The notes under the pieces were generated by a model. It ran no database searches and was not told the origin of the DNA. It saw only the letters and a program-made list of their open reading frames with translations. Both the position numbers and the translations under genes were made by a program. This document shows, one piece after another, positions 1 through 50,172 of a stretch of DNA of 50,172 nt; the first letter of the stretch is position 1, and every line of letters begins with the position of its first letter. Origin of the DNA: Chloroflexota bacterium (lineage in GTDB: Bacteria; Chloroflexota; Dehalococcoidia; Lucifugimonadales; UBA3495); the NCBI GenBank assembly GCA_026710825.1, contig JAPOQH010000016.1:1-50172 (forward strand), in the 5' to 3' direction.

Positions 1-2
1 AC

Positions 3-1406
3 TTCCTCGCCTACTCGTTGGCCACAGGGCCGGACTCGAACCAGTTCCTGCTGGACACCACCGACGGACGGTTGTTGGTGGTGGACGGGGCCGTTCTGGA
101 CTACGAAACCCGGCAATCCCTAGAGGTGGTGTTGCAGGTATCCGATCTCAAGGACGCCGACCACAACTTCGATAGATCCGTTGACGACTCCATCACGGTT
201 ACGATCAACCTGCTCAACGTGGACGAGGAGGGACTGGTTGACCTGTCATCCACGGAGCCATCGGAGGGTGAGGCGCTCACGGCCACCCTGACCGACCCTG
301 ACGGAAGCCTGAGCGGTATCACCTGGCAATGGGCCCGCGCTTCCATCGAGGAGAGCGGATGGACGGATATTACGGGCGCCACTTCCAGCACCTACACGCC
401 GGTGTCGGACGACGGCGGAATGTTCCTGCGGGCCACGGCGACCTATACCGACGGCGAGGGTTCGGGCAAGTCGGCATCGAAGGTGTCCTCCAACACAGTG
501 CAAACGCTGGCCGGCGTCGACACGACCCTGAAGTCGCTCAGATTCAACAGGATCCCGTTCTCGTTGAACGGAACCACGTTGGAATACACCGTCAGCGTGC
601 CCAACTCGGTTTCTCAAGTCAAGGTAAAAACGGCCGCCGCCGCCGATTCAGGGGTGACGGTTGCGATTTCACCTGCCGACAGCAGCGACACCAAGCCGGG
701 GCACCAGGTCAACCTGTCGGAAGGCGAGAACGAGATCAACATAACCGTCTCCGACGACAACGGCAATGCGTCCACAACCTACGTGGCAACGATCGACCGG
801 CGCGGTTCGTCTGAAACCCTTTCGGCAGGTTGCTCCAGCGACTTGTCGGCGTTCCGCGTGTCCCATTGTGGCACCGGTGATTTTGCCGACTACCGGGTGG
901 AACTGGATGGCAGCTACACCATCGACTGGAGCGAATGGGCTGCCGAGCACCAAGGGGTTAACGCTTATTCGGTGAGCGTGGAGCAGTTTATGCACCGGAC
1001 CTATCACAGGCTCAACGGCGGGGCCAGCCTCTCCCGATTGGACAACAAATACGAAACTTGCGAGTCGTCCGACGGGGTTTGGAGTTGTCAGGATCCGGTG
1101 GGCCACGTCCATCATGTGGACAGTTCCGGCGAGCCAACGGTTACACGCACGTTGTCGACGAACCTCAAGCGGACCCAGTGGAGTTCTGCCCTGGAAACGC
1201 TGGGATCCACATCGGGCGAGCAAACGCTCTTCCGGTGGAACGGAGACGCTGAGACCGAACCCACTACGGTGACCTACGCCATCAAAGACGTAGAAGTGGA
1301 CCGCTACACCATCACGCCGAAATCCGGCGGCGCAGCGCAGGATGCGCACACCGTCACGATTGCCGGTGTGGCGTCCTTCAACTCAGAATCCGGGACGCAG
1401 CGGTAA
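3..1406 (+). CDS. Secreted multi-domain beta-sandwich (cadherin/Ig-like) protein, 5' truncated by window edge
   Basis: The frame is open to the left edge, so the true start lies outside the window. The visible part begins in what looks like the end of a cadherin-type repeat (LDYETRQSLEVVLQVSDLKD). An Ig-like module follows (ITWQWARA ... TYTPVSDDGGMFLRATATYT), as in bacterial surface proteins. Next is a Cadherin-like beta-sandwich module starting near LKSLRFNRIPFSLNGTTLEY and ending at TYVATIDR. The last 190 residues, which begin with a two-cysteine segment (CSSDLSAFRVSHC), match no family I recognise. Such proteins are normally exported adhesins or cell-surface scaffolds, but the signal peptide is not in view. 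No LPXTG or C-terminal membrane anchor is visible, so attachment is unknown. Domain names are my reading of patterns and were not checked with a profile search. Confidence 0.7.
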   Translation, partial: FLAYSLATGPDSNQFLLDTTDGRLLVVDGAVLDYETRQSLEVVLQVSDLKDADHNFDRSVDDSITVTINLLNVDEEGLVDLSSTEPSEGEALTATLTDPDGSLSGITWQWARASIEESGWTDITGATSSTYTPVSDDGGMFLRATATYTDGEGSGKSASKVSSNTVQTLAGVDTTLKSLRFNRIPFSLNGTTLEYTVSVPNSVSQVKVKTAAAADSGVTVAISPADSSDTKPGHQVNLSEGENEINITVSDDNGNASTTYVATIDRRGSSETLSAGCSSDLSAFRVSHCGTGDFADYRVELDGSYTIDWSEWAAEHQGVNAYSVSVEQFMHRTYHRLNGGASLSRLDNKYETCESSDGVWSCQDPVGHVHHVDSSGEPTVTRTLSTNLKRTQWSSALETLGSTSGEQTLFRWNGDAETEPTTVTYAIKDVEVDRYTITPKSGGAAQDAHTVTIAGVASFNSESGTQR

Positions 1407-1417
1407 CGCGGCGAATG

Positions 1418-1470
1418 CCGGCCTGTGCAGTTGCTAGGGAGAAACGCCAAAGGCAACCGCGCAGGCCCGG
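1418..1470 (+). terminator. Strong hairpin after the surface-protein gene
   Basis: Arms at 1418-1434 and 1453-1470 pair almost completely, with one bulge, one G-U pair and one mismatch. The hairpin starts 12 bp after the stop codon. No T-run follows, so it is a weak candidate for an intrinsic terminator; it may instead protect the transcript end. Confidence 0.35.
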
Positions 1471-1729
1471 TGTCCGGCGACAGTTGCGACCGGCACTACT
1501 ACGAAAAAATTTGGTGAACTTCCGGAGCGCGAACGGAGCATAGCTGATGGGAAACTAGCCTTGCCGCCGCCGTTGCGGTGGTCGTGATCTCTAGCAGGAT
1601 GTTGAATTGGGATGTTTTGCGGTGCGGCGGAGGTGATCTGGGCACGTCAAGCTGCGGCTGGCCTTGAATTTGATGGGGCCAAGGGCGGGTAGATGCTGGT
1701 TGCGGATCGTTCGATGGGCGTCTGCGAGC

Positions 1730-2135
1730 GATCGGCAGCCTTCGGGACAGCCTGACCAGGTTGTAACCGGCGGTGGTCATCTCCATCCAGAACCGGTTGC
1801 GTTCCACCCCGAAGTAGCGCAGTTTCCGGCCGCCGCCCACCAACTTGACCCAGGCGAGGACTTGCTCAACTTTGGCCAGCCTGGCATTTGGGTCAGTGGT
1901 GGACCGGTGGGGATCGTTGCTGCGCCACTCACCCCGGAAGTCCGCCTCTGGGTTGCGTCTACCATCTGAAGGCGGCTCATCATCCCTGGGTCGGAAACTC
2001 TTGACCGATGCCCAAGCCTCCAATAGCGCGCCATCCACTCTGAAATGCTCCTCAGAGAGCAGCCTTTGCTCACGAGCCTGCTCCACGATCTCCGATGGAG
2101 CCAATATGATGCAACGAGCGATGCGATGATGGTCG
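1730..2135 (-). pseudogene. IS5-type transposase remnant with internal deletion
   Basis: The minus-strand frame reads EQAREQRLLSEEHFRVDGAL and then LEAWASVKSFRPRD. It continues with the PPSDGRRNPEADFRGE and STTDPNARL segments that are very typical of IS5-group transposases. It then jumps straight to the usual C-terminal block, KVEQVLAWVKLVGG followed by AGYNLVRLSRRL. The roughly 120 residues that normally lie between, including part of the DDE catalytic core, are missing, as is the N-terminal ~125-residue part. The element is therefore inactive. The surrounding frame stays open from about 2200 to 1499 but carries no further recognisable protein. I found no terminal inverted repeats, so the boundaries are only those of the recognisable protein homology. 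The rest of 1407-2613 holds nothing else I can identify. Confidence 0.7.
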
Positions 2136-2613
2136 CGCTCATCCCCTTCCGGGCCAGGATGGACCCAGCTTTGTTGCCGCACTCCAGGAGTAAAACACAA
2201 TCGGCTTGGTGGCGGGCCTGCATTCGAAGTGATAGAAACGCTGCCAGTTCAAAGCTGCGGTGAGTTGCTCGCTCAGTTGCCCAAGTCGAGGTTCGGGTCG
2301 TGCAAGTGGTCCAGGTCGGAAGCCACCAGCACTGGCGGCCCCGCGGAGCCCCCTCAAATTCGTTCGCCAAGATGCGCTATTCCGGCTGATAGCCGAAGCG
2401 ATCTCACCCGCAAAGCGTTGGTGGCAAACTCGCACGCGGAGGTCCCGTGTCTTCGGAGAGGGGTTCGGCTGCAAGCCATATTTGGCCAACGTCGCCTGGA
2501 TCGGCGCGAATTATTACTATGCCCGTCGAGACAGGAAATTACCAACGGGGATCGTCCGGACGCCGACCGCCCTCGAAGACGCAGGACTCCGCACTGGCAC
2601 CTGACACGTGGGG

Positions 2614-3282
2614 CTACTCGCCGCCGTTGTCCACCACGCCAGCTCTGATGGCCCACACCACCATCTGCTGTCTGGTCCTGAAACCCAGCTTCTTCTGAAC
2701 CCCCGACACCGCGTTCCGTACCGTGAGCGCGCTGATCTCCCTCACGTCGCCAATCTCCTGATAGCTCAACCCCCCGGCAAACAGTTTCAGGATCTCCACC
2801 TCCCGATCGGTCAGCGAATCCAGACGTTCCGCGCTGGCGTCCCCCAGCGGGCCGCGCACCGCCCGGGCCAGCCTCCGCGCAGCGTTGCCCGGGATGCGAA
2901 ACTCGCCCTCAGCCACCTCACGCAACGTTGCGAGCAACTGCTCTTTGCCGGAGTACTTCTGCAGGTATCCGGTCGCGCCGGCCGCAATCGACCTCACGAT
3001 GGCGTCCTGCTCATTCGACGCCGTCAACATCAGCACCTTGGTATCGGGCAGCAGTCCGGTGATCTCCCGGCACGCCTCGATGCCGTCCATAACCGGCATG
3101 ATCACGTCCATCACGACCACATCGGGTACGGCTTCCCCGGCCAACCGAAGCGCCTCCTGTCCATCGGCCGCCTGCGCCACCACGCGATACTCCCCCGTTT
3201 CCTCCAAGGCGTCCCGAAGCAGGTCTCGCATTATGGAGTGGTCGTCGACCAGCATCACGCTGGTCCGGGTGTCTGCATTCAT
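2614..3282 (-). CDS. NarL/FixJ-family response regulator (receiver + LuxR-type HTH)
   Basis: This 222-residue protein has an N-terminal receiver domain with acidic pocket D13-D14, phospho-acceptor D59 (VVVMDVIMPVMDG), T87 (MLTAS) and K109 (GYLQK). A GerE/LuxR-type helix-turn-helix lies at about residues 158-213 (LTDREVEILKLFAGGLSYQEI). Its normal role is transcriptional control after phosphotransfer from a HisKA_3-type kinase, and two such kinases lie immediately upstream in the same operon. The ATG follows the kinase stop directly (TAG-ATG). A very strong ribosome binding site (GGAGGAG) sits inside the last codons of the kinase gene, which points to translational coupling. All phosphorylation residues are present. 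The regulated genes cannot be told from this window. Confidence 0.93.
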   Translation of the reverse strand: MNADTRTSVMLVDDHSIMRDLLRDALEETGEYRVVAQAADGQEALRLAGEAVPDVVVMDVIMPVMDGIEACREITGLLPDTKVLMLTASNEQDAIVRSIAAGATGYLQKYSGKEQLLATLREVAEGEFRIPGNAARRLARAVRGPLGDASAERLDSLTDREVEILKLFAGGLSYQEIGDVREISALTVRNAVSGVQKKLGFRTRQQMVVWAIRAGVVDNGGE

Positions 3283-4695
3283 CTAATCTCCTCCTCTGAG
3301 AGTTCGGCATGGAACGGCGCAGGTCACCGTGGTTCCGCCACCATTGCTGTCGGACACTACGTCCAGAATACCGCCCATTCGCTCCGCGTCGGCTCGCATG
3401 TTCCTGAAACCATGGCCCCGGGCCTCATAGTCCGAAGGCAGTCCCATGCCGTCGTCGGAAACCGACAGACGCAACTCATCGTCGGTGTATTCCAGACCGA
3501 TCACCACCTGACGTGCTTCCGCGTGGCGGATGACGTTGGTCAGCGCGTTGTGAGCGATCGAGAAGAGCAGGCTCTTGTGGATGATCGAAAGCGGCGGCTC
3601 CTGACCCCGTTGCTCGAGCGCTGCCGGCACCGAGGTGATCGCAGTGAACGTCGCCGCGTGGGATTCCAGCACCTCACCCAGCATCTCGCCGCGAAATATC
3701 TGGCCGCCGTCGATGGGATGTCGGAGTTCCCACATCGCAGACCGGGACAGCGCCGCCACCAGCCTCAGTTTCTCGATCAAAGCATGGTCGGACTCGTCCA
3801 CCAGGTCCAGCGCGCCCTCGATGCCCAGGCCCACCATATAGGCCCACTGGGCCGTGGTGTCGTGGATAGTTTGGGAAATCTCAACCCGCTGTCGCTGCAG
3901 TTCGCGCTCTCGCTCCACCGCAGCCCGCCACCTGACCCTCTCGAAACGCGAAACCAGGTTGACGCACGCGACCACCACGTACATCACCAGGATCCTGACG
4001 AGAAGAGGTTTCTCCTCTCTCGCCTCAAGATCGATACCGTCGCCCACTGTGAGACTCAAAATCAGGTACACGCCGGCTACTGCGGTCACAAATGCCATGT
4101 TCAGCCGAAACGAACTGAAAAATACCGCGAATCCGGCCAGCACCGGGTAATACACTAGGTGAAAGAAGTAGTGGCTGAAACCGCCGCCCAGCACGGCGGC
4201 AAACGATATCATCGCGACGTCCAGCCAGTACATCGCGAATATCCACCGCCAGGTTGGCGTTCGTCCGGACGCCAGACGATGATGCAGCCAGGCGTTGCAT
4301 GCCATGAACAGGAGAAGGGCCAACCCGAATCCGACGGTCCTGCCGAGACCGTACCCGGGCCGGTAAACCAGGACAAGCAGCAACGCGACACCCATGAACC
4401 AATGCACCCACACCAACACCCTCGTCACGTACCTCAATCCGTCGGGATCGACCAGGTTCAGCGTCCAGTCGTTGACCCCGAACGCGCTACCGGCTTTCTC
4501 CGCCATCTGAGGCGCCCCCCAGCGTTTCAGCAACTCCCGCATATCACCATGCGTCGCGGACGAGAACGCCAGCCCGGTCCCCATGCCGAAGAGTTTGCCT
4601 CTCGGCGAGGTAAATGCACACGGCGCAGCGAACACCCACAACCAACGAGCGGGACTTCCAACCAATGCATGCCCTGGCGCAGCCCATCGCGTCAC
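3283..4695 (-). CDS. Membrane sensor histidine kinase (HisKA_3), paralog 1
   Basis: This 470-residue kinase has a hydrophobic sensor half with about six membrane segments (roughly 95-250). A HisKA_3 dimerisation region follows, with phospho-acceptor H278 (QTIHDTTAQW), then a GHKL ATPase domain with N-box HNALTNVIRHAE, G1 box VSDDGMGLP and G2 region GHGFRNM. The chosen GTG start overlaps the stop codon of the upstream kinase (GTGA at 4692-4695). A later Met near residue 38 or 52 is also possible because the first 40 residues look unconserved. Its catalytic half is nearly the same as that of the upstream kinase while the membrane half has diverged, so the two probably sense different signals and feed the same regulator. 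The stimulus is unknown. Confidence 0.9.
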   Translation of the reverse strand: MTRWAAPGHALVGSPARWLWVFAAPCAFTSPRGKLFGMGTGLAFSSATHGDMRELLKRWGAPQMAEKAGSAFGVNDWTLNLVDPDGLRYVTRVLVWVHWFMGVALLLVLVYRPGYGLGRTVGFGLALLLFMACNAWLHHRLASGRTPTWRWIFAMYWLDVAMISFAAVLGGGFSHYFFHLVYYPVLAGFAVFFSSFRLNMAFVTAVAGVYLILSLTVGDGIDLEAREEKPLLVRILVMYVVVACVNLVSRFERVRWRAAVERERELQRQRVEISQTIHDTTAQWAYMVGLGIEGALDLVDESDHALIEKLRLVAALSRSAMWELRHPIDGGQIFRGEMLGEVLESHAATFTAITSVPAALEQRGQEPPLSIIHKSLLFSIAHNALTNVIRHAEARQVVIGLEYTDDELRLSVSDDGMGLPSDYEARGHGFRNMRADAERMGGILDVVSDSNGGGTTVTCAVPCRTLRGGD

Positions 4696-6113
4696 CGCTC
4701 GTCCATCGTCAAGGAACTGTACGGAACCACGCAGCTCACGGTGGTCCCGCCGTCGTCGCCGTCCGATTCCACTTCAAACTTGCCGCCCATCCGCTCGGCG
4801 TCCGATCTCATATTCCTGAACCCGTGGCCTCGGGTCTCGTAGTCCGCCGGCAGCCCGATGCCGTCATCGGACACGGACAGCCGCAGTTCCTGTTCATCGC
4901 ATTCCAGCATGATTACCACCTGTGCGGCCTCCGCGTGTCTGATCACGTTCGTCAGGGCGTTGTGGGCAATCGAAAACAGGAGGCTCCGGTCGATGATCGA
5001 CAGGGGAGGTTCTCGGCCACGCTGCACCAGTTCGGCGGGGACCGACGTTATGACGGTGAAGGTCCCCGCGTGGGCTTCCAGCACCTGCCCAAGCTCCTCT
5101 CCCCGAAATATCTGCCCACCATCAATGGGATGCCTCAGTTCCCACATGGCCGACCGGGAAAGTTCTGCGACGAGCCGGAGTTTGGCCTTCAGGTCATTCC
5201 GCGTCTCGTCGACCAACTCCGCAGCCTGCTCAACACCCAGGCCAATCATGTACGCCCACTGCGCCGTGGTGTCGTGGATGGTCTGTGAGATCTCGATGCG
5301 CTGACGTTGGAGTTCGCGTTCCCGCTCCAAACCGGCGATTATGCTGACCACCGCTGCCACAGCGTAAAGGACCACCAAGCGGTAAAAGAGGTGTTGGTCC
5401 TCCTTGGCAGCAATGTCCAGCGTCGGTTCCACCGCAAAGCTCAGCACCGAGTAGATAACGGCCACCAGAGTCGTCCAAGGCAGGACGAATCGAGGAGAGG
5501 TGAACACATACGCGAATACCGCAACCGCGAAGTAGTACGCCGGGAAATAAGGACTGTTGAAACCTCCGGACATGGCGGTGCTGAATGAGATCACCACCAG
5601 GTCCAGGACACTGAGTCCCAACAACCAACCCGGTTTAGCCGTCCTGGTGCGATGTATGCGCCACTGAACATACCCGTTGGCGGCCAGAAACCCCAGGCAG
5701 TAGACCGTATTGATGATGTGGCCCAGTGATCCGTGATCTACGCGGTAGTGGATTTCCACGGAAGCGGCGATGAGCGCTAACCATCGAACCCACAACAGGA
5801 CCCTGGCGGCGTGCAAAAGTTCTTCAGGACTGGTTTGCCCGGCCCAGTCAAAAAGCCGCGGTAACCTTATGGACGCGATGTTTATAACATTCAACGCAGA
5901 TATCTCCAGATCACCACTATACCCGCCCTCCGATGTTTGCCATACACGCCACTGTCGGTTTGACGCCGCACCACGGATTTTACCCACGAGGTAGTTCGTT
6001 ATGCTGCCACTGGCACCAAAGCCATCATCAAGGCTCTGACTAAAACTACTGCCGGATAGTTGCGATAACAAGATAGCAATTGCACTCGCATTATCATGTT
6101 GATCGCACACCAT
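4692..6113 (-). CDS. Membrane sensor histidine kinase (HisKA_3), paralog 2
   Basis: This 473-residue protein is the first gene of the three-gene two-component operon. The hydrophobic sensor half has about six membrane segments between residues 100 and 262. The phospho-acceptor is H280 (QTIHDTTAQW), followed by N-box HNALTNVIRHAE, G1 VSDDGIGLP and G2 GHGFRNM. Long blocks such as SRSAMWELRHPIDGGQIFRG are shared with the next kinase, so these are tandem duplicates. The ATG at 6113 is the only Met before the membrane region. The first ~90 residues are polar and poorly typical, so an alternative GTG/TTG start nearer residue 90 cannot be excluded. The gene starts only about 74 bp from the end of an insertion sequence, which may have separated it from its original promoter region. 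Confidence 0.88.
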   Translation of the reverse strand: MVCDQHDNASAIAILLSQLSGSSFSQSLDDGFGASGSITNYLVGKIRGAASNRQWRVWQTSEGGYSGDLEISALNVINIASIRLPRLFDWAGQTSPEELLHAARVLLWVRWLALIAASVEIHYRVDHGSLGHIINTVYCLGFLAANGYVQWRIHRTRTAKPGWLLGLSVLDLVVISFSTAMSGGFNSPYFPAYYFAVAVFAYVFTSPRFVLPWTTLVAVIYSVLSFAVEPTLDIAAKEDQHLFYRLVVLYAVAAVVSIIAGLERERELQRQRIEISQTIHDTTAQWAYMIGLGVEQAAELVDETRNDLKAKLRLVAELSRSAMWELRHPIDGGQIFRGEELGQVLEAHAGTFTVITSVPAELVQRGREPPLSIIDRSLLFSIAHNALTNVIRHAEAAQVVIMLECDEQELRLSVSDDGIGLPADYETRGHGFRNMRSDAERMGGKFEVESDGDDGGTTVSCVVPYSSLTMDER

Positions 6114-6186
6114 TAGAGTTTTGAACTCGGCACCGTCACAGGTTTAAACGTTTTGGCCGGCTCGGGAATTACTCACCGGTCCTTAG

Positions 6187-6199
6187 CTGGACTTTGTAC
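6187..6199. repeat. IS terminal inverted repeat, left
   Basis: 13-bp sequence CTGGACTTTGTAC, an exact inverted copy of 7652-7664, three bases outside the transposase stop codon. Confidence 0.8.
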
Positions 6200-6201
6200 G
6201 T

Positions 6202-7614
6202 TCAAGCGGCGTAGGCGAGGGAATCGATAAGCCGGGCGTATAAATCGAGAGTCTGTTTTTCCCGGTCGTCGTCGGGCGTCGACATTGCAAAACTCCGGGA
6301 CGCCAGCCACAGGTGTCGTCGCACGAGGGCGATGGCATCCACGAAGGTAGGCGACGGCTTGTCGTACCAGGCTGCGGTACGTTGGGTGATGGAGCTCTCT
6401 TGCTGCAGCGTGTGGGCCGCCAGGGCGATCCAGGAAAACAGACCCATCAGGATGGGCGCAGTGCGGCCGATGGCGCGATCTGACCATTGGCGCTGAGTTT
6501 CCACGCCCAAGTGAGCCCGTACTTCCTGATAGGTGGCTTCCAGTTGCCAACGCAGCACAAACCACTGGAGGATCTGTATTGGGTTGACCGATTGATCCGT
6601 GCAGAGCAGAGCCTGGGCGTCCAGTTCAGCATCGGGGTCTCGAACCAGCACCCACCGGATGGGCACGGGCGGTTTGCCGTGGTGGTACCAAAGGACGGTC
6701 TGGGGAAGACAGTTCCAGAGTGCGGACGGCGCCGTCATACCAGGACACCGACACGGTGTCCCAAGGCAGGTCGGGATCGTCAAGGCGTTGCTTGAGGGTG
6801 GGTTGACGTGATCCCTTCACCCGGGGTCGGCCGGGTTGACCCGGTGGGCGGGGCGGCGCGGGATCGTAGAGGCCAGCATCCCGGCGCAGTCTGGTGATGA
6901 GGGTTACCGGTTCACGGAGGGACTGGCAGCAGTGGGGCAGGTCGAGGACGGCGTAGCCGTTGTCGCCCACCACTACCGGAGGCCGATGCGGCAGCCAGCG
7001 TGGTTCGGCAGGCTCACCATGAGCGGAATATTGATCATCTGGCGAGCCCAGTCAGTGACCTTCTTGTGGCGGCGTCCCCGCTTTGGGTGATAGCGTTCCG
7101 ATGGCGCCAGCACGGTGAGGAAGGGCAAGGCCCAGTATCGACCGGCCCAGGGGATGTGTCCCAACCACATCAGTGAGACCCAGCGTAAACCGCTGGCCTT
7201 GACTGTATAGCTGTGGCTGGAACGTACGCCATCTCGGTAGAGACCCAGGGCGTTGATCTTTGGACCTTGCCGCCGCTCCAGGGTTTCGTCGATACCGAAG
7301 ACCAAGGGGCCGTCGCCGTGGTCGAGATGCCCGATCAGCAGCCGGAGCAAAACCTGGGGCGCTCCAAGGGGCGACCATGCTGCTCGGTTCAGCACATGAT
7401 GGTAGCGGGCATAGTTGCGGTCGCTGCTGAGGCCCATGACGCGCAATGCCGAGGCTACCGTGCGCTGGCCCGGGGTCAGGATCGTTCCGACCGATAGGAC
7501 CTGAGCCTTTCGCCAAGTGCGGTGTTGGAACAAAATGGCGAAGGGAAAGAGAACGGTTACAATGGCATCAGGCAAGGTGAGCATGGGGCGACCTACGGTG
7601 AGATGTGGGGTCAA
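6202..7614 (-). pseudogene. IS701/DDE_5-like transposase, broken by two compensating frameshifts
   Basis: Three overlapping frames together make one transposase of about 470 residues. The first (7614-6973) has the catalytic-type segment VFGIDETLERRQGPK and the block YRDGVRSSHSYTVKASGLRW. The second (about 7020-6710) has VVVGDNGYAVLDL, with the second catalytic Asp, and GQPGRPRVKGSRQPTLKQRL. The third (about 6710-6202) has PIRWVLVRDPDAELD and WFVLRWQLEATYQEVRAHLG, with the C-terminal catalytic Glu region. Frames one and three are the same and the middle one is shifted by a base, so two small indels, near 7000-7030 and near 6705-6715, must have occurred. That pattern fits decay, not programmed frameshifting. 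Family assignment is from motif memory. Confidence 0.75.
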
Positions 7615-7651
7615 CCCAACTTACCCTATCTTTTTCATTTTTCTAGTTTTT

Positions 7652-7664
7652 GTACAAAGTCCAG
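7652..7664. repeat. IS terminal inverted repeat, right
   Basis: 13-bp sequence GTACAAAGTCCAG, an exact inverted copy of 6187-6199. It lies about 40 bp upstream of the transposase start. Confidence 0.8.
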
Positions 7665-8223
7665 GAAAGATAGCATGTCAAATTTATTCTGAGAATGCCG
7701 CCTGGTCAGTGGGCGCACTTCCGCTCATTTGTTGTAGGCCTCAGATGTACGTATTTGGGCATTAATGGGCTGGTGGATCGTCACAGGAATGCATCTACCA
7801 GGGAATCCAGGCCCGTTGTCCAAAGTTTCGTTCCGTTGTCCATCAGTAGTTCTACTCTAAAGATGTAGCTTGAACGGCGGTTCGGCGGGACGTGTTGCCG
7901 TAGTCAGTTTGCTGGAATACTACACTGCCGATGTTGAAACCCTACAGAAAAAACGTTCACGCCGACGTACATGTTCCTCAGAGGGGAGTTCCCACAGGTG
8001 ATGCGAGGGGAACTGGTCTACATGAATGCGCCCGCGGCGGCCTACTCACCGGAACAACCGCAAAGCCGTCCGGCAGGACAACGGTGAACGAGAACCGCGT
8101 TGACCTCACGCTTGCCGGCGATCTCCACCGCATAGGGTTGCATCAACTGGGTAATCACCTGGCGCCAGCACAGAGGGCGAAAACGTCTAGCCAACCGCCC
8201 AAGGTGGATGCACTGGCCGGAAC
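7665..8223. other. 559-bp region without a supported gene
   Basis: Between the insertion sequence and the end of the Lhr gene I see only short open frames without ribosome binding sites or recognisable protein patterns. A 38-codon frame starting at an ATG near 7970 (MFLRGEFPQVMRGE...) could be the tail of a gene destroyed by the insertion, but I cannot identify it. Confidence 0.4.
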
Positions 8224-11200
8224 TCAGTTCAGATTGAAACGGGCGGCTGGCGCGGGTTCCTGCGTCGTGCGGTCCGGCAGGGGCCATGCCGGTTGTGCTG
8301 ACCCTCCGTAAGCGTCCAAGGGCTGATGGCGCTCCGGCTGGGCAGGCCGTATGGGGCCGTAGAGGAGATTTGTGGCTGCGGTCATGGTGTCGTCGTCGGC
8401 GTTGGAGCGGTTGACGACGAGGCCCTTCTCCAGCGACGCCACCGGTACGCCGTCTCGGAATACCACCCGATTGCCCGGTTGGGTGGGTACCCGTTCGCCC
8501 GGTGTGATGATACCTGCCAGGTTCAGCGGATCGCAGGCGGACACAACCTCCAGGACCCCGGGTGCAGTGGCGCGGTGAGCCTCCCGCAGAGTGGCGACCA
8601 CATCGGGTAGGGCGAACTGCTCACCGACAAAACCGGCTACGAATCGGCCACCCCTGATTTCTCCTCTCGCTTCCAGGCGGCGGTATACCCGCACCAAGTC
8701 GCGCCAGCGGGGAGCCATCCTTTCCCTGGCGAGTAGCTCCGGAAACACCACGCCGTAGCGGTGCAGCAGTTGCATGGCCTTGGCCTCGTTGGGGTCCCCA
8801 GTCGTATCGAAGGACTCCAGCAGGGACCACCGCCCGGCGCTGAATTGCCGTTGGGAACGCGGCCGGTGGGACGCTGGAGGCTGGCTGTCGCTACGTGGGG
8901 AGCGCGACCGGGCGGACACAGGGCCCCCGTTGCGGCCGGCGCGCTTGCGGTCGGCCCGACCGCGATTGGGTTTCCCGTTGATGCGAGCGCGGAGAGGGGC
9001 AATGCTGTCGGATGTCACCAGCCCGTTGGCCACCAGCTGCCACAGGGCTTCTTCCACGTCCGAAGGCAGACGCCGGGTGCGGGCGATCAGGTCGCTTTCG
9101 AAGCAGGCGCCCCTGGTGGACAGGATTTCCAGTATCTCGGCCATCGCTCCGGTCAGGCTGTCCACCGCCTCAGGAGCCGGGTCCAACAGCCAATCCAGGG
9201 ACTCCCGCAGGGCGAGGGTGATGTTGGACGTTCGTGTCAGGGCAGCGGCCCGTTGCCCCGCGCTCACGCCGGATGCCAAGTTGTTGCCACGGGACAACCG
9301 TCCCCACGCGACCTCACCTCCGGTGCAAAGGCGGTCCAGCAAATCCGGGCTGTAGTCCCGGACTCGGCGAGCCAGCAGTTCCGACTCCCATGACGCCGCG
9401 GCGGTTTCGAATCCCTGGAGCTTGTCGATGACGTCCAGCAATCCTCCTTCGCCCATCGTCAGCCAATCGGTGGCCGCATACTGCCACTGAAACAGGAAGC
9501 GCATGAACGATGATTGTGGAACCGGCTCGATCTCCTGGCGCAGGCGACCTACGGTGGCACGGTGGATGCGGGCAAGAATCCGCCGATCGCAGAATTCTTC
9601 CTCGTCGACGCCGGCGCGAAAGCTGCCCCGCAAAACCAGACCCTCGTTTTCCAGGGTAACCACCGCGGTCTCGACGTTTGACGGAGGGAGACACAGCAAC
9701 CTCGCCATTTCGTTGGTGGTGAATGGGCCGGAGCACTCAGCCCAGCCGCGTACCAGGTGCAGCACCGCACCTTCGGTCTCGATTTGCTCTCGGCGGGGTA
9801 GAATCGCACGAGACGGTTGGTCGCCCACTGTTTCCACGGAGGCGGCCGGGTAGGCGGCGGAGACCAGCGTCGCATGCTCGGCGTCCAACCACAGGGTCGA
9901 GCCTTCCGGTGAGGTAACGAGCATCACCCGTCCGGACCGGGCCAGTTCCTCAAACCATTGAAGGATCATCTCTCGGGAAGCCATTTCGGTACGGACCACC
10001 AGTTCGTCCGGTGGCGCGACCCCCAGGGTCAGCAGCGCGTCGTGGAGTTCGTCGGCGTCACGGATGGCCGGCCAGGCGTATGCCGACTCGGTGCGGATGG
10101 CGTCCGGGTCCAGTGCGGACAGATCGCTGGCATCTTCCGGCAAGGCGCGACGCAGGGTAACTGCCCGGGCTCGCCGCTCCTCCAGTGGCGCGTCGTCCAG
10201 GAAAGCATAGGGCATGGCGTTGAGAATCTGGTGGGCGAACACCGAGGGCTGAACCGTGTCACGGGCTAACACTTCAATTGAGCCGCCTCGTATGGATGTC
10301 AGGACACGCTTCAGACCCTCGAGGTCCATTGCTTCGGTGAGACAGTCGCGCGTGGTCTCGAACACCAGCGGATGGTCCGGGGGCTCGATATCGCCGGGCA
10401 TGGCGTTGTCCTGGCATTGGACCTGGGCCGGGAAAACGGAGGCCAGCAGGTCGTCTGAGCGCATCCTCTGCAGTGGGGCGGGCACCTTTTTGCCGCCGGT
10501 TTGCCTCAGCAGGGCCAGGAAACGCGATGCGTTCCATCGCCAGCGTGTCCCGTATAAGGGCGCCTGGAATACCGCCTGGGTCAGCACCTCGTCGACAGTG
10601 TTGGGCGAGAGATAGTTGAACACGTCGCCCAGGGGGAAGGACATGCTGGGACCCAGCGAAAAATTCAGCCCATCGTCGGTGGCCGTCGCCTGGAGTTCGA
10701 AGTCGAATGTGCGGCAGATGCGCTTGCGCAGCGCCATACCCCAAGCCCGGTTGATAGCCGCGCCGAAAGGAGCGTGAATCACCAACTGCATGCCGCCGCT
10801 CTCGTCGAAGAACCGCTCAGCCACCACTCTGTTGGCGGAGGGCACCACACCCAGCACTCGCTTTCCTTCAACGAGGTAGGCCACAAGCTGGCGGGCCACC
10901 TCCGGCGACACTCCGGTTTCGGAAACCAGCCACGATTCAGCATCCGGCGGGCTGTCCAGAAGACGATCGATGCCCTCGCGGAGTTGCGTAATCTCATCGG
11001 AGAGTTCCCAGGTGCGGCCGGGCGCCTCGCCCAACCAGAAGGGAATGGTCGGCAGATTGCCCTGGGCGTCTTCAACCCGGACGCGTCCGCTCTCCACCCT
11101 GCGGATTTTCCAGGGGGTGTTGCCCAACAGGAAAATATCACCGGCCATACTCTCGATGGCGAAGTCCTCGTTGACCGTGCCAACGAAAGTGCCGTCGGGG

Positions 11201-12729
11201 TCGAGCACGACATCGTAGTCGGCATTGTCCGGAATGGCCCCGCCGCTGGTGAGGGCCGCGATACGCGCTCCCCGGCGTCCCTTCAACACTTGATTGATGC
11301 CGTCCCGGTGCAGGTGTGCGCCGTTCCGTCCCTGCCGGGGCGCAAATCCCTGGGAAAGGGATGCAACAACCTGGTCGAACCGGTCCCGAGGCAGTTCCCG
11401 ATATGGGTAAGCCTTCCGGCACAAATCGAACAGCGCGTCCTCCTCCCAGTCCTCGGAGGCGCAGGCGGCCACCATCTGCTGGGCCATCACGTCCAGCGGC
11501 CAGGGCGGGATTACGAAGGTGTCCAGGTTTCCTTGCCGGAGCGCCCGGGACAGAGCGGCGCACTCCAGTAGTTCATCCCGGGTCAGGGGGAACAGATTGC
11601 CTTTTGGCACTCCCCCAACAGTGTGCCCCGATCGACCCACGCGCTGCACCAGCAACCCAATGGAACGGGGAGAGCCGATCTGGCAGACCAGGTCGATATC
11701 GCCAATGTCGATGCCCAGTTCTAGCGAGGCGGTGGCCACGCACACCTTCACCTGCCCGTTTTTCAGCTTCTGCTCGGCCGCCAACCGGGTGGCTCGGGAC
11801 AGGCTGCCGTGATGGGCGACCACCGCCTCCTCGCCCAGTCGGGCCGAAAGCTGGTGCGAGACTCGCTCCACCAGCCGACGGGTATTGACGAAGACCAGGG
11901 TGATGGCGTGGGTCTCCGTGAGCCCGGCGATCGCATCCAGGGTCTCACCCCAGATTTCATGGGTGGCGATGGGGCCAAGTTCCTGTGCCGGCAGCTGCAC
12001 GGACAGGTCGATCTTGCGGCGACTGCCCGTGTCCACAACAACGCAATCGGTATTTCCATCGGCGTCGATGTGCCGGTTGCCCACCAGGAAGCGTGCCATC
12101 TCGGACAATGGCCGCTGGGTGGCGGACAGACCAATGCGAGTGATGGGCTCCTCGGAAAGCTGGCACAACCGCTCAACCGACAGGGCCAGGTGGGCGCCAC
12201 GTTTGTCGTCGGCCACCGCGTGAATCTCGTCCAGGATCAGCGTTCTGACGTGCTTCAAGCCGCGCCGCCCGCTCTCCGAAGTGAGCAGTATGTACAGCGA
12301 TTCCGGCGTGGTGATCAGGATGTGCGGCGGCCGCTTGGCCATCTTCTGGCGTTCCGATGCGGGGGTGTCCCCGGTGCGCACCGTCGTGGTTATCTTAGGT
12401 ATCGGAGAGCCGGTCTCCTCGGCAAGGTTCGCGATCTCTTCCAGGGGTGTCGCCAGATTTTTCTGGATATCGTTGGACAGGGCTTTCAATGGCGAAACGT
12501 ACACCACCTGTGTCCCTTCGGGCAGACCGGTGTCCATGCCCTGCCGTACCAGTTGATCGATGCAGGTCAGGAAGGCGGTGAGGGTTTTGCCGGACCCGGT
12601 CGGAGCGGCGATCAGCGTGTGCCGTCCCTGGCCGATGGCCGGCCATCCGGTGGCCTGGGCCTCCGTCGGCGCGTCGAACCGGCTGCGGAACCAGCGTTGA
12701 ATGAGGGGATGGAACGAATCCAGAGACAT
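8224..12729 (-). CDS. lhr: Lhr-type superfamily-2 DEAD/DEAH helicase
   Basis: The 1501-residue length matches full-length bacterial Lhr (large helicase-related protein). This is an ATP-driven 3'-5' DNA or DNA:RNA translocase linked to DNA repair. Visible motifs are Walker A at 42-49 (APTGSGKT), DEIH at 167-170, SAT at 202-204, and motif VI region VQRVGRSGHTVGG. The Lhr-specific winged-helix/beta-barrel core follows, then a long C-terminal domain (from ~900) ending in PARFNLN-like sequence at the stop. A basic low-complexity linker (RKRAGRNGGPVSARSRSPRS) near 1290 separates the last domain. The ATG at 12729 follows an AT-rich stretch and is the only sensible start before SLDSFHPLIQRWF. It is a single gene transcribed away from the carboxymuconolactone-decarboxylase-like gene. 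Confidence 0.95.
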   Translation of the reverse strand: MSLDSFHPLIQRWFRSRFDAPTEAQATGWPAIGQGRHTLIAAPTGSGKTLTAFLTCIDQLVRQGMDTGLPEGTQVVYVSPLKALSNDIQKNLATPLEEIANLAEETGSPIPKITTTVRTGDTPASERQKMAKRPPHILITTPESLYILLTSESGRRGLKHVRTLILDEIHAVADDKRGAHLALSVERLCQLSEEPITRIGLSATQRPLSEMARFLVGNRHIDADGNTDCVVVDTGSRRKIDLSVQLPAQELGPIATHEIWGETLDAIAGLTETHAITLVFVNTRRLVERVSHQLSARLGEEAVVAHHGSLSRATRLAAEQKLKNGQVKVCVATASLELGIDIGDIDLVCQIGSPRSIGLLVQRVGRSGHTVGGVPKGNLFPLTRDELLECAALSRALRQGNLDTFVIPPWPLDVMAQQMVAACASEDWEEDALFDLCRKAYPYRELPRDRFDQVVASLSQGFAPRQGRNGAHLHRDGINQVLKGRRGARIAALTSGGAIPDNADYDVVLDPDGTFVGTVNEDFAIESMAGDIFLLGNTPWKIRRVESGRVRVEDAQGNLPTIPFWLGEAPGRTWELSDEITQLREGIDRLLDSPPDAESWLVSETGVSPEVARQLVAYLVEGKRVLGVVPSANRVVAERFFDESGGMQLVIHAPFGAAINRAWGMALRKRICRTFDFELQATATDDGLNFSLGPSMSFPLGDVFNYLSPNTVDEVLTQAVFQAPLYGTRWRWNASRFLALLRQTGGKKVPAPLQRMRSDDLLASVFPAQVQCQDNAMPGDIEPPDHPLVFETTRDCLTEAMDLEGLKRVLTSIRGGSIEVLARDTVQPSVFAHQILNAMPYAFLDDAPLEERRARAVTLRRALPEDASDLSALDPDAIRTESAYAWPAIRDADELHDALLTLGVAPPDELVVRTEMASREMILQWFEELARSGRVMLVTSPEGSTLWLDAEHATLVSAAYPAASVETVGDQPSRAILPRREQIETEGAVLHLVRGWAECSGPFTTNEMARLLCLPPSNVETAVVTLENEGLVLRGSFRAGVDEEEFCDRRILARIHRATVGRLRQEIEPVPQSSFMRFLFQWQYAATDWLTMGEGGLLDVIDKLQGFETAAASWESELLARRVRDYSPDLLDRLCTGGEVAWGRLSRGNNLASGVSAGQRAAALTRTSNITLALRESLDWLLDPAPEAVDSLTGAMAEILEILSTRGACFESDLIARTRRLPSDVEEALWQLVANGLVTSDSIAPLRARINGKPNRGRADRKRAGRNGGPVSARSRSPRSDSQPPASHRPRSQRQFSAGRWSLLESFDTTGDPNEAKAMQLLHRYGVVFPELLARERMAPRWRDLVRVYRRLEARGEIRGGRFVAGFVGEQFALPDVVATLREAHRATAPGVLEVVSACDPLNLAGIITPGERVPTQPGNRVVFRDGVPVASLEKGLVVNRSNADDDTMTAATNLLYGPIRPAQPERHQPLDAYGGSAQPAWPLPDRTTQEPAPAARFNLN

Positions 12730-12973
12730 GACCGGATTTTAACACAGCCCACCCGACGCGTATCTCTCGTGGAGACACCCGGACTGCCGGCGCGTCTATC
12801 GGCTAAAATGCCCCCACAGTCCATTGTAACTATCAGGCCCAGAATTCGGATGCAGGAACCCCGTCGGTTCCGGCGCTACCCGCCACGCTAGAGGATAGTC
12901 CTGTCGAGGAGCGCAATCGCGTTCAGGGCCATCACAATTGGGGAAGGTCCACAGCACGAAATGGAGTTTAGCA

Positions 12974-13726
12974 ATGAGTAAACGCGACGAACTCAGGCGC
13001 AAGGGCAATGAGATACGGGAACGCCTGCAACACGGCACCTATCCCGTGCGGGAGAGGCCCCGGGCGACCACCGGCATCCCGGGCCTCCGCAACTTTACCG
13101 GAGAGTCCATTTTCGGAGCGGTGTGGTCCAGACCTGGATTGGATATCCGTTACAGGATGCTTGCGACCTTATCTGTCCTGACGTCGCTCCAGCGCCTATC
13201 GCAGTTCCAGACCTACGTCCACAGCGCTCTGAACATGGGATTGAGCCCGGAGGAGATCCAGGAAGTACCGATCCATTGCTCCCTGTACGCCGGATTTCCT
13301 TCTGCGGTGAACTCCCTGGAACTGGTCCATGAGGCCTTCCGTGAGCGTGGTATCGAGGCGCCGCAGACAGAGGTTCCTGAGGTGAGTCTCGAGGAACTGG
13401 AGGAGCGAGGTCGTCAACTCCGGGATCAGTTGTTCGGCGTCGAGGGGCAGGGGGGTTACAACAGCGCGCTGATGGAACTCGCGCCCGACCTGCGAACGCT
13501 TACCTACCAGTACGGGTTCGGGGAAATCTTCTTCCGACCTGGCCTGGACCTGAAATCCCGTGTGGTGTGTACCACGGCCGCGCTGGTCGCGGTGCGGGCG
13601 GAGGGCCAGCTACGCAACTTCCTGAGGGCCGGTCCCCGAGTCGGCCTTTCTAAAGAGGAAGTGGTGGAGGTCTTGATTCAGACCGGAGGATACGCTGGCA
13701 ACCTTACTTATACCGAATTGGCCTGA
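12974..13726 (+). pseudogene. Carboxymuconolactone-decarboxylase-family protein, N-terminal ~97%, split by an integrated element
   Basis: The protein holds two carboxymuconolactone decarboxylase-like helical units, at about residues 45-125 and 165-250. These proteins act in aromatic-compound breakdown or as AhpD-like peroxidase partners. I see no CxxC, so the enzymatic role is uncertain. I chose the ATG at 12974 (MSKRDELRRKG) because GGAG stands just before it; an earlier in-frame Met at 12938 has no good site. The second unit breaks off after IQTGGYAG and runs into NLTYTELA and a stop encoded by element DNA. The missing end (YPSALNAISIAAEVWN) lies at 24770-24820 on the far side of the integrated element. 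It aligns with the first unit (YAGFPSAVNSLELVHEAF), so this was one gene before integration. Whether the shortened protein still functions is unknown. Confidence 0.88.
13691..13699 (+). repeat. Left attachment core (attL), inside the split gene
   Basis: TACGCTGGC encodes the Y-A-G where the host gene is interrupted; the partner at 24761-24769 is TTCGCCGGC. Seven of nine bases agree. A tyrosine-recombinase overlap would normally be identical, so the true crossover may be the shorter CGC-GGC region or one copy has mutated. Confidence 0.55.
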
Positions 13727-13802
13727 TTTTGTGCCTATTTACGCTTGACTACTATACCGGGGCGGTATAAAATCGGTATAAAACACAAGCGTAAAGGGTA
13801 TA
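13710..13802. promoter_or_regulatory. Cluster of CGGTAT(AAAA) sites at the left end, likely integrase arm sites and/or integrase promoter
   Basis: Between attL and the integrase start lie ATACCG at 13710-13715 and 13754-13759 (inverted), CGGTATAAAA at 13763-13772 and again at 13774-13783, and GGTATAAG at about 13796-13803. The 13-bp CGGTATAAAATCG at 13763-13775 recurs exactly at the right end (24702-24714). Repeated sites at both ends fit arm-type binding sites of a tyrosine integrase. The TATAAA-rich stretch could also act as the integrase promoter. Confidence 0.6.
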
Positions 13803-13806
13803 AGAT

Positions 13807-15045
13807 ATGACAACGAAATTGACGGCGGCAAGGGTTAGGGAAATCACCAAACCGGGGCATCATGCCGATGGTGGCGGGCTGTATTTGACGGTAGCGGCGA
13901 CGGGAACGAAATCATGGACCCTGCGCACAACCGTTGGCGGCACGCGGGTAATGCGCGGGTTGGGATCGGTCAAGAAACTGACGCTAGCGCAGGCGCGGAA
14001 ATCCGCCATCGCCAACAAAACCGCCTTGCGATCCGGCGGCACTCTCAAACCCGTGCCGGAACGGGTAGAGGCGGCAAAGAAATCCGACGTTCCGACGTTC
14101 GGGCAGGCTATGGAGATCGTACACGGCATATTGCGAAATCAATGGCGGCCATCGCACGCTAAAAAGTGGCTATCGGAGACACGTTACCACTTGGGCGATG
14201 CGTTGGGCAATGCGCCGATCAACGAAATCACGCGGGCGGAACTCGCGGACCTGCTGACACCAATCTATGCCAATCAGCCGGCGACGGCGGCGCGGTTGCG
14301 GGCGCGGTTGCGCCAGATATTCAATTGGGCAACCGCCATCGGGCATTGCCCGTACAGTCCGGCGGATGATGCCTTGAATTGGCTAATCGCCAAACCGCCG
14401 AAGGATGCGGACGCGGAACCCAATCACCGGGCGGCACTGCACCATAGCGAGGTTGCTGATGCGCTGTTGACCGTGCGTATGCGCCATGCCCGCGTTACCG
14501 AGAAAACGGACGCCGGAACGGAGTACCGCATAAACCGCCGGATCACGCCGCCGACCGGCTTTGCCCTGCAACTGGCGATACTGTGCGCTACCCGTGTTGG
14601 TGAGGCGGCAGGGGCGCATTGGGATGAAATAGATTGGGATAACCGCACCTGGACTTTGCCAGCATCGCGCACCAAGCAAAAGGCTACCAACGTCATACCG
14701 CTATCCGACGCGGCGATGGACGTGCTACGCCATGCGGCGCGGCAATTCGGCGGGCGGCAAGGTTGGGTATTCCCGACCAAAAAGGGTACGCCGGTATCAG
14801 CCAAGGCACTATCGGAGGCGGCGCGGGTTTTGCAGTTGGGATGCACGATGCACGGGTTCCGATCATCGTTCCGAGATTGGGCGGCAGAGACATACGGGCC
14901 GAATTGCCGGGATGCCGCCGAGAAACAACTAGGCCATGTTGTGGCAGGCATGACGGAACGGGCATACTACCGATCCCAACTGGTAGAGGAACGGCGCGAG
15001 ATCATGCAAGCGTGGGGCGATTACCTTACAGGGCAACCGTTTTGA
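13807..15045 (+). CDS. Tyrosine recombinase/integrase, P4-like
   Basis: This 412-residue integrase has an N-terminal arm-binding domain of the DUF4102 type (KLTAARVREITKPG, HADGGGLYLTV, GLGSVKKLTLAQAR). A SAM-like core-binding domain lies at about 95-190, and the catalytic domain follows. The active-site set is complete: R263 (ATRVGEAAG), H349 and R352 (MHGFRSSFRDWA), H377 (LGHV) and nucleophile Y387 (ERAYYRS). P4-like integrases usually target tRNA genes; here the element sits inside a protein-coding gene. The ATG at 13807 follows the row of CGGTAT sites, so the protein may bind next to its own start. It is transcribed in the same direction as the rest of the element, next to attL. Confidence 0.95.
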   Translation: MTTKLTAARVREITKPGHHADGGGLYLTVAATGTKSWTLRTTVGGTRVMRGLGSVKKLTLAQARKSAIANKTALRSGGTLKPVPERVEAAKKSDVPTFGQAMEIVHGILRNQWRPSHAKKWLSETRYHLGDALGNAPINEITRAELADLLTPIYANQPATAARLRARLRQIFNWATAIGHCPYSPADDALNWLIAKPPKDADAEPNHRAALHHSEVADALLTVRMRHARVTEKTDAGTEYRINRRITPPTGFALQLAILCATRVGEAAGAHWDEIDWDNRTWTLPASRTKQKATNVIPLSDAAMDVLRHAARQFGGRQGWVFPTKKGTPVSAKALSEAARVLQLGCTMHGFRSSFRDWAAETYGPNCRDAAEKQLGHVVAGMTERAYYRSQLVEERREIMQAWGDYLTGQPF

Positions 15046-15057
15046 CAACGATAGTGG

Positions 15058-15086
15058 TTTACCGGTTGCGAACGGCGTTCTAAAAT
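15058..15086 (+). promoter_or_regulatory. Candidate promoter with inverted-repeat operator in the element's leader region
   Basis: TTTACC (15058-15063) and TAAAAT (15081-15086) are separated by exactly 17 bp. The spacer ends with the inverted repeat GAACGGCGTTC (15070-15080), which would be covered by RNA polymerase and could be an operator. It is placed just after the integrase stop and would transcribe the rep gene. No repressor gene was found in the element, so any regulator would come from host or helper. Confidence 0.4.
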
Positions 15087-15089
15087 AAA

Positions 15090-15123
15090 AAGCACCTGCC
15101 ATATTCCAGTTTGGCAGGTGCTT
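15090..15123. terminator. Perfect 12-bp stem hairpin after the integrase gene
   Basis: Arms AAGCACCTGCCA (15090-15101) and TGGCAGGTGCTT (15112-15123) pair perfectly around a 10-base loop. An A-rich run on the left side makes it a good minus-strand terminator, while on the plus strand no T-run follows. A second hairpin, CGGCAAC/GTTGCCG (15125-15145), stands directly after it. Together they may form an attenuator or RNA-stability element in the leader of the rep gene. Confidence 0.5.
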
Positions 15124-15207
15124 ACGGCAACGGGCGTAGTTGCCGCTAACGCAACGAACCACGGGCAACGGTTCGGAGCGTGATACGCCATAAGTGGAGT
15201 TAGCACT

Positions 15208-16437
15208 ATGACGCTTGAAAAGTATAGCACGAATAACGATTTTTTATCGTTGTGCGAGGGCGCGGATTGTCAAGGCTGTGACGATTGCCCACAAACGCCG
15301 CTATCGGAGATATTCAACCGCCCTTACGCCGCTCCAACGTGGGTAGAGCAATACGCCGAACCGTCGCCGGCATGGTTCGCACACTATGAACGGTTGTATC
15401 TTTTGGAGGTTGGCGAAAATCCCAATGGACACGCCGCCGATTGCGAGTGCCGCGAATGTGAGCAATTCCGACCGGAACCCGCACCGGTCTATTACCGCGA
15501 TTTTGACATGGCGGAATGGCTAAACGTTGCAGACGATGATCTGCTTTGGCACTTGCCGATCCTTGCGCCATCGGGGTTGATAACCCTGCTATCCGCCGGG
15601 CCGAAATCCGGCAAAACGCAATTGTATTGGGGGTTGCTGTCGGAACTCCAACGGTTCGGCACAGTGCTGGGCGATAGGGTTGTGCCGGGATTGCGCGTTA
15701 CCGTATGGACCGAGGAACGGGCGCGGACGCTCAAACAAAAGCAAGCGGACGTGAAACTAGACGTTATCCCGAACTGGCGCATAGTCGGCGTTGGCGACCT
15801 GGAAAACCGCAATTGGGAATTGATGGTTGACGGCGCAATCTCCCAATGGAGCGAAACAGAACCGCCAGACGTGCTATTCATAGACACGATTGGAGATTGG
15901 GCACTCAACGATGATTGGAATGACTACGCCAAAGTCATCGCCGTTTTAGATCCGTTGAAACGACTAGCGACCACGTTCCCGCGCATGGCTATCGTTGGCG
16001 TACACCACAACCGCAAGGCGGCGGGCAATGCCGTTGACGCTGCTAGCGGTAGCAACGCCTTGACCGGCAAGGTTGACAACATCGTGAGCCTAGACAAAAC
16101 CGATAGTTGCGATGATTACACGCGCCGCCTCCGGTTCATGGGGCGCGTACAGCCGGACGGCATGGACGGCGTTGACCTGTATGTGCGGTTTGATCCTAGC
16201 ACCGGCACATACGCCAAAGAGCGCAAGGGCAAGGCTAACGAGGATGCGATCCTAGACCTGTTGCCCGATGCGCCAGACGGCATGACACCAAAGGAAGTAC
16301 ACGAGGCGTTGACTGCCGATGATGATGGCGGAAAACTGACGCTCGGCACAGTGCGGAACATTCTACGGCGGTTGCACGCCGCCGGAACAATCACGCGGAA
16401 CGGAACCGCACGGCTGTATGTATATGCACTCCCCTAG
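15208..16437 (+). CDS. RepA/RecA-fold ATPase with N-terminal Cys cluster and C-terminal winged helix (probable replication protein)
   Basis: This 409-residue protein has three parts. The N-terminal ~90 residues hold cysteines spaced as in a metal site (C16, C21, C24, C27 and C79, C81, C84). Residues ~115-330 form a RecA-like ATPase of the AAA_25/RepA type with Walker A at 130-137 (AGPKSGKT) and a Walker B-like LFIDTIGDW near 225. Residues ~345-409 look like a winged helix (MTPKEVHEAL ... NILRRLHAAGTITR). Proteins of this kind serve as replicative helicases or initiators of plasmids, phages and satellites. Its place right after the integrase and before the structural genes fits that role. Primase motifs are not seen. 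The protein's function is inferred from fold, not from a close homolog. Confidence 0.75.
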   Translation: MTLEKYSTNNDFLSLCEGADCQGCDDCPQTPLSEIFNRPYAAPTWVEQYAEPSPAWFAHYERLYLLEVGENPNGHAADCECRECEQFRPEPAPVYYRDFDMAEWLNVADDDLLWHLPILAPSGLITLLSAGPKSGKTQLYWGLLSELQRFGTVLGDRVVPGLRVTVWTEERARTLKQKQADVKLDVIPNWRIVGVGDLENRNWELMVDGAISQWSETEPPDVLFIDTIGDWALNDDWNDYAKVIAVLDPLKRLATTFPRMAIVGVHHNRKAAGNAVDAASGSNALTGKVDNIVSLDKTDSCDDYTRRLRFMGRVQPDGMDGVDLYVRFDPSTGTYAKERKGKANEDAILDLLPDAPDGMTPKEVHEALTADDDGGKLTLGTVRNILRRLHAAGTITRNGTARLYVYALP

Positions 16438-16460
16438 TAATCGGAGCGTGCGTGCATATA

Positions 16461-16540
16461 GCAAGGGCCAAGGGCCGTGCCTGCCCTTGCCATTGCTAGA
16501 TTAGGGATTGGCGGTATGTGCATACATGGGTCAATCCCTA
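16461..16540. promoter_or_regulatory. Two hairpins between the replication and packaging genes
   Basis: The first hairpin has arms GCAAGGGC (16461-16468) and GCCCTTGC (16483-16490). The second is nested: outer arms TAGGGATTG (16502-16510) and CAATCCCTA (16532-16540), inner arms GTATG and CATAC (16514-16525). The 139-bp gap carries no gene. The cruciform-like structure beside the rep gene may be a replication origin, a regulator binding site or a terminator. The sequence alone does not decide. Confidence 0.45.
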
Positions 16541-16576
16541 ATAGAATGAACATGAACACACAACGGAGGTTGAACG

Positions 16577-16855
16577 ATGGAATACAGATTTCAATACCAG
16601 GTGAAACGACCCGGCGCGAAAGTGAAACCAGCGGATATGACGGTCCAATGTGAAAACGAACCAGGCATAGATCACGTTGACTGCGCTGTTGCGCTGCTTG
16701 CCGCTGCGGTCCAGGCCTTGGAAAAAGAGAAACTGCTATGCCGGGAGGACAAGGACCGGCGGAATAGCCTTGTCAAAATGTGTGGCGAATTGACGGTCAT
16801 ACGCGAGACGCTTGAGAGATTGCCGCTTGAGGAGAATAGCCCTGCCGCTGACTAA
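16577..16855 (+). CDS. Small unknown protein before the large terminase
   Basis: This acidic, mostly helical 92-residue protein has a good ribosome binding site (GGAGG, 8 bases before ATG). The middle (VDCAVALLAAAVQALEKEKL) and the end (LTVIRETLERLPLEEN) could form amphipathic helices. It stands where a small terminase subunit is commonly encoded, directly before the large subunit, but I see no helix-turn-helix and do not recognise the family. It could be a small terminase, a recruitment factor or a regulator. Confidence 0.7.
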   Translation: MEYRFQYQVKRPGAKVKPADMTVQCENEPGIDHVDCAVALLAAAVQALEKEKLLCREDKDRRNSLVKMCGELTVIRETLERLPLEENSPAAD

Positions 16856-16923
16856 CGGACGTTTTTGGGACCCTGGCGCGAAATTCGCGCCGGGGCACCG
16901 ATGAGCGCGGAGGGGAGTAATCT

Positions 16924-18357
16924 ATGCACAACGCCTTTACCCCGTTGCCATTCCAACAGGACTTTGTGCGGCACGCTACCGATCCGGAGATCACGATTGC
17001 CGCGCTCACGTTGCCCAGGGCGAACGGGAAAACGACGTTGGCGGGTTGGCTTGCCGCGCGGATGATGACACCGGGCGATGATCTCTGGTATCCCGGCGCG
17101 GAAAACGTCATGGTTGCCGCCTCCATGCCGCAGGCGCGGATAGCGTTCAATGTCATGCGCGGTTTCCTGGGCGATGATAACGCCTACGCCTACACGGATA
17201 CCGCCAACCGGATTTCGGCGCGGCACAAGGAAACCCGTACCGCGTTCCGGCTGATCGGATCAAACGGCAAGACCGCGATGGGGTTGCTCAACACGAGATA
17301 CGCCATTTGCGACGAGCCCGGTGCTTGGGAGCAGTTATCGGGCGCGTTGGTATGGACCGCGCTAGACACGGCGCGCGGCAAACCGGATAGCCCGTTGACG
17401 CTGATAGTCGTTGGCACGCTTGCGCCGCATGGCGTACCGGGCAATTGGTGGCGCGATCTGGTAGAGGATGGCACGCGCAACGACATATACGTAAAGTCAT
17501 TGCAGGGCGATCTAAACCGTTGGGATGATCTCCGGCACGTTTATAGCGTCAACCCGTTGGCGCGGCACTATCCCGAACTGCGCAAGCAACTGCGGATAGG
17601 GCGGGATGAGGCGCGGATGGACCCGCGCAAGAAAGCGGACTATCTCTCGTACCGCCTTAATATTCCGAGTGCCGACGAATCAACGATGCTGTTAGACACG
17701 TCGGATTGGTTGGCTACTCTGGCGCGGGAAACACCGGACCGCGAAGGCCGGCCGGTTGTTGGCGTTGACCTGGGCGGCGGTAGGGCATGGAGCGCGGCGG
17801 TAGCGATATTCCCGAACGGCCGCACAGAGGCAATCGCCGTCGCCCCCGGCGTGCCGGACCTGGCCGATCAGGAACGGCGGGATCGTGCGCCCGGTCAATA
17901 CCAGAGGTTGCTAGACAACGGGCAACTGATAATCGCGCATGGTAAGCGCGTGCCGCCGGCCGAGATCGTAACTAACGCCATACGAGCCAAATGGGGCAGG
18001 CCAAAATCGGTAACGCTAGACCGGTTCCGCCTTGCCGACATACAGGATGCTGATAGCAAGTTGCGCTACGATCCGCGTGTTACCCGATGGAGTGAGGCCA
18101 GTGCGGACATTCGCGCCCTGCGCAAAATGGCAAAGGATGGACCGCTATCGGTTGATTCAGAATGCGCCTTGTTGGTGTCTGCAAGCCTATCGGTAGCGAT
18201 GGTGAAAAACGACGATCAAGGATCATTCCGACTGGTGAAACGTGCCAACAATAATCAATGCCGAGATGACGTTGCCAGTGCGTTGACGTTGGCGGCGGGC
18301 GCGTGGGACCGGTCCAGCAAAAAGCGCACGTCGGGGGTATATCTTGGGTTGGCGTAG
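16924..18357 (+). CDS. Terminase large subunit (HK97-like)
   Basis: This 477-residue terminase is the motor and nuclease that packs DNA into the procapsid. The ATPase half has Walker A-like PRANGKTT at 31-38 and Walker B YAICDEPGA with D130/E131. The nuclease half starts near 275 with GVDLGGGRAW (D282, metal-binding) and ends with the late acidic motif CRDDVASALTLAAGAWDR. The length is typical. It starts at ATG 16924 after GGAG, and its 3' end overlaps the HNH gene by 14 bp. A following HNH protein is usual for cos-type HK97-like packaging systems, so cos-type packaging is likely. The upstream unknown protein may be the partner subunit. Confidence 0.93.
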   Translation: MHNAFTPLPFQQDFVRHATDPEITIAALTLPRANGKTTLAGWLAARMMTPGDDLWYPGAENVMVAASMPQARIAFNVMRGFLGDDNAYAYTDTANRISARHKETRTAFRLIGSNGKTAMGLLNTRYAICDEPGAWEQLSGALVWTALDTARGKPDSPLTLIVVGTLAPHGVPGNWWRDLVEDGTRNDIYVKSLQGDLNRWDDLRHVYSVNPLARHYPELRKQLRIGRDEARMDPRKKADYLSYRLNIPSADESTMLLDTSDWLATLARETPDREGRPVVGVDLGGGRAWSAAVAIFPNGRTEAIAVAPGVPDLADQERRDRAPGQYQRLLDNGQLIIAHGKRVPPAEIVTNAIRAKWGRPKSVTLDRFRLADIQDADSKLRYDPRVTRWSEASADIRALRKMAKDGPLSVDSECALLVSASLSVAMVKNDDQGSFRLVKRANNNQCRDDVASALTLAAGAWDRSSKKRTSGVYLGLA

Positions 18358-18634
18358 CACTCCATTACAGGGTAAGCGATGGCAACGAATAAGGCGGCGC
18401 GTATTTGAGCGCGACGGCAATAGGTGTCGGGAGTGCGGTAGCGCACGGCAATTGGAGTGCGACCATATCACCAGTTTATTTAGTGGGGGCGAACCCTGGG
18501 ATATGCGTAACCTTCAAACGCTATGCCGCGATTGCCACATTCGGAAATCGCGCATGGAACGGCGCAAACCCGATCCGCAACGTGCCGCGTGGGATGTACT
18601 GATACAGGATATGATGGCGCATGGTGTAAAATAA
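18344..18634 (+). CDS. HNH endonuclease (terminase-associated)
   Basis: This 96-residue protein has zinc-binding pairs C28/C31 (CREC) and C61/C64 (CRDCH). The HNH triad region reads ECDHITSLF (D40-H41), NLQTL (N56) and CHIRKS (H65). Phage HNH proteins next to the large terminase help cut the packaged concatemer in cos systems. The likely start is TTG at 18344, overlapping the terminase end; no ATG in this frame precedes the zinc region. Overlap and direction put it in the packaging operon. Confidence 0.88.
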   Translation: MGWRSTPLQGKRWQRIRRRVFERDGNRCRECGSARQLECDHITSLFSGGEPWDMRNLQTLCRDCHIRKSRMERRKPDPQRAAWDVLIQDMMAHGVK

Positions 18635-18673
18635 AAGTAAGCCCGTGCGTAACTAAACCGGCAACGGGCGGAG
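18627..18673 (+). promoter_or_regulatory. Leader element before the capsid gene, copy of the one before the rep gene
   Basis: TAAAATAAAA (18627-18636) is followed by a hairpin with arms GCCCGT (18641-18646) and ACGGGC (18664-18669). The block CGGCAACGGGCGGAG (18659-18673) includes the ribosome binding site of the capsid gene. The same order, TAAAATAAAA, hairpin, CGGCAACGGGCGTAG, is found at 15081-15139 before the rep gene. This probably marks a shared promoter or translational control point. Confidence 0.5.
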
Positions 18674-18680
18674 TTTTAGA

Positions 18681-19916
18681 ATGACACCGTTGCAGAAATT
18701 AGAGGTAAGGGCGAGCGATATTCGCGGCAGGCTTGCGGAGATTGGCGGGCTGTCGGCAGACGAAATTACCGACGAGGTTCGGTCGGAACTGGCGACGTTG
18801 CGCCGTGAGCATACGGATAACGAATCTCAACAGACGGCGTTGAGAATGGCGGGCGCGGAACCCACGCCCGTTGAAACCCGGTCAGAGGATCGGGATATGG
18901 ACAACCTGCGCAGCAGGGTTGGGTTTTCGCCCTACGTTACCGCCGCGCTTGCCGGCCGTCCGGTGTTGACCGGGGCCGAGGCGGAATACAACACAGAGCG
19001 CGGCATTCCCGAAGGGCATTTCCCGCTTGAATTGTTGGGCGGTCCATTGCTGGAAACTCGCGCCGCACGCGATGGCGACGGGCGTACCGAGCAAGGATCA
19101 TGGCTTGACCGGATTTTCGCCAATTCCGCCGCTAGTCGGGTTGGTATCAGTTTCCGGGACGTGCCGGCCGGCGTGGTTGCCTATCCCGTAACGACTGCAG
19201 GCGGTAGTGCCGTCATGCGCGGGCGCACGGAAGCGGTAACGGAAAGTACCTACACCATCGCCGTAACCGAAATCAAACCCGCCCGTGCCGCCGTTCACGG
19301 TGTCTATTCGGTAGAGGATGATGCACGCTTGCCGGGCATGGCAGACGCCATTGAGCGCGATATGCGTATGGCAGTGGTTCACGACATTGACTTGATGGTA
19401 TTCAAGGGCGATAGCGGCGCGAACGAAACCGCCGCAGACGTAACCGGAATGCAGACGGCAAGCATTACCGAATCGACGATCACGCAGACGAATAAGGTAA
19501 AGGCTGACGAAACGCTCAAAACCTTTGTGAGCCTGGTTGACGGCGAGTATGCGTCTGCCATGTCCGACGTGCGGATTGTTACCAGCGTTGGCGCGAATAC
19601 CCTTTGGTATTCCACCATCCATAACAGCGCGGCAGACAATCAGACCATCGCCCAATTCCTGATGGCTAGCGGTATGTCCTGGACCGCACGAGGTGGCATT
19701 GACACCAATACCGCCAACGGCGACTTTGGCGCATACGTTGGGCTGGCTAACGGGTTGGAGGGCGCGGGTATCGCCGCCGTCTGGAATAGCGGATCGTTGA
19801 TTAGAGACCCCTACACCAAGGCGGATACCGGAGAGGTGAAATTGACGCTCAACTATCTGTGGCAACTGGCGTTTCCACGGACCGCCAATTTCAAGCGCGT
19901 CAAGTTTGTAACCTAA
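18681..19916 (+). CDS. Major capsid protein, HK97 fold with N-terminal delta domain
   Basis: This 411-residue protein has a helical, charged N-terminal part (residues 1-~75, with LEVRASDIRGRLAEI and TDNESQQTALRMAG) like the scaffolding delta domain that the prohead protease removes. From about residue 75 it continues as an HK97-type capsid body. It ends with QLAFPRTANFKRVKFVT. The fold call rests on architecture, size and the adjacent S78 protease, not on a conserved short motif. The start codon follows GGAG at 18670 and a leader hairpin, which fits strong expression. The capsid gene comes before its protease, opposite to the usual HK97 order. Confidence 0.82.
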   Translation: MTPLQKLEVRASDIRGRLAEIGGLSADEITDEVRSELATLRREHTDNESQQTALRMAGAEPTPVETRSEDRDMDNLRSRVGFSPYVTAALAGRPVLTGAEAEYNTERGIPEGHFPLELLGGPLLETRAARDGDGRTEQGSWLDRIFANSAASRVGISFRDVPAGVVAYPVTTAGGSAVMRGRTEAVTESTYTIAVTEIKPARAAVHGVYSVEDDARLPGMADAIERDMRMAVVHDIDLMVFKGDSGANETAADVTGMQTASITESTITQTNKVKADETLKTFVSLVDGEYASAMSDVRIVTSVGANTLWYSTIHNSAADNQTIAQFLMASGMSWTARGGIDTNTANGDFGAYVGLANGLEGAGIAAVWNSGSLIRDPYTKADTGEVKLTLNYLWQLAFPRTANFKRVKFVT

Positions 19917-19917
19917 A

Positions 19918-20511
19918 ATGGACGGTTTCGGCGTATGGCCGGGTAGCCTTGAAATCCGGCAAGAGGGCGGGGCGCGCGTACTGCTAGGCACGTTTCCCTA
20001 TGGCACGTTGGCGACGATCTCGGATCGTGGCACTGTCCGCAAGGAAACGATATTGCCGCGTGCGTTCCGCTACGCCATAGAAGAACGTGAACGCAAGATT
20101 GATCTGTTAGTCGGGCATGAGTTTGGCAAACCGATTGCCAGCAGGCAAAGCGGCACGCTTGCGATTGCAGATAGCGATGATGCGGTCACTTTTGAGGCGA
20201 CATTGCCACCGGAGGAACTCACGCCGTCATGGGTTACGGACGCAGAAAAGGCAATCGCCAACGGCACAATGACCGGCCTATCGCCGGGATTCAGAGTGCC
20301 GCCGCGCAACGTCGTCGCCAATGGCGAATCGCTTGCGCCGGAACCTGGAAACCCAGGCGTGATGATCCGGCAAGTAAGGGCAGGCGTGTTACGTGAAATG
20401 TCCGTTGTAACGGCCGGCGCTTACGTTGACGCTTTTGTGGAGTTGCGCGCCGAACTATTCCCGCAGGCTAACGCCGTGATACTGCCGGGGGCAATGACAC
20501 TATGGCTATAA
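19918..20511 (+). CDS. Prohead protease, peptidase family S78 (HK97 type)
   Basis: This 197-residue protease cleaves capsid delta domains during maturation. The fold is seen in GTVRKETILPRAFRYAIEE, catalytic H67 (LLVGHEFGK) and catalytic S122 (MTGLSPGFRV). The C-terminal block LREMSVVTAGAYVDAFVE is standard for the family. It begins one base after the capsid stop codon and ends inside the next gene (10-bp overlap), so translation is coupled. Complete and apparently active. Confidence 0.92.
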   Translation: MDGFGVWPGSLEIRQEGGARVLLGTFPYGTLATISDRGTVRKETILPRAFRYAIEERERKIDLLVGHEFGKPIASRQSGTLAIADSDDAVTFEATLPPEELTPSWVTDAEKAIANGTMTGLSPGFRVPPRNVVANGESLAPEPGNPGVMIRQVRAGVLREMSVVTAGAYVDAFVELRAELFPQANAVILPGAMTLWL

Positions 20512-22952
20512 CCGTTACGGTTGACGATCTCCTAACCGAACTGCGGTTGACCGACACAACCCAAGAGCGCGAACTCGCAACGCGGCGATTGGCCTACGCC
20601 AGTCAAGCGGTAGCGGACTATTTGCGGGATGCGTTTGACGACGTGCCGGATGCGGTAGTCAACGAGGCGACAATTCAGATTGCCGGATACCGCTACGATC
20701 AACCGCTTGCGCCTATGGGTAGCGGTTACGCCAATGCCCTGCGGAACTCCGGGGCGGGCCGGACCTTGCTACCGTATCGGATTCACCGTATCGGCATTGC
20801 TGACGTTGCCGAGGTGTCAACGGCGGTTGGCAGCGCGGTCAATCCGGTTACTGACGTTGACTATTCCGGCGACGTGCTGACCGTCCTATATGCCGACGGC
20901 ACTAGCGAAACGTTCACCATTACGCAAGGCAGCGGCGGCGGGCCTAACAGTAGCCGTGATTTGATTGTTGACGTGCTGGGTACGGTTGACATTCAGTTAT
21001 CGCTTACCCGCGCATGGACCGCAACCGGAATTACTGTGCCGGCAACAACTGACGCAATCTTGATTGACACGTCTGCGGCGACCATTGATTACCACGTTGT
21101 TGACTGGAAGGCGGTCAGGGATGACACCGAAGCAGTCGCCGGTCAAACAAGTATGGACGGTGAGTTTGAAACGTTTATCACCGTGCTACCGACCGGCACA
21201 TCTCACACGTTGCGGATTGGGCATACCGCAGACAATGAAATATTGCTTGCCGATGATGCTGTTACCGGCGGCGTGAATATCCCGCGTGTGCGGGTTGAGC
21301 GGTTCCTTGCGCCGGTTGCGGAGGTGGGCGGCGGTAGCACGCCGGTTACGCCAGTAAGCCCGTTCAACGGTACGGCGTATGCCTATTGGGAGACTGTGCC
21401 GCGTGATCCCGCCGACCGCAACGCCGGGGCGCAAATCCCGCCTGCTATTCCGGCGGGCGCAAGTTTCAACGTCATAACCTATGGCGAACTGGACTTTGAC
21501 ATATCGCCGCCGTCTGCCGCTTTTTCTGATAACGGTTGGCCTGTATTCATGCAACCCGTTGGCAATCCGATACCGGCGTTTAGATTGTCCAACCCGTCCG
21601 CTTTTGGGTTTAGCATACTATTCGGCCAGCAACCGGAAACGGTGACGTTTAGCGGCATTACTTATAATTGGTGGACCTTGCTACCGGATCAAGGGGCGCG
21701 GTTTTACGGCACTCGGATTTTGCACGCCAATTACGGCGAGGAACCTATCCCGCCCAACGCGGATCAGGTAGCGCGGGATGCTGCTAGCGCGGCGCAAGCA
21801 ACGGCGGATAGCGCGGTTGCGGACGCTGCTACGGCACAGGCGGCGGCAGACGGGGCGCAAGCAACCGCCGATAGCGCGCAAGCAATCGCCAATACCGCAC
21901 AAACGGACGCGGCGACGGCACAGAGCGCGGCGACGGCGGCACAGACAACCGCCGATAGCGCAACGGCGGCGGCAACCGCCAACGCGGGTAGCATCGCCCT
22001 ACGTTTGGAGCGCGGCGACATCAGGCCGGGAACGGGTATCACCATCACGCCAACGGCGGGCGATGATACGGAACTCACGATCTCGGCAAGCACCAGCGGC
22101 GGCGCGTTTGACCTTGCCGGAACGTGGGATTACATCACCGGCGACCAATTGAACCCGGACCCCGGCGAAGTGCGTTACACCGCCAACGCCGTACCGCCCA
22201 ACGCCGATACCTGGCTATTCAACGTGAGCGGCAACGCGCCGGGTGCCGTGCAATTGCTAGACCTTGCCAGCGGCGATATGGTGGAGATAACCCAAAGTAG
22301 CAGCCGACACCAGACGGTTACGGTCAACGCGGTTCCTACGCAATCCGGCAGCATCATTACCGTTACGGGAGTTGCCGACCGCGCAAGCGGATCACAGATA
22401 CCCAATCACAATGCCAGCGTAACAATCCAGATAGTACCGGCGGCAGCGGCGGGCATTGACCTTGTGGCGCGTGAAAGCGCGGCAACGGCACAGACTACGG
22501 CAGCGGCGGCGCAAACGACGGCGGATAGCAAGGTTGCCCAAACCGCTTACAACGCTCACATTGCCGATCCGAGCGCGCACCACGTCAAAACACCGGCGGG
22601 AGGTGGCGGCGGGCCGTCGCTTGTCGGAACCGCAAGCATTACGGACGGGGCGGGTAGCGCATGGCATGATACCGGGTTTGCGCCGTCGGCAACGTCAACC
22701 CTGCTAGGCATAGGGTTGACCGGGTTGGCTATGACGCTCGGAGGTGTCAATACCGACGCATGGCCTATGGCGTGGTATGACGCAAGCGATTGGCGGGCGG
22801 TAAGCGCAACGGCGGCGACGGGACGGCTCAATTTCCGCGTTGGCAATGCAACGCTAATCGGGTTGGTGGGCCGCAACGCTAGCGGCAATGTGCAATTCCG
22901 ATGGACCGGAACGACTGCCCAATCATTCAACGTAAAGGTTTGGCAATTGTAA
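20502..22952 (+). CDS. Fusion of gp6-like head-tail connector and fibre/receptor-binding protein
   Basis: This 816-residue protein combines parts normally on separate proteins. Residues 1-~100 look like a gp6-type head-tail connector (VTVDDLLTELRLTD, YASQAVADYL, DAVVNEATIQIAGYRYD, LLPYRIHRIG). A short beta module follows (DYSGDVLTVLYADGTSETFTI), typical of fibres. Residues ~145-420 are beta-rich and unassigned. Two Ala-rich heptad-like stretches, ~421-503 (repeats of ATADSAQA type) and ~655-690, look like trimeric coiled coils. Residues ~704-816, after a GGGG linker, form a beta-rich tip ending NVKVWQL, like a receptor-binding domain. The frame is continuous, and the start overlaps the protease gene. 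This suggests a fibre mounted directly on the portal/connector ring. Domain edges are estimates. Confidence 0.75.
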   Translation: MAITVTVDDLLTELRLTDTTQERELATRRLAYASQAVADYLRDAFDDVPDAVVNEATIQIAGYRYDQPLAPMGSGYANALRNSGAGRTLLPYRIHRIGIADVAEVSTAVGSAVNPVTDVDYSGDVLTVLYADGTSETFTITQGSGGGPNSSRDLIVDVLGTVDIQLSLTRAWTATGITVPATTDAILIDTSAATIDYHVVDWKAVRDDTEAVAGQTSMDGEFETFITVLPTGTSHTLRIGHTADNEILLADDAVTGGVNIPRVRVERFLAPVAEVGGGSTPVTPVSPFNGTAYAYWETVPRDPADRNAGAQIPPAIPAGASFNVITYGELDFDISPPSAAFSDNGWPVFMQPVGNPIPAFRLSNPSAFGFSILFGQQPETVTFSGITYNWWTLLPDQGARFYGTRILHANYGEEPIPPNADQVARDAASAAQATADSAVADAATAQAAADGAQATADSAQAIANTAQTDAATAQSAATAAQTTADSATAAATANAGSIALRLERGDIRPGTGITITPTAGDDTELTISASTSGGAFDLAGTWDYITGDQLNPDPGEVRYTANAVPPNADTWLFNVSGNAPGAVQLLDLASGDMVEITQSSSRHQTVTVNAVPTQSGSIITVTGVADRASGSQIPNHNASVTIQIVPAAAAGIDLVARESAATAQTTAAAAQTTADSKVAQTAYNAHIADPSAHHVKTPAGGGGGPSLVGTASITDGAGSAWHDTGFAPSATSTLLGIGLTGLAMTLGGVNTDAWPMAWYDASDWRAVSATAATGRLNFRVGNATLIGLVGRNASGNVQFRWTGTTAQSFNVKVWQL

Positions 22953-23317
22953 TGCCGGCGGACCGCCCGATTGCGTTGACCTACACCACGCCGCCAACGC
23001 GCAACGATCATGGCGAGGATGTGCCGGGAACTCCAACGCTTTACAACGTATGGGGTACGCGGCGCGATGGCGATAGCACTTACACATTTGAGGTTGGCGG
23101 CACACGCGGCAGCGTGGTACGGCGTTACCGTATCCGATGGTTTTTGGAGATCGCAAACGTTGCGCCGTCAACGCTCACATTCACGGACGGCACGCTAGAC
23201 AACGCCGGCGACGAAATCACCTTTACCGTTACAAACAAGGCGGAGGTTACGGCGCAACGGCGCGGTCAAGACCTACGCCGCCGCTGGTTAGACATTGAAG
23301 CCATTTGGAGCGCGTAA
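22952..23317 (+). CDS. Head closure/head-tail adaptor-like protein
   Basis: This 121-residue beta-rich protein (MPADRPIALTYTTPPTRNDH ... WLDIEAIWSA) has the size and pattern of gp16/HK97 gp7-like head-tail adaptors that close the portal. The ATG overlaps the stop of the connector-fibre gene (TAATG), and its own stop overlaps the portal start in the same way. The assignment rests on size, the start pattern RPIALTY and neighbours, so a different neck protein is possible. Confidence 0.62.
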   Translation: MPADRPIALTYTTPPTRNDHGEDVPGTPTLYNVWGTRRDGDSTYTFEVGGTRGSVVRRYRIRWFLEIANVAPSTLTFTDGTLDNAGDEITFTVTNKAEVTAQRRGQDLRRRWLDIEAIWSA

Positions 23318-24423
23318 TGTGGATACCCTGGAAACGCAGTCAACCCGCGCTTGAACGGCGTAGCAGTAGCAGTTACGAAACGGCCCTACTCCGGTTGCTG
23401 TTAGAGCAAGCGGACGGCGTAGAGCGTGCCGCACAGACGGCGACGGGTATGCTTGAATCATGCGCCGGAACGGTTGGCCGGGCATTTGCGGCGGCGGACG
23501 TTGAATCCGATAGCCCGATGGTAACGCAAGCAATCACGCCGGAGCTCATGATGATGATCGGCCGCGCTTTCATCCGCGACGGGCAATCGGTTTTCTATAT
23601 TACAACCGATGGCGGATCATTGATGCTGTTGCCCGCGACGGAATACAACGTTACGGGCGGTCCTATGCCGTCTGATTGGAGTTATGATCTCACCGTCGCC
23701 GGCCCGTCAATCCAGCAAGCCTATACGGACATACCCGCCGAAAGCGTGTTGCATTTCCGGTACGCCGCCGATCCGCACCGGCCTTGGATGGGCAATGCGC
23801 CGCTCCGAGTAGCCTATCTTGCCGGGAAACTTTCCGCCGAAACTATCCGCGTACTAGCAGACGAATCAAGCAGCGCGGTCGGTTCATTGTTGGGTATCCC
23901 TGTTGATGGCGACGATCCTACGGTTACGAAACTCAAAGCGGACCTGCGCACGGCAAAAGGCAATGTTGGCCTGATTGAAAATGGCGACTGGGGCAACGTT
24001 GGTGAAGGCGCGGTTGACTTGACGCCGCGACGGTTCGGGCCGAACCCGCCGGCCGCGTTGGTGTCGTTGGTAGAGCAGGCGCGGTTAGAGGTTGTGAGCG
24101 CGTGCGGAATGAATATCGCCCTATGGGGCGCGGGCGATGCAGCATCCGTCCGTGAGGCGTACCGCCTGTTGCTGTTTAGCGTGCTATCACCATTGGGCAA
24201 GATCGTACAAACCGAGTTGACCGCCAAGATCGGCTATGGGTTGACGCTGACATGGGAGGAACTCCGGGCGGCGGATATTCAAGGCAGGGCGCGGAGTTTT
24301 CAATCAATCGTTGGCGGCGGCGCAACCGTAGAGAGCGCGGCGCAAGAGGTGGGATTTAGGTACATCAAACCCAAGCCGGAACCTACGGGGGCGAATGATG
24401 CAATGCAGGAAACAGGGATGTAA
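23317..24423 (+). CDS. Portal protein, HK97 type
   Basis: This 368-residue protein would form the dodecameric ring at the capsid vertex through which the terminase moves DNA. Family-like blocks include FIRDGQSVFYITT, the IPAESVLHFRYAADPHRPWMGNAP segment read in part as VLHFRYA and PWMGNAPL, and the clip/stem region ESSSAVGSLLGIP. The C-terminal helical block is VREAYRLLLFSVLSPLGKIV. The start at 23317 overlaps the preceding stop (TAATG). It is shorter than many portals (~400). The gene stands last among the head genes, not between terminase and protease as in HK97, so the late region is rearranged. Confidence 0.82.
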   Translation: MWIPWKRSQPALERRSSSSYETALLRLLLEQADGVERAAQTATGMLESCAGTVGRAFAAADVESDSPMVTQAITPELMMMIGRAFIRDGQSVFYITTDGGSLMLLPATEYNVTGGPMPSDWSYDLTVAGPSIQQAYTDIPAESVLHFRYAADPHRPWMGNAPLRVAYLAGKLSAETIRVLADESSSAVGSLLGIPVDGDDPTVTKLKADLRTAKGNVGLIENGDWGNVGEGAVDLTPRRFGPNPPAALVSLVEQARLEVVSACGMNIALWGAGDAASVREAYRLLLFSVLSPLGKIVQTELTAKIGYGLTLTWEELRAADIQGRARSFQSIVGGGATVESAAQEVGFRYIKPKPEPTGANDAMQETGM

Positions 24424-24631
24424 CGGCGGGTATATCCGATCCGACACCTGCTATAAGTGCGGGCATGATCGGCAACCCAAGTTGACCGGCGTAGAGGCGC
24501 GGCAACACCATAGGGCGGGCGGCAACGCACGCGGGCCGATTGGAGATCATTACTACCGGCGCGGCGAAATATCGTTTGCCACACGCGACCCGATCCGGCT
24601 AACCCATGCCTACGCATACGACGGTCAATAA
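24395..24631 (+). CDS. Small zinc-ribbon-like protein, last gene of the element
   Basis: This 78-residue protein has four cysteines in a C-x4-C ... C-x2-C pattern (C4, C9, C19, C22: MMQCRKQGC and CYKCGHD), a likely zinc site. The rest is rich in His, Arg and Tyr and is unrecognised. Two adjacent ATGs (24395 and 24398) lie inside the portal gene's 3' end, so translation is coupled. It could bind DNA or another protein. A strong terminator follows 15 bp after the stop. Confidence 0.6.
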   Translation: MMQCRKQGCNGGYIRSDTCYKCGHDRQPKLTGVEARQHHRAGGNARGPIGDHYYRRGEISFATRDPIRLTHAYAYDGQ

Positions 24632-24645
24632 CCGCCGGTCAACGC

Positions 24646-24689
24646 ACCCGCCGCCCTGCTGACTTGTCCGGGGCGGCGGGTGTTTTTTT
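24646..24689 (+). terminator. Strong rho-independent terminator of the late operon
   Basis: ACCCGCCGCCC (24646-24656) pairs perfectly with GGGCGGCGGGT (24671-24681) around a 14-base loop and is followed by seven T (24683-24689). It ends transcription of the structural operon just before attR. Confidence 0.92.
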
Positions 24690-24691
24690 GT

Positions 24692-24740
24692 GGTATAAGA
24701 CCGGTATAAAATCGCCCTAGATTGCGGCGATTTCATACCG
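24692..24740. promoter_or_regulatory. CGGTATAAAATCG arm-type sites at the right end
   Basis: GGTATAAG (24692-24699) and CGGTATAAAATCG (24702-24714) stand in direct orientation, with inverted ATACCG at 24735-24740. The 13-mer is identical to 13763-13775 at the left end, as expected for integrase arm sites in attP before integration. Confidence 0.6.
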
Positions 24741-24760
24741 ATTTAGTAGGGGTTAGGGTA

Positions 24761-24820
24761 TTCGCCGGCTATCCGTCAGCGCTGAACGCCATCTCCATAG
24801 CAGCCGAGGTCTGGAACTGA
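24761..24820 (+). pseudogene. C-terminal fragment of the split carboxymuconolactone-decarboxylase-like gene (attR side)
   Basis: Read in frame, the sequence TTC GCC GGC TAT CCG encodes FAGYPSALNAISIAAEVWN and stops with TGA at 24818-24820. This matches the end expected for the gene broken at 13699, by homology to its own first half (YAGFPSAVNSLELVHEAF). The first nine bases (24761-24769) are the attR copy of the attachment core. No ribosome binding site precedes it, so it is not expected to be expressed alone. Confidence 0.85.
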
Positions 24821-24986
24821 CGCGACGGCGGTCCGTGATTGCCGCGATGGCCGCGGTGATCGATTTATCTGATCATGTGACATCCGCAGGCTGCTCCGGG
24901 TGCGAATCCGTTTCTCTGGTATCAGACCCGGATCGGCGTTGCGCGATCCGATGTGCTGTGCTCGCCATCGTAGGGAGGTGAAAAAA

Positions 24987-25769
24987 ATGCAGTTGGAAGG
25001 CAAAGTCGCCCTGGTTACCGGTGGAGCCCGGGGGTTGGGCCGTTCCATGGCTCTGGCCTACGCTCGTGAGGGAGCGGATGTCGCCATCGTGGCTCGCACC
25101 CCGTCGGAGCTGGAGACCGTGGGTGCCGAGATTCGCGCCTTGGGCCGTCGCGCACATACGGTCAGCGCTGAACTGACCACCAGCGAAGGCGCAAACCGAG
25201 CGGCCCGGGAGACCATCGACGAGTTGGGGCAGATAGATATCCTGGTGAACAACGCCGGCGGATACCGTCTTTTCACCAATGACCTGACCCACGCGGTCAC
25301 GGTCCTGAACATCACCGAAGAGGAGTGGCGGTTGGTGATGGAATCGAACCTGACCACCACGTTCATGACCTGCAAGGCGGTGCTGCCCCACATGATAGAA
25401 CGCGGCAGCGGCGTCATCGTCAATCTGACGTCCAAGAACGTCGCGCGCCGGGGCCGGGCCGGACAGGCATCCTACGGCGCTGCCAAGGCGGCGGTGGAGC
25501 GGCTGAGCGAGTCCCTGGCGGACGAGGTGAAGGACTTTGGTATCGCCGTGAACATCCTCGACCCGGGTTGGAACCTGACCCGGCCCAACGACGACTACGA
25601 CGACGAGGTCCACAAGCGGATGCGGTTGCCAGACGACATCGCCGAGGTAGCCGTGTACATGGCCCTGCAGACCCCTGAGACCATGACCGGCCAACTGGTT
25701 GCCGCACCGGAATACGACGAGGAGCACGGGATACAACGGTTTTCAGCTTACGAACGGCTCCACGCATAG
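24987..25769 (+). CDS. Short-chain dehydrogenase/reductase (SDR)
   Basis: This 260-residue NAD(P)-dependent oxidoreductase has the cofactor motif TGGARGLG (11-18), NNAGG (88-92) and the active-site set S149 (NLTSKN), Y163 and K167 (SYGAAKAA). The start at 24987 was chosen over an upstream in-frame Met because GGGAGGTG stands right before it. The substrate is unknown. The C-terminal end (VAAPEYDEEHGIQRFSAYERLHA) lacks the usual VDGG loop, so the substrate pocket may differ. It stands beside the split decarboxylase-like gene and may once have formed a catabolic unit with it. Confidence 0.9.
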   Translation: MQLEGKVALVTGGARGLGRSMALAYAREGADVAIVARTPSELETVGAEIRALGRRAHTVSAELTTSEGANRAARETIDELGQIDILVNNAGGYRLFTNDLTHAVTVLNITEEEWRLVMESNLTTTFMTCKAVLPHMIERGSGVIVNLTSKNVARRGRAGQASYGAAKAAVERLSESLADEVKDFGIAVNILDPGWNLTRPNDDYDDEVHKRMRLPDDIAEVAVYMALQTPETMTGQLVAAPEYDEEHGIQRFSAYERLHA

Positions 25770-26227
25770 TGTCAGCGCCGGTAGTCGCGGTCATGCAGGC
25801 ATTCCTGGGGCGTAGGCGGTGACCGGATAGAGTGAGTGGGGCTGGTAGGTTCAAGCCGTGACCCATCCCAGTGAGGGGGTATGTCCGGGCCCGAATGCAG
25901 GCCAACCATCGGGAGCGTGGGTTCTGGGCTCCGGACGACGCGAGGCCACGCCCATTCTCGGCGATGTGTCTCCAGACGCACCGACCCAAGCGTACACGCC
26001 ATAACCGGGAGCGCTATCCCATGCCACTCTCTCGACGCCTGCTACTCGGCTAACCACTTGGTCGGCGCAGGGGCCAATTCGCGGACGTCATGGCACTCTT
26101 CCCGCCGAAATATGGCCAGGCGCTCTCGGACCGCTGTAAGCTGCAATCGAACACCGGCCGGGGCAGACCGCCCCGGCCGGTGGATTTCAGAGAATCTGGA
26201 TTCCCGGTTTTCGGTGGATTGATCGAG
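25770..26227. other. 458-bp gap without a supported gene
   Basis: The SDR and the convergent NHL gene meet here. Several short frames exist on both strands, but none has a ribosome binding site or a recognisable pattern. No clear terminator with T-run was found. Confidence 0.4.
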
Positions 26228-27106
26228 CTACCCTTGGCGCACGAACTTGTCGACACCGGTGCCGTCGCTGAGGCCGACATAGATGTCGCCACGGGAATCT
26301 ACCCAACTGCCGTGCCCAGGTCCCCGGCAGTCGAAACGGGACAGGACGTTCCCCGACGTGTCCAGCACGCTGACACGGGCCGAAGAATCGTTGACCGGAC
26401 CCTCACTGACGTATAGGACGCCCTCTCCGTCCACAGAGATGTCCATGGGGCGCTGGATGTCATCCCAGATGGTGATGAACTCGCCGTCCAGGTTGAACAA
26501 CTGCATACGGTGATTTTCCCGGTCGCAGAGGAAGATCGTGTCGTTGTGAATCAGCAGGCTGTGGGGCAGGTGGAAATGCCCCGGCTCGCTCTTGCCAGGT
26601 TGACCCCAGGACTGCTTGAGTTGACCGTCCCAACTGAACCGGTGAATGCGGGCGTTGCGGTATCCGTCCGCCACGTAGAGGTCGCCGGAGGGTGACGGGA
26701 TCAGCTCCGTTGGGTAGTTGAAGGGACCTGCGGCGCGGGGGCAAAGATCGCCCGGGTTTTCGCAGCCGGTGTCCGAGTGGACGCCATGGCGCCCCAGCAT
26801 CTGAATGGGTTTCCCATCAATGGTGTAGACCAGGCAGACGGAACTGTCCCGGTCGGTTAGGTAAACCGTGTCGTCCTCGATGTAGATGCCGTGGGCGAAT
26901 GAGAAGGCGCCGTTCCCCCAACTGTCGAGCAGGTTGCCGTCCCGGTCGAAGATGATGATTGGCGGGTCCTTGCGTTGGAAAGCGAAAACTCGATCCTGGG
27001 AATCGGTGGCGATAGCGCTGACCATGGCGAAGGTGTCGCCCTCTGGCAGCCTGGCCCAGTTCTCGACCACTTCATAGGTGTACTTGCCGTTTCCTACTGT
27101 CGTCAT
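26228..27106 (-). CDS. NHL-repeat six-bladed beta-propeller protein
   Basis: This 292-residue protein consists of repeated blades with NHL signatures: AIATDSQDRVFAFQRKDPPI, FSFAHGIYIEDDTVYLTDRD, NYPTELIPSPSGDLYVADGY, HLPHSLLIHNDTIFLCDREN and RPMDISVDGEGVLYVSEG. It resembles peptidyl-alpha-hydroxyglycine alpha-amidating-lyase-like propellers common in Chloroflexota and Actinobacteria. No signal peptide is present, so it is probably cytoplasmic. AAGGAGG precedes the ATG closely, which fixes the start. The ligand or reaction is not known, and I do not assign lyase activity. It is transcribed singly, convergent with the SDR gene. Confidence 0.85.
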   Translation of the reverse strand: MTTVGNGKYTYEVVENWARLPEGDTFAMVSAIATDSQDRVFAFQRKDPPIIIFDRDGNLLDSWGNGAFSFAHGIYIEDDTVYLTDRDSSVCLVYTIDGKPIQMLGRHGVHSDTGCENPGDLCPRAAGPFNYPTELIPSPSGDLYVADGYRNARIHRFSWDGQLKQSWGQPGKSEPGHFHLPHSLLIHNDTIFLCDRENHRMQLFNLDGEFITIWDDIQRPMDISVDGEGVLYVSEGPVNDSSARVSVLDTSGNVLSRFDCRGPGHGSWVDSRGDIYVGLSDGTGVDKFVRQG

Positions 27107-27226
27107 GCGTCTGGCCTCCTTGGTGTCTGGCTATGAATCCATCCTTGACGACGCCATTGTAACGCCGGCCAGAGCGTGACGGGGGCCACGACTTGTACGT
27201 GCGGGACGCGGCACATTCGGGCTGCG

Positions 27227-28219
27227 TCACGAATTGGTCGAGACGCTCGGGATTATGACCTCGCGGAAGGCATCCACTTCGGCGCGCGGCATATCGTAAC
27301 CGCCTTCCTGTGTGTGGGTCGGGAAAATGAAGACGTGATGCACACCTGATTCATCCCCGGCGCGCTTCAGCCTTTTCAGGCACTCCTCGGCTGTGCCGAA
27401 CAGGCCAAAGGCATCGCATATTTCCGCTGCGCGGGCGTCGCTGATATCCTCCGGCGCGAAATCATCTGCAAGATCGATGCCGGCTTGACGCAACCAGAAA
27501 AGGTTCGAATCGCTGGGGTATTTCAGGTACGGCTGGTCTGGTCGGAACCACTGCTGCGGAAAGCGGCGAGCCGCCGGACCATCATCCGAAACGGTGGTCG
27601 GCGTGATGAAGGTCGTCTCAAAGTCGTCGAGGCTGCGGCCGGCCCGCGCCGCTCCGATTTCCAGTCGGTTGCGCGCTGCCTCGACCGATCTGGGATGGAG
27701 ACCAACCAGCAGAAGGGCGCCGTCGGCGACTTCCCCAGCCAACTCCACCATTCGCGGGCCGGCTGCGGTCATGAACACCGGGGTTGACCGGTCGCTCAAA
27801 TTGCGGAGCCTGGTTTCGACGCCATTGAAATGCACTTGCTCACCCCTCAGCAAGCGACGGATGGTCAGGACGGCCCGACGCATCGTCTCCACCGTGGCGC
27901 GAGGACGGCCGATGTTGCCCACGGCAAGATAGCCGGGGGCTATGGTCAAGCGCACGCGTTCCGGAGCCACCTCCTCCAGTGAGTGGGCCAGCGATGCCAG
28001 TACCATCGAGTGCCGAGTGACCGGGTTGGTGGTTGCAGGGTACAGGTTGATTCTGGAGGTGCGCTCAGCGGCCAGGGCCAGCGTCAGAAAAACATCGCGG
28101 CCGCTGTGTTGGTGGTCGTGGACTCCCACTCCGGAAAACCCGGCGGCCTCACACGCCGCGATGAAATCGGCTGTCTCCGGTATCGGTAGTCCCACCGGCA
28201 CCCTGATATCAACTTTCAT
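27227..28219 (-). CDS. Luciferase-like (LLM) flavin-dependent oxidoreductase
   Basis: This 330-residue protein has a TIM-barrel of the bacterial luciferase/F420-dependent reductase group. Visible are the N-terminal strand (VDIRVPVGLPIPETADFI), GVHDHQHSG, INLYPATTNPVTRHSMVLAS and the conserved block RVRLTIAPGYLAVGNIGRP. A later part reads TPVFMTAAGPRMVELAGEVADG. The ATG at 28219 is chosen; a GTG three codons earlier is possible. Its start lies 9 bp after the stop of the solute-binding protein gene, so they form one transcription unit. FMN or F420 cannot be decided from sequence alone. Such enzymes oxidise organic compounds, and the neighbouring binding protein suggests uptake of a related substrate. 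Confidence 0.9.
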   Translation of the reverse strand: MKVDIRVPVGLPIPETADFIAACEAAGFSGVGVHDHQHSGRDVFLTLALAAERTSRINLYPATTNPVTRHSMVLASLAHSLEEVAPERVRLTIAPGYLAVGNIGRPRATVETMRRAVLTIRRLLRGEQVHFNGVETRLRNLSDRSTPVFMTAAGPRMVELAGEVADGALLLVGLHPRSVEAARNRLEIGAARAGRSLDDFETTFITPTTVSDDGPAARRFPQQWFRPDQPYLKYPSDSNLFWLRQAGIDLADDFAPEDISDARAAEICDAFGLFGTAEECLKRLKRAGDESGVHHVFIFPTHTQEGGYDMPRAEVDAFREVIIPSVSTNS

Positions 28220-28228
28220 CGAACACAC

Positions 28229-29155
28229 CTACTGCCCGGACCAAAGATGAGAAAACTGGGTGGCCACGACCTGTTCGTAGGATGCGTCGCCGTTGAGCAG
28301 GCCAATGTTCCGGCAAAAGTCGTTGAGGCTGGCTACGGAATCCGGGGATATTGCCGCCGAGTAGTAGGGAGCATCCCGCCGCACCAGGGACTCTATCAAC
28401 GCGGCTTCGCCGTCAGGGAACAGCCGCTGACCGATGCCTACAGCCCGAGACGGATCAGCTCGCAACGTCTGTTGTGCCTCCACAACGGCACGCACCGCAC
28501 CTTCCGCCTTGTCCGGGGAGTCCTCAATGAGTCGGCCCGTGGTGACCAACGCGGCAAACGTATAGTCCCTGGCCGCCGATGGGCCGACGCCTCGGCGCGG
28601 GTCCAGCACCACTTTGCCCACACCGGACTGCACTGCGACCTCGGCTCCCATCGCGTTGGCCCAAAACCCGTCGATTACGCCGTCTTCCAAGGCTTGGGCA
28701 GCGTGGATTCCGAAGGATACGCCGGCCGCGCCGCTGCCCGGTACCGGACCCAACTCAACTCCGTCTCGCGCCGGGTCGATGCCCGCTTCGGCCAACAACC
28801 GACGCAAAGCCGCGTCAGGTCCGGGCGCGGCTCCGATACGCAGGCCTTTCAACGCTGAAACATCACCGGGCGAAACTTCCAGGCTGGAGCGCAACACCAG
28901 CAGCCAGAAGGTGTGCTGGGCCAGGGCGGCCAGTAACGTTGCACCCTGCCATCCGGGGAATGCGGACAGAGTGGCGTGGGCGGGACCGGCCACAAAGTCG
29001 ATGCGGCCATCACGCAACGCTTCCATCGCTCTGCCCACCGGGAAAACCATGTCCAGCTCCACATCCATGCCCTGCTTTTGGAAGAACCCAAGCTCAATGG
29101 CGGCAACGGATGGGAAGTAGGAATTGGATACCAGGTCGGGTACCGCAATGCGCAT
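28229..29155 (-). CDS. NitT/TauT-type (NMT1/SsuA-like) solute-binding protein, no signal peptide
   Basis: This 308-residue protein has the fold of ABC binding proteins for nitrate, taurine or thiamine precursors (IAVPDLVSNSYFPSVAAIEL, GFFQKQGMDVEL, RDGRIDFVAGPAHATLS). It begins directly with the first strand: there is no signal peptide or lipobox, so it may be cytosolic, or the export signal is missing. GGAGAGGAG precedes the ATG well. No permease or ATPase gene stands beside it; it is instead followed at 9 bp by a LLM monooxygenase. It may be a THI5-like enzyme or a substrate sensor instead of a transporter part, but this is inference. Confidence 0.8.
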   Translation of the reverse strand: MRIAVPDLVSNSYFPSVAAIELGFFQKQGMDVELDMVFPVGRAMEALRDGRIDFVAGPAHATLSAFPGWQGATLLAALAQHTFWLLVLRSSLEVSPGDVSALKGLRIGAAPGPDAALRRLLAEAGIDPARDGVELGPVPGSGAAGVSFGIHAAQALEDGVIDGFWANAMGAEVAVQSGVGKVVLDPRRGVGPSAARDYTFAALVTTGRLIEDSPDKAEGAVRAVVEAQQTLRADPSRAVGIGQRLFPDGEAALIESLVRRDAPYYSAAISPDSVASLNDFCRNIGLLNGDASYEQVVATQFSHLWSGQ

Positions 29156-29389
29156 GCGAGTCGTCTCCTCTCCCTCGGTTGGGCATCATGGGTGATGGCT
29201 GGGTGCCAAGTTTACCACCGGAGCCGTGCCCGCCCGCCCGCCTCCTCACCAGGTATATGGATTCAAGTGGAAATATGATGCAGAGAGCGTGTCCCCTGAA
29301 CTGTGGATGAACGCGCCTTGGCCCGCCACGATTGCACGACTCAGCAAACGCCGGCGGTTATCTATGAGCCCACGTCGGTCGGCTTCGGA

Positions 29390-30535
29390 TTAATCGGGTA
29401 TCAGGCCCACGGAGCCGAGGGCCGATATGGCTGCATCGAACCGCGCCAGGCTGTTATGCAGGTATGCGGTGGCCCGCTCACCGTCATAATTGCAGTAGCC
29501 ACCGGTGACGATCCAGAATATAAAGATTTCAAGCATCGCCAGCCGATAATCGCGCCAGCATTCCTGGAAAGAGTAGCCGTCCACCCCGTTTTCCACCAGG
29601 GCGGCGTGATACGTGGCGACCAGATCCCGCTCAACCGCTCTGCGCGGTTGAGCAGGGAAAGCCTCGCTGATGAAAGTGGCGACGTCACAGACGCCCCTGC
29701 CTCGCACGCAGAATTCCCAGTCGACGGCGACCGGCGGTTTCGGTTTGGCGGCGTCATCGAAGAAACAGTTGTCGAGGCGATAATCGCCGTGCACGATGGT
29801 CATGGGACGTCTGGTCAACTGGGTTTTGATTTTGGCGAGCTGCGGTTGCAACGTGTCGCCAAGCTGACGGAGATTCTGCGGCATTCCGTCGGCGGCCTGC
29901 CGTCTCAACGACTCCCACGCACCTGGATAGATGTCCAGATAGGCGTTGGATTCGGCGCACTTCATCGGCATCCAGCCCAGTTCGTCCAACCGGGGACTGT
30001 CCCACCATGCCGCTTGGAATCTGGCTAGTTGGGCAATGGCCTGGCGAGCATCTGCCATGGAACATCCGGCGACGCTGTCACCCTGGCGCCAATGGCTCAG
30101 CTCCTCCAACAGTAGGACCGTATTCTCCGTGTCCGGATCAACGCTGCAGTAGTAGCAGGCAGGCGCCGACAGGTTTTCGTCAGTCGCCAATTCCCGGTAG
30201 AAACTGACCTCCCTGCGGTTTTGGCCAAACCGGTCAAAAATCGTTCTCAACGTCGGGTCAGCTGATGGGAGTTTTATGATCAGCGTGCGTGGCGGGCTCG
30301 GGGAGTTGGACTCATAGTCGAGCGTCAGACGGAACACCTGGTTCATGAATCCCTTGCCCTCGACGATGGCGTCGGCCGAGAGTCGCGAGACAGGAATCTC
30401 ACCAAATGCACCGCCACGTTCGAGGGCTTTGGTGAGCCAAACCGGCGTTATGTCCCTGAGGTTGCGGGGAACGGGGAGGTTCTCGGTGTCAGCCGGCGGA
30501 TCCTCGCTCAAATCTGTGTGATCCAGGCGGCCCAT
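29390..30535 (-). CDS. APH/choline-kinase-type phosphotransferase family protein
   Basis: This 381-residue protein has the aminoglycoside-phosphotransferase (APH) kinase fold: nucleotide-binding K in LIIKLPSADP (K88), catalytic loop VHGDYRLDNCFF (H249, D251, N256) and metal-binding D272 (AVDWEF). Its longer form resembles the ecdysteroid-kinase-like/EcKinase group. Substrates of this group are small alcohols, and resistance to an aminoglycoside is not implied. The ATG lies 3 bp after the stop of the methyltransferase gene, and GAGG precedes it, so the two are co-transcribed. Confidence 0.88.
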   Translation of the reverse strand: MGRLDHTDLSEDPPADTENLPVPRNLRDITPVWLTKALERGGAFGEIPVSRLSADAIVEGKGFMNQVFRLTLDYESNSPSPPRTLIIKLPSADPTLRTIFDRFGQNRREVSFYRELATDENLSAPACYYCSVDPDTENTVLLLEELSHWRQGDSVAGCSMADARQAIAQLARFQAAWWDSPRLDELGWMPMKCAESNAYLDIYPGAWESLRRQAADGMPQNLRQLGDTLQPQLAKIKTQLTRRPMTIVHGDYRLDNCFFDDAAKPKPPVAVDWEFCVRGRGVCDVATFISEAFPAQPRRAVERDLVATYHAALVENGVDGYSFQECWRDYRLAMLEIFIFWIVTGGYCNYDGERATAYLHNSLARFDAAISALGSVGLIPD

Positions 30536-30538
30536 ACC

Positions 30539-31231
30539 TCATTCTTCTTTACGGGCGAAAAAGACGCAGTGGTCCATCGGCTTGGGATCGGTGAAGTACA
30601 TCACGCCTCCCAGCTTGTCGCCCTCGGCGGGAATTACACTCAACCCACGCTCCGCCAGGAGGCCGATCACCTCGTCCGCATCGTACAGCTGGAAGGTGCG
30701 GTCTGTCCCGTAATCGCGGTCGTAGATCGTGGCCGTGCCGTCGCCGTTCTTGAACATCAACTGGAGCACGCCGCCGGATTTCAGGAGCCGGGCAAATTCC
30801 GGGATCGTTACCGACAGCGCGATGTCCGGAGCGATGTGCTGGATGACCGCGTTGCACATGACGAAGTCGAAGGAGTGGTCCGGATAGTCCAGGGGTTGGC
30901 GGAGGTCGGCCACCGTTACCCGGTCCGCGATCTCAGGATGGAGACGGCGAGCTTCTTCGATGTTTTCTTCCACGGCATCGACGCCGAGGATGTCATATCC
31001 CTTTTGCCAATAGTAGAAAACGTCGCGCGCTCCAGCGCCGCAGCCGGCATCCAGCCCGCGAGATCCGTCGGGTACTATCTCCTGGAGCCTATCCAGCAGG
31101 TCTGTGTCGCCCTTGAGGGCTGGATGGGAGGACCGGATATAGACAGACTGGATGAAGTTGTGGCTTACCTCAGCGTAACGCTGGGCATATTGCCGGTAGA
31201 ACGCCTCGGAATAATTCGCGCTTTGACTCAT
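30539..31231 (-). CDS. Class I SAM-dependent methyltransferase
   Basis: This 230-residue protein has Rossmann motif I LDAGCGAGARD (60-70), motif II acidic residue D85 (ILGVDAVEEN), and MCNAVIQHI in motif IV. The start at 31231 (MSQSANYSEAF) was chosen because AGGTG precedes it; a longer start 14 codons upstream overlaps the previous gene. It forms an operon with the SDR before it (32 bp away) and the phosphotransferase after it. The methyl acceptor is unknown. Confidence 0.88.
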   Translation of the reverse strand: MSQSANYSEAFYRQYAQRYAEVSHNFIQSVYIRSSHPALKGDTDLLDRLQEIVPDGSRGLDAGCGAGARDVFYYWQKGYDILGVDAVEENIEEARRLHPEIADRVTVADLRQPLDYPDHSFDFVMCNAVIQHIAPDIALSVTIPEFARLLKSGGVLQLMFKNGDGTATIYDRDYGTDRTFQLYDADEVIGLLAERGLSVIPAEGDKLGGVMYFTDPKPMDHCVFFARKEE

Positions 31232-31262
31232 CGCTAACACACCTGCCAAACGTAACGTGGAT

Positions 31263-31970
31263 TCACACGCCAAAGATATCGATGAATTGTCCCGTCATGG
31301 CATTGGGCGCGCGGGTCGCCAGGTATAGGGCCGCTTGGGCGATCTGTTCGCCGGTGATCCACTCCGGGTTTCCGCGGGGACAATTCTCCCTTGCCATGTC
31401 GGTATCCACCCAACCGGGATTTATGCCGTTGACCCGGATGCCATGGGGATGCAGGGAATGAGCCAGGGAAGCGGTATAGCCCACCACGCCCCACTTTGAT
31501 GTTGCGTAGGCGCCGTAGTCCGAGTCGGGTTGGCGTCCGGAGGAAGAACCTACGTTGATGATAACCCCTTCCTGCCTCTGCATCATTTGGGGTATGACTG
31601 CCCTGGAAACCAGGAACGTGCCCCGCAGGTTGGTGTTCATCACCTGGTCCCATTGCTCGATGGTGGTGGCCCACACCGGGGTGTTGTAGGTGATGACGCC
31701 GGCGTTGTTCACCAGAATGTCGATTCGTCCCCAATTTGCGGCGACCTGATTCGCAACCCCAACCGCATCTTCATCATTAGTCACGTCCAGTTCGAAAGCC
31801 GCTGCGGTTCCGCCTCCGGCGCGTATTTCGTCCACCGTCTCAGCCAGCCGTTGCATGTTCCGTCCGGTTGCGGCGACCCGGGCGCCTTCACCGGCAAAGG
31901 CCAGCGCAATCGCCCTGCCGATGCCGCGACCCGCTCCGGTGATCAACACCACTTTGCCGTTTAGTGACAT
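31263..31970 (-). CDS. Short-chain dehydrogenase/reductase (SDR), classical type
   Basis: This 235-residue SDR has TGAGRGIG (11-18), NNAGV (88-92), the active-site Ser in NVGSSSG (142-143), Y155 and K159 (YGAYATSKWG). It ends with the usual NAMTGQFIDIFGV. It heads the operon SDR, methyltransferase, phosphotransferase (minus strand). The combination suggests modification of a small secondary metabolite or a catabolic intermediate. The substrate is not determinable. Confidence 0.92.
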   Translation of the reverse strand: MSLNGKVVLITGAGRGIGRAIALAFAGEGARVAATGRNMQRLAETVDEIRAGGGTAAAFELDVTNDEDAVGVANQVAANWGRIDILVNNAGVITYNTPVWATTIEQWDQVMNTNLRGTFLVSRAVIPQMMQRQEGVIINVGSSSGRQPDSDYGAYATSKWGVVGYTASLAHSLHPHGIRVNGINPGWVDTDMARENCPRGNPEWITGEQIAQAALYLATRAPNAMTGQFIDIFGV

Positions 31971-32165
31971 CCTGCAGTTCTCCGGTCAACCCACGAAGTT
32001 CGATGCGGCGTTCACAGCAACGTGATTGTCTGCTCAGGAAAAGCTTTTGGTCAACCGACCAAGGATCATACGGGTGAAAATCGACAACCGGTATGTGTCG
32101 GGTGCTAATACCGGCGACGAACCGCGTGGTCACTTGGTTAACTCAATCTCAATAAACTGTGACTA

Positions 32166-32174
32166 TGCTATAAT
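32166..32174 (+). promoter_or_regulatory. Extended -10 promoter (TGCTATAAT) upstream of the betaine-type ABC operon
   Basis: TATAAT at 32169-32174 is preceded by TG in the extended -10 position. The -35 region is poor. It points toward the ABC operon, about 225 bp ahead of its first start codon, with a long palindrome in between. Confidence 0.45.
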
Positions 32175-32307
32175 CCGCGACATTCTACATGAATGCGCAG
32201 TTTTTCCGGAATGATTGCTGGTAGTTGGGATTACGCAGATGACAAGTTCAAAACCCGTAATCTCCGGCGAAAATATAGTCGTCGGTAACTGAACCACAAA
32301 CTCGAGC

Positions 32308-32345
32308 ACGCAGGGGTAGCGACCGGCCGGTCGCTACCCCTGCGT
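32308..32345. repeat. 38-bp perfect palindrome (REP-like)
   Basis: The two 19-base halves (ACGCAGGGGTAGCGACCGG and its complement) are exact inverted copies with no spacer. It shares the GTAGGGGCGA/GGGGTAGCGA style of core with the palindromes at 44245 and 46057. In the leader of the ABC operon it would form a stable RNA hairpin. Confidence 0.85.
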
Positions 32346-32397
32346 CGTCCCCGAACCTGAAAATGCGACCCAAGTCGGCATCCGGCGTTCATTACGT

Positions 32398-33735
32398 GTG
32401 GAGCGCAAGTCACGCTCCCTGTCCACCGATGCTCGTTATTTGGCGGCCGCGTCCATTGCACCGGTTGGCGGAAACGTCGTGAACACGACCAGGGAGCATA
32501 ACTCGGGGCTGCCCTCCGCAAGCGATGGTGATTGGGGCATAGATCCGGGAAGCAGGCTCGAATGCCGGAATCTGTGGAAGGTGTTTGGGGACGGCGCCCA
32601 GAACCTCGCCAACTCGGTGGATCCCGCGCTGTCCAGGGAACAAGTGCTGGCCCAGACTGGCTGCGTGCTGGCTGTCAGGGATATCTCCTTCGACGTGCGC
32701 GAGGGAGAAACCTTCGTCATCATGGGTTTGTCCGGCAGTGGGAAATCGACACTCGTCCGCTGCCTTGGCCGCCTCATCGAACCGACGCGTGGGGAAATCC
32801 TTATAGACGGCGAGGACATGCTGGCGATGAACAAGCAGCAGTTGAGGGATATTCGCCGTCACAAGATGGGAATGGTTTTCCAGCATTTCGGCAATTTCCC
32901 GCACAAACGGGTCTTTGAGAACGTCGTCTACGGGCTACAGATCCAGGGAATCGACAAGGCCACGCAGCGGAACCGGGCTTCCGAAGTCATTGATCTGGTG
33001 GGACTCTCCGGGTGGGAGGAACGTTATCCCCACGAACTGAGTGGCGGAATGCAGCAGCGCGTTGGCCTGGCCCGCGCCCTTGCCGTCGACCCGGAGATCC
33101 TGTTGTTCGACGAACCGTTCAGCGCCCTGGACCCCCTGATCCGGAGGGAGATGCAGGACCAGTTGATCGCCCTTCAGCAGATGGTGCAGAAAACGATGGT
33201 TTTCATAACCCACGATTTCCTCGAAGCCCTCAAGGTCGGGGACCGCGTGGCCATAATGAAAGACGGGGAGTTTGTCCAGATGGGCACCCCGGAGGAATTG
33301 GTCTCCAACCCGATTGACGACTATGTGCGGGACTTCACGCGCGACGTGCCACGATCCAAGGTGCTCACCGCCCGCTCGGTGATGACACCGGCGCGAGTCT
33401 CGGTGTGCGCGGACGAATCACTGGTTGACCTGAGGGAAAGGTTGGCCTCGCAAGCATGCGAAACCGGGGTGGTGGTGGACGAACAGGGCCGTTTCATCGG
33501 CATCGTCCGCCTGGCCGATATCGATGGTGATGGATCGATGCACTCCAGCGTGGCGTCCGTTCTGCGGGACTCTTGCCCGACCGCGGAGGTGGGCGCCCGC
33601 CTCGAAAGCCTCATCCCTCTGGTCATCGGTCGCGGGGGCCCAATCGCCATCCTGGACAATGGACGATGCGTTGGCACCGTTAGTACCCAAGCAGCCATGG
33701 CCGCCTTGGTGGGCGACGACGGTGTGGCCACGTGA
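32398..33735 (+). CDS. proV: Glycine betaine/proline-type ABC transporter ATP-binding protein with CBS domains
   Basis: This 445-residue protein has an ABC ATPase with Walker A GLSGSGKST (110-118), Q-loop MVFQHFGNFPHKRVFEN, signature LSGGMQQ (214-220), Walker B ILLFDEP (234-240) and H-loop ITHD. Two CBS-like repeats at ~325-440 (VVVDEQGRFIGIVRLADIDG, IAILDNGRCVGTV) mark the ProV/OpuAA type, in which they sense ionic strength. The GTG at 32398 gives a 50-residue polar extension, and a GTG at 32479 may be the true start. The stop overlaps the permease start (GTGA). It powers uptake of a compatible solute or related quaternary amine; the substrate is inferred. Confidence 0.9.
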   Translation: MERKSRSLSTDARYLAAASIAPVGGNVVNTTREHNSGLPSASDGDWGIDPGSRLECRNLWKVFGDGAQNLANSVDPALSREQVLAQTGCVLAVRDISFDVREGETFVIMGLSGSGKSTLVRCLGRLIEPTRGEILIDGEDMLAMNKQQLRDIRRHKMGMVFQHFGNFPHKRVFENVVYGLQIQGIDKATQRNRASEVIDLVGLSGWEERYPHELSGGMQQRVGLARALAVDPEILLFDEPFSALDPLIRREMQDQLIALQQMVQKTMVFITHDFLEALKVGDRVAIMKDGEFVQMGTPEELVSNPIDDYVRDFTRDVPRSKVLTARSVMTPARVSVCADESLVDLRERLASQACETGVVVDEQGRFIGIVRLADIDGDGSMHSSVASVLRDSCPTAEVGARLESLIPLVIGRGGPIAILDNGRCVGTVSTQAAMAALVGDDGVAT

Positions 33736-35720
33736 TTCGGGCGGAGAATCTCCGGGTACCGACGCTGCCAGAACGCCTGCACCGGGGTGTTCTGTGGGTG
33801 GCTGTCGCAGCCGCCGCCTACATCCTGGCTTTTTCGCTGGCCACCGCCAACGTGGGCACCGAGATCGGAAATTGGCCAAGTACTTGGGAGCTTGCGATCC
33901 ATCAGCCCATCGACGTGGCCTTCGAATGGATAGCGGACACCTTCGCGTGGTTCTTCAATCCGATTTCCAAGATCCTAGATGCCGGCCTCGCGGGCATCGA
34001 TGCGTTCCTGCTCTGGTTGCCATGGCCCTGTGCGGTGGTGGGTACCGCGTTATTGGGCTTCCGGCTTGGCGGCAGGTGGCTGGGACTGTTCTGCGGAGTT
34101 TCCACCCTGTTCCTGGGAATGATCGGTTTCTGGGACTCGGCCATGCGGACGCTGAGCGTGGTGGGGGTGTCGGTGATCATCGCTGTCGGGCTCGGCGTGC
34201 CGGTCGGGATTTGCGCCGCCTTCAGTGATCGTTTCGAGCGGATCGTCCGCCCAGTCCTCGACACCATGCAGGTCCTGCCCGCCTTTGTGTACCTCATTCC
34301 CGCGCTGGTGCTGTTCGGAGTGAGCGGAACGCAGGGGATCTTCCTCACGGTGGTCTACAGCATCCCCCCCGTCATTCGGCTCACCAACCTGGGCATCAGG
34401 CAGGTTCCCCAAGCGGTTATCGAGACGGCTCACTCGCACGGGTCGACCACCATCCAGACCCTGATGCAGGTGCAACTGCCATTGGCGAAAAGCTCGATCA
34501 TGATGGGGGTCAATCAGACCATCATGATGGCGGTGTCCATGATAATAATCACCGCGTTGGTGGGCGTGCAGGGACTCGGCACGGACGTCTGGCTCTCGCT
34601 GAGGGAGGTGGACGCCGGCGAGGGGCTGGAGAGCGGCATCGCCATCGTCATCCTGGCCATTATCCTGGACCGGTTCAGCTACGCCATGGCGACCTCCGGT
34701 CCCAACTCCGCCGCACCGGTGCCCATCGCCGCAGCAGGCGATCCACGCGCGTCCGGACAAGGTCTGCCGAACCATACCAAGCGATACGCGCTTTACATCG
34801 CGGGCGCAGCGTCGATGGTCTCTCTGTTGATCGTTGGCGTTTTTGTCCAGCCTCTCCGGGACTTTCCGGACGCGCTGACTTTCACGATGGCCGGGCCGGT
34901 CAACGCCATGTTCGACTGGATGGCCGTGAACCTCCATTTCATCACCAGTTGGATACGGGATATCCTTTTCCGGCAATTGGGCTACTCGCCCATTCACACG
35001 CTGCTTTTGTGGCTCCCCTGGCCGGCGTTCATGGTGATCGCGGCCGCGTTGGCCTATCTCACGGCCGGATGGCGCGTGGCCCTCCTCGCCGTGGTTGGGC
35101 TGGCTTTCGCCGGAATTGGCGGGCTCTGGGATGTGACAATGGACACACTGAGCCAGGTACTGACTGCCGGCGTGTTCACGGTGGTAGTGGGTATCGCCAT
35201 CGGCGTCCTCGCCTCGCAGAGCAGAGCTTTCGAGTTGGCGCTGCGACCGATCCTGGACACCATGCAGACCATGCCGATCTTCGTTTACCTGATCCCGGTC
35301 ATCATGCTTTGGGGTATCGGCCCGCTGGTGGGGATCATAGCTACCTCGGTGTATGCCCTGCCACCGGTGATCCGCATGACCACGCTGGGAATCAAGGAAG
35401 TGCCGTCGCAGGTGATCGAAACGGCGCAGTCCCACGGTTCGACAGGTATCCAGACCATGCTCCAGGTAAAGATACCGCTGGCGTTTCCCACGATCATGAT
35501 GGGTGTCAACCAGACCATCATCATGGTGCTGGCCATGGTGATCATCGCCGGCCTGGTGGGCGGCGGCGGCCTGGGTCAGGAAGTGTTCATTAACTCCATC
35601 TGGCTGCGGATGGGCCACGGCCTGGTTGCAGGAATGACCATCGTGTTCATGGCGATGGCGCTCGATCGTATGACCCAGGGAAATCGGAAATCGTCTATCC
35701 CGCTGAGTGCGGTGAGGTAA
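33732..35720 (+). CDS. proW: Fused double permease of the glycine betaine/proline-type ABC transporter
   Basis: This 662-residue protein is two ProW-like permeases in one chain. Each half has an N-terminal membrane region (LLWLPWP at ~94 and ~425), the block LDTMQVLPAFVYLIP / LDTMQTMPIFVYLIP, and an EAA loop (VIETAHSHGSTTIQTLMQVQ at 229 and VIETAQSHGSTGIQTMLQVK at 561). Most relatives use one permease that dimerises; here the dimer is built in. The halves have diverged, so this is an old duplication and fusion, not a recent artefact. It starts inside the ATPase stop (GTGA) and is followed after ~110 bp by the binding-protein gene. Confidence 0.92.
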   Translation: MIRAENLRVPTLPERLHRGVLWVAVAAAAYILAFSLATANVGTEIGNWPSTWELAIHQPIDVAFEWIADTFAWFFNPISKILDAGLAGIDAFLLWLPWPCAVVGTALLGFRLGGRWLGLFCGVSTLFLGMIGFWDSAMRTLSVVGVSVIIAVGLGVPVGICAAFSDRFERIVRPVLDTMQVLPAFVYLIPALVLFGVSGTQGIFLTVVYSIPPVIRLTNLGIRQVPQAVIETAHSHGSTTIQTLMQVQLPLAKSSIMMGVNQTIMMAVSMIIITALVGVQGLGTDVWLSLREVDAGEGLESGIAIVILAIILDRFSYAMATSGPNSAAPVPIAAAGDPRASGQGLPNHTKRYALYIAGAASMVSLLIVGVFVQPLRDFPDALTFTMAGPVNAMFDWMAVNLHFITSWIRDILFRQLGYSPIHTLLLWLPWPAFMVIAAALAYLTAGWRVALLAVVGLAFAGIGGLWDVTMDTLSQVLTAGVFTVVVGIAIGVLASQSRAFELALRPILDTMQTMPIFVYLIPVIMLWGIGPLVGIIATSVYALPPVIRMTTLGIKEVPSQVIETAQSHGSTGIQTMLQVKIPLAFPTIMMGVNQTIIMVLAMVIIAGLVGGGGLGQEVFINSIWLRMGHGLVAGMTIVFMAMALDRMTQGNRKSSIPLSAVR

Positions 35721-35832
35721 TGACTATCCGCTTCAAATTTGACAGGTCCACAGGGGGATGCCAATGAGACGATAGCGCATCCAGCAATCCGTCACATTCG
35801 CTGAAAACTCCGGTACCAGGAAGGGAAGAGAA

Positions 35833-36834
35833 ATGAAAACAGGGAAAAACAGGTCAATCGCGCTGTCGTTGACCGTTGCGTTGATAGTGGTCCTTGCATT
35901 AGGGGTAGCCTGTACCCAAGCGGCAGAAGAGTCTGCAGATTCGGATGCCAGGGGCACGCTGTATCTCGTCGACCAGGACTGGAACGGCCAGCTTGTGACG
36001 ACTGCAGTGGCGCAGATCCTGCTGGAGCAGGAGATGGATCATACCGTGGCAACCAAATTCGCCCCCGCTGACTCTGCGCCGCTGTTCATCGGCCTCGAAA
36101 CGGGCGACTTCCACTGGGTGTGCTGCAACTGGCCTTCCTACAGCGCCGCTCTCCTGGAAGAGTACGTGGACGCCTCCGACGCCCAGGTGGAACGCATGGG
36201 TTCGGTGGGCATCAAGGGTGAAACGGGTTGGTACGTTCCCTCGTACGTCATTGATGGCGACGCGGAGCGCGGGATTGAGCCCGCGGCGCCTGACCTGAAA
36301 ACGGTTGGTGATCTCAACAATTACACTTCCGTGTTCGCCACCAGCGATACCGGGGACAAGGGCAGGCTCCTCGAATTCACGGCGGCGTGGGACACTCGAC
36401 CTGAGGAACGCCTGGATGCTTTCGGAGTGGACTTCCAGGCGGTATTCGCTGGATCCGAAGGTGCTGCCCTGGCGCAGGTCGATGCCGCTTTCCAGAGAGG
36501 AGAACCAGTCCTCACCTACCTGTGGGAACCCCACTGGGCCCACGCCAAATACAACCTGGTGCAACTCGAGATGCCCGAGTGGAGTTCAGATTGCTATCCC
36601 GACGGCAGCAGTTACAACTGCGGCTTCCCAACGGACGACGTGGCGAAGCTGGCCTGGCCGGGCCTGAAGGACGAATTTCCTGAGGCTTACGAGTTCCTGT
36701 CCAGGTTCCAGATGACCAACGAGCAGCAGAACGAGATCGTGCTCAACCTGACCGAGAACGACCTGACCGTACGGCAGGCCGCGCAAGAGTGGGTTGATGC
36801 CAACGAGGCGATCTGGAGGCCCTGGATCCCGTAG
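35833..36834 (+). CDS. proX: Glycine betaine-type ABC solute-binding lipoprotein (OpuAC/ProX family)
   Basis: This 333-residue lipoprotein has a signal sequence (KTGKNRSIALSLTVALIVVL) ending in the lipobox LGVAC, so it is anchored to the outer face of the membrane. The mature part has the OpuAC fold, with aromatic residues of the kind that cage a trimethylammonium group (HWVCCNWPSYSAAL, TYLWEPHWAHAKYN). GGAAGGGAAG precedes the ATG. It delivers substrate to the preceding permease and ATPase. A betaine-like ligand is likely, but aromatic-cage specificity (betaine, choline, proline betaine, others) cannot be read safely. Confidence 0.9.
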   Translation: MKTGKNRSIALSLTVALIVVLALGVACTQAAEESADSDARGTLYLVDQDWNGQLVTTAVAQILLEQEMDHTVATKFAPADSAPLFIGLETGDFHWVCCNWPSYSAALLEEYVDASDAQVERMGSVGIKGETGWYVPSYVIDGDAERGIEPAAPDLKTVGDLNNYTSVFATSDTGDKGRLLEFTAAWDTRPEERLDAFGVDFQAVFAGSEGAALAQVDAAFQRGEPVLTYLWEPHWAHAKYNLVQLEMPEWSSDCYPDGSSYNCGFPTDDVAKLAWPGLKDEFPEAYEFLSRFQMTNEQQNEIVLNLTENDLTVRQAAQEWVDANEAIWRPWIP

Positions 36835-36913
36835 GGATAAGTCATAGCCTGTGGGTGCGCTCCGTATCGAGCTTAGTCTTGGTATGGCAGCGTAAAACGA
36901 GTGTTGTGTCTTT

Positions 36914-36944
36914 GGCTCCCGGCCGCTGCTTCTGGTCGGGAGCC
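36914..36944 (+). terminator. Hairpin after the ABC transporter operon
   Basis: GGCTCCCGGCC (36914-36924) and GGTCGGGAGCC (36934-36944) pair at 10 of 11 positions around a 9-base loop. No T-run follows, so it is a possible but weak terminator. The rest of 36835-37160 holds no supported gene. Confidence 0.45.
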
Positions 36945-37160
36945 ATCTGCGTCAACATGCGGGCGCGTTTGGGTTATTCAGGGGTGGAGGATGGTCGAAT
37001 TCCTCTTGGCGCTCGGCCGTTTCCCCGTTTTCTGCACCCATCTCCCTCGCAACATTCTTCCGATGCAATTACAATCAGTTCCGTGAGAAGCGTTGTTGGT
37101 GTGCTTCATGTATCGTCGGAAGCAATTGATGGATTGTGTCGCTGATGCGGAGATAACCTG

Positions 37161-37499
37161 ATGCCAGTTAGTTCTGAACGTGACGATGGGATTTTGATAG
37201 TGAAGCCGGAAGGGCGAATACACAGCGCGGATGCAGCGATATTTCGCCGTGAGTTGGATTCGGCGACCGAACACGGGGACCGTGCCGTCATAATGGACAT
37301 GGAATCGCTCGACTACATCAGCAGTGGCGGTCTGCGTGTGATGTTGGAATTTGCCCAGATTTTGAGTGAACAGGACGCCAAGTTCGCTCTTTGCTCTCTC
37401 AAAAGCTCTGTGAACGACGTGTTCCGGATCAGCGGATTCGACCGGGTGGTTACCATCTGCACCACTCGCGATGAGGCGGTGGCGGCGGTTAGCCGTTGA
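37161..37499 (+). CDS. STAS-domain anti-sigma-factor antagonist
   Basis: This 112-residue single-domain protein of the SpoIIAA/RsbV type has the conserved phosphorylation loop MESLDYISSGGLRVM, with S54/S55 as acceptor. In such switches a kinase (SpoIIAB/RsbW type) phosphorylates the serine and thereby keeps the sigma factor bound. No kinase or sigma factor gene is nearby, so the partner is elsewhere. It is transcribed singly. Confidence 0.88.
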   Translation: MPVSSERDDGILIVKPEGRIHSADAAIFRRELDSATEHGDRAVIMDMESLDYISSGGLRVMLEFAQILSEQDAKFALCSLKSSVNDVFRISGFDRVVTICTTRDEAVAAVSR

Positions 37500-37540
37500 T
37501 GCCCAGGACTCCGCCGGTCGCCTTTAACGACAAACTCGGG

Positions 37541-38215
37541 CTAGAGCAATCGCGGAGTTGCTCCGTCCACCTGCTCAATTAACTGCGGCCCGTCGTTCCC
37601 GGCCCGGTTCACTCCGTTCGGTACTTCCCACGCCGCCATGTCCGGCCACTCTCGAGATGCCAGCAGGACGTTGAGGGTTTCAGGATCGGCGTCGGGGTCC
37701 AGCCACTCGTAACATTGCTCATCGGACAGCATCACCGGCATCCGGTTGTGGATGGCCGACATCATCGAGTTCGGCTCGCAGGTGATGATTGAGGCGGCCT
37801 CGGTTGGCCGCGTGTTGTAGATGCCAGCGAACGCGAAGGGCCGTTCGTCAGCCCGGTGGATCCACATGGGAGTTTTCTTGCCGCCGTCGGACCGCCATTC
37901 ATAAAACCCGTTGGCCGGTATCAGGCAACGCCGTTCTGCAAAGGCCGCGCGGAATGCCGGTCTCTGTGCCAGCGTTTCACTGCGAGCGTTGAACAGAGGC
38001 CGCGAAGAGCCGCTGCCGGAGCGACTGCGGAAGGTGAACCCCCAACTCATCACTGATGCCAGTCGTTCGTGGGCATCCGCTCTCACGACCAGGATCGGCG
38101 CAGTGGGCGCGATGTTCCACGACGGCCGGTAATCGTCGTTGGTCTGTCCCAGGGCGAATCTGAACTGCGACGCCAGGTCGCCCAACTCGGAAAACAAACT
38201 GATTCTTCCGCACAT
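37541..38215 (-). CDS. yedK: SOS response-associated peptidase/abasic-site crosslinker (SRAP, YedK/HMCES family)
   Basis: This 224-residue SRAP protein covalently shields abasic sites in single-stranded DNA through Cys2. The start at 38215 is fixed by the needed N-terminus MCGRISLF, in which the Met is removed to expose Cys2. Other family residues are NIAPTAPILVV, FNARSETL, CLIPANGFYEW (active-site Glu) and SAIHNRMPVML (active-site His). A longer open frame upstream is not used. It is divergent from the ImuB-like gene and shares the ~250-bp intergenic region with it, which fits a role in damage tolerance. Confidence 0.95.
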   Translation of the reverse strand: MCGRISLFSELGDLASQFRFALGQTNDDYRPSWNIAPTAPILVVRADAHERLASVMSWGFTFRSRSGSGSSRPLFNARSETLAQRPAFRAAFAERRCLIPANGFYEWRSDGGKKTPMWIHRADERPFAFAGIYNTRPTEAASIITCEPNSMMSAIHNRMPVMLSDEQCYEWLDPDADPETLNVLLASREWPDMAAWEVPNGVNRAGNDGPQLIEQVDGATPRLL

Positions 38216-38436
38216 GGTGGGTCCATCCAGGGGAATGAGAGGCGTAACAAGTGGTATTGAGACGGTCGTGCCGGGGTTTCCGGGGTCTTCGGGCCATGGT
38301 AGCACAACCGTTGTCACCGTTCGTGTCGGGAGTTGACATAAGAGTTCACCGGGCGCCGTTATCCGCTGATGAGCAAGTTACTAAAGCCGTTTGAGGATAC
38401 GGTCAGGCCGTTTGGTGACATCGCTCTGTGGAGCAG

Positions 38437-38450
38437 TGAACCGATGTTCG
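38437..38450. promoter_or_regulatory. LexA (SOS) box of Gram-positive type before imuB
   Basis: TGAACCGATGTTCG matches the CGAAC-N4-GTTCG consensus at 9 of 10 fixed positions and ends 15 bp before the imuB start. It stands between the SRAP and ImuB genes, so LexA could control the mutagenic repair operon. Confidence 0.7.
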
Positions 38451-38465
38451 CGTAATATCGGCGGC

Positions 38466-39893
38466 ATGACAATGTGCACCGATGTTCGGGTAATTGGCTG
38501 CTTCCTGGTCACTCATCTGCCGGTCAAGGCTGAATTGCTCCGGCACCCACAACTGAATGGACATCCCGTGATCGTCACAATCCCCAGTCGCGGCCGCCAG
38601 GTGGTGCTGGATGCCTCCAGCGAAGCCAAGGGAGTTCTGGAGGGACAGACCGTTTCGGAGGCGTTGTCCCAATGCTCCAGGGCCGTGACCCTGCCGGCTG
38701 ATCCACCTTATTTTTCCGAGATCAATGACACCCTGCTGGCTGGATTGTACGATTCAGTTCCGCACGTAGAGGCTGCCGAGCTGGGTGTGTTCTATCTAGA
38801 TCTTGCCGGGATGGCCGATATGTACGGCGGCATGGAGTGGATGGCCGACGCAATTCTCTCCGTCTGTGATGGACGTTTAGCTCCCCGTCTGGGCATCGGC
38901 GCTGGCAAGTTCCCGGCCCGATGCGCCGCTGCTCGCGCTGACGCCAGTGGATGGCTGAGGGTTTCGGATGACGCGCCCGCCTGGTTGGCCTCGCTGCCGG
39001 TGTCGTGGCTGCCGTTGGATTCGGACTCCACGACACGGCTTTCCGGATTCGGATTCCGCACGCTGGGAGACGTGGCGGCGCTGCCCGCACCCTCCCTGTC
39101 GGAATTCCTGGGCCCGGACGCAATGCGGGTATGGAAACTTGCCAACGGTATCGACCCTGAGCCGATCGTCCCGACCATTCTGCCGGAGACGCTGACGGAG
39201 CGTCTGGAATTTCCCTTTCCGGTGGACACGGTGTCGGGCACGGAAGCCGGAGTCAGCGCGTTGACCGAAAGGCTGTGGCGATCCGCTGTCCTGAGAGGCC
39301 GTCGGGTCGGCCATGCAGCCCTTGAGGGCGACCTGATCTCCGGCGGAGTATGGCGATTTGACCGCGCGCTGCGGGAGCCGGCGACATCGGCCGAGACGCT
39401 CACCAGGACGTTGCTGGCAGCATTGGGCTCGCGAGATGCGTTGGGTACGGGCAGGTGGCCTGATGAGGCATTGGTGGACCTTTCCCTGACACTGTCCGAC
39501 TTTTCACCGGAAACCGGTCGCCAGTCGACTCTCTGGTCGCGACCGCCGCGCCGGGTGCCTCCGGAAATCGCCGGAGTGGACCGGTTGGTCCGGATGATTC
39601 CGGGATCTCCCCTGCCCGAGCGACGGTGGGCGTTCGCATCGTCCCTGGTTCCGCTTTCGAGGCCGTCGCCGGTTAAGGTGAGCCTCAGCGGCGATACGCC
39701 CCAACGTGTGTGGGCCGGCCCTGCAAGCGGGCATGCCGTGGACCGGGTGGTGGACCTGTGGGAGGTGGATACCGAGTGGTGGACCAGCGACCCGGTGCGC
39801 CGACGCTACTGGCGTCTGGCCCTGTCTGACGGCGGATTGATTACGGTGTACCACGATTTGATTGCCGGCGGCTGGTTCCGCCAGGGTTACTGA
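38466..39893 (+). CDS. imuB: ImuB-like Y-family polymerase homolog (catalytically inactive type)
   Basis: This Y-family-like protein of about 475 residues is the adaptor of the mutasome, linking DnaE2-type polymerase to the sliding clamp. The palm start, normally with an Asp for metal, here reads VIGCFLVTHLPVKAELL, and the second acidic motif is replaced by FYLDLAGMADMYG. The polymerase residues are therefore lost, as in ImuB. The finger/palm part includes RLGIGAGKFPARCAA, and a helix-hairpin-helix-like stretch LSGFGFRTLGDVAALP follows. A short C-terminal part replaces the little-finger clamp region, and I do not see a clear clamp motif. It starts at ATG 38466, after an SOS box, and the polymerase gene begins at its stop. 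No separate imuA is seen. Confidence 0.85.
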   Translation: MTMCTDVRVIGCFLVTHLPVKAELLRHPQLNGHPVIVTIPSRGRQVVLDASSEAKGVLEGQTVSEALSQCSRAVTLPADPPYFSEINDTLLAGLYDSVPHVEAAELGVFYLDLAGMADMYGGMEWMADAILSVCDGRLAPRLGIGAGKFPARCAAARADASGWLRVSDDAPAWLASLPVSWLPLDSDSTTRLSGFGFRTLGDVAALPAPSLSEFLGPDAMRVWKLANGIDPEPIVPTILPETLTERLEFPFPVDTVSGTEAGVSALTERLWRSAVLRGRRVGHAALEGDLISGGVWRFDRALREPATSAETLTRTLLAALGSRDALGTGRWPDEALVDLSLTLSDFSPETGRQSTLWSRPPRRVPPEIAGVDRLVRMIPGSPLPERRWAFASSLVPLSRPSPVKVSLSGDTPQRVWAGPASGHAVDRVVDLWEVDTEWWTSDPVRRRYWRLALSDGGLITVYHDLIAGGWFRQGY

Positions 39894-42800
39894 GTGAGCG
39901 CGCAAGGCGACTATATCGAACTGCGGGCCCACTCCTGGTATTCCTTTGGGGCAGGGGCGTCGTCGACCGCCGATGTGGTGACCAGGGCTCTCACCTACGG
40001 GTATCCGTCCCTGGGCCTGACTGACGCCTCCAACCTGTGCGGGGCGCTGGAGTTCAGTGAGCAGTGCCTCTCCGCCGGCGTGCATCCGGTTATCGGCGTG
40101 GACCTCATGGTCCGCGAGGTGGAGGGCGATGGCCCGGTTACTTTCATCGCTGAGACCGGCGAGGGATACGCCAACCTGTCTCGCCTGATTTCCCTGGCTT
40201 ACATGACCGGCGGTCGCTCCGACCCCGTGTTGGATGGGCGCTTCCTGGAATCCCATGCCGGCGGACTGATCACCCTGCTGGGCGCGCCGGACAGCGTCCT
40301 GGCCGGTTTGATTCAAAGCGGCGAGTGGGCTGGAGCGGAATCCCTGGTCGAAAAGTACCGCCACCGGTTGACACACGGCAGCGTTTTCCTGGAATTGCAG
40401 CAGCACCTGGCATATGGCGATTTTACCCGCAACAAGCGGCTGCGCGAATTGGCGGAGCGCTGTGGTGTTGAGACCGTGGCAACCAACGAGGTGTGGTACC
40501 ACGATCCGTACCGGTCTCATCTGCATGATGCTCTTACCGCGGTGCGCCTGAACGCCTCGCTGTCAGATGTGCGAGAACGGCTCAAAGTCAACGGCCAATA
40601 CTGTTTGAAACCGCCCGCGACGATGACGCAGCTTTTCCGCTCCTATCCCGAAGCGGTGCGGAACACCCTGGTCATCGCGGAACGATGCTCGGATTTCAAG
40701 CTGCCCGAATACCTGCAGGGACGTTACGCCTACCCCGAATGTCCGGTCCCGTCCGGTTATAACGTCCAGACCTGGCTGGAGCGACTCTGCGAGGAGTCGG
40801 CTGGCCGGCGCTATGGGCGCATCGATCAGAAGGTGCGAGAGCGATTGGATGAGGAGTTTGACCTGATCCGCCGGCATGATCTGGCCGGATTCTTTCTGGT
40901 CTACCACCGCATCGTGGAATTGGCCCGGGAGTGCATGCTGGAACTGGGCTGGGGGCACCTGGAGACTCCCCTGGAATGGCTGCCGCCGGGCCGGGGACGC
41001 GGGTCGTCGGTGTCAATGCTGGTCGGATATCTGATTGGGCTGTCCCACGTTGACCCCGTCGAGTACGGACTCTCGCTGGACCGGTTCCTGTCCGCAGAAG
41101 CCACCACGCTGCCTGACATCGACCTGGACTTTCCACGGGATATCAGGGAACGGTTGATCCTGCGCATTATTGATGAATGGGGGTGGGACCACGCTGCCCT
41201 GGCCGGGATGTTCGCCACCTACAAAGCACGGGGCATCGTGCGCGATCTGGGCAAGGCGCTGGGCCTGCCTGCGGACGAGGTTGACGCGCTCGCCAAAGAC
41301 CTCGAGACTGATTCCGTTTCGGAGTTATCCCACTCGCCGACCCTTCTGGCCCGTGCCGATCGCCCGGGTTGGCGTGACCTGCTGACTTTGTCTGAGCAGT
41401 TGGCGAGGTTTCCCAAGGGGCTGGCCCAGCACCCCGGCGGAATGCTGGTAAGTTCCACGCCGCTGACCGACTTGATGCCGGTGCAGCCGTCGGCGATTGA
41501 CGGCCGCTACGTGGCCCACTGGGACAAAGACAGCGTTGACGATGCCGGCGTCCTGAAAATCGACCTGCTGGCCCTGGGCGCATTGTCGCAGATGCAGGAG
41601 GCGGTGCGGCTGGTGCGCGACCGCAGCGGTGTCGAGCCCGATTTGAGCCGTATAGACTACCGAGATGACGGCGTTTTCGAAGACCTGGGCAGAGGCGACA
41701 CCGTGGGCGTTTTCCAGGTCGAGTCCGCAGCGCAGATGCAGACCATCGTGCGGATGCGTCCGAAGGATATCTATGATCTTGCGCTGGAGGTGGCTGCGGT
41801 CCGGCCCGGCGTGGGAGCCAACGACGGGGTGGCCGAGTTTCTGCGGCGCCGGGAGGGCATGCACTGGCGCTACGACCATCCGCTGGAGCAGAACGCGCTG
41901 GAGCGTTCCATGGGCGTCATCATGTTCCAGGACCAGGTGGTGCAACTGGGCATGGACGTGGGAGGATTCACCGCGGCTGAAGCCGACCGCATGCGTCGCG
42001 CCTTTGGTCGCCGGAATGGCGAATCACTGGTTGCATCCTATCGCCAGATGTTCCTCGACGGCGCGGCCAGGCGTGGGATACCGGAACCCGCTGCCGAGAC
42101 CATTTTTGGCAAGTTCAATCCGCATTACATGTTCCCGGAGGGGCACGCCCTGGCCTTTGCTTTCACCGCCTACCAGATGGCCTGGCTGCGCCGCTACCAT
42201 CCCCTGGAGTTCTTCGTGGCCCTGTTCAACCAGCAACCCATGGGCTTCTGGGACCTGGACACTCTGAAGCAGGACGCTCGCCGATTGCGCCTTCGGATTG
42301 CGCATCCCGACGTCAACCGGTCCCAACTGCTCTGTACCGCCGAGGGCGACGATACCCTGCGTCTTGGGTTGACTTTCGTAAAGGGCATTGACTCTCGACT
42401 GGGGTCGATAATGCTGCAGGCCCGTGAGGATCGGCCCTTCGCCGGGCTGTCCGACGTGCTGGCCCGATCCGGTTTGTCCCGTGAGGCCCTGGAGAACCTG
42501 ACCCGTGCCGGCGCGATGGACAACCTGAGCGATTTCAGCGACCGAAGCACTGCTTTGTGGCAGGTGGGCGCCGGCTATGTGTCCGGCGTGCGTCGCGGAC
42601 AGTTGGCGTTGCCCATGGCGGTGGCGGGCGCGCCGGAGACACTGGCAGCGCGCGACCGGACGGATCGCATGCTGGACGAATACGCCATGATGGGCCTCTG
42701 CCCCGACGGACACGTGATGGAATTGGTGCGACACGAACTCACCGATGTATTCACCAGCGATGACCTGCAGGCATCCTCAGATGGCGATACGGTGCGTGTG

Positions 42801-43055
42801 GCCGGACGGGTCGTGCGCCGGCAACGTCCGCTGGCAGCGGCGGTGTTCCTGACCCTGGAGGACGAGTTCGGCCTGGTTCCCCTGGCCGTCTGGCCGGCGG
42901 AGTGGGAGCGGCTCAAGGGCGCGCTGCGTCATACGCTGGTGGTGGTGGAGGGTACCGTGTCCCGGAGGGACGACACCCTGAACGTGGTAGCCAAAAAAGC
43001 CTGGCCTCTGTCGGTCAACCTGGATAACATAAGGAGCCGCCCCGACTGGCGCTGA
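39894..43055 (+). CDS. dnaE2: Error-prone DNA polymerase III alpha subunit (DnaE2 type)
   Basis: This 1053-residue C-family polymerase has an N-terminal PHP domain (ELRAHSWYSFGAGAS, GLTDASNLCGALEF). Several metal-binding His are replaced, so exonuclease-type activity is doubtful. The catalytic palm has PDIDLDF (near 406) and VFQVESAAQMQTI. Near residue 930 begins an OB-fold (VRVAGRVVRRQRPLAAAVFL). Its length matches DnaE2, shorter than replicative DnaE1 by absence of the C-terminal tau-binding part. The GTG start follows the imuB stop directly (TGA-GTG), so the proteins are made together. It carries out translesion synthesis during SOS. Confidence 0.92.
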   Translation: MSAQGDYIELRAHSWYSFGAGASSTADVVTRALTYGYPSLGLTDASNLCGALEFSEQCLSAGVHPVIGVDLMVREVEGDGPVTFIAETGEGYANLSRLISLAYMTGGRSDPVLDGRFLESHAGGLITLLGAPDSVLAGLIQSGEWAGAESLVEKYRHRLTHGSVFLELQQHLAYGDFTRNKRLRELAERCGVETVATNEVWYHDPYRSHLHDALTAVRLNASLSDVRERLKVNGQYCLKPPATMTQLFRSYPEAVRNTLVIAERCSDFKLPEYLQGRYAYPECPVPSGYNVQTWLERLCEESAGRRYGRIDQKVRERLDEEFDLIRRHDLAGFFLVYHRIVELARECMLELGWGHLETPLEWLPPGRGRGSSVSMLVGYLIGLSHVDPVEYGLSLDRFLSAEATTLPDIDLDFPRDIRERLILRIIDEWGWDHAALAGMFATYKARGIVRDLGKALGLPADEVDALAKDLETDSVSELSHSPTLLARADRPGWRDLLTLSEQLARFPKGLAQHPGGMLVSSTPLTDLMPVQPSAIDGRYVAHWDKDSVDDAGVLKIDLLALGALSQMQEAVRLVRDRSGVEPDLSRIDYRDDGVFEDLGRGDTVGVFQVESAAQMQTIVRMRPKDIYDLALEVAAVRPGVGANDGVAEFLRRREGMHWRYDHPLEQNALERSMGVIMFQDQVVQLGMDVGGFTAAEADRMRRAFGRRNGESLVASYRQMFLDGAARRGIPEPAAETIFGKFNPHYMFPEGHALAFAFTAYQMAWLRRYHPLEFFVALFNQQPMGFWDLDTLKQDARRLRLRIAHPDVNRSQLLCTAEGDDTLRLGLTFVKGIDSRLGSIMLQAREDRPFAGLSDVLARSGLSREALENLTRAGAMDNLSDFSDRSTALWQVGAGYVSGVRRGQLALPMAVAGAPETLAARDRTDRMLDEYAMMGLCPDGHVMELVRHELTDVFTSDDLQASSDGDTVRVAGRVVRRQRPLAAAVFLTLEDEFGLVPLAVWPAEWERLKGALRHTLVVVEGTVSRRDDTLNVVAKKAWPLSVNLDNIRSRPDWR

Positions 43056-43149
43056 CCGTCGTTTTCCACCCCCGGTAGAGGCGAGGCAAGCCTTTCCCCT
43101 ACCATTGATTCGCCCCCGCTCGCCGTCATGACGGGCGTCCGGTACGGAC

Positions 43150-44226
43150 ATGGATACGCTGACCGGCCATGCTATACTCGCCGACGCCGCAACCGGCGGC
43201 CGGGTTTTTCAGGTGGACGTGGTATTTGACCGGGGAGTGTATCTACCCGAATTGGATCTCTGGCTTGATTCCCTGCGCAAGCGCGACACGTCCGTAGTTT
43301 CCCACGCCCACTCCGACCACATCGCGCGGCACAGCAGCCCGGTGCTGACCCGGCGGACCCGCATCCTGCTGGGCGATTACTATCAGCGGTCCCAACCGGT
43401 TGAACTGGAATATGGGGAACCGCTGGAAACACCTGAGTATTCAATCACCCTGCATCCGGCCGGCCACTGCCTTGGGTCCGCTCAGGCGTTGGTCGTGAAT
43501 CGGCAATCCGGCGAACGGCTTCTGTATACCGGCGACCTCCGCATGCAACCGTCGCCCATCAACGAGCCAGCCGAGGCGGTTCCCTGCGATACCCTGGTGA
43601 TCGAAAGCACTTACGGCCGGCCCGATTACGTCTTTCCGCCGCAGGAGGAGGCCATCGCGACGGCCGTGCGCGTAATCGGCCAGTGGCTGGGACAGGGCGC
43701 GATTCCGGTGGTGCTGGGTTGGCGGTTGGGTAAGGCTCAGGAAGCGCTGCACCACCTGCTCACCGCCGGGTTTGGCGTGGTATGCGAGGAGAGCGTGCAC
43801 GACATCGCCCGCCGGTATGAATCGGGAGGCGTAACGTTTCCGGGGGAGTATCGAGTTTTTGACGGCGATTTTCGCGACGGAGAGGTGGGCATTTTCCCAC
43901 CGGGCCGAAAGTCGCGGGAACAGATCAGCCAGAGCATTCAGCCTGGCCGTTCAGTGCGTTACCTGGAGTTGACCGGATGGGCGGCCGGCAAGGGTGAGAA
44001 ACCCTGGGGGCGGGGGCGCCCGGGAGACTCCAGCCTCCCCTACAGCGACCACGCCGATTTCAGCGACCTGGTTTCCTACGTCGAGGCGGTGCAGCCCAAG
44101 CGTGTGTATACGGTGTTCGGATTCCCCGATCTGGCTGCCCATTTGCGTCAGCACGGTTATGCGGCCAGCCACCTGGGCAAGAACGCCACGCCGGGAGATC
44201 AAGCAATGCAGATGCCGCTGCTATGA
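43150..44226 (+). CDS. Metallo-beta-lactamase/beta-CASP-type protein (SNM1/CPSF-like), DNA-repair nuclease candidate
   Basis: This 358-residue protein has an MBL core with the metal motif HAHSDH (52-57) and HPAGHCLGSAQALV. A later GDLRMQPSPIN and VIESTYGRP (beta-CASP-like motif A) follow, then motif SDHADFSDLV near 300. The same layout is found in ligase-associated exonucleases and in eukaryotic SNM1. It starts about 95 bp after the polymerase gene on the same strand. Its place at the end of the damage operon supports a nuclease role, probably in crosslink or end processing. Substrate and direction are inferred. An RNase J-like function is an alternative. Confidence 0.82.
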   Translation: MDTLTGHAILADAATGGRVFQVDVVFDRGVYLPELDLWLDSLRKRDTSVVSHAHSDHIARHSSPVLTRRTRILLGDYYQRSQPVELEYGEPLETPEYSITLHPAGHCLGSAQALVVNRQSGERLLYTGDLRMQPSPINEPAEAVPCDTLVIESTYGRPDYVFPPQEEAIATAVRVIGQWLGQGAIPVVLGWRLGKAQEALHHLLTAGFGVVCEESVHDIARRYESGGVTFPGEYRVFDGDFRDGEVGIFPPGRKSREQISQSIQPGRSVRYLELTGWAAGKGEKPWGRGRPGDSSLPYSDHADFSDLVSYVEAVQPKRVYTVFGFPDLAAHLRQHGYAASHLGKNATPGDQAMQMPLL

Positions 44227-44244
44227 AATTGCGGCACACAAAAC

Positions 44245-44272
44245 GTAGGGGCGAATGATCATTCGCCCCTAC
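44245..44272. repeat. 28-bp perfect palindrome (REP-like) between convergent genes
   Basis: GTAGGGGCGAATGA followed by its exact complement, without spacer, stands between the MBL gene and the end of leuA. It may act as a bidirectional terminator or transcript-end hairpin, although no T-run follows. It is the second member of the repeat family of 32308 and 46057. Confidence 0.88.
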
Positions 44273-44295
44273 AATCCTTCGATTTCGCTTGCCGG

Positions 44296-45855
44296 CTAGT
44301 CCGGCGTGGTGCCGACGGCGGGCAGCGCGGCTTCCTCATCGGCGGCCAGCATCCGGTTCATGGCGCTGAGATACGCCTGGGCGCTGGCAACGATGATGTC
44401 GGTGTTGGCGCCGCGTCCGGTGAAGATGCGACCACTGTTCTCAATGCGCATCGTTACCGAACCCACCGAGTCGCGGCCTTCCGTAACCGCCTGCACCTGG
44501 AAGTCCTCGATGCGAGCGGTGGTGCCGACCACGCGGTCAATGGCGCGGCAAACCGCGTCCACCGGGCCGTTGCCCGTGGAGGCATCGGTGCGCGTCTCGC
44601 CGTCGGGGCCGATCAGGCGCACGGTGGCGGTGGGAATGTCCTTGTCGCCGCTGGTGAAATGGACCGTCTCCAGTGCGTAAGTCACCGGCTCAGAGGTTGA
44701 GCGGTTCTCTTCGTCCATCAGGATTTCCAGGTCGCGGTCCGTGATCTCCGGCTTCTTGTCGGCTAGTTCGAGGAACCGCTGGTACACACCGGTGACCTCT
44801 TCTCGGTCCAGCGAGAAGCCCAGCGTCTCCAAACGGGCCTGCAGTCCGGCGCGACCGCTGAGCTTGCCCAGCACCAACTGCACGTCGGGCGGGAGGCCCA
44901 CGCGCTCGGGTTTCATGACCTCGTAGGTGGAGCGGTCCTTCAGCACGCCGTCCTGGTGGATGCCCGAGGCGTGGCGGAAGGCGTTCTCGCCGACGATGGC
45001 CTTGTTGGCCTGGACGTTCATGCCGGTGATGCGGCTGACCAGCCGGCTGCTGGGGTAGATCTGGGTGGTGTCAACGTTCAGGTCGACGCCGAAGAAGTCC
45101 TTGCGGGTATCCAGCGCCATGATGATCTCTTCCAGCGAAGCGTTGCCCGCGCGCTCGCCGATGCCGTTGATGCAGCCCTCAACCTGGCGTGCGCCGACTT
45201 CGATGGCGGCCAGGCTGTTGGAAACCGCGAGGCCCAGGTCATTGTGGCAATGGACGGACAGCGTCACGTTCTCAATGCCGCGGACGTTCTGCTGGATGTC
45301 GTTCAGCATGGTCTGGAAGTCCGACGGGATGGCGTAGCCCACGGTGTCGGCGATGTTGATGGTCGTCGCGCCCACCTTGATAACCTCTTCCAGCATCCGG
45401 TAGAGGTAATCTCGGTTGGTGCGAGTGGCGTCCATGGGCGAGAACTCGACGTCGTCGCAGTAACCCTTGGCGCGGGAGACCATGTCGACGGCCATGTTCA
45501 TGACGTCTTCGCGATCCTTCCTGAGCTGGTGCATCTGGTGGATCTCGGAGGAGGACAGGAACACGTGGATGCGGGGCTTCTTGGCGCCCTTGATTGCGTT
45601 CCATGCGGCGTCCACGTCGCCGGCGACGGCGCGGGACAGCGAGCAGATGATCGGCCCTTCCACCTCGTTGGCGATGCGGGAGACCGCTTCGAAGTCGCCG
45701 GGCGAACTGGCGGCGAACCCTGCCTCGATGATGTCCACCTTCATGCGGGCCAGCTGCCGGGCGATCTGCATCTTTTCTTCGACGGTCATGCCGATGCCGG
45801 CAGACTGTTCGCCGTCGCGCAGCGTGGTATCGAGAAACTTTACTTGTGAAGCCAT
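44296..45855 (-). CDS. leuA: 2-isopropylmalate synthase
   Basis: This 519-residue enzyme makes the first committed step of leucine synthesis (2-oxoisovalerate + acetyl-CoA). The TIM-barrel has FLDTTLRDGEQSAG (8-21), the metal-binding VHCHNDLGLAVSN (H202, H204), and HASGIHQDGVLKDRSTYEV. The C-terminal LeuA-dimer regulatory domain (~385-510) confers leucine feedback inhibition. Length and domains are complete. GGAGGGAAAGG precedes the ATG, and an upstream stem (CCCTTTCGGAGGG) overlaps this site. It is the last gene of the ilvB-ilvH-ilvC-leuA operon. Confidence 0.97.
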   Translation of the reverse strand: MASQVKFLDTTLRDGEQSAGIGMTVEEKMQIARQLARMKVDIIEAGFAASSPGDFEAVSRIANEVEGPIICSLSRAVAGDVDAAWNAIKGAKKPRIHVFLSSSEIHQMHQLRKDREDVMNMAVDMVSRAKGYCDDVEFSPMDATRTNRDYLYRMLEEVIKVGATTINIADTVGYAIPSDFQTMLNDIQQNVRGIENVTLSVHCHNDLGLAVSNSLAAIEVGARQVEGCINGIGERAGNASLEEIIMALDTRKDFFGVDLNVDTTQIYPSSRLVSRITGMNVQANKAIVGENAFRHASGIHQDGVLKDRSTYEVMKPERVGLPPDVQLVLGKLSGRAGLQARLETLGFSLDREEVTGVYQRFLELADKKPEITDRDLEILMDEENRSTSEPVTYALETVHFTSGDKDIPTATVRLIGPDGETRTDASTGNGPVDAVCRAIDRVVGTTARIEDFQVQAVTEGRDSVGSVTMRIENSGRIFTGRGANTDIIVASAQAYLSAMNRMLAADEEAALPAVGTTPD

Positions 45856-45903
45856 GATGTTTCCTTTCCCTCCGAAAGGGTCAGCGCTCCTGGTGTGAGC
45901 GGG

Positions 45904-46020
45904 TTAGTTGCTTACGCTTTGATGGGAAAGGTTCGGCAGGCACACGCAGTCCACCGCAGCCAGCCCCGCCAAGACCAGACTGCGATGGTGAACTGCTCTG
46001 CACAGTACCTCCATGCTCAT
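45904..46020 (-). CDS. Possible 38-codon leader peptide or small protein between ilvC and leuA
   Basis: An ATG at 46020 follows a near-ideal ribosome binding site (GGAGG, 6 bases before). The reading frame is MSMEVLCRAVHHRSLVLAGL plus AAVDCVCLPNLSHQSVSN. It is rich in Leu and Val, the products of the operon. After its stop the leader of leuA contains a hairpin (CCCTTTCGGAGGG) that covers the leuA ribosome binding site. This arrangement would suit control of leuA by ribosome stalling, but a chance small frame cannot be excluded. Confidence 0.45.
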   Translation of the reverse strand: MSMEVLCRAVHHRSLVLAGLAAVDCVCLPNLSHQSVSN

Positions 46021-46056
46021 GCGTTTCCTCCAAATATTTCGCTGCGACGGTGGGCT

Positions 46057-46078
46057 GGGGCGAATAATTATCCGCCCC
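46057..46078. repeat. 22-bp near-perfect palindrome (REP-like) in the ilvC-leuA gap
   Basis: GGGGCGAATAA and TTATCCGCCCC are inverted copies with one mismatch. It belongs with the palindromes at 44245-44272 and 32308-32345 by its GGGGCGAAT arm. Confidence 0.75.
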
Positions 46079-46103
46079 TATGGGTCAGGGCCGCAGAGTC
46101 AAA

Positions 46104-47114
46104 TTACTCGATTTCGCGCGGGTTCATCCAGGGCATCATTTCGCGCAGGCCGCGGCCGACCTCGTGGATCCGACTGGTGCGGGCTTCCTGGCGCAGGCGC
46201 AGGAAGTTGTGGCGTCCTTCGTCGCACTCGGCCATCCATTCCTGGGCGAAGGAGCCGCTCTGGATGTCGTCCAGCACGCGGTGCATGTTATCGCGCACGT
46301 GGTCGTCCACGACGCGGGTGCCACGGGTCAGGTCGCCGTACTCGGCGGTGTCGCTGACCGAATAGCGCATGTAGTTGAAGCCGCCCTGCTGGATCAGGTC
46401 GACGATCATCTTGAGTTCGTGCAGGCACTCGAAGTAGGCGATTTCGGGCGGATAGCCGCGCTCGACCAGGGTTTCGAAGGCCAGGTTGATCAGGGCAGTT
46501 ACGCCGCCGCACAGGACCGACTGTTCGCCGAACAGGTCGCTCTCGGTCTCGTCCTTGAACGTGGTTTCCAGCACGCCGGCGCGGGCGCAGCCGATGCCGG
46601 CGGCATAGGCCAGGCCGATGTTCTTGGCGTTGCCGGTGGCGTCCTGGTGGACGGCCAGCAGGCACGGCACGCCGATACCCTGTTCCACGAAGTGCTCGCG
46701 CATACGGTGGCCGGGGGCCTTGGGGGCAATCATCATCACGTCGACCGTCGGCGGCGGCACCACGAACTGGTAGTGGATGGTGAAACCGTGGGCGAACATC
46801 AGGGCTTTGCCCGGCCCGAGGTTTGGCTCGATCTCATCGCGGTACACGTCCTTCTGGACGTGGTCGGGGATCGCGACCATCATGACGTCGGCTTCCTTCG
46901 CAACCTCGGCGACGCTGCCGACCGCGAGGCCAGCATCCCTGGCCGCCTGTCGGCTGGCCGAGCCTTCGTACAGGCCGACCATCACCTTCACGCCGCTGTC
47001 GTGTAGGTTCAAGGCGTGGGCGTGGCCCTGGCTGCCGTAGCCGATCATCCCGACGGTCTTGCCCTCGAGGATCGACATGTCGGCGTCTTTTTCCGTGTAG
47101 ATATTAACTGCCAT
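46104..47114 (-). CDS. ilvC: Ketol-acid reductoisomerase, class I
   Basis: This 336-residue enzyme converts acetolactate to dihydroxyisovalerate with NAD(P)H and Mg2+. The cofactor motif is [13 protein letters not shown] (25-37). Catalytic H109 stands in [10 protein letters not shown], and the metal-binding acidic residues lie in [12 protein letters not shown]. The short form length (~330) and the C-terminal knotted domain are standard. Upstream and downstream gaps are 54 bp (ilvH) and about 250 bp (leuA). The ATG lies after GGATGAACC-type sequence. Confidence 0.97.
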
Positions 47115-47168
47115 TCTGGTTCATCCTTTGTTGACTCGGCGGGTTCTGGGTCCGCCGGTGATGTTTGG

Positions 47169-47771
47169 TTACACTCCCTCGTAGTGTCCCGGCACGGCGC
47201 TGGCGAGGTCGGCTATCCTGCCGTTCCGGCCAATGACCACCGAGTCGGACCCGACGTCGTCGCTGATATTGCCGGCGGCCTTGCCGCGCACCATGGCGAC
47301 CCGTCCGGTCCGCATGAGTTCCAGTATGCCGAAGGGACGGAGGAGGTCGTACAGGGCGTCGATCTTGTCTTCCTCGCCGGTGATTTCCACCACCAGCGAA
47401 CGGGCCCCCACGTCCACCACCTTGGCGCGGAACAGGTTGGCCATTTCCAGGATTTCGCTGCGGTTGGACGGGGTGGCGCGCACCTTGATCAACGCCAACT
47501 CGCGGGCGACCGCGTCCTCATTGGAAATGTTGGACACCTTCACCACGTCAATCAGCTTGTCGAGGTGCGCCGTGGCCTGTTCAACCGTGTACTGGTCGCC
47601 GGTTACCACGAAGGTGAGGCGGGAGAGCCCCTCCTGCTCGCTGGCTCCCACGGCCAGGCTGGCGATGTTGAAGCCCCGGCGCCGGAACAGGCTGGCGACG
47701 CGGGCCAGGACACCCGGCCGGTCGTTGACCAACGCGACGATGGTGTGTTGCTGGGCGTTATGCGGTTTCAA
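47169..47771 (-). CDS. ilvH: Acetolactate synthase regulatory small subunit
   Basis: This 200-residue protein has an N-terminal ACT domain (IVALVNDRPGVLARVASLF, GFNIASLAVGASEQEGLSR) that binds valine. A C-terminal half (RELALIKVRATPSNRSEILE, VVDVGARSLVVEITGEEDKI) activates the large subunit. The start lies inside the ilvB 3' end (14-bp overlap), so the subunits are made in proportion. Confidence 0.96.
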   Translation of the reverse strand: MKPHNAQQHTIVALVNDRPGVLARVASLFRRRGFNIASLAVGASEQEGLSRLTFVVTGDQYTVEQATAHLDKLIDVVKVSNISNEDAVARELALIKVRATPSNRSEILEMANLFRAKVVDVGARSLVVEITGEEDKIDALYDLLRPFGILELMRTGRVAMVRGKAAGNISDDVGSDSVVIGRNGRIADLASAVPGHYEGV

Positions 47772-49473
47772 TTCCGACCCCCTCTGGCTCCGGTTCTTCC
47801 AGCATCTCGTGGACCGACTCGCCCGCAGGGATCATCGGGTACACGAACTCATCCTCTTTCACCACGAAGTCCACCACGACGGGGCCCGGGGTTTCCATGG
47901 CTTCCTGGATGGCGCCGGCGACTTCCTCCTGCTTGGTAACGCGGATGCCGCGGATGCCGTAAGCTTCGGCCAGCTTCACGAAATCGGGGTTCTTGCTGTA
48001 GATGGTGGAGAAAAAATCCTTGTCGTAGAAAAAGTCCTGCCACTGCCGGACCATTCCCAGCGACCCGTTGTTCAGGATGGCGTATTTGACGTCAATGTTG
48101 TTTTCGACGGCGGTGGCGAGATCGCACAGGGTCATCTGGAATCCACCGTCGCCGGCGATGGACCACACGGTCTTGTCCGGGCGGCCCACCTTGGCGCCCA
48201 ATGCGGCGGGGACCTCGAATCCCATCGCTCCGCTGCCGCCGGAGGTGATCAGCGAGTTCGGTTCCTTGTACCCGTAGTGCTGGGCCGCCCACATCTGGTG
48301 CTGGCCCACGCCGGTGACGATGATGGACTCGCCGTTGGTCTCGTCGGAGAGTTCCTTGAGCACCTGCTGGGGGAGCAGCACGTCAGACTTGCGAATGAAC
48401 AGCGACGGGTGCTCGGCGCGCAGGCGGTCGCACTCCTTGATCCAGTCCAGGTGGACGTTGGACTCGACCCGCTTGATGAGGGCGCGCAGGCTGGCCTTGA
48501 GGTCGCCCAGGACCGGGACGTCGGCGACGACGTTCTTGTTGAACTCGCTGGGGTCAACGTCGAAGTGAATGATCCTGGCGCCCGGCGCGAAGTCGGAGAG
48601 GCGGCCGGTTACACGGTCGTCGAAGCGGGCGCCCAGCGCGATCACCAGGTCGGACCGGTCGATGGCGAGGCTGGCGTAGGCCATGCCATGCATGCCCGGC
48701 ATACCCATGTGCAGCACGTGGTCGGTGGACAGGGAGCCGATGCCCAGGAGGGTCGTGATGACGGGAATCTGGGCTTTTTCGGCGAGGATGCGCAGTTCGT
48801 CCCAGGCCCGGGAGATCAGGACGCCGTGGCCGGCCATGATGACGGGCCGCTCGGCCCGGTTGATCAGGTGAGCCGCCGCCGCTATCTGCTGGGGATCCGC
48901 TTCACCGGGTGGCTCGTATCCGGGCAGGTCGATGGCGTCGGGCCATTCAAACTCGATCTTTTCGCCGGCCAAGACGTCCTTCGGCACGTCGATGAGGACG
49001 GGGCCGGGACGGCCGGTGCGAGCGATGTGGAATGCTTCCTTGATGGCCGGAGCGATGTCGCGGACGTCCATCACCAGGTAGTTGTGCTTGGTCACGGGCA
49101 AGGTGATGCCGGTGATGTCGGTTTCCTGGAAGGCGTCGCGGCCGATCGCGGGGCGCGGTACCTGGCCAGTGATGCAGACAATGGGCACGGAGTCCATCTG
49201 GGCGGACGCGAGGCCGGTGACCAGGTTGGTCGCGCCGGGTCCCGAAGTGGCGGAGCACACGCCGACCTTGCCGGTGGCGCGGGCATACCCGTCGGCGGCC
49301 ATGGCGGCGGCCTGTTCGTGTCGTACCAGGATGTGGCGGAGCTGCGGGTATCCGGAAAGCGCTCCGTAGAAAGGTAATACAGCGCCGCCGGGCAGTCCGA
49401 ATATGGTGTCCACGCCTTCGCGCAGCAGGCTTTCGCAGATAATTTCGGCGCCGGTCATTTCCATGTTCGCCAC
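47758..49473 (-). CDS. ilvB: Acetolactate synthase large (catalytic) subunit
   Basis: This 571-residue thiamine-diphosphate enzyme makes acetolactate and acetohydroxybutyrate, the first step of valine, leucine and isoleucine synthesis. N-terminal part: GLPGGAVLPFYGAL and catalytic E53 (VRHEQAAAMAADGYARATG). The FAD/central domain lies at ~200-330. C-terminal TPP-binding motif is GDGGFQMTLCDLATA to ILNN, about residues 435-462. GGAGTGG precedes the ATG at 49473. It is the first gene of the operon, controlled by a Leu T-box. Confidence 0.97.
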   Translation of the reverse strand: MANMEMTGAEIICESLLREGVDTIFGLPGGAVLPFYGALSGYPQLRHILVRHEQAAAMAADGYARATGKVGVCSATSGPGATNLVTGLASAQMDSVPIVCITGQVPRPAIGRDAFQETDITGITLPVTKHNYLVMDVRDIAPAIKEAFHIARTGRPGPVLIDVPKDVLAGEKIEFEWPDAIDLPGYEPPGEADPQQIAAAAHLINRAERPVIMAGHGVLISRAWDELRILAEKAQIPVITTLLGIGSLSTDHVLHMGMPGMHGMAYASLAIDRSDLVIALGARFDDRVTGRLSDFAPGARIIHFDVDPSEFNKNVVADVPVLGDLKASLRALIKRVESNVHLDWIKECDRLRAEHPSLFIRKSDVLLPQQVLKELSDETNGESIIVTGVGQHQMWAAQHYGYKEPNSLITSGGSGAMGFEVPAALGAKVGRPDKTVWSIAGDGGFQMTLCDLATAVENNIDVKYAILNNGSLGMVRQWQDFFYDKDFFSTIYSKNPDFVKLAEAYGIRGIRVTKQEEVAGAIQEAMETPGPVVVDFVVKEDEFVYPMIPAGESVHEMLEEPEPEGVGIETA

Positions 49474-49511
49474 TCCTGATGGTTTACCGAGTTTGCTGTT
49501 GCCGGGGCATT

Positions 49512-49542
49512 AAAAAACCCCGACCCACGAAGGGACGGGTTG
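49512..49542 (-). terminator. T-box-controlled intrinsic terminator before ilvB
   Basis: On the minus strand the stem CCCGTCCC / GGGTCGGG (one U-U mismatch) with loop TTCGT is followed by GTTTTTT. In the anti-terminated state the 5' arm pairs with the T-box region. Confidence 0.9.
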
Positions 49543-49770
49543 AACTCCCGCGGTACCACCCTTCTTTTTCGTGCCGGGATCGAGAGTGATCCGTGCGCGA
49601 AACTCTTTGTGCACAGCCTTTATCGGGGCCGACCCGCTCACCCTACGCACGCAAATCGTTGCGTTTCAGGCGAGGCGCTCAGGGGCGAGTTCGGAGGTTC
49701 TGGCCGCCGACTTTCACCAACCGTCGGCTCTCTACGAGACCATACACGACCTATTACTCCCCATCACAGC
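49512..49770 (-). promoter_or_regulatory. T-box riboswitch, leucine (specifier CUC), controlling ilvB-ilvH-ilvC-leuA
   Basis: The minus-strand leader has the full T-box order: Stem I base GATGGGGAGTAATAGG (from 49765), AG-bulge/terminal loop stretch AGAGAGCCGACGGTTGGTG, and the specifier segment CGAACTCGCCCC. The 14-nt T-box AGGGTGGTACCGCG lies at 49549-49562, followed by the terminator at 49512-49542. Pairing AGGT/ACCT and GGGG/CCCC around the specifier loop puts the codon at 49687-49689, CTC = Leu, followed by the usual purine. The antiterminator bulge TGGT matches a tRNA ending in ACCA, as in tRNA-Leu. Low leucine charging would open the operon. The same specificity is known for ilv-leu in Bacillus. 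Confidence 0.93.
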
Positions 49771-49788
49771 GAATAGATAGACTGAAAA

Positions 49789-49817
49789 ATCGTATCACTG
49801 GCACATTGCAGTGTCAA
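49789..49817 (-). promoter_or_regulatory. Sigma-70-type promoter of the ilv-leu operon
   Basis: TTGACA (49812-49817) and TACGAT (49789-49794) are spaced exactly 17 bp on the minus strand. Transcription would start near 49782, about 15-20 bases before the T-box Stem I. Confidence 0.85.
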
Positions 49818-49829
49818 TCATACAACGCG

Positions 49830-50172
49830 ACAGCGGGCGAGTAGTTTGCCCCGCCACCGGTGCGGTGCCCAGGTATTGGCAGGCGGATACAACGATCCCT
49901 GCGAACAGAGGTCCCTGCGAAACAGGCGTGGCAGCGGCCGTCAGTCGGCGCGTCACCCTGGCCCGTGGCATGTGGCCCGGTCGGGGGTTGGTGGTTGATC
50001 GTTTCTGGATTTTCGGGTTGGCGTTCTCCTTGAGGGTTTCTGGGGGTTTTTGGTTGGCGGGAGGCAGGATTCGCTTGCATCGTTGTCAGCGTACGGCCGG
50101 GGGTACGCATATTCTTATGCTCGGTATTCTCCGTGGCCCACATCGGCAATCCGCCATGACGTGCCCACCGGG
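49830..50172. other. 343 bp upstream of the ilv promoter, no supported gene
   Basis: Open frames here are of low complexity (Pro/Arg/Gly rich), overlap the promoter and lack ribosome binding sites. I see no RNA gene or repeat of note. Confidence 0.4.

Follow-up and report, generated by a model that had tools for sequence, protein, structure and literature searches.

Described capsid-forming satellites and small capsids

Several described systems combine small genomes with capsid genes. The cfPICIs are integrated elements that possess their own capsid genes and are thought to use the tails of helper phages, according to excerpts of a review (PMC11389934). The cf-PISP of Vibrio, as portrayed in parts of PMC13230959, is a circular, tail-less, capsid-forming satellite-plasmid with a replication gene, and Mulch and Flayer, satellites of Streptomyces phages, are reported in sections of PMC10690885 to encode encapsidation machinery. 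For small tailed phages, T=3 capsids have been predicted over an interval of 8.1-17.1 kb, and the smallest of 23 measured capsids was a T=4 shell with a 17-kb genome, as given in passages of PMC7762592 (2020). The elements treated in the portion of PMC12324425 consulted are different ones of 4.6 kb. None of the literature matches listed presented a satellite in Chloroflexota or a fusion of an adaptor to a fibre.

The window, a stretch of 50,172 nucleotides from a Chloroflexota bacterium (contig JAPOQH010000016.1), carries an element that is read here as an integrative capsid-forming phage satellite working like a cfPICI, with a probability of roughly 0.7. The best reading of the group to which it belongs is that of fibre-necked capsid-forming satellites that borrow both tails and lysis from a helper. 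Capsid-forming satellites have been described, in the literature sections cited here, from cultured bacteria, and the present group extends the plan to uncultured hosts labelled with several phyla.

Boundaries and insertion site

The element measures 11,070 bp, the spacing of two imperfect 10-bp att cores, attL ATACGCTGGC (13690..13699) and attR ATTCGCCGGC (24760..24769), which are identical at eight of ten positions and were located by comparing the flanks with orthologues. The first-pass annotation had set the limits at 13691..24769, which fall on these cores. The insertion has replaced the 3' end of a host gene of the carboxymuconolactone-decarboxylase family (12938..13726, forward strand), assigned from orthologues and from NCBIfam PcaC-type matches that all lie below their cut-offs, and the product at present has the C-terminus ...GGYAG-NLTYTELA*. 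The severed original 3' end, encoding ...FAGYPSALNAISIAAEVWN*, lies at 24760..24820 on the forward strand, as judged against ten orthologues. The site is empty in all ten close same-genus orthologues (L026-L035; 83-90% identity), where both flanks match; in two of them (L029 and L033) the matched frame is interrupted by a single stop at another position, and a close orthologue is absent from three of the 13 other genomes of the genus (G007, G017 and G018). A repeat search found repeats of GGTATAAAAT at 13763..13806 and, at the right end, GGTATAA repeats with an inverted repeat at 24692..24740, and both sets are perhaps arm-type integrase sites.

Five of the ten gene junctions within the element overlap, by 10-52 bp, and the coding share is approximately 94% by arithmetic with overlaps subtracted. 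The view that gene overlaps and intact frames speak against decay is borne out and is joined by similarly sized relatives found elsewhere and in circular form. That the element is what is left of a larger, now defective tailed prophage is highly improbable: such copies do decay, as in relative L014, where the terminase large subunit (TerL) is split into three frames, and distant TerLs (24-31%) occur in tailed phages, namely Clostridioides phage AR1074-1, as judged from its record, and G275, with a gene in its stretch L047 that looks like a tape measure by eye, but the open overlapping frames, the presence of both attL and attR, the insert-free orthologues and the relatives elsewhere that agree in gene content and size led to this reading being set aside.

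Genes for integration, replication, packaging and the capsid

All of the element's genes lie on the forward strand. The first encodes a tyrosine integrase with an arm-binding domain (412 aa; 13807..15045), matching PF13356, PF22022 and PF00589 (3.5e-15) as well as phrog_1 (5.4e-53). An AAA_25 ATPase follows (409 aa; 15208..16437), with matches to PF13481 (1e-9), the primase/helicase family phrog_239 (7.7e-6) and phrog_2440 (0.0061); its C-terminal region is weakly winged-helix-like, and the protein is read here as RepA-like. A small protein of 92 aa (16577..16855), with no Pfam match and a phrog_25030 match of 0.15, is a candidate small terminase by position. TerL (477 aa; 16924..18357) matches phrog_9 (4.4e-37), and the window copy has no Pfam match, although five of the 11 aligned TerL members match PF20441 TerL_nuclease at E<=1 (best 2.7e-8). 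It is overlapped by an HNH endonuclease gene (96 aa; 18344..18634; PF01844 4e-9, phrog_589 7.8e-22).

The major capsid protein (411 aa; 18681..19916) is assigned to the HK97 type through family members and a family profile, the window copy itself having no Pfam match. PF05065, which serves as the cfPICI capsid family in PMC13230959, is matched by five of eight aligned capsid family members at E<=1 (best 4e-8); the copy in L010, 39% identical to that of the window, matches the major head protein family phrog_10 (8.7e-14), and the family profile matches the solved major capsid protein 8eck (0.0028). An S78 prohead protease (197 aa; 19918..20511) is supported by PF04586 (3.6e-14) and by TIGR01543 (1.4e-12, below its cut-off). 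The portal protein (372 aa; 23305..24423) matches PF04860 below the cut-off (8.4e-8), and its family profile matches the solved phage portal 9i8c (8.3e-5). The last gene encodes a small cysteine-containing protein (78 aa; 24395..24631) that is zinc-finger-like by eye and had no NCBIfam match.

Like a cfPICI, the element is integrated, with both an integrase and att sites, and itself encodes terminase, capsid, protease, portal and connectors. The earlier assignments of integrase, replication ATPase, terminase, HNH, capsid, protease, head closure and portal are all supported by Pfam, PHROGs or family profiles.

A neck adaptor with a fibre-like extension

The gene at 20502..22952 encodes an 816-aa protein in which residues 1-96 form a gp6-type head-tail adaptor, residues 420-494 a coiled coil, and the remainder is variable and fibre-like. 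This protein had been called a connector, which holds for the adaptor and misses its fusion to about 700 fibre-like residues, a region with weak tail-fibre matches (phrog_13481, 0.0078). Adaptors extended in this way make up five of the 14 examined in the element family, the window's included and L009, where no adaptor was called, standing outside the count. The fusion distinguishes the present elements from cfPICIs, and the description of cf-PISP in the consulted parts of PMC13230959 includes no such fusion.

Downstream lies a head-closure protein (stopper, Hc1-like; 138 aa; 22901..23317), which matches PF05521 below the cut-off (0.0064) and aligns to its L024 counterpart at 35% identity. The head-closure protein of L010 belongs to phrog_25, and a Neck1 protein (phrog_5) is present in L042, with weak matches in L007 and L043; none was recognised in the window copy. 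The head-closure and Neck1 proteins of the relatives would be the parts that meet a tail, and the lack of a recognised Neck1 protein in the window copy counts against the satellite reading.

A fibre on the element's own neck is unexpected if the host is recognised by the helper tail, and this counts against the satellite reading; the fusion also suggests that parts for recognising the host can sit on a satellite's neck, separately from the borrowed tail. The fibre fusion with its variable ends and the lack of a recognised tail-tube gene could be taken to indicate a satellite that enters through attachment by its neck fibres and receives only lysis, and perhaps replication, from a helper. This is quite improbable, given the Neck1 proteins of relatives. 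No HK97-type head is known to eject DNA without a tube, which also counts against such entry.

Tail, lysis and regulatory genes

Ten window genes gave no tail-tube, tape-measure, baseplate or lysis match against PHROGs at E<=1, and the eleventh, the 78-aa gene, gave none against NCBIfam. The tail module (tube, tape measure, tip) of an autonomous Caudoviricetes phage was not found in the window element. A transmembrane scan of the element flagged just two frames, both antisense to genes, and no plausible holin. No repressor, AlpA or Stl-like regulator was recognised in the window copy by PHROGs or Pfam, a further difference from cfPICIs that counts against the satellite reading. The reported lack of tail, lysis and repressor genes stands for the window element as a lack of recognised ones, the weak tail-fibre matches within the adaptor fusion aside, and a single-gene lysis protein may have escaped recognition.

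Profile searches of every gene had been proposed, and the outcome differs between the window, where no tail-tube or lysis match appeared, and the relatives. Among 30 proteins of relatives compared with PHROGs there was no lysis match, and a tail-tube gene was present only in L010, an element of unfixed ends with a phage major tail protein gene (41% identical over 99%), which speaks against the earlier proposal. Small ORFs with membrane segments lie in gaps beside genes in L043 (7891-8103) and L007 (16702-17043) and could be holins, which would weigh against the satellite reading. AlpA scored above the Pfam cut-off in four relatives (L007, L008, L012 and L042), a likeness to cfPICIs, with HTH_17 outscoring AlpA in L012 and L042.

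Head genes without recognised tail-tube or lysis genes, together with small relatives and a fibre on a neck part, indicate that the element probably borrows a phage tail, and from its genes we infer helper dependence and the following particle. After induction, or infection by a helper, the integrase would excise the element, and the ATPase would help to replicate it. TerL with HNH would cut unit-length genomes and pack these by way of the portal into a small HK97 capsid, probably T=3, that the element encodes itself and whose neck the adaptor-fibre protein and the stopper would close. Once filled, the head would take a helper siphophage tail and leave by helper lysis, while the adaptor-borne fibre would extend outward from the neck and give the element additional receptor contacts of its own.

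Relatives and their distribution

Related elements are present in the family of the window's bacterium, in a second family of that phylum, and in MAGs labelled Alphaproteobacteria, Gammaproteobacteria and Bryobacterales, such uncultured hosts with labels from several phyla setting the group apart from cfPICIs. L001 agrees with L007 in all its matches and proteins and was not counted separately, and L044 (29%, short match) was not counted as a member. Three relatives are flanked by 13-15 bp repeats at tRNA genes (L008, 9,589 bp; L012, 10,222 bp; L013, 10,343 bp), and three are circular IMG/VR contigs (L021, 9,930 bp; L024, 9,410 bp; L043, 10,416 bp). A search for syntenic elements of 10-12 kb at other sites had been proposed, and those found are close to that size (9,410-10,416 bp). 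Gene order varies in some: TerL follows the portal in L009 and is encoded on the opposite strand in L022 and L042. Capsid, protease, adaptor and stopper all precede the portal, which is last, in the window and in most relatives. Such a portal-last order is not known from cfPICIs.

The seven elements with known ends, the window's included, span 9.4-11.1 kb, which differs from cfPICIs. In these seven maps the scanned proteins, with small and right-end ORFs covered in part, included none recognised as tail tube, tape measure or baseplate, and a full tail module was seen with no member of the TerL group (45-57% identity), so that neither of the two observations named earlier as refuting the proposal was made. 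The circular L021 and L043 resemble cf-PISP, which differs in its size of about 15 kb, its parA/repA maintenance and its restriction to Vibrio in the account given in parts of PMC13230959. The likeness to Mulch and Flayer, by description only, lies in the encoded encapsidation machinery (PMC10690885, in part). All seven sizes lie among the genome lengths for which T=3 HK97 shells are predicted, a property shared with small tailed phages; the four isolates named in the passages of PMC7762592 are podo- or siphoviruses, whereas no tail-tube gene was recognised in the present element. Because the sizes vary so little, whether HK97 capsids of T=3 occur can be put to a direct test.

TerL relatives occur in four of 50 family genomes and capsid relatives in four of 400 genomes of a phylum sample, the window's own counted in each. 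The capsid, portal and adaptor-fibre had no tblastn match in 50,697 phage records, where TerL had one weak match (24%). The TerL tree (14 rows, L014 omitted) requires at most one forced change of host label and the portal tree (13 rows, L009 and L022 omitted) three; the capsid tree (14 rows, L023 omitted) requires four for Chloroflexota-type hosts, a label that takes as few changes in 500 of 500 shuffles. L046 was omitted from all three. One tentative and rather unlikely alternative is a virus, or a satellite resembling one, of HK97 type that lacks a tail and enters by its own neck, with a gp6-type adaptor ring bearing long variable receptor-binding fibres, a genome of approximately 10 kb and a T=3 shell, its design passing among bacterial phyla. 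If true, it would involve a shell size that is uncharacterised for the HK97 fold in the consulted passages of PMC7762592.

Search for a helper phage

No helper was identified, which counts against the satellite reading, although the profile searches are insensitive; the suggestion that helper prophages might reside in the same genome accordingly found no support with PF10145, PF04860 or PF05065. PF10145 had no match in the genome itself and one below-cut-off match among 50 family genomes, and seven of 14 control genomes matched. PF05065 matched only contig C15. The PF04860 and PF05065 searches miss the window's own portal and capsid, and so both would overlook a divergent helper.

The earlier proposal of a capsid-forming satellite or minimal virus is supported by the head and packaging set and the like-sized relatives, with the satellite favoured and the minimal virus kept as an alternative. 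A self-sufficient virus with a small HK97 capsid, a fibre-bearing neck adaptor, tubeless DNA delivery and lysis by an unrecognised single-gene product would accord with the adaptor-fibre fusions, the lack of a recognised resident helper, the membrane-segment ORFs of L043 and L007, and the three circular genomes, which have no relative of the window's integrase and of which one encodes a primase and another a replication initiator. It is nevertheless unlikely, as no lysis match was found in the proteins compared with PHROGs, no replication gene was recognised among the scanned L024 proteins, the AlpA of four relatives is of PICI type, and both the Neck1 proteins and the single major tail protein suggest that a real tail is contacted.

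PF04860 matched only contig C104 in the same genome, a TerL-portal pair among host genes, and this conserved pair occurs elsewhere in the bacterial family. The pair could suggest a domesticated cluster akin to a gene transfer agent, which is barely plausible for the window element in view of its integrase, its att sites and its patchy distribution; the reading was set aside, the locus not being a non-mobile, vertically kept cluster. A piece of a tailed phage is present in the same genus (L067), occupying 13 kb of an 18-kb contig.

Integration site and gene content

The element lies between the two copies of an imperfect 10-bp repeat, a left att core at 13690-13699 (ATACGCTGGC) and a right att core at 24760-24769 (ATTCGCCGGC), the spacing of which gives an element length of 11,070 bp; the boundaries of the first-pass annotation (13691-24769) agree with these cores and are accurate. 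The gene at the left flank is of the carboxymuconolactone-decarboxylase family (NCBIfam matches below curated cut-offs), and its last residues are severed by the insertion, a short replacement end being provided by the element. A close orthologue is missing from three of the 13 other genomes of the genus, and the site was compared in the remaining ten (83-90% identity), all of which align to both flanks and are insert-free at the site; two carry one stop elsewhere in the aligned frame.

All 11 genes lie on the plus strand and encode an integrase, an AAA ATPase, a 92-aa unknown protein, TerL, HNH, capsid, S78 protease, adaptor, head closure, portal and a 78-aa cysteine-containing protein, with overlaps of 10-52 bp at five of the ten junctions. 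HNH genes adjoining TerL are typical of cos packaging. The window capsid has no Pfam match of its own; five of eight members of its family matched PF05065 (E<=1; best 4e-8), the copy in the relative L010 matched phrog_10 (8.7e-14), and the family profile matched a solved major capsid protein (0.0028). Among the relatives, head closure was recognised in L010 (phrog_25, 2.8e-6) and Neck1 (phrog_5) in L042 (6.8e-7), L007 (0.0031) and L043 (0.017). No regulator was recognised in the window copy, and AlpA scored above the Pfam cut-off in L007, L008, L012 and L042. The element likely works like a capsid-forming phage-inducible chromosomal island (cfPICI) and may or may not belong to the cfPICIs proper.

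Tail genes and candidate helpers

An absence of tail and lysis genes had been proposed for the element; ten of its 11 genes gave no tail-tube, tape-measure, baseplate or lysis match in PHROGs, and the eleventh product had no match in an NCBIfam search. L010 encodes a 201-aa protein (11744-12349) that shares 41% identity with the Sinorhizobium phage StopSmel major tail protein (E 2e-40), its gene sitting between HNH and capsid, and no tape measure was seen among the L010 ORFs. This protein is the group's one result contrary to a lack of tail genes, and fits contact with a siphophage-type tail. Small ORFs with membrane segments, in gaps beside genes of L043 (7891-8103, minus strand) and L007 (16702-17043, minus strand), could be candidate holins.

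Profile searches of the window's genome gave no PF10145 match and a sole PF04860 match, in a TerL-portal pair on contig C104 (L041 7989-9260 and 9251-10795, minus strand). Of 50 family genomes, 34 have PF04860 portals, 31 of them as a single match. C104-type portals are 67-80% identical across four compared loci; their neighbours are host genes, and neither a capsid nor a tail gene was seen next to the pair, which may be a domesticated or GTA-like packaging unit. The PF04860 search missed the window's own portal, and so a divergent helper could escape detection too. The same genus also holds part of a tailed phage or prophage (L067, G008 C64), in which profiles matched a portal and, weakly, a tape measure, and in which HNH, TerL, capsid and a tail-protein-like gene were discerned by eye; it is a possible helper type. 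The helper need not be resident, since, according to PMC11389934, the cfPICI EcCIEDL933 was detectably mobilised by none of the 17 prophages of its source strain. A separate PF05065 capsid-like match is present in the window's genome (L068, G000 contig C15:72328-72651).

Element sizes and proposed cycle

A search for syntenic elements of 10-12 kb at other sites had been proposed; elements close to that size exist at three tRNA genes, with repeats at tRNA-Ser (L008, 9,589 bp), tRNA-Asn (L012, 10,222 bp) and tRNA-Arg (L013, 10,343 bp). Three IMG/VR contigs of 9,930, 9,410 and 10,416 bp have identical terminal repeats (99, 99 and 127 bp, respectively) and are read as circular; in L024 and L043 the TerL frame is intact on either side of the circle junction, and the window's integrase has no relative in any of the three. 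PMC7762592 predicts genomes of 8.1-17.1 kb (mean 11.78 kb) for T=3 HK97 capsids, with means of 8.1 and 8.9 kb for the adjacent smaller lattices, and describes satellite P4 as carrying 11.6 kb in a T=4 shell. All seven element sizes lie within the T=3 interval, and the adjacent smaller lattices may also be compatible. One element would correspond to one packaged genome.

From the observed genes, sites, circular contigs and sizes, we infer a cycle in which the element would excise and then replicate, a self-encoded small head would be assembled and a unit-length genome packaged, and the neck would be closed before a helper tail is joined, with exit by helper lysis. The fibre would project from the neck and could contribute receptor contact. 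It is unlikely that this fibre is the whole entry apparatus; if it were, the element would represent a novel type of virus or satellite.

Distribution of relatives

TerL relatives are present in four of 50 family genomes, the window's own included: two at 45-57% identity and one, decayed, at 39%. Relatives at 45-57% also occur in IMG/VR and in MAGs titled Rhodospirillaceae, Rhodospirillales, Alphaproteobacteria, Gammaproteobacteria and Bryobacterales. Across 400 sampled genomes of the phylum, own included, TerL matched in seven (the six others at 25-36%) and capsid in four (two in another family at 52-54%, one at 25%). One of the two other-family genomes (L046) has TerL, HNH, capsid, protease and portal matches and, by eye, an integrase; no tail gene was seen on reading the stretch.

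With MAG titles as host labels, and with Chloroflexota for the window's genome adopted from the first-pass inference, the window capsid clusters with Proteobacteria-titled, Bryobacterales and IMG/VR members (support 100/100), and three others of its family fall in the opposite half of the tree. The well-supported branches force four changes of the Chloroflexota label in the capsid tree; three are forced in the portal tree and at most one in the TerL tree.

Gene order is variable, TerL lying downstream of portal in L009 and on the opposite strand in L022 and L042. L014 (G019 C9; 10065-11498, minus strand) is a decayed copy in which TerL is broken up into three reading frames; its 20-kb stretch gave no integrase match, while the adaptor-fibre frame (682 aa) remains open. 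Five relatives encode a P-loop protein from a gene located between those for capsid and protease (L010 13573-14034, L012 13215-13643, L009 7329-7766, L014 7949-8575 and L043 2283-3044), and the L012 protein, the sole copy scanned with PHROGs, matched the C-terminal region of phrog_4581 (terminase small subunit; 1.5e-5). A distant TerL (29% identity over 90%) lies in an unannotated stretch of a large plasmid from the alphaproteobacterial isolate Pseudorhodobacter turbinis (NZ_CP039965.1 398015-399331).
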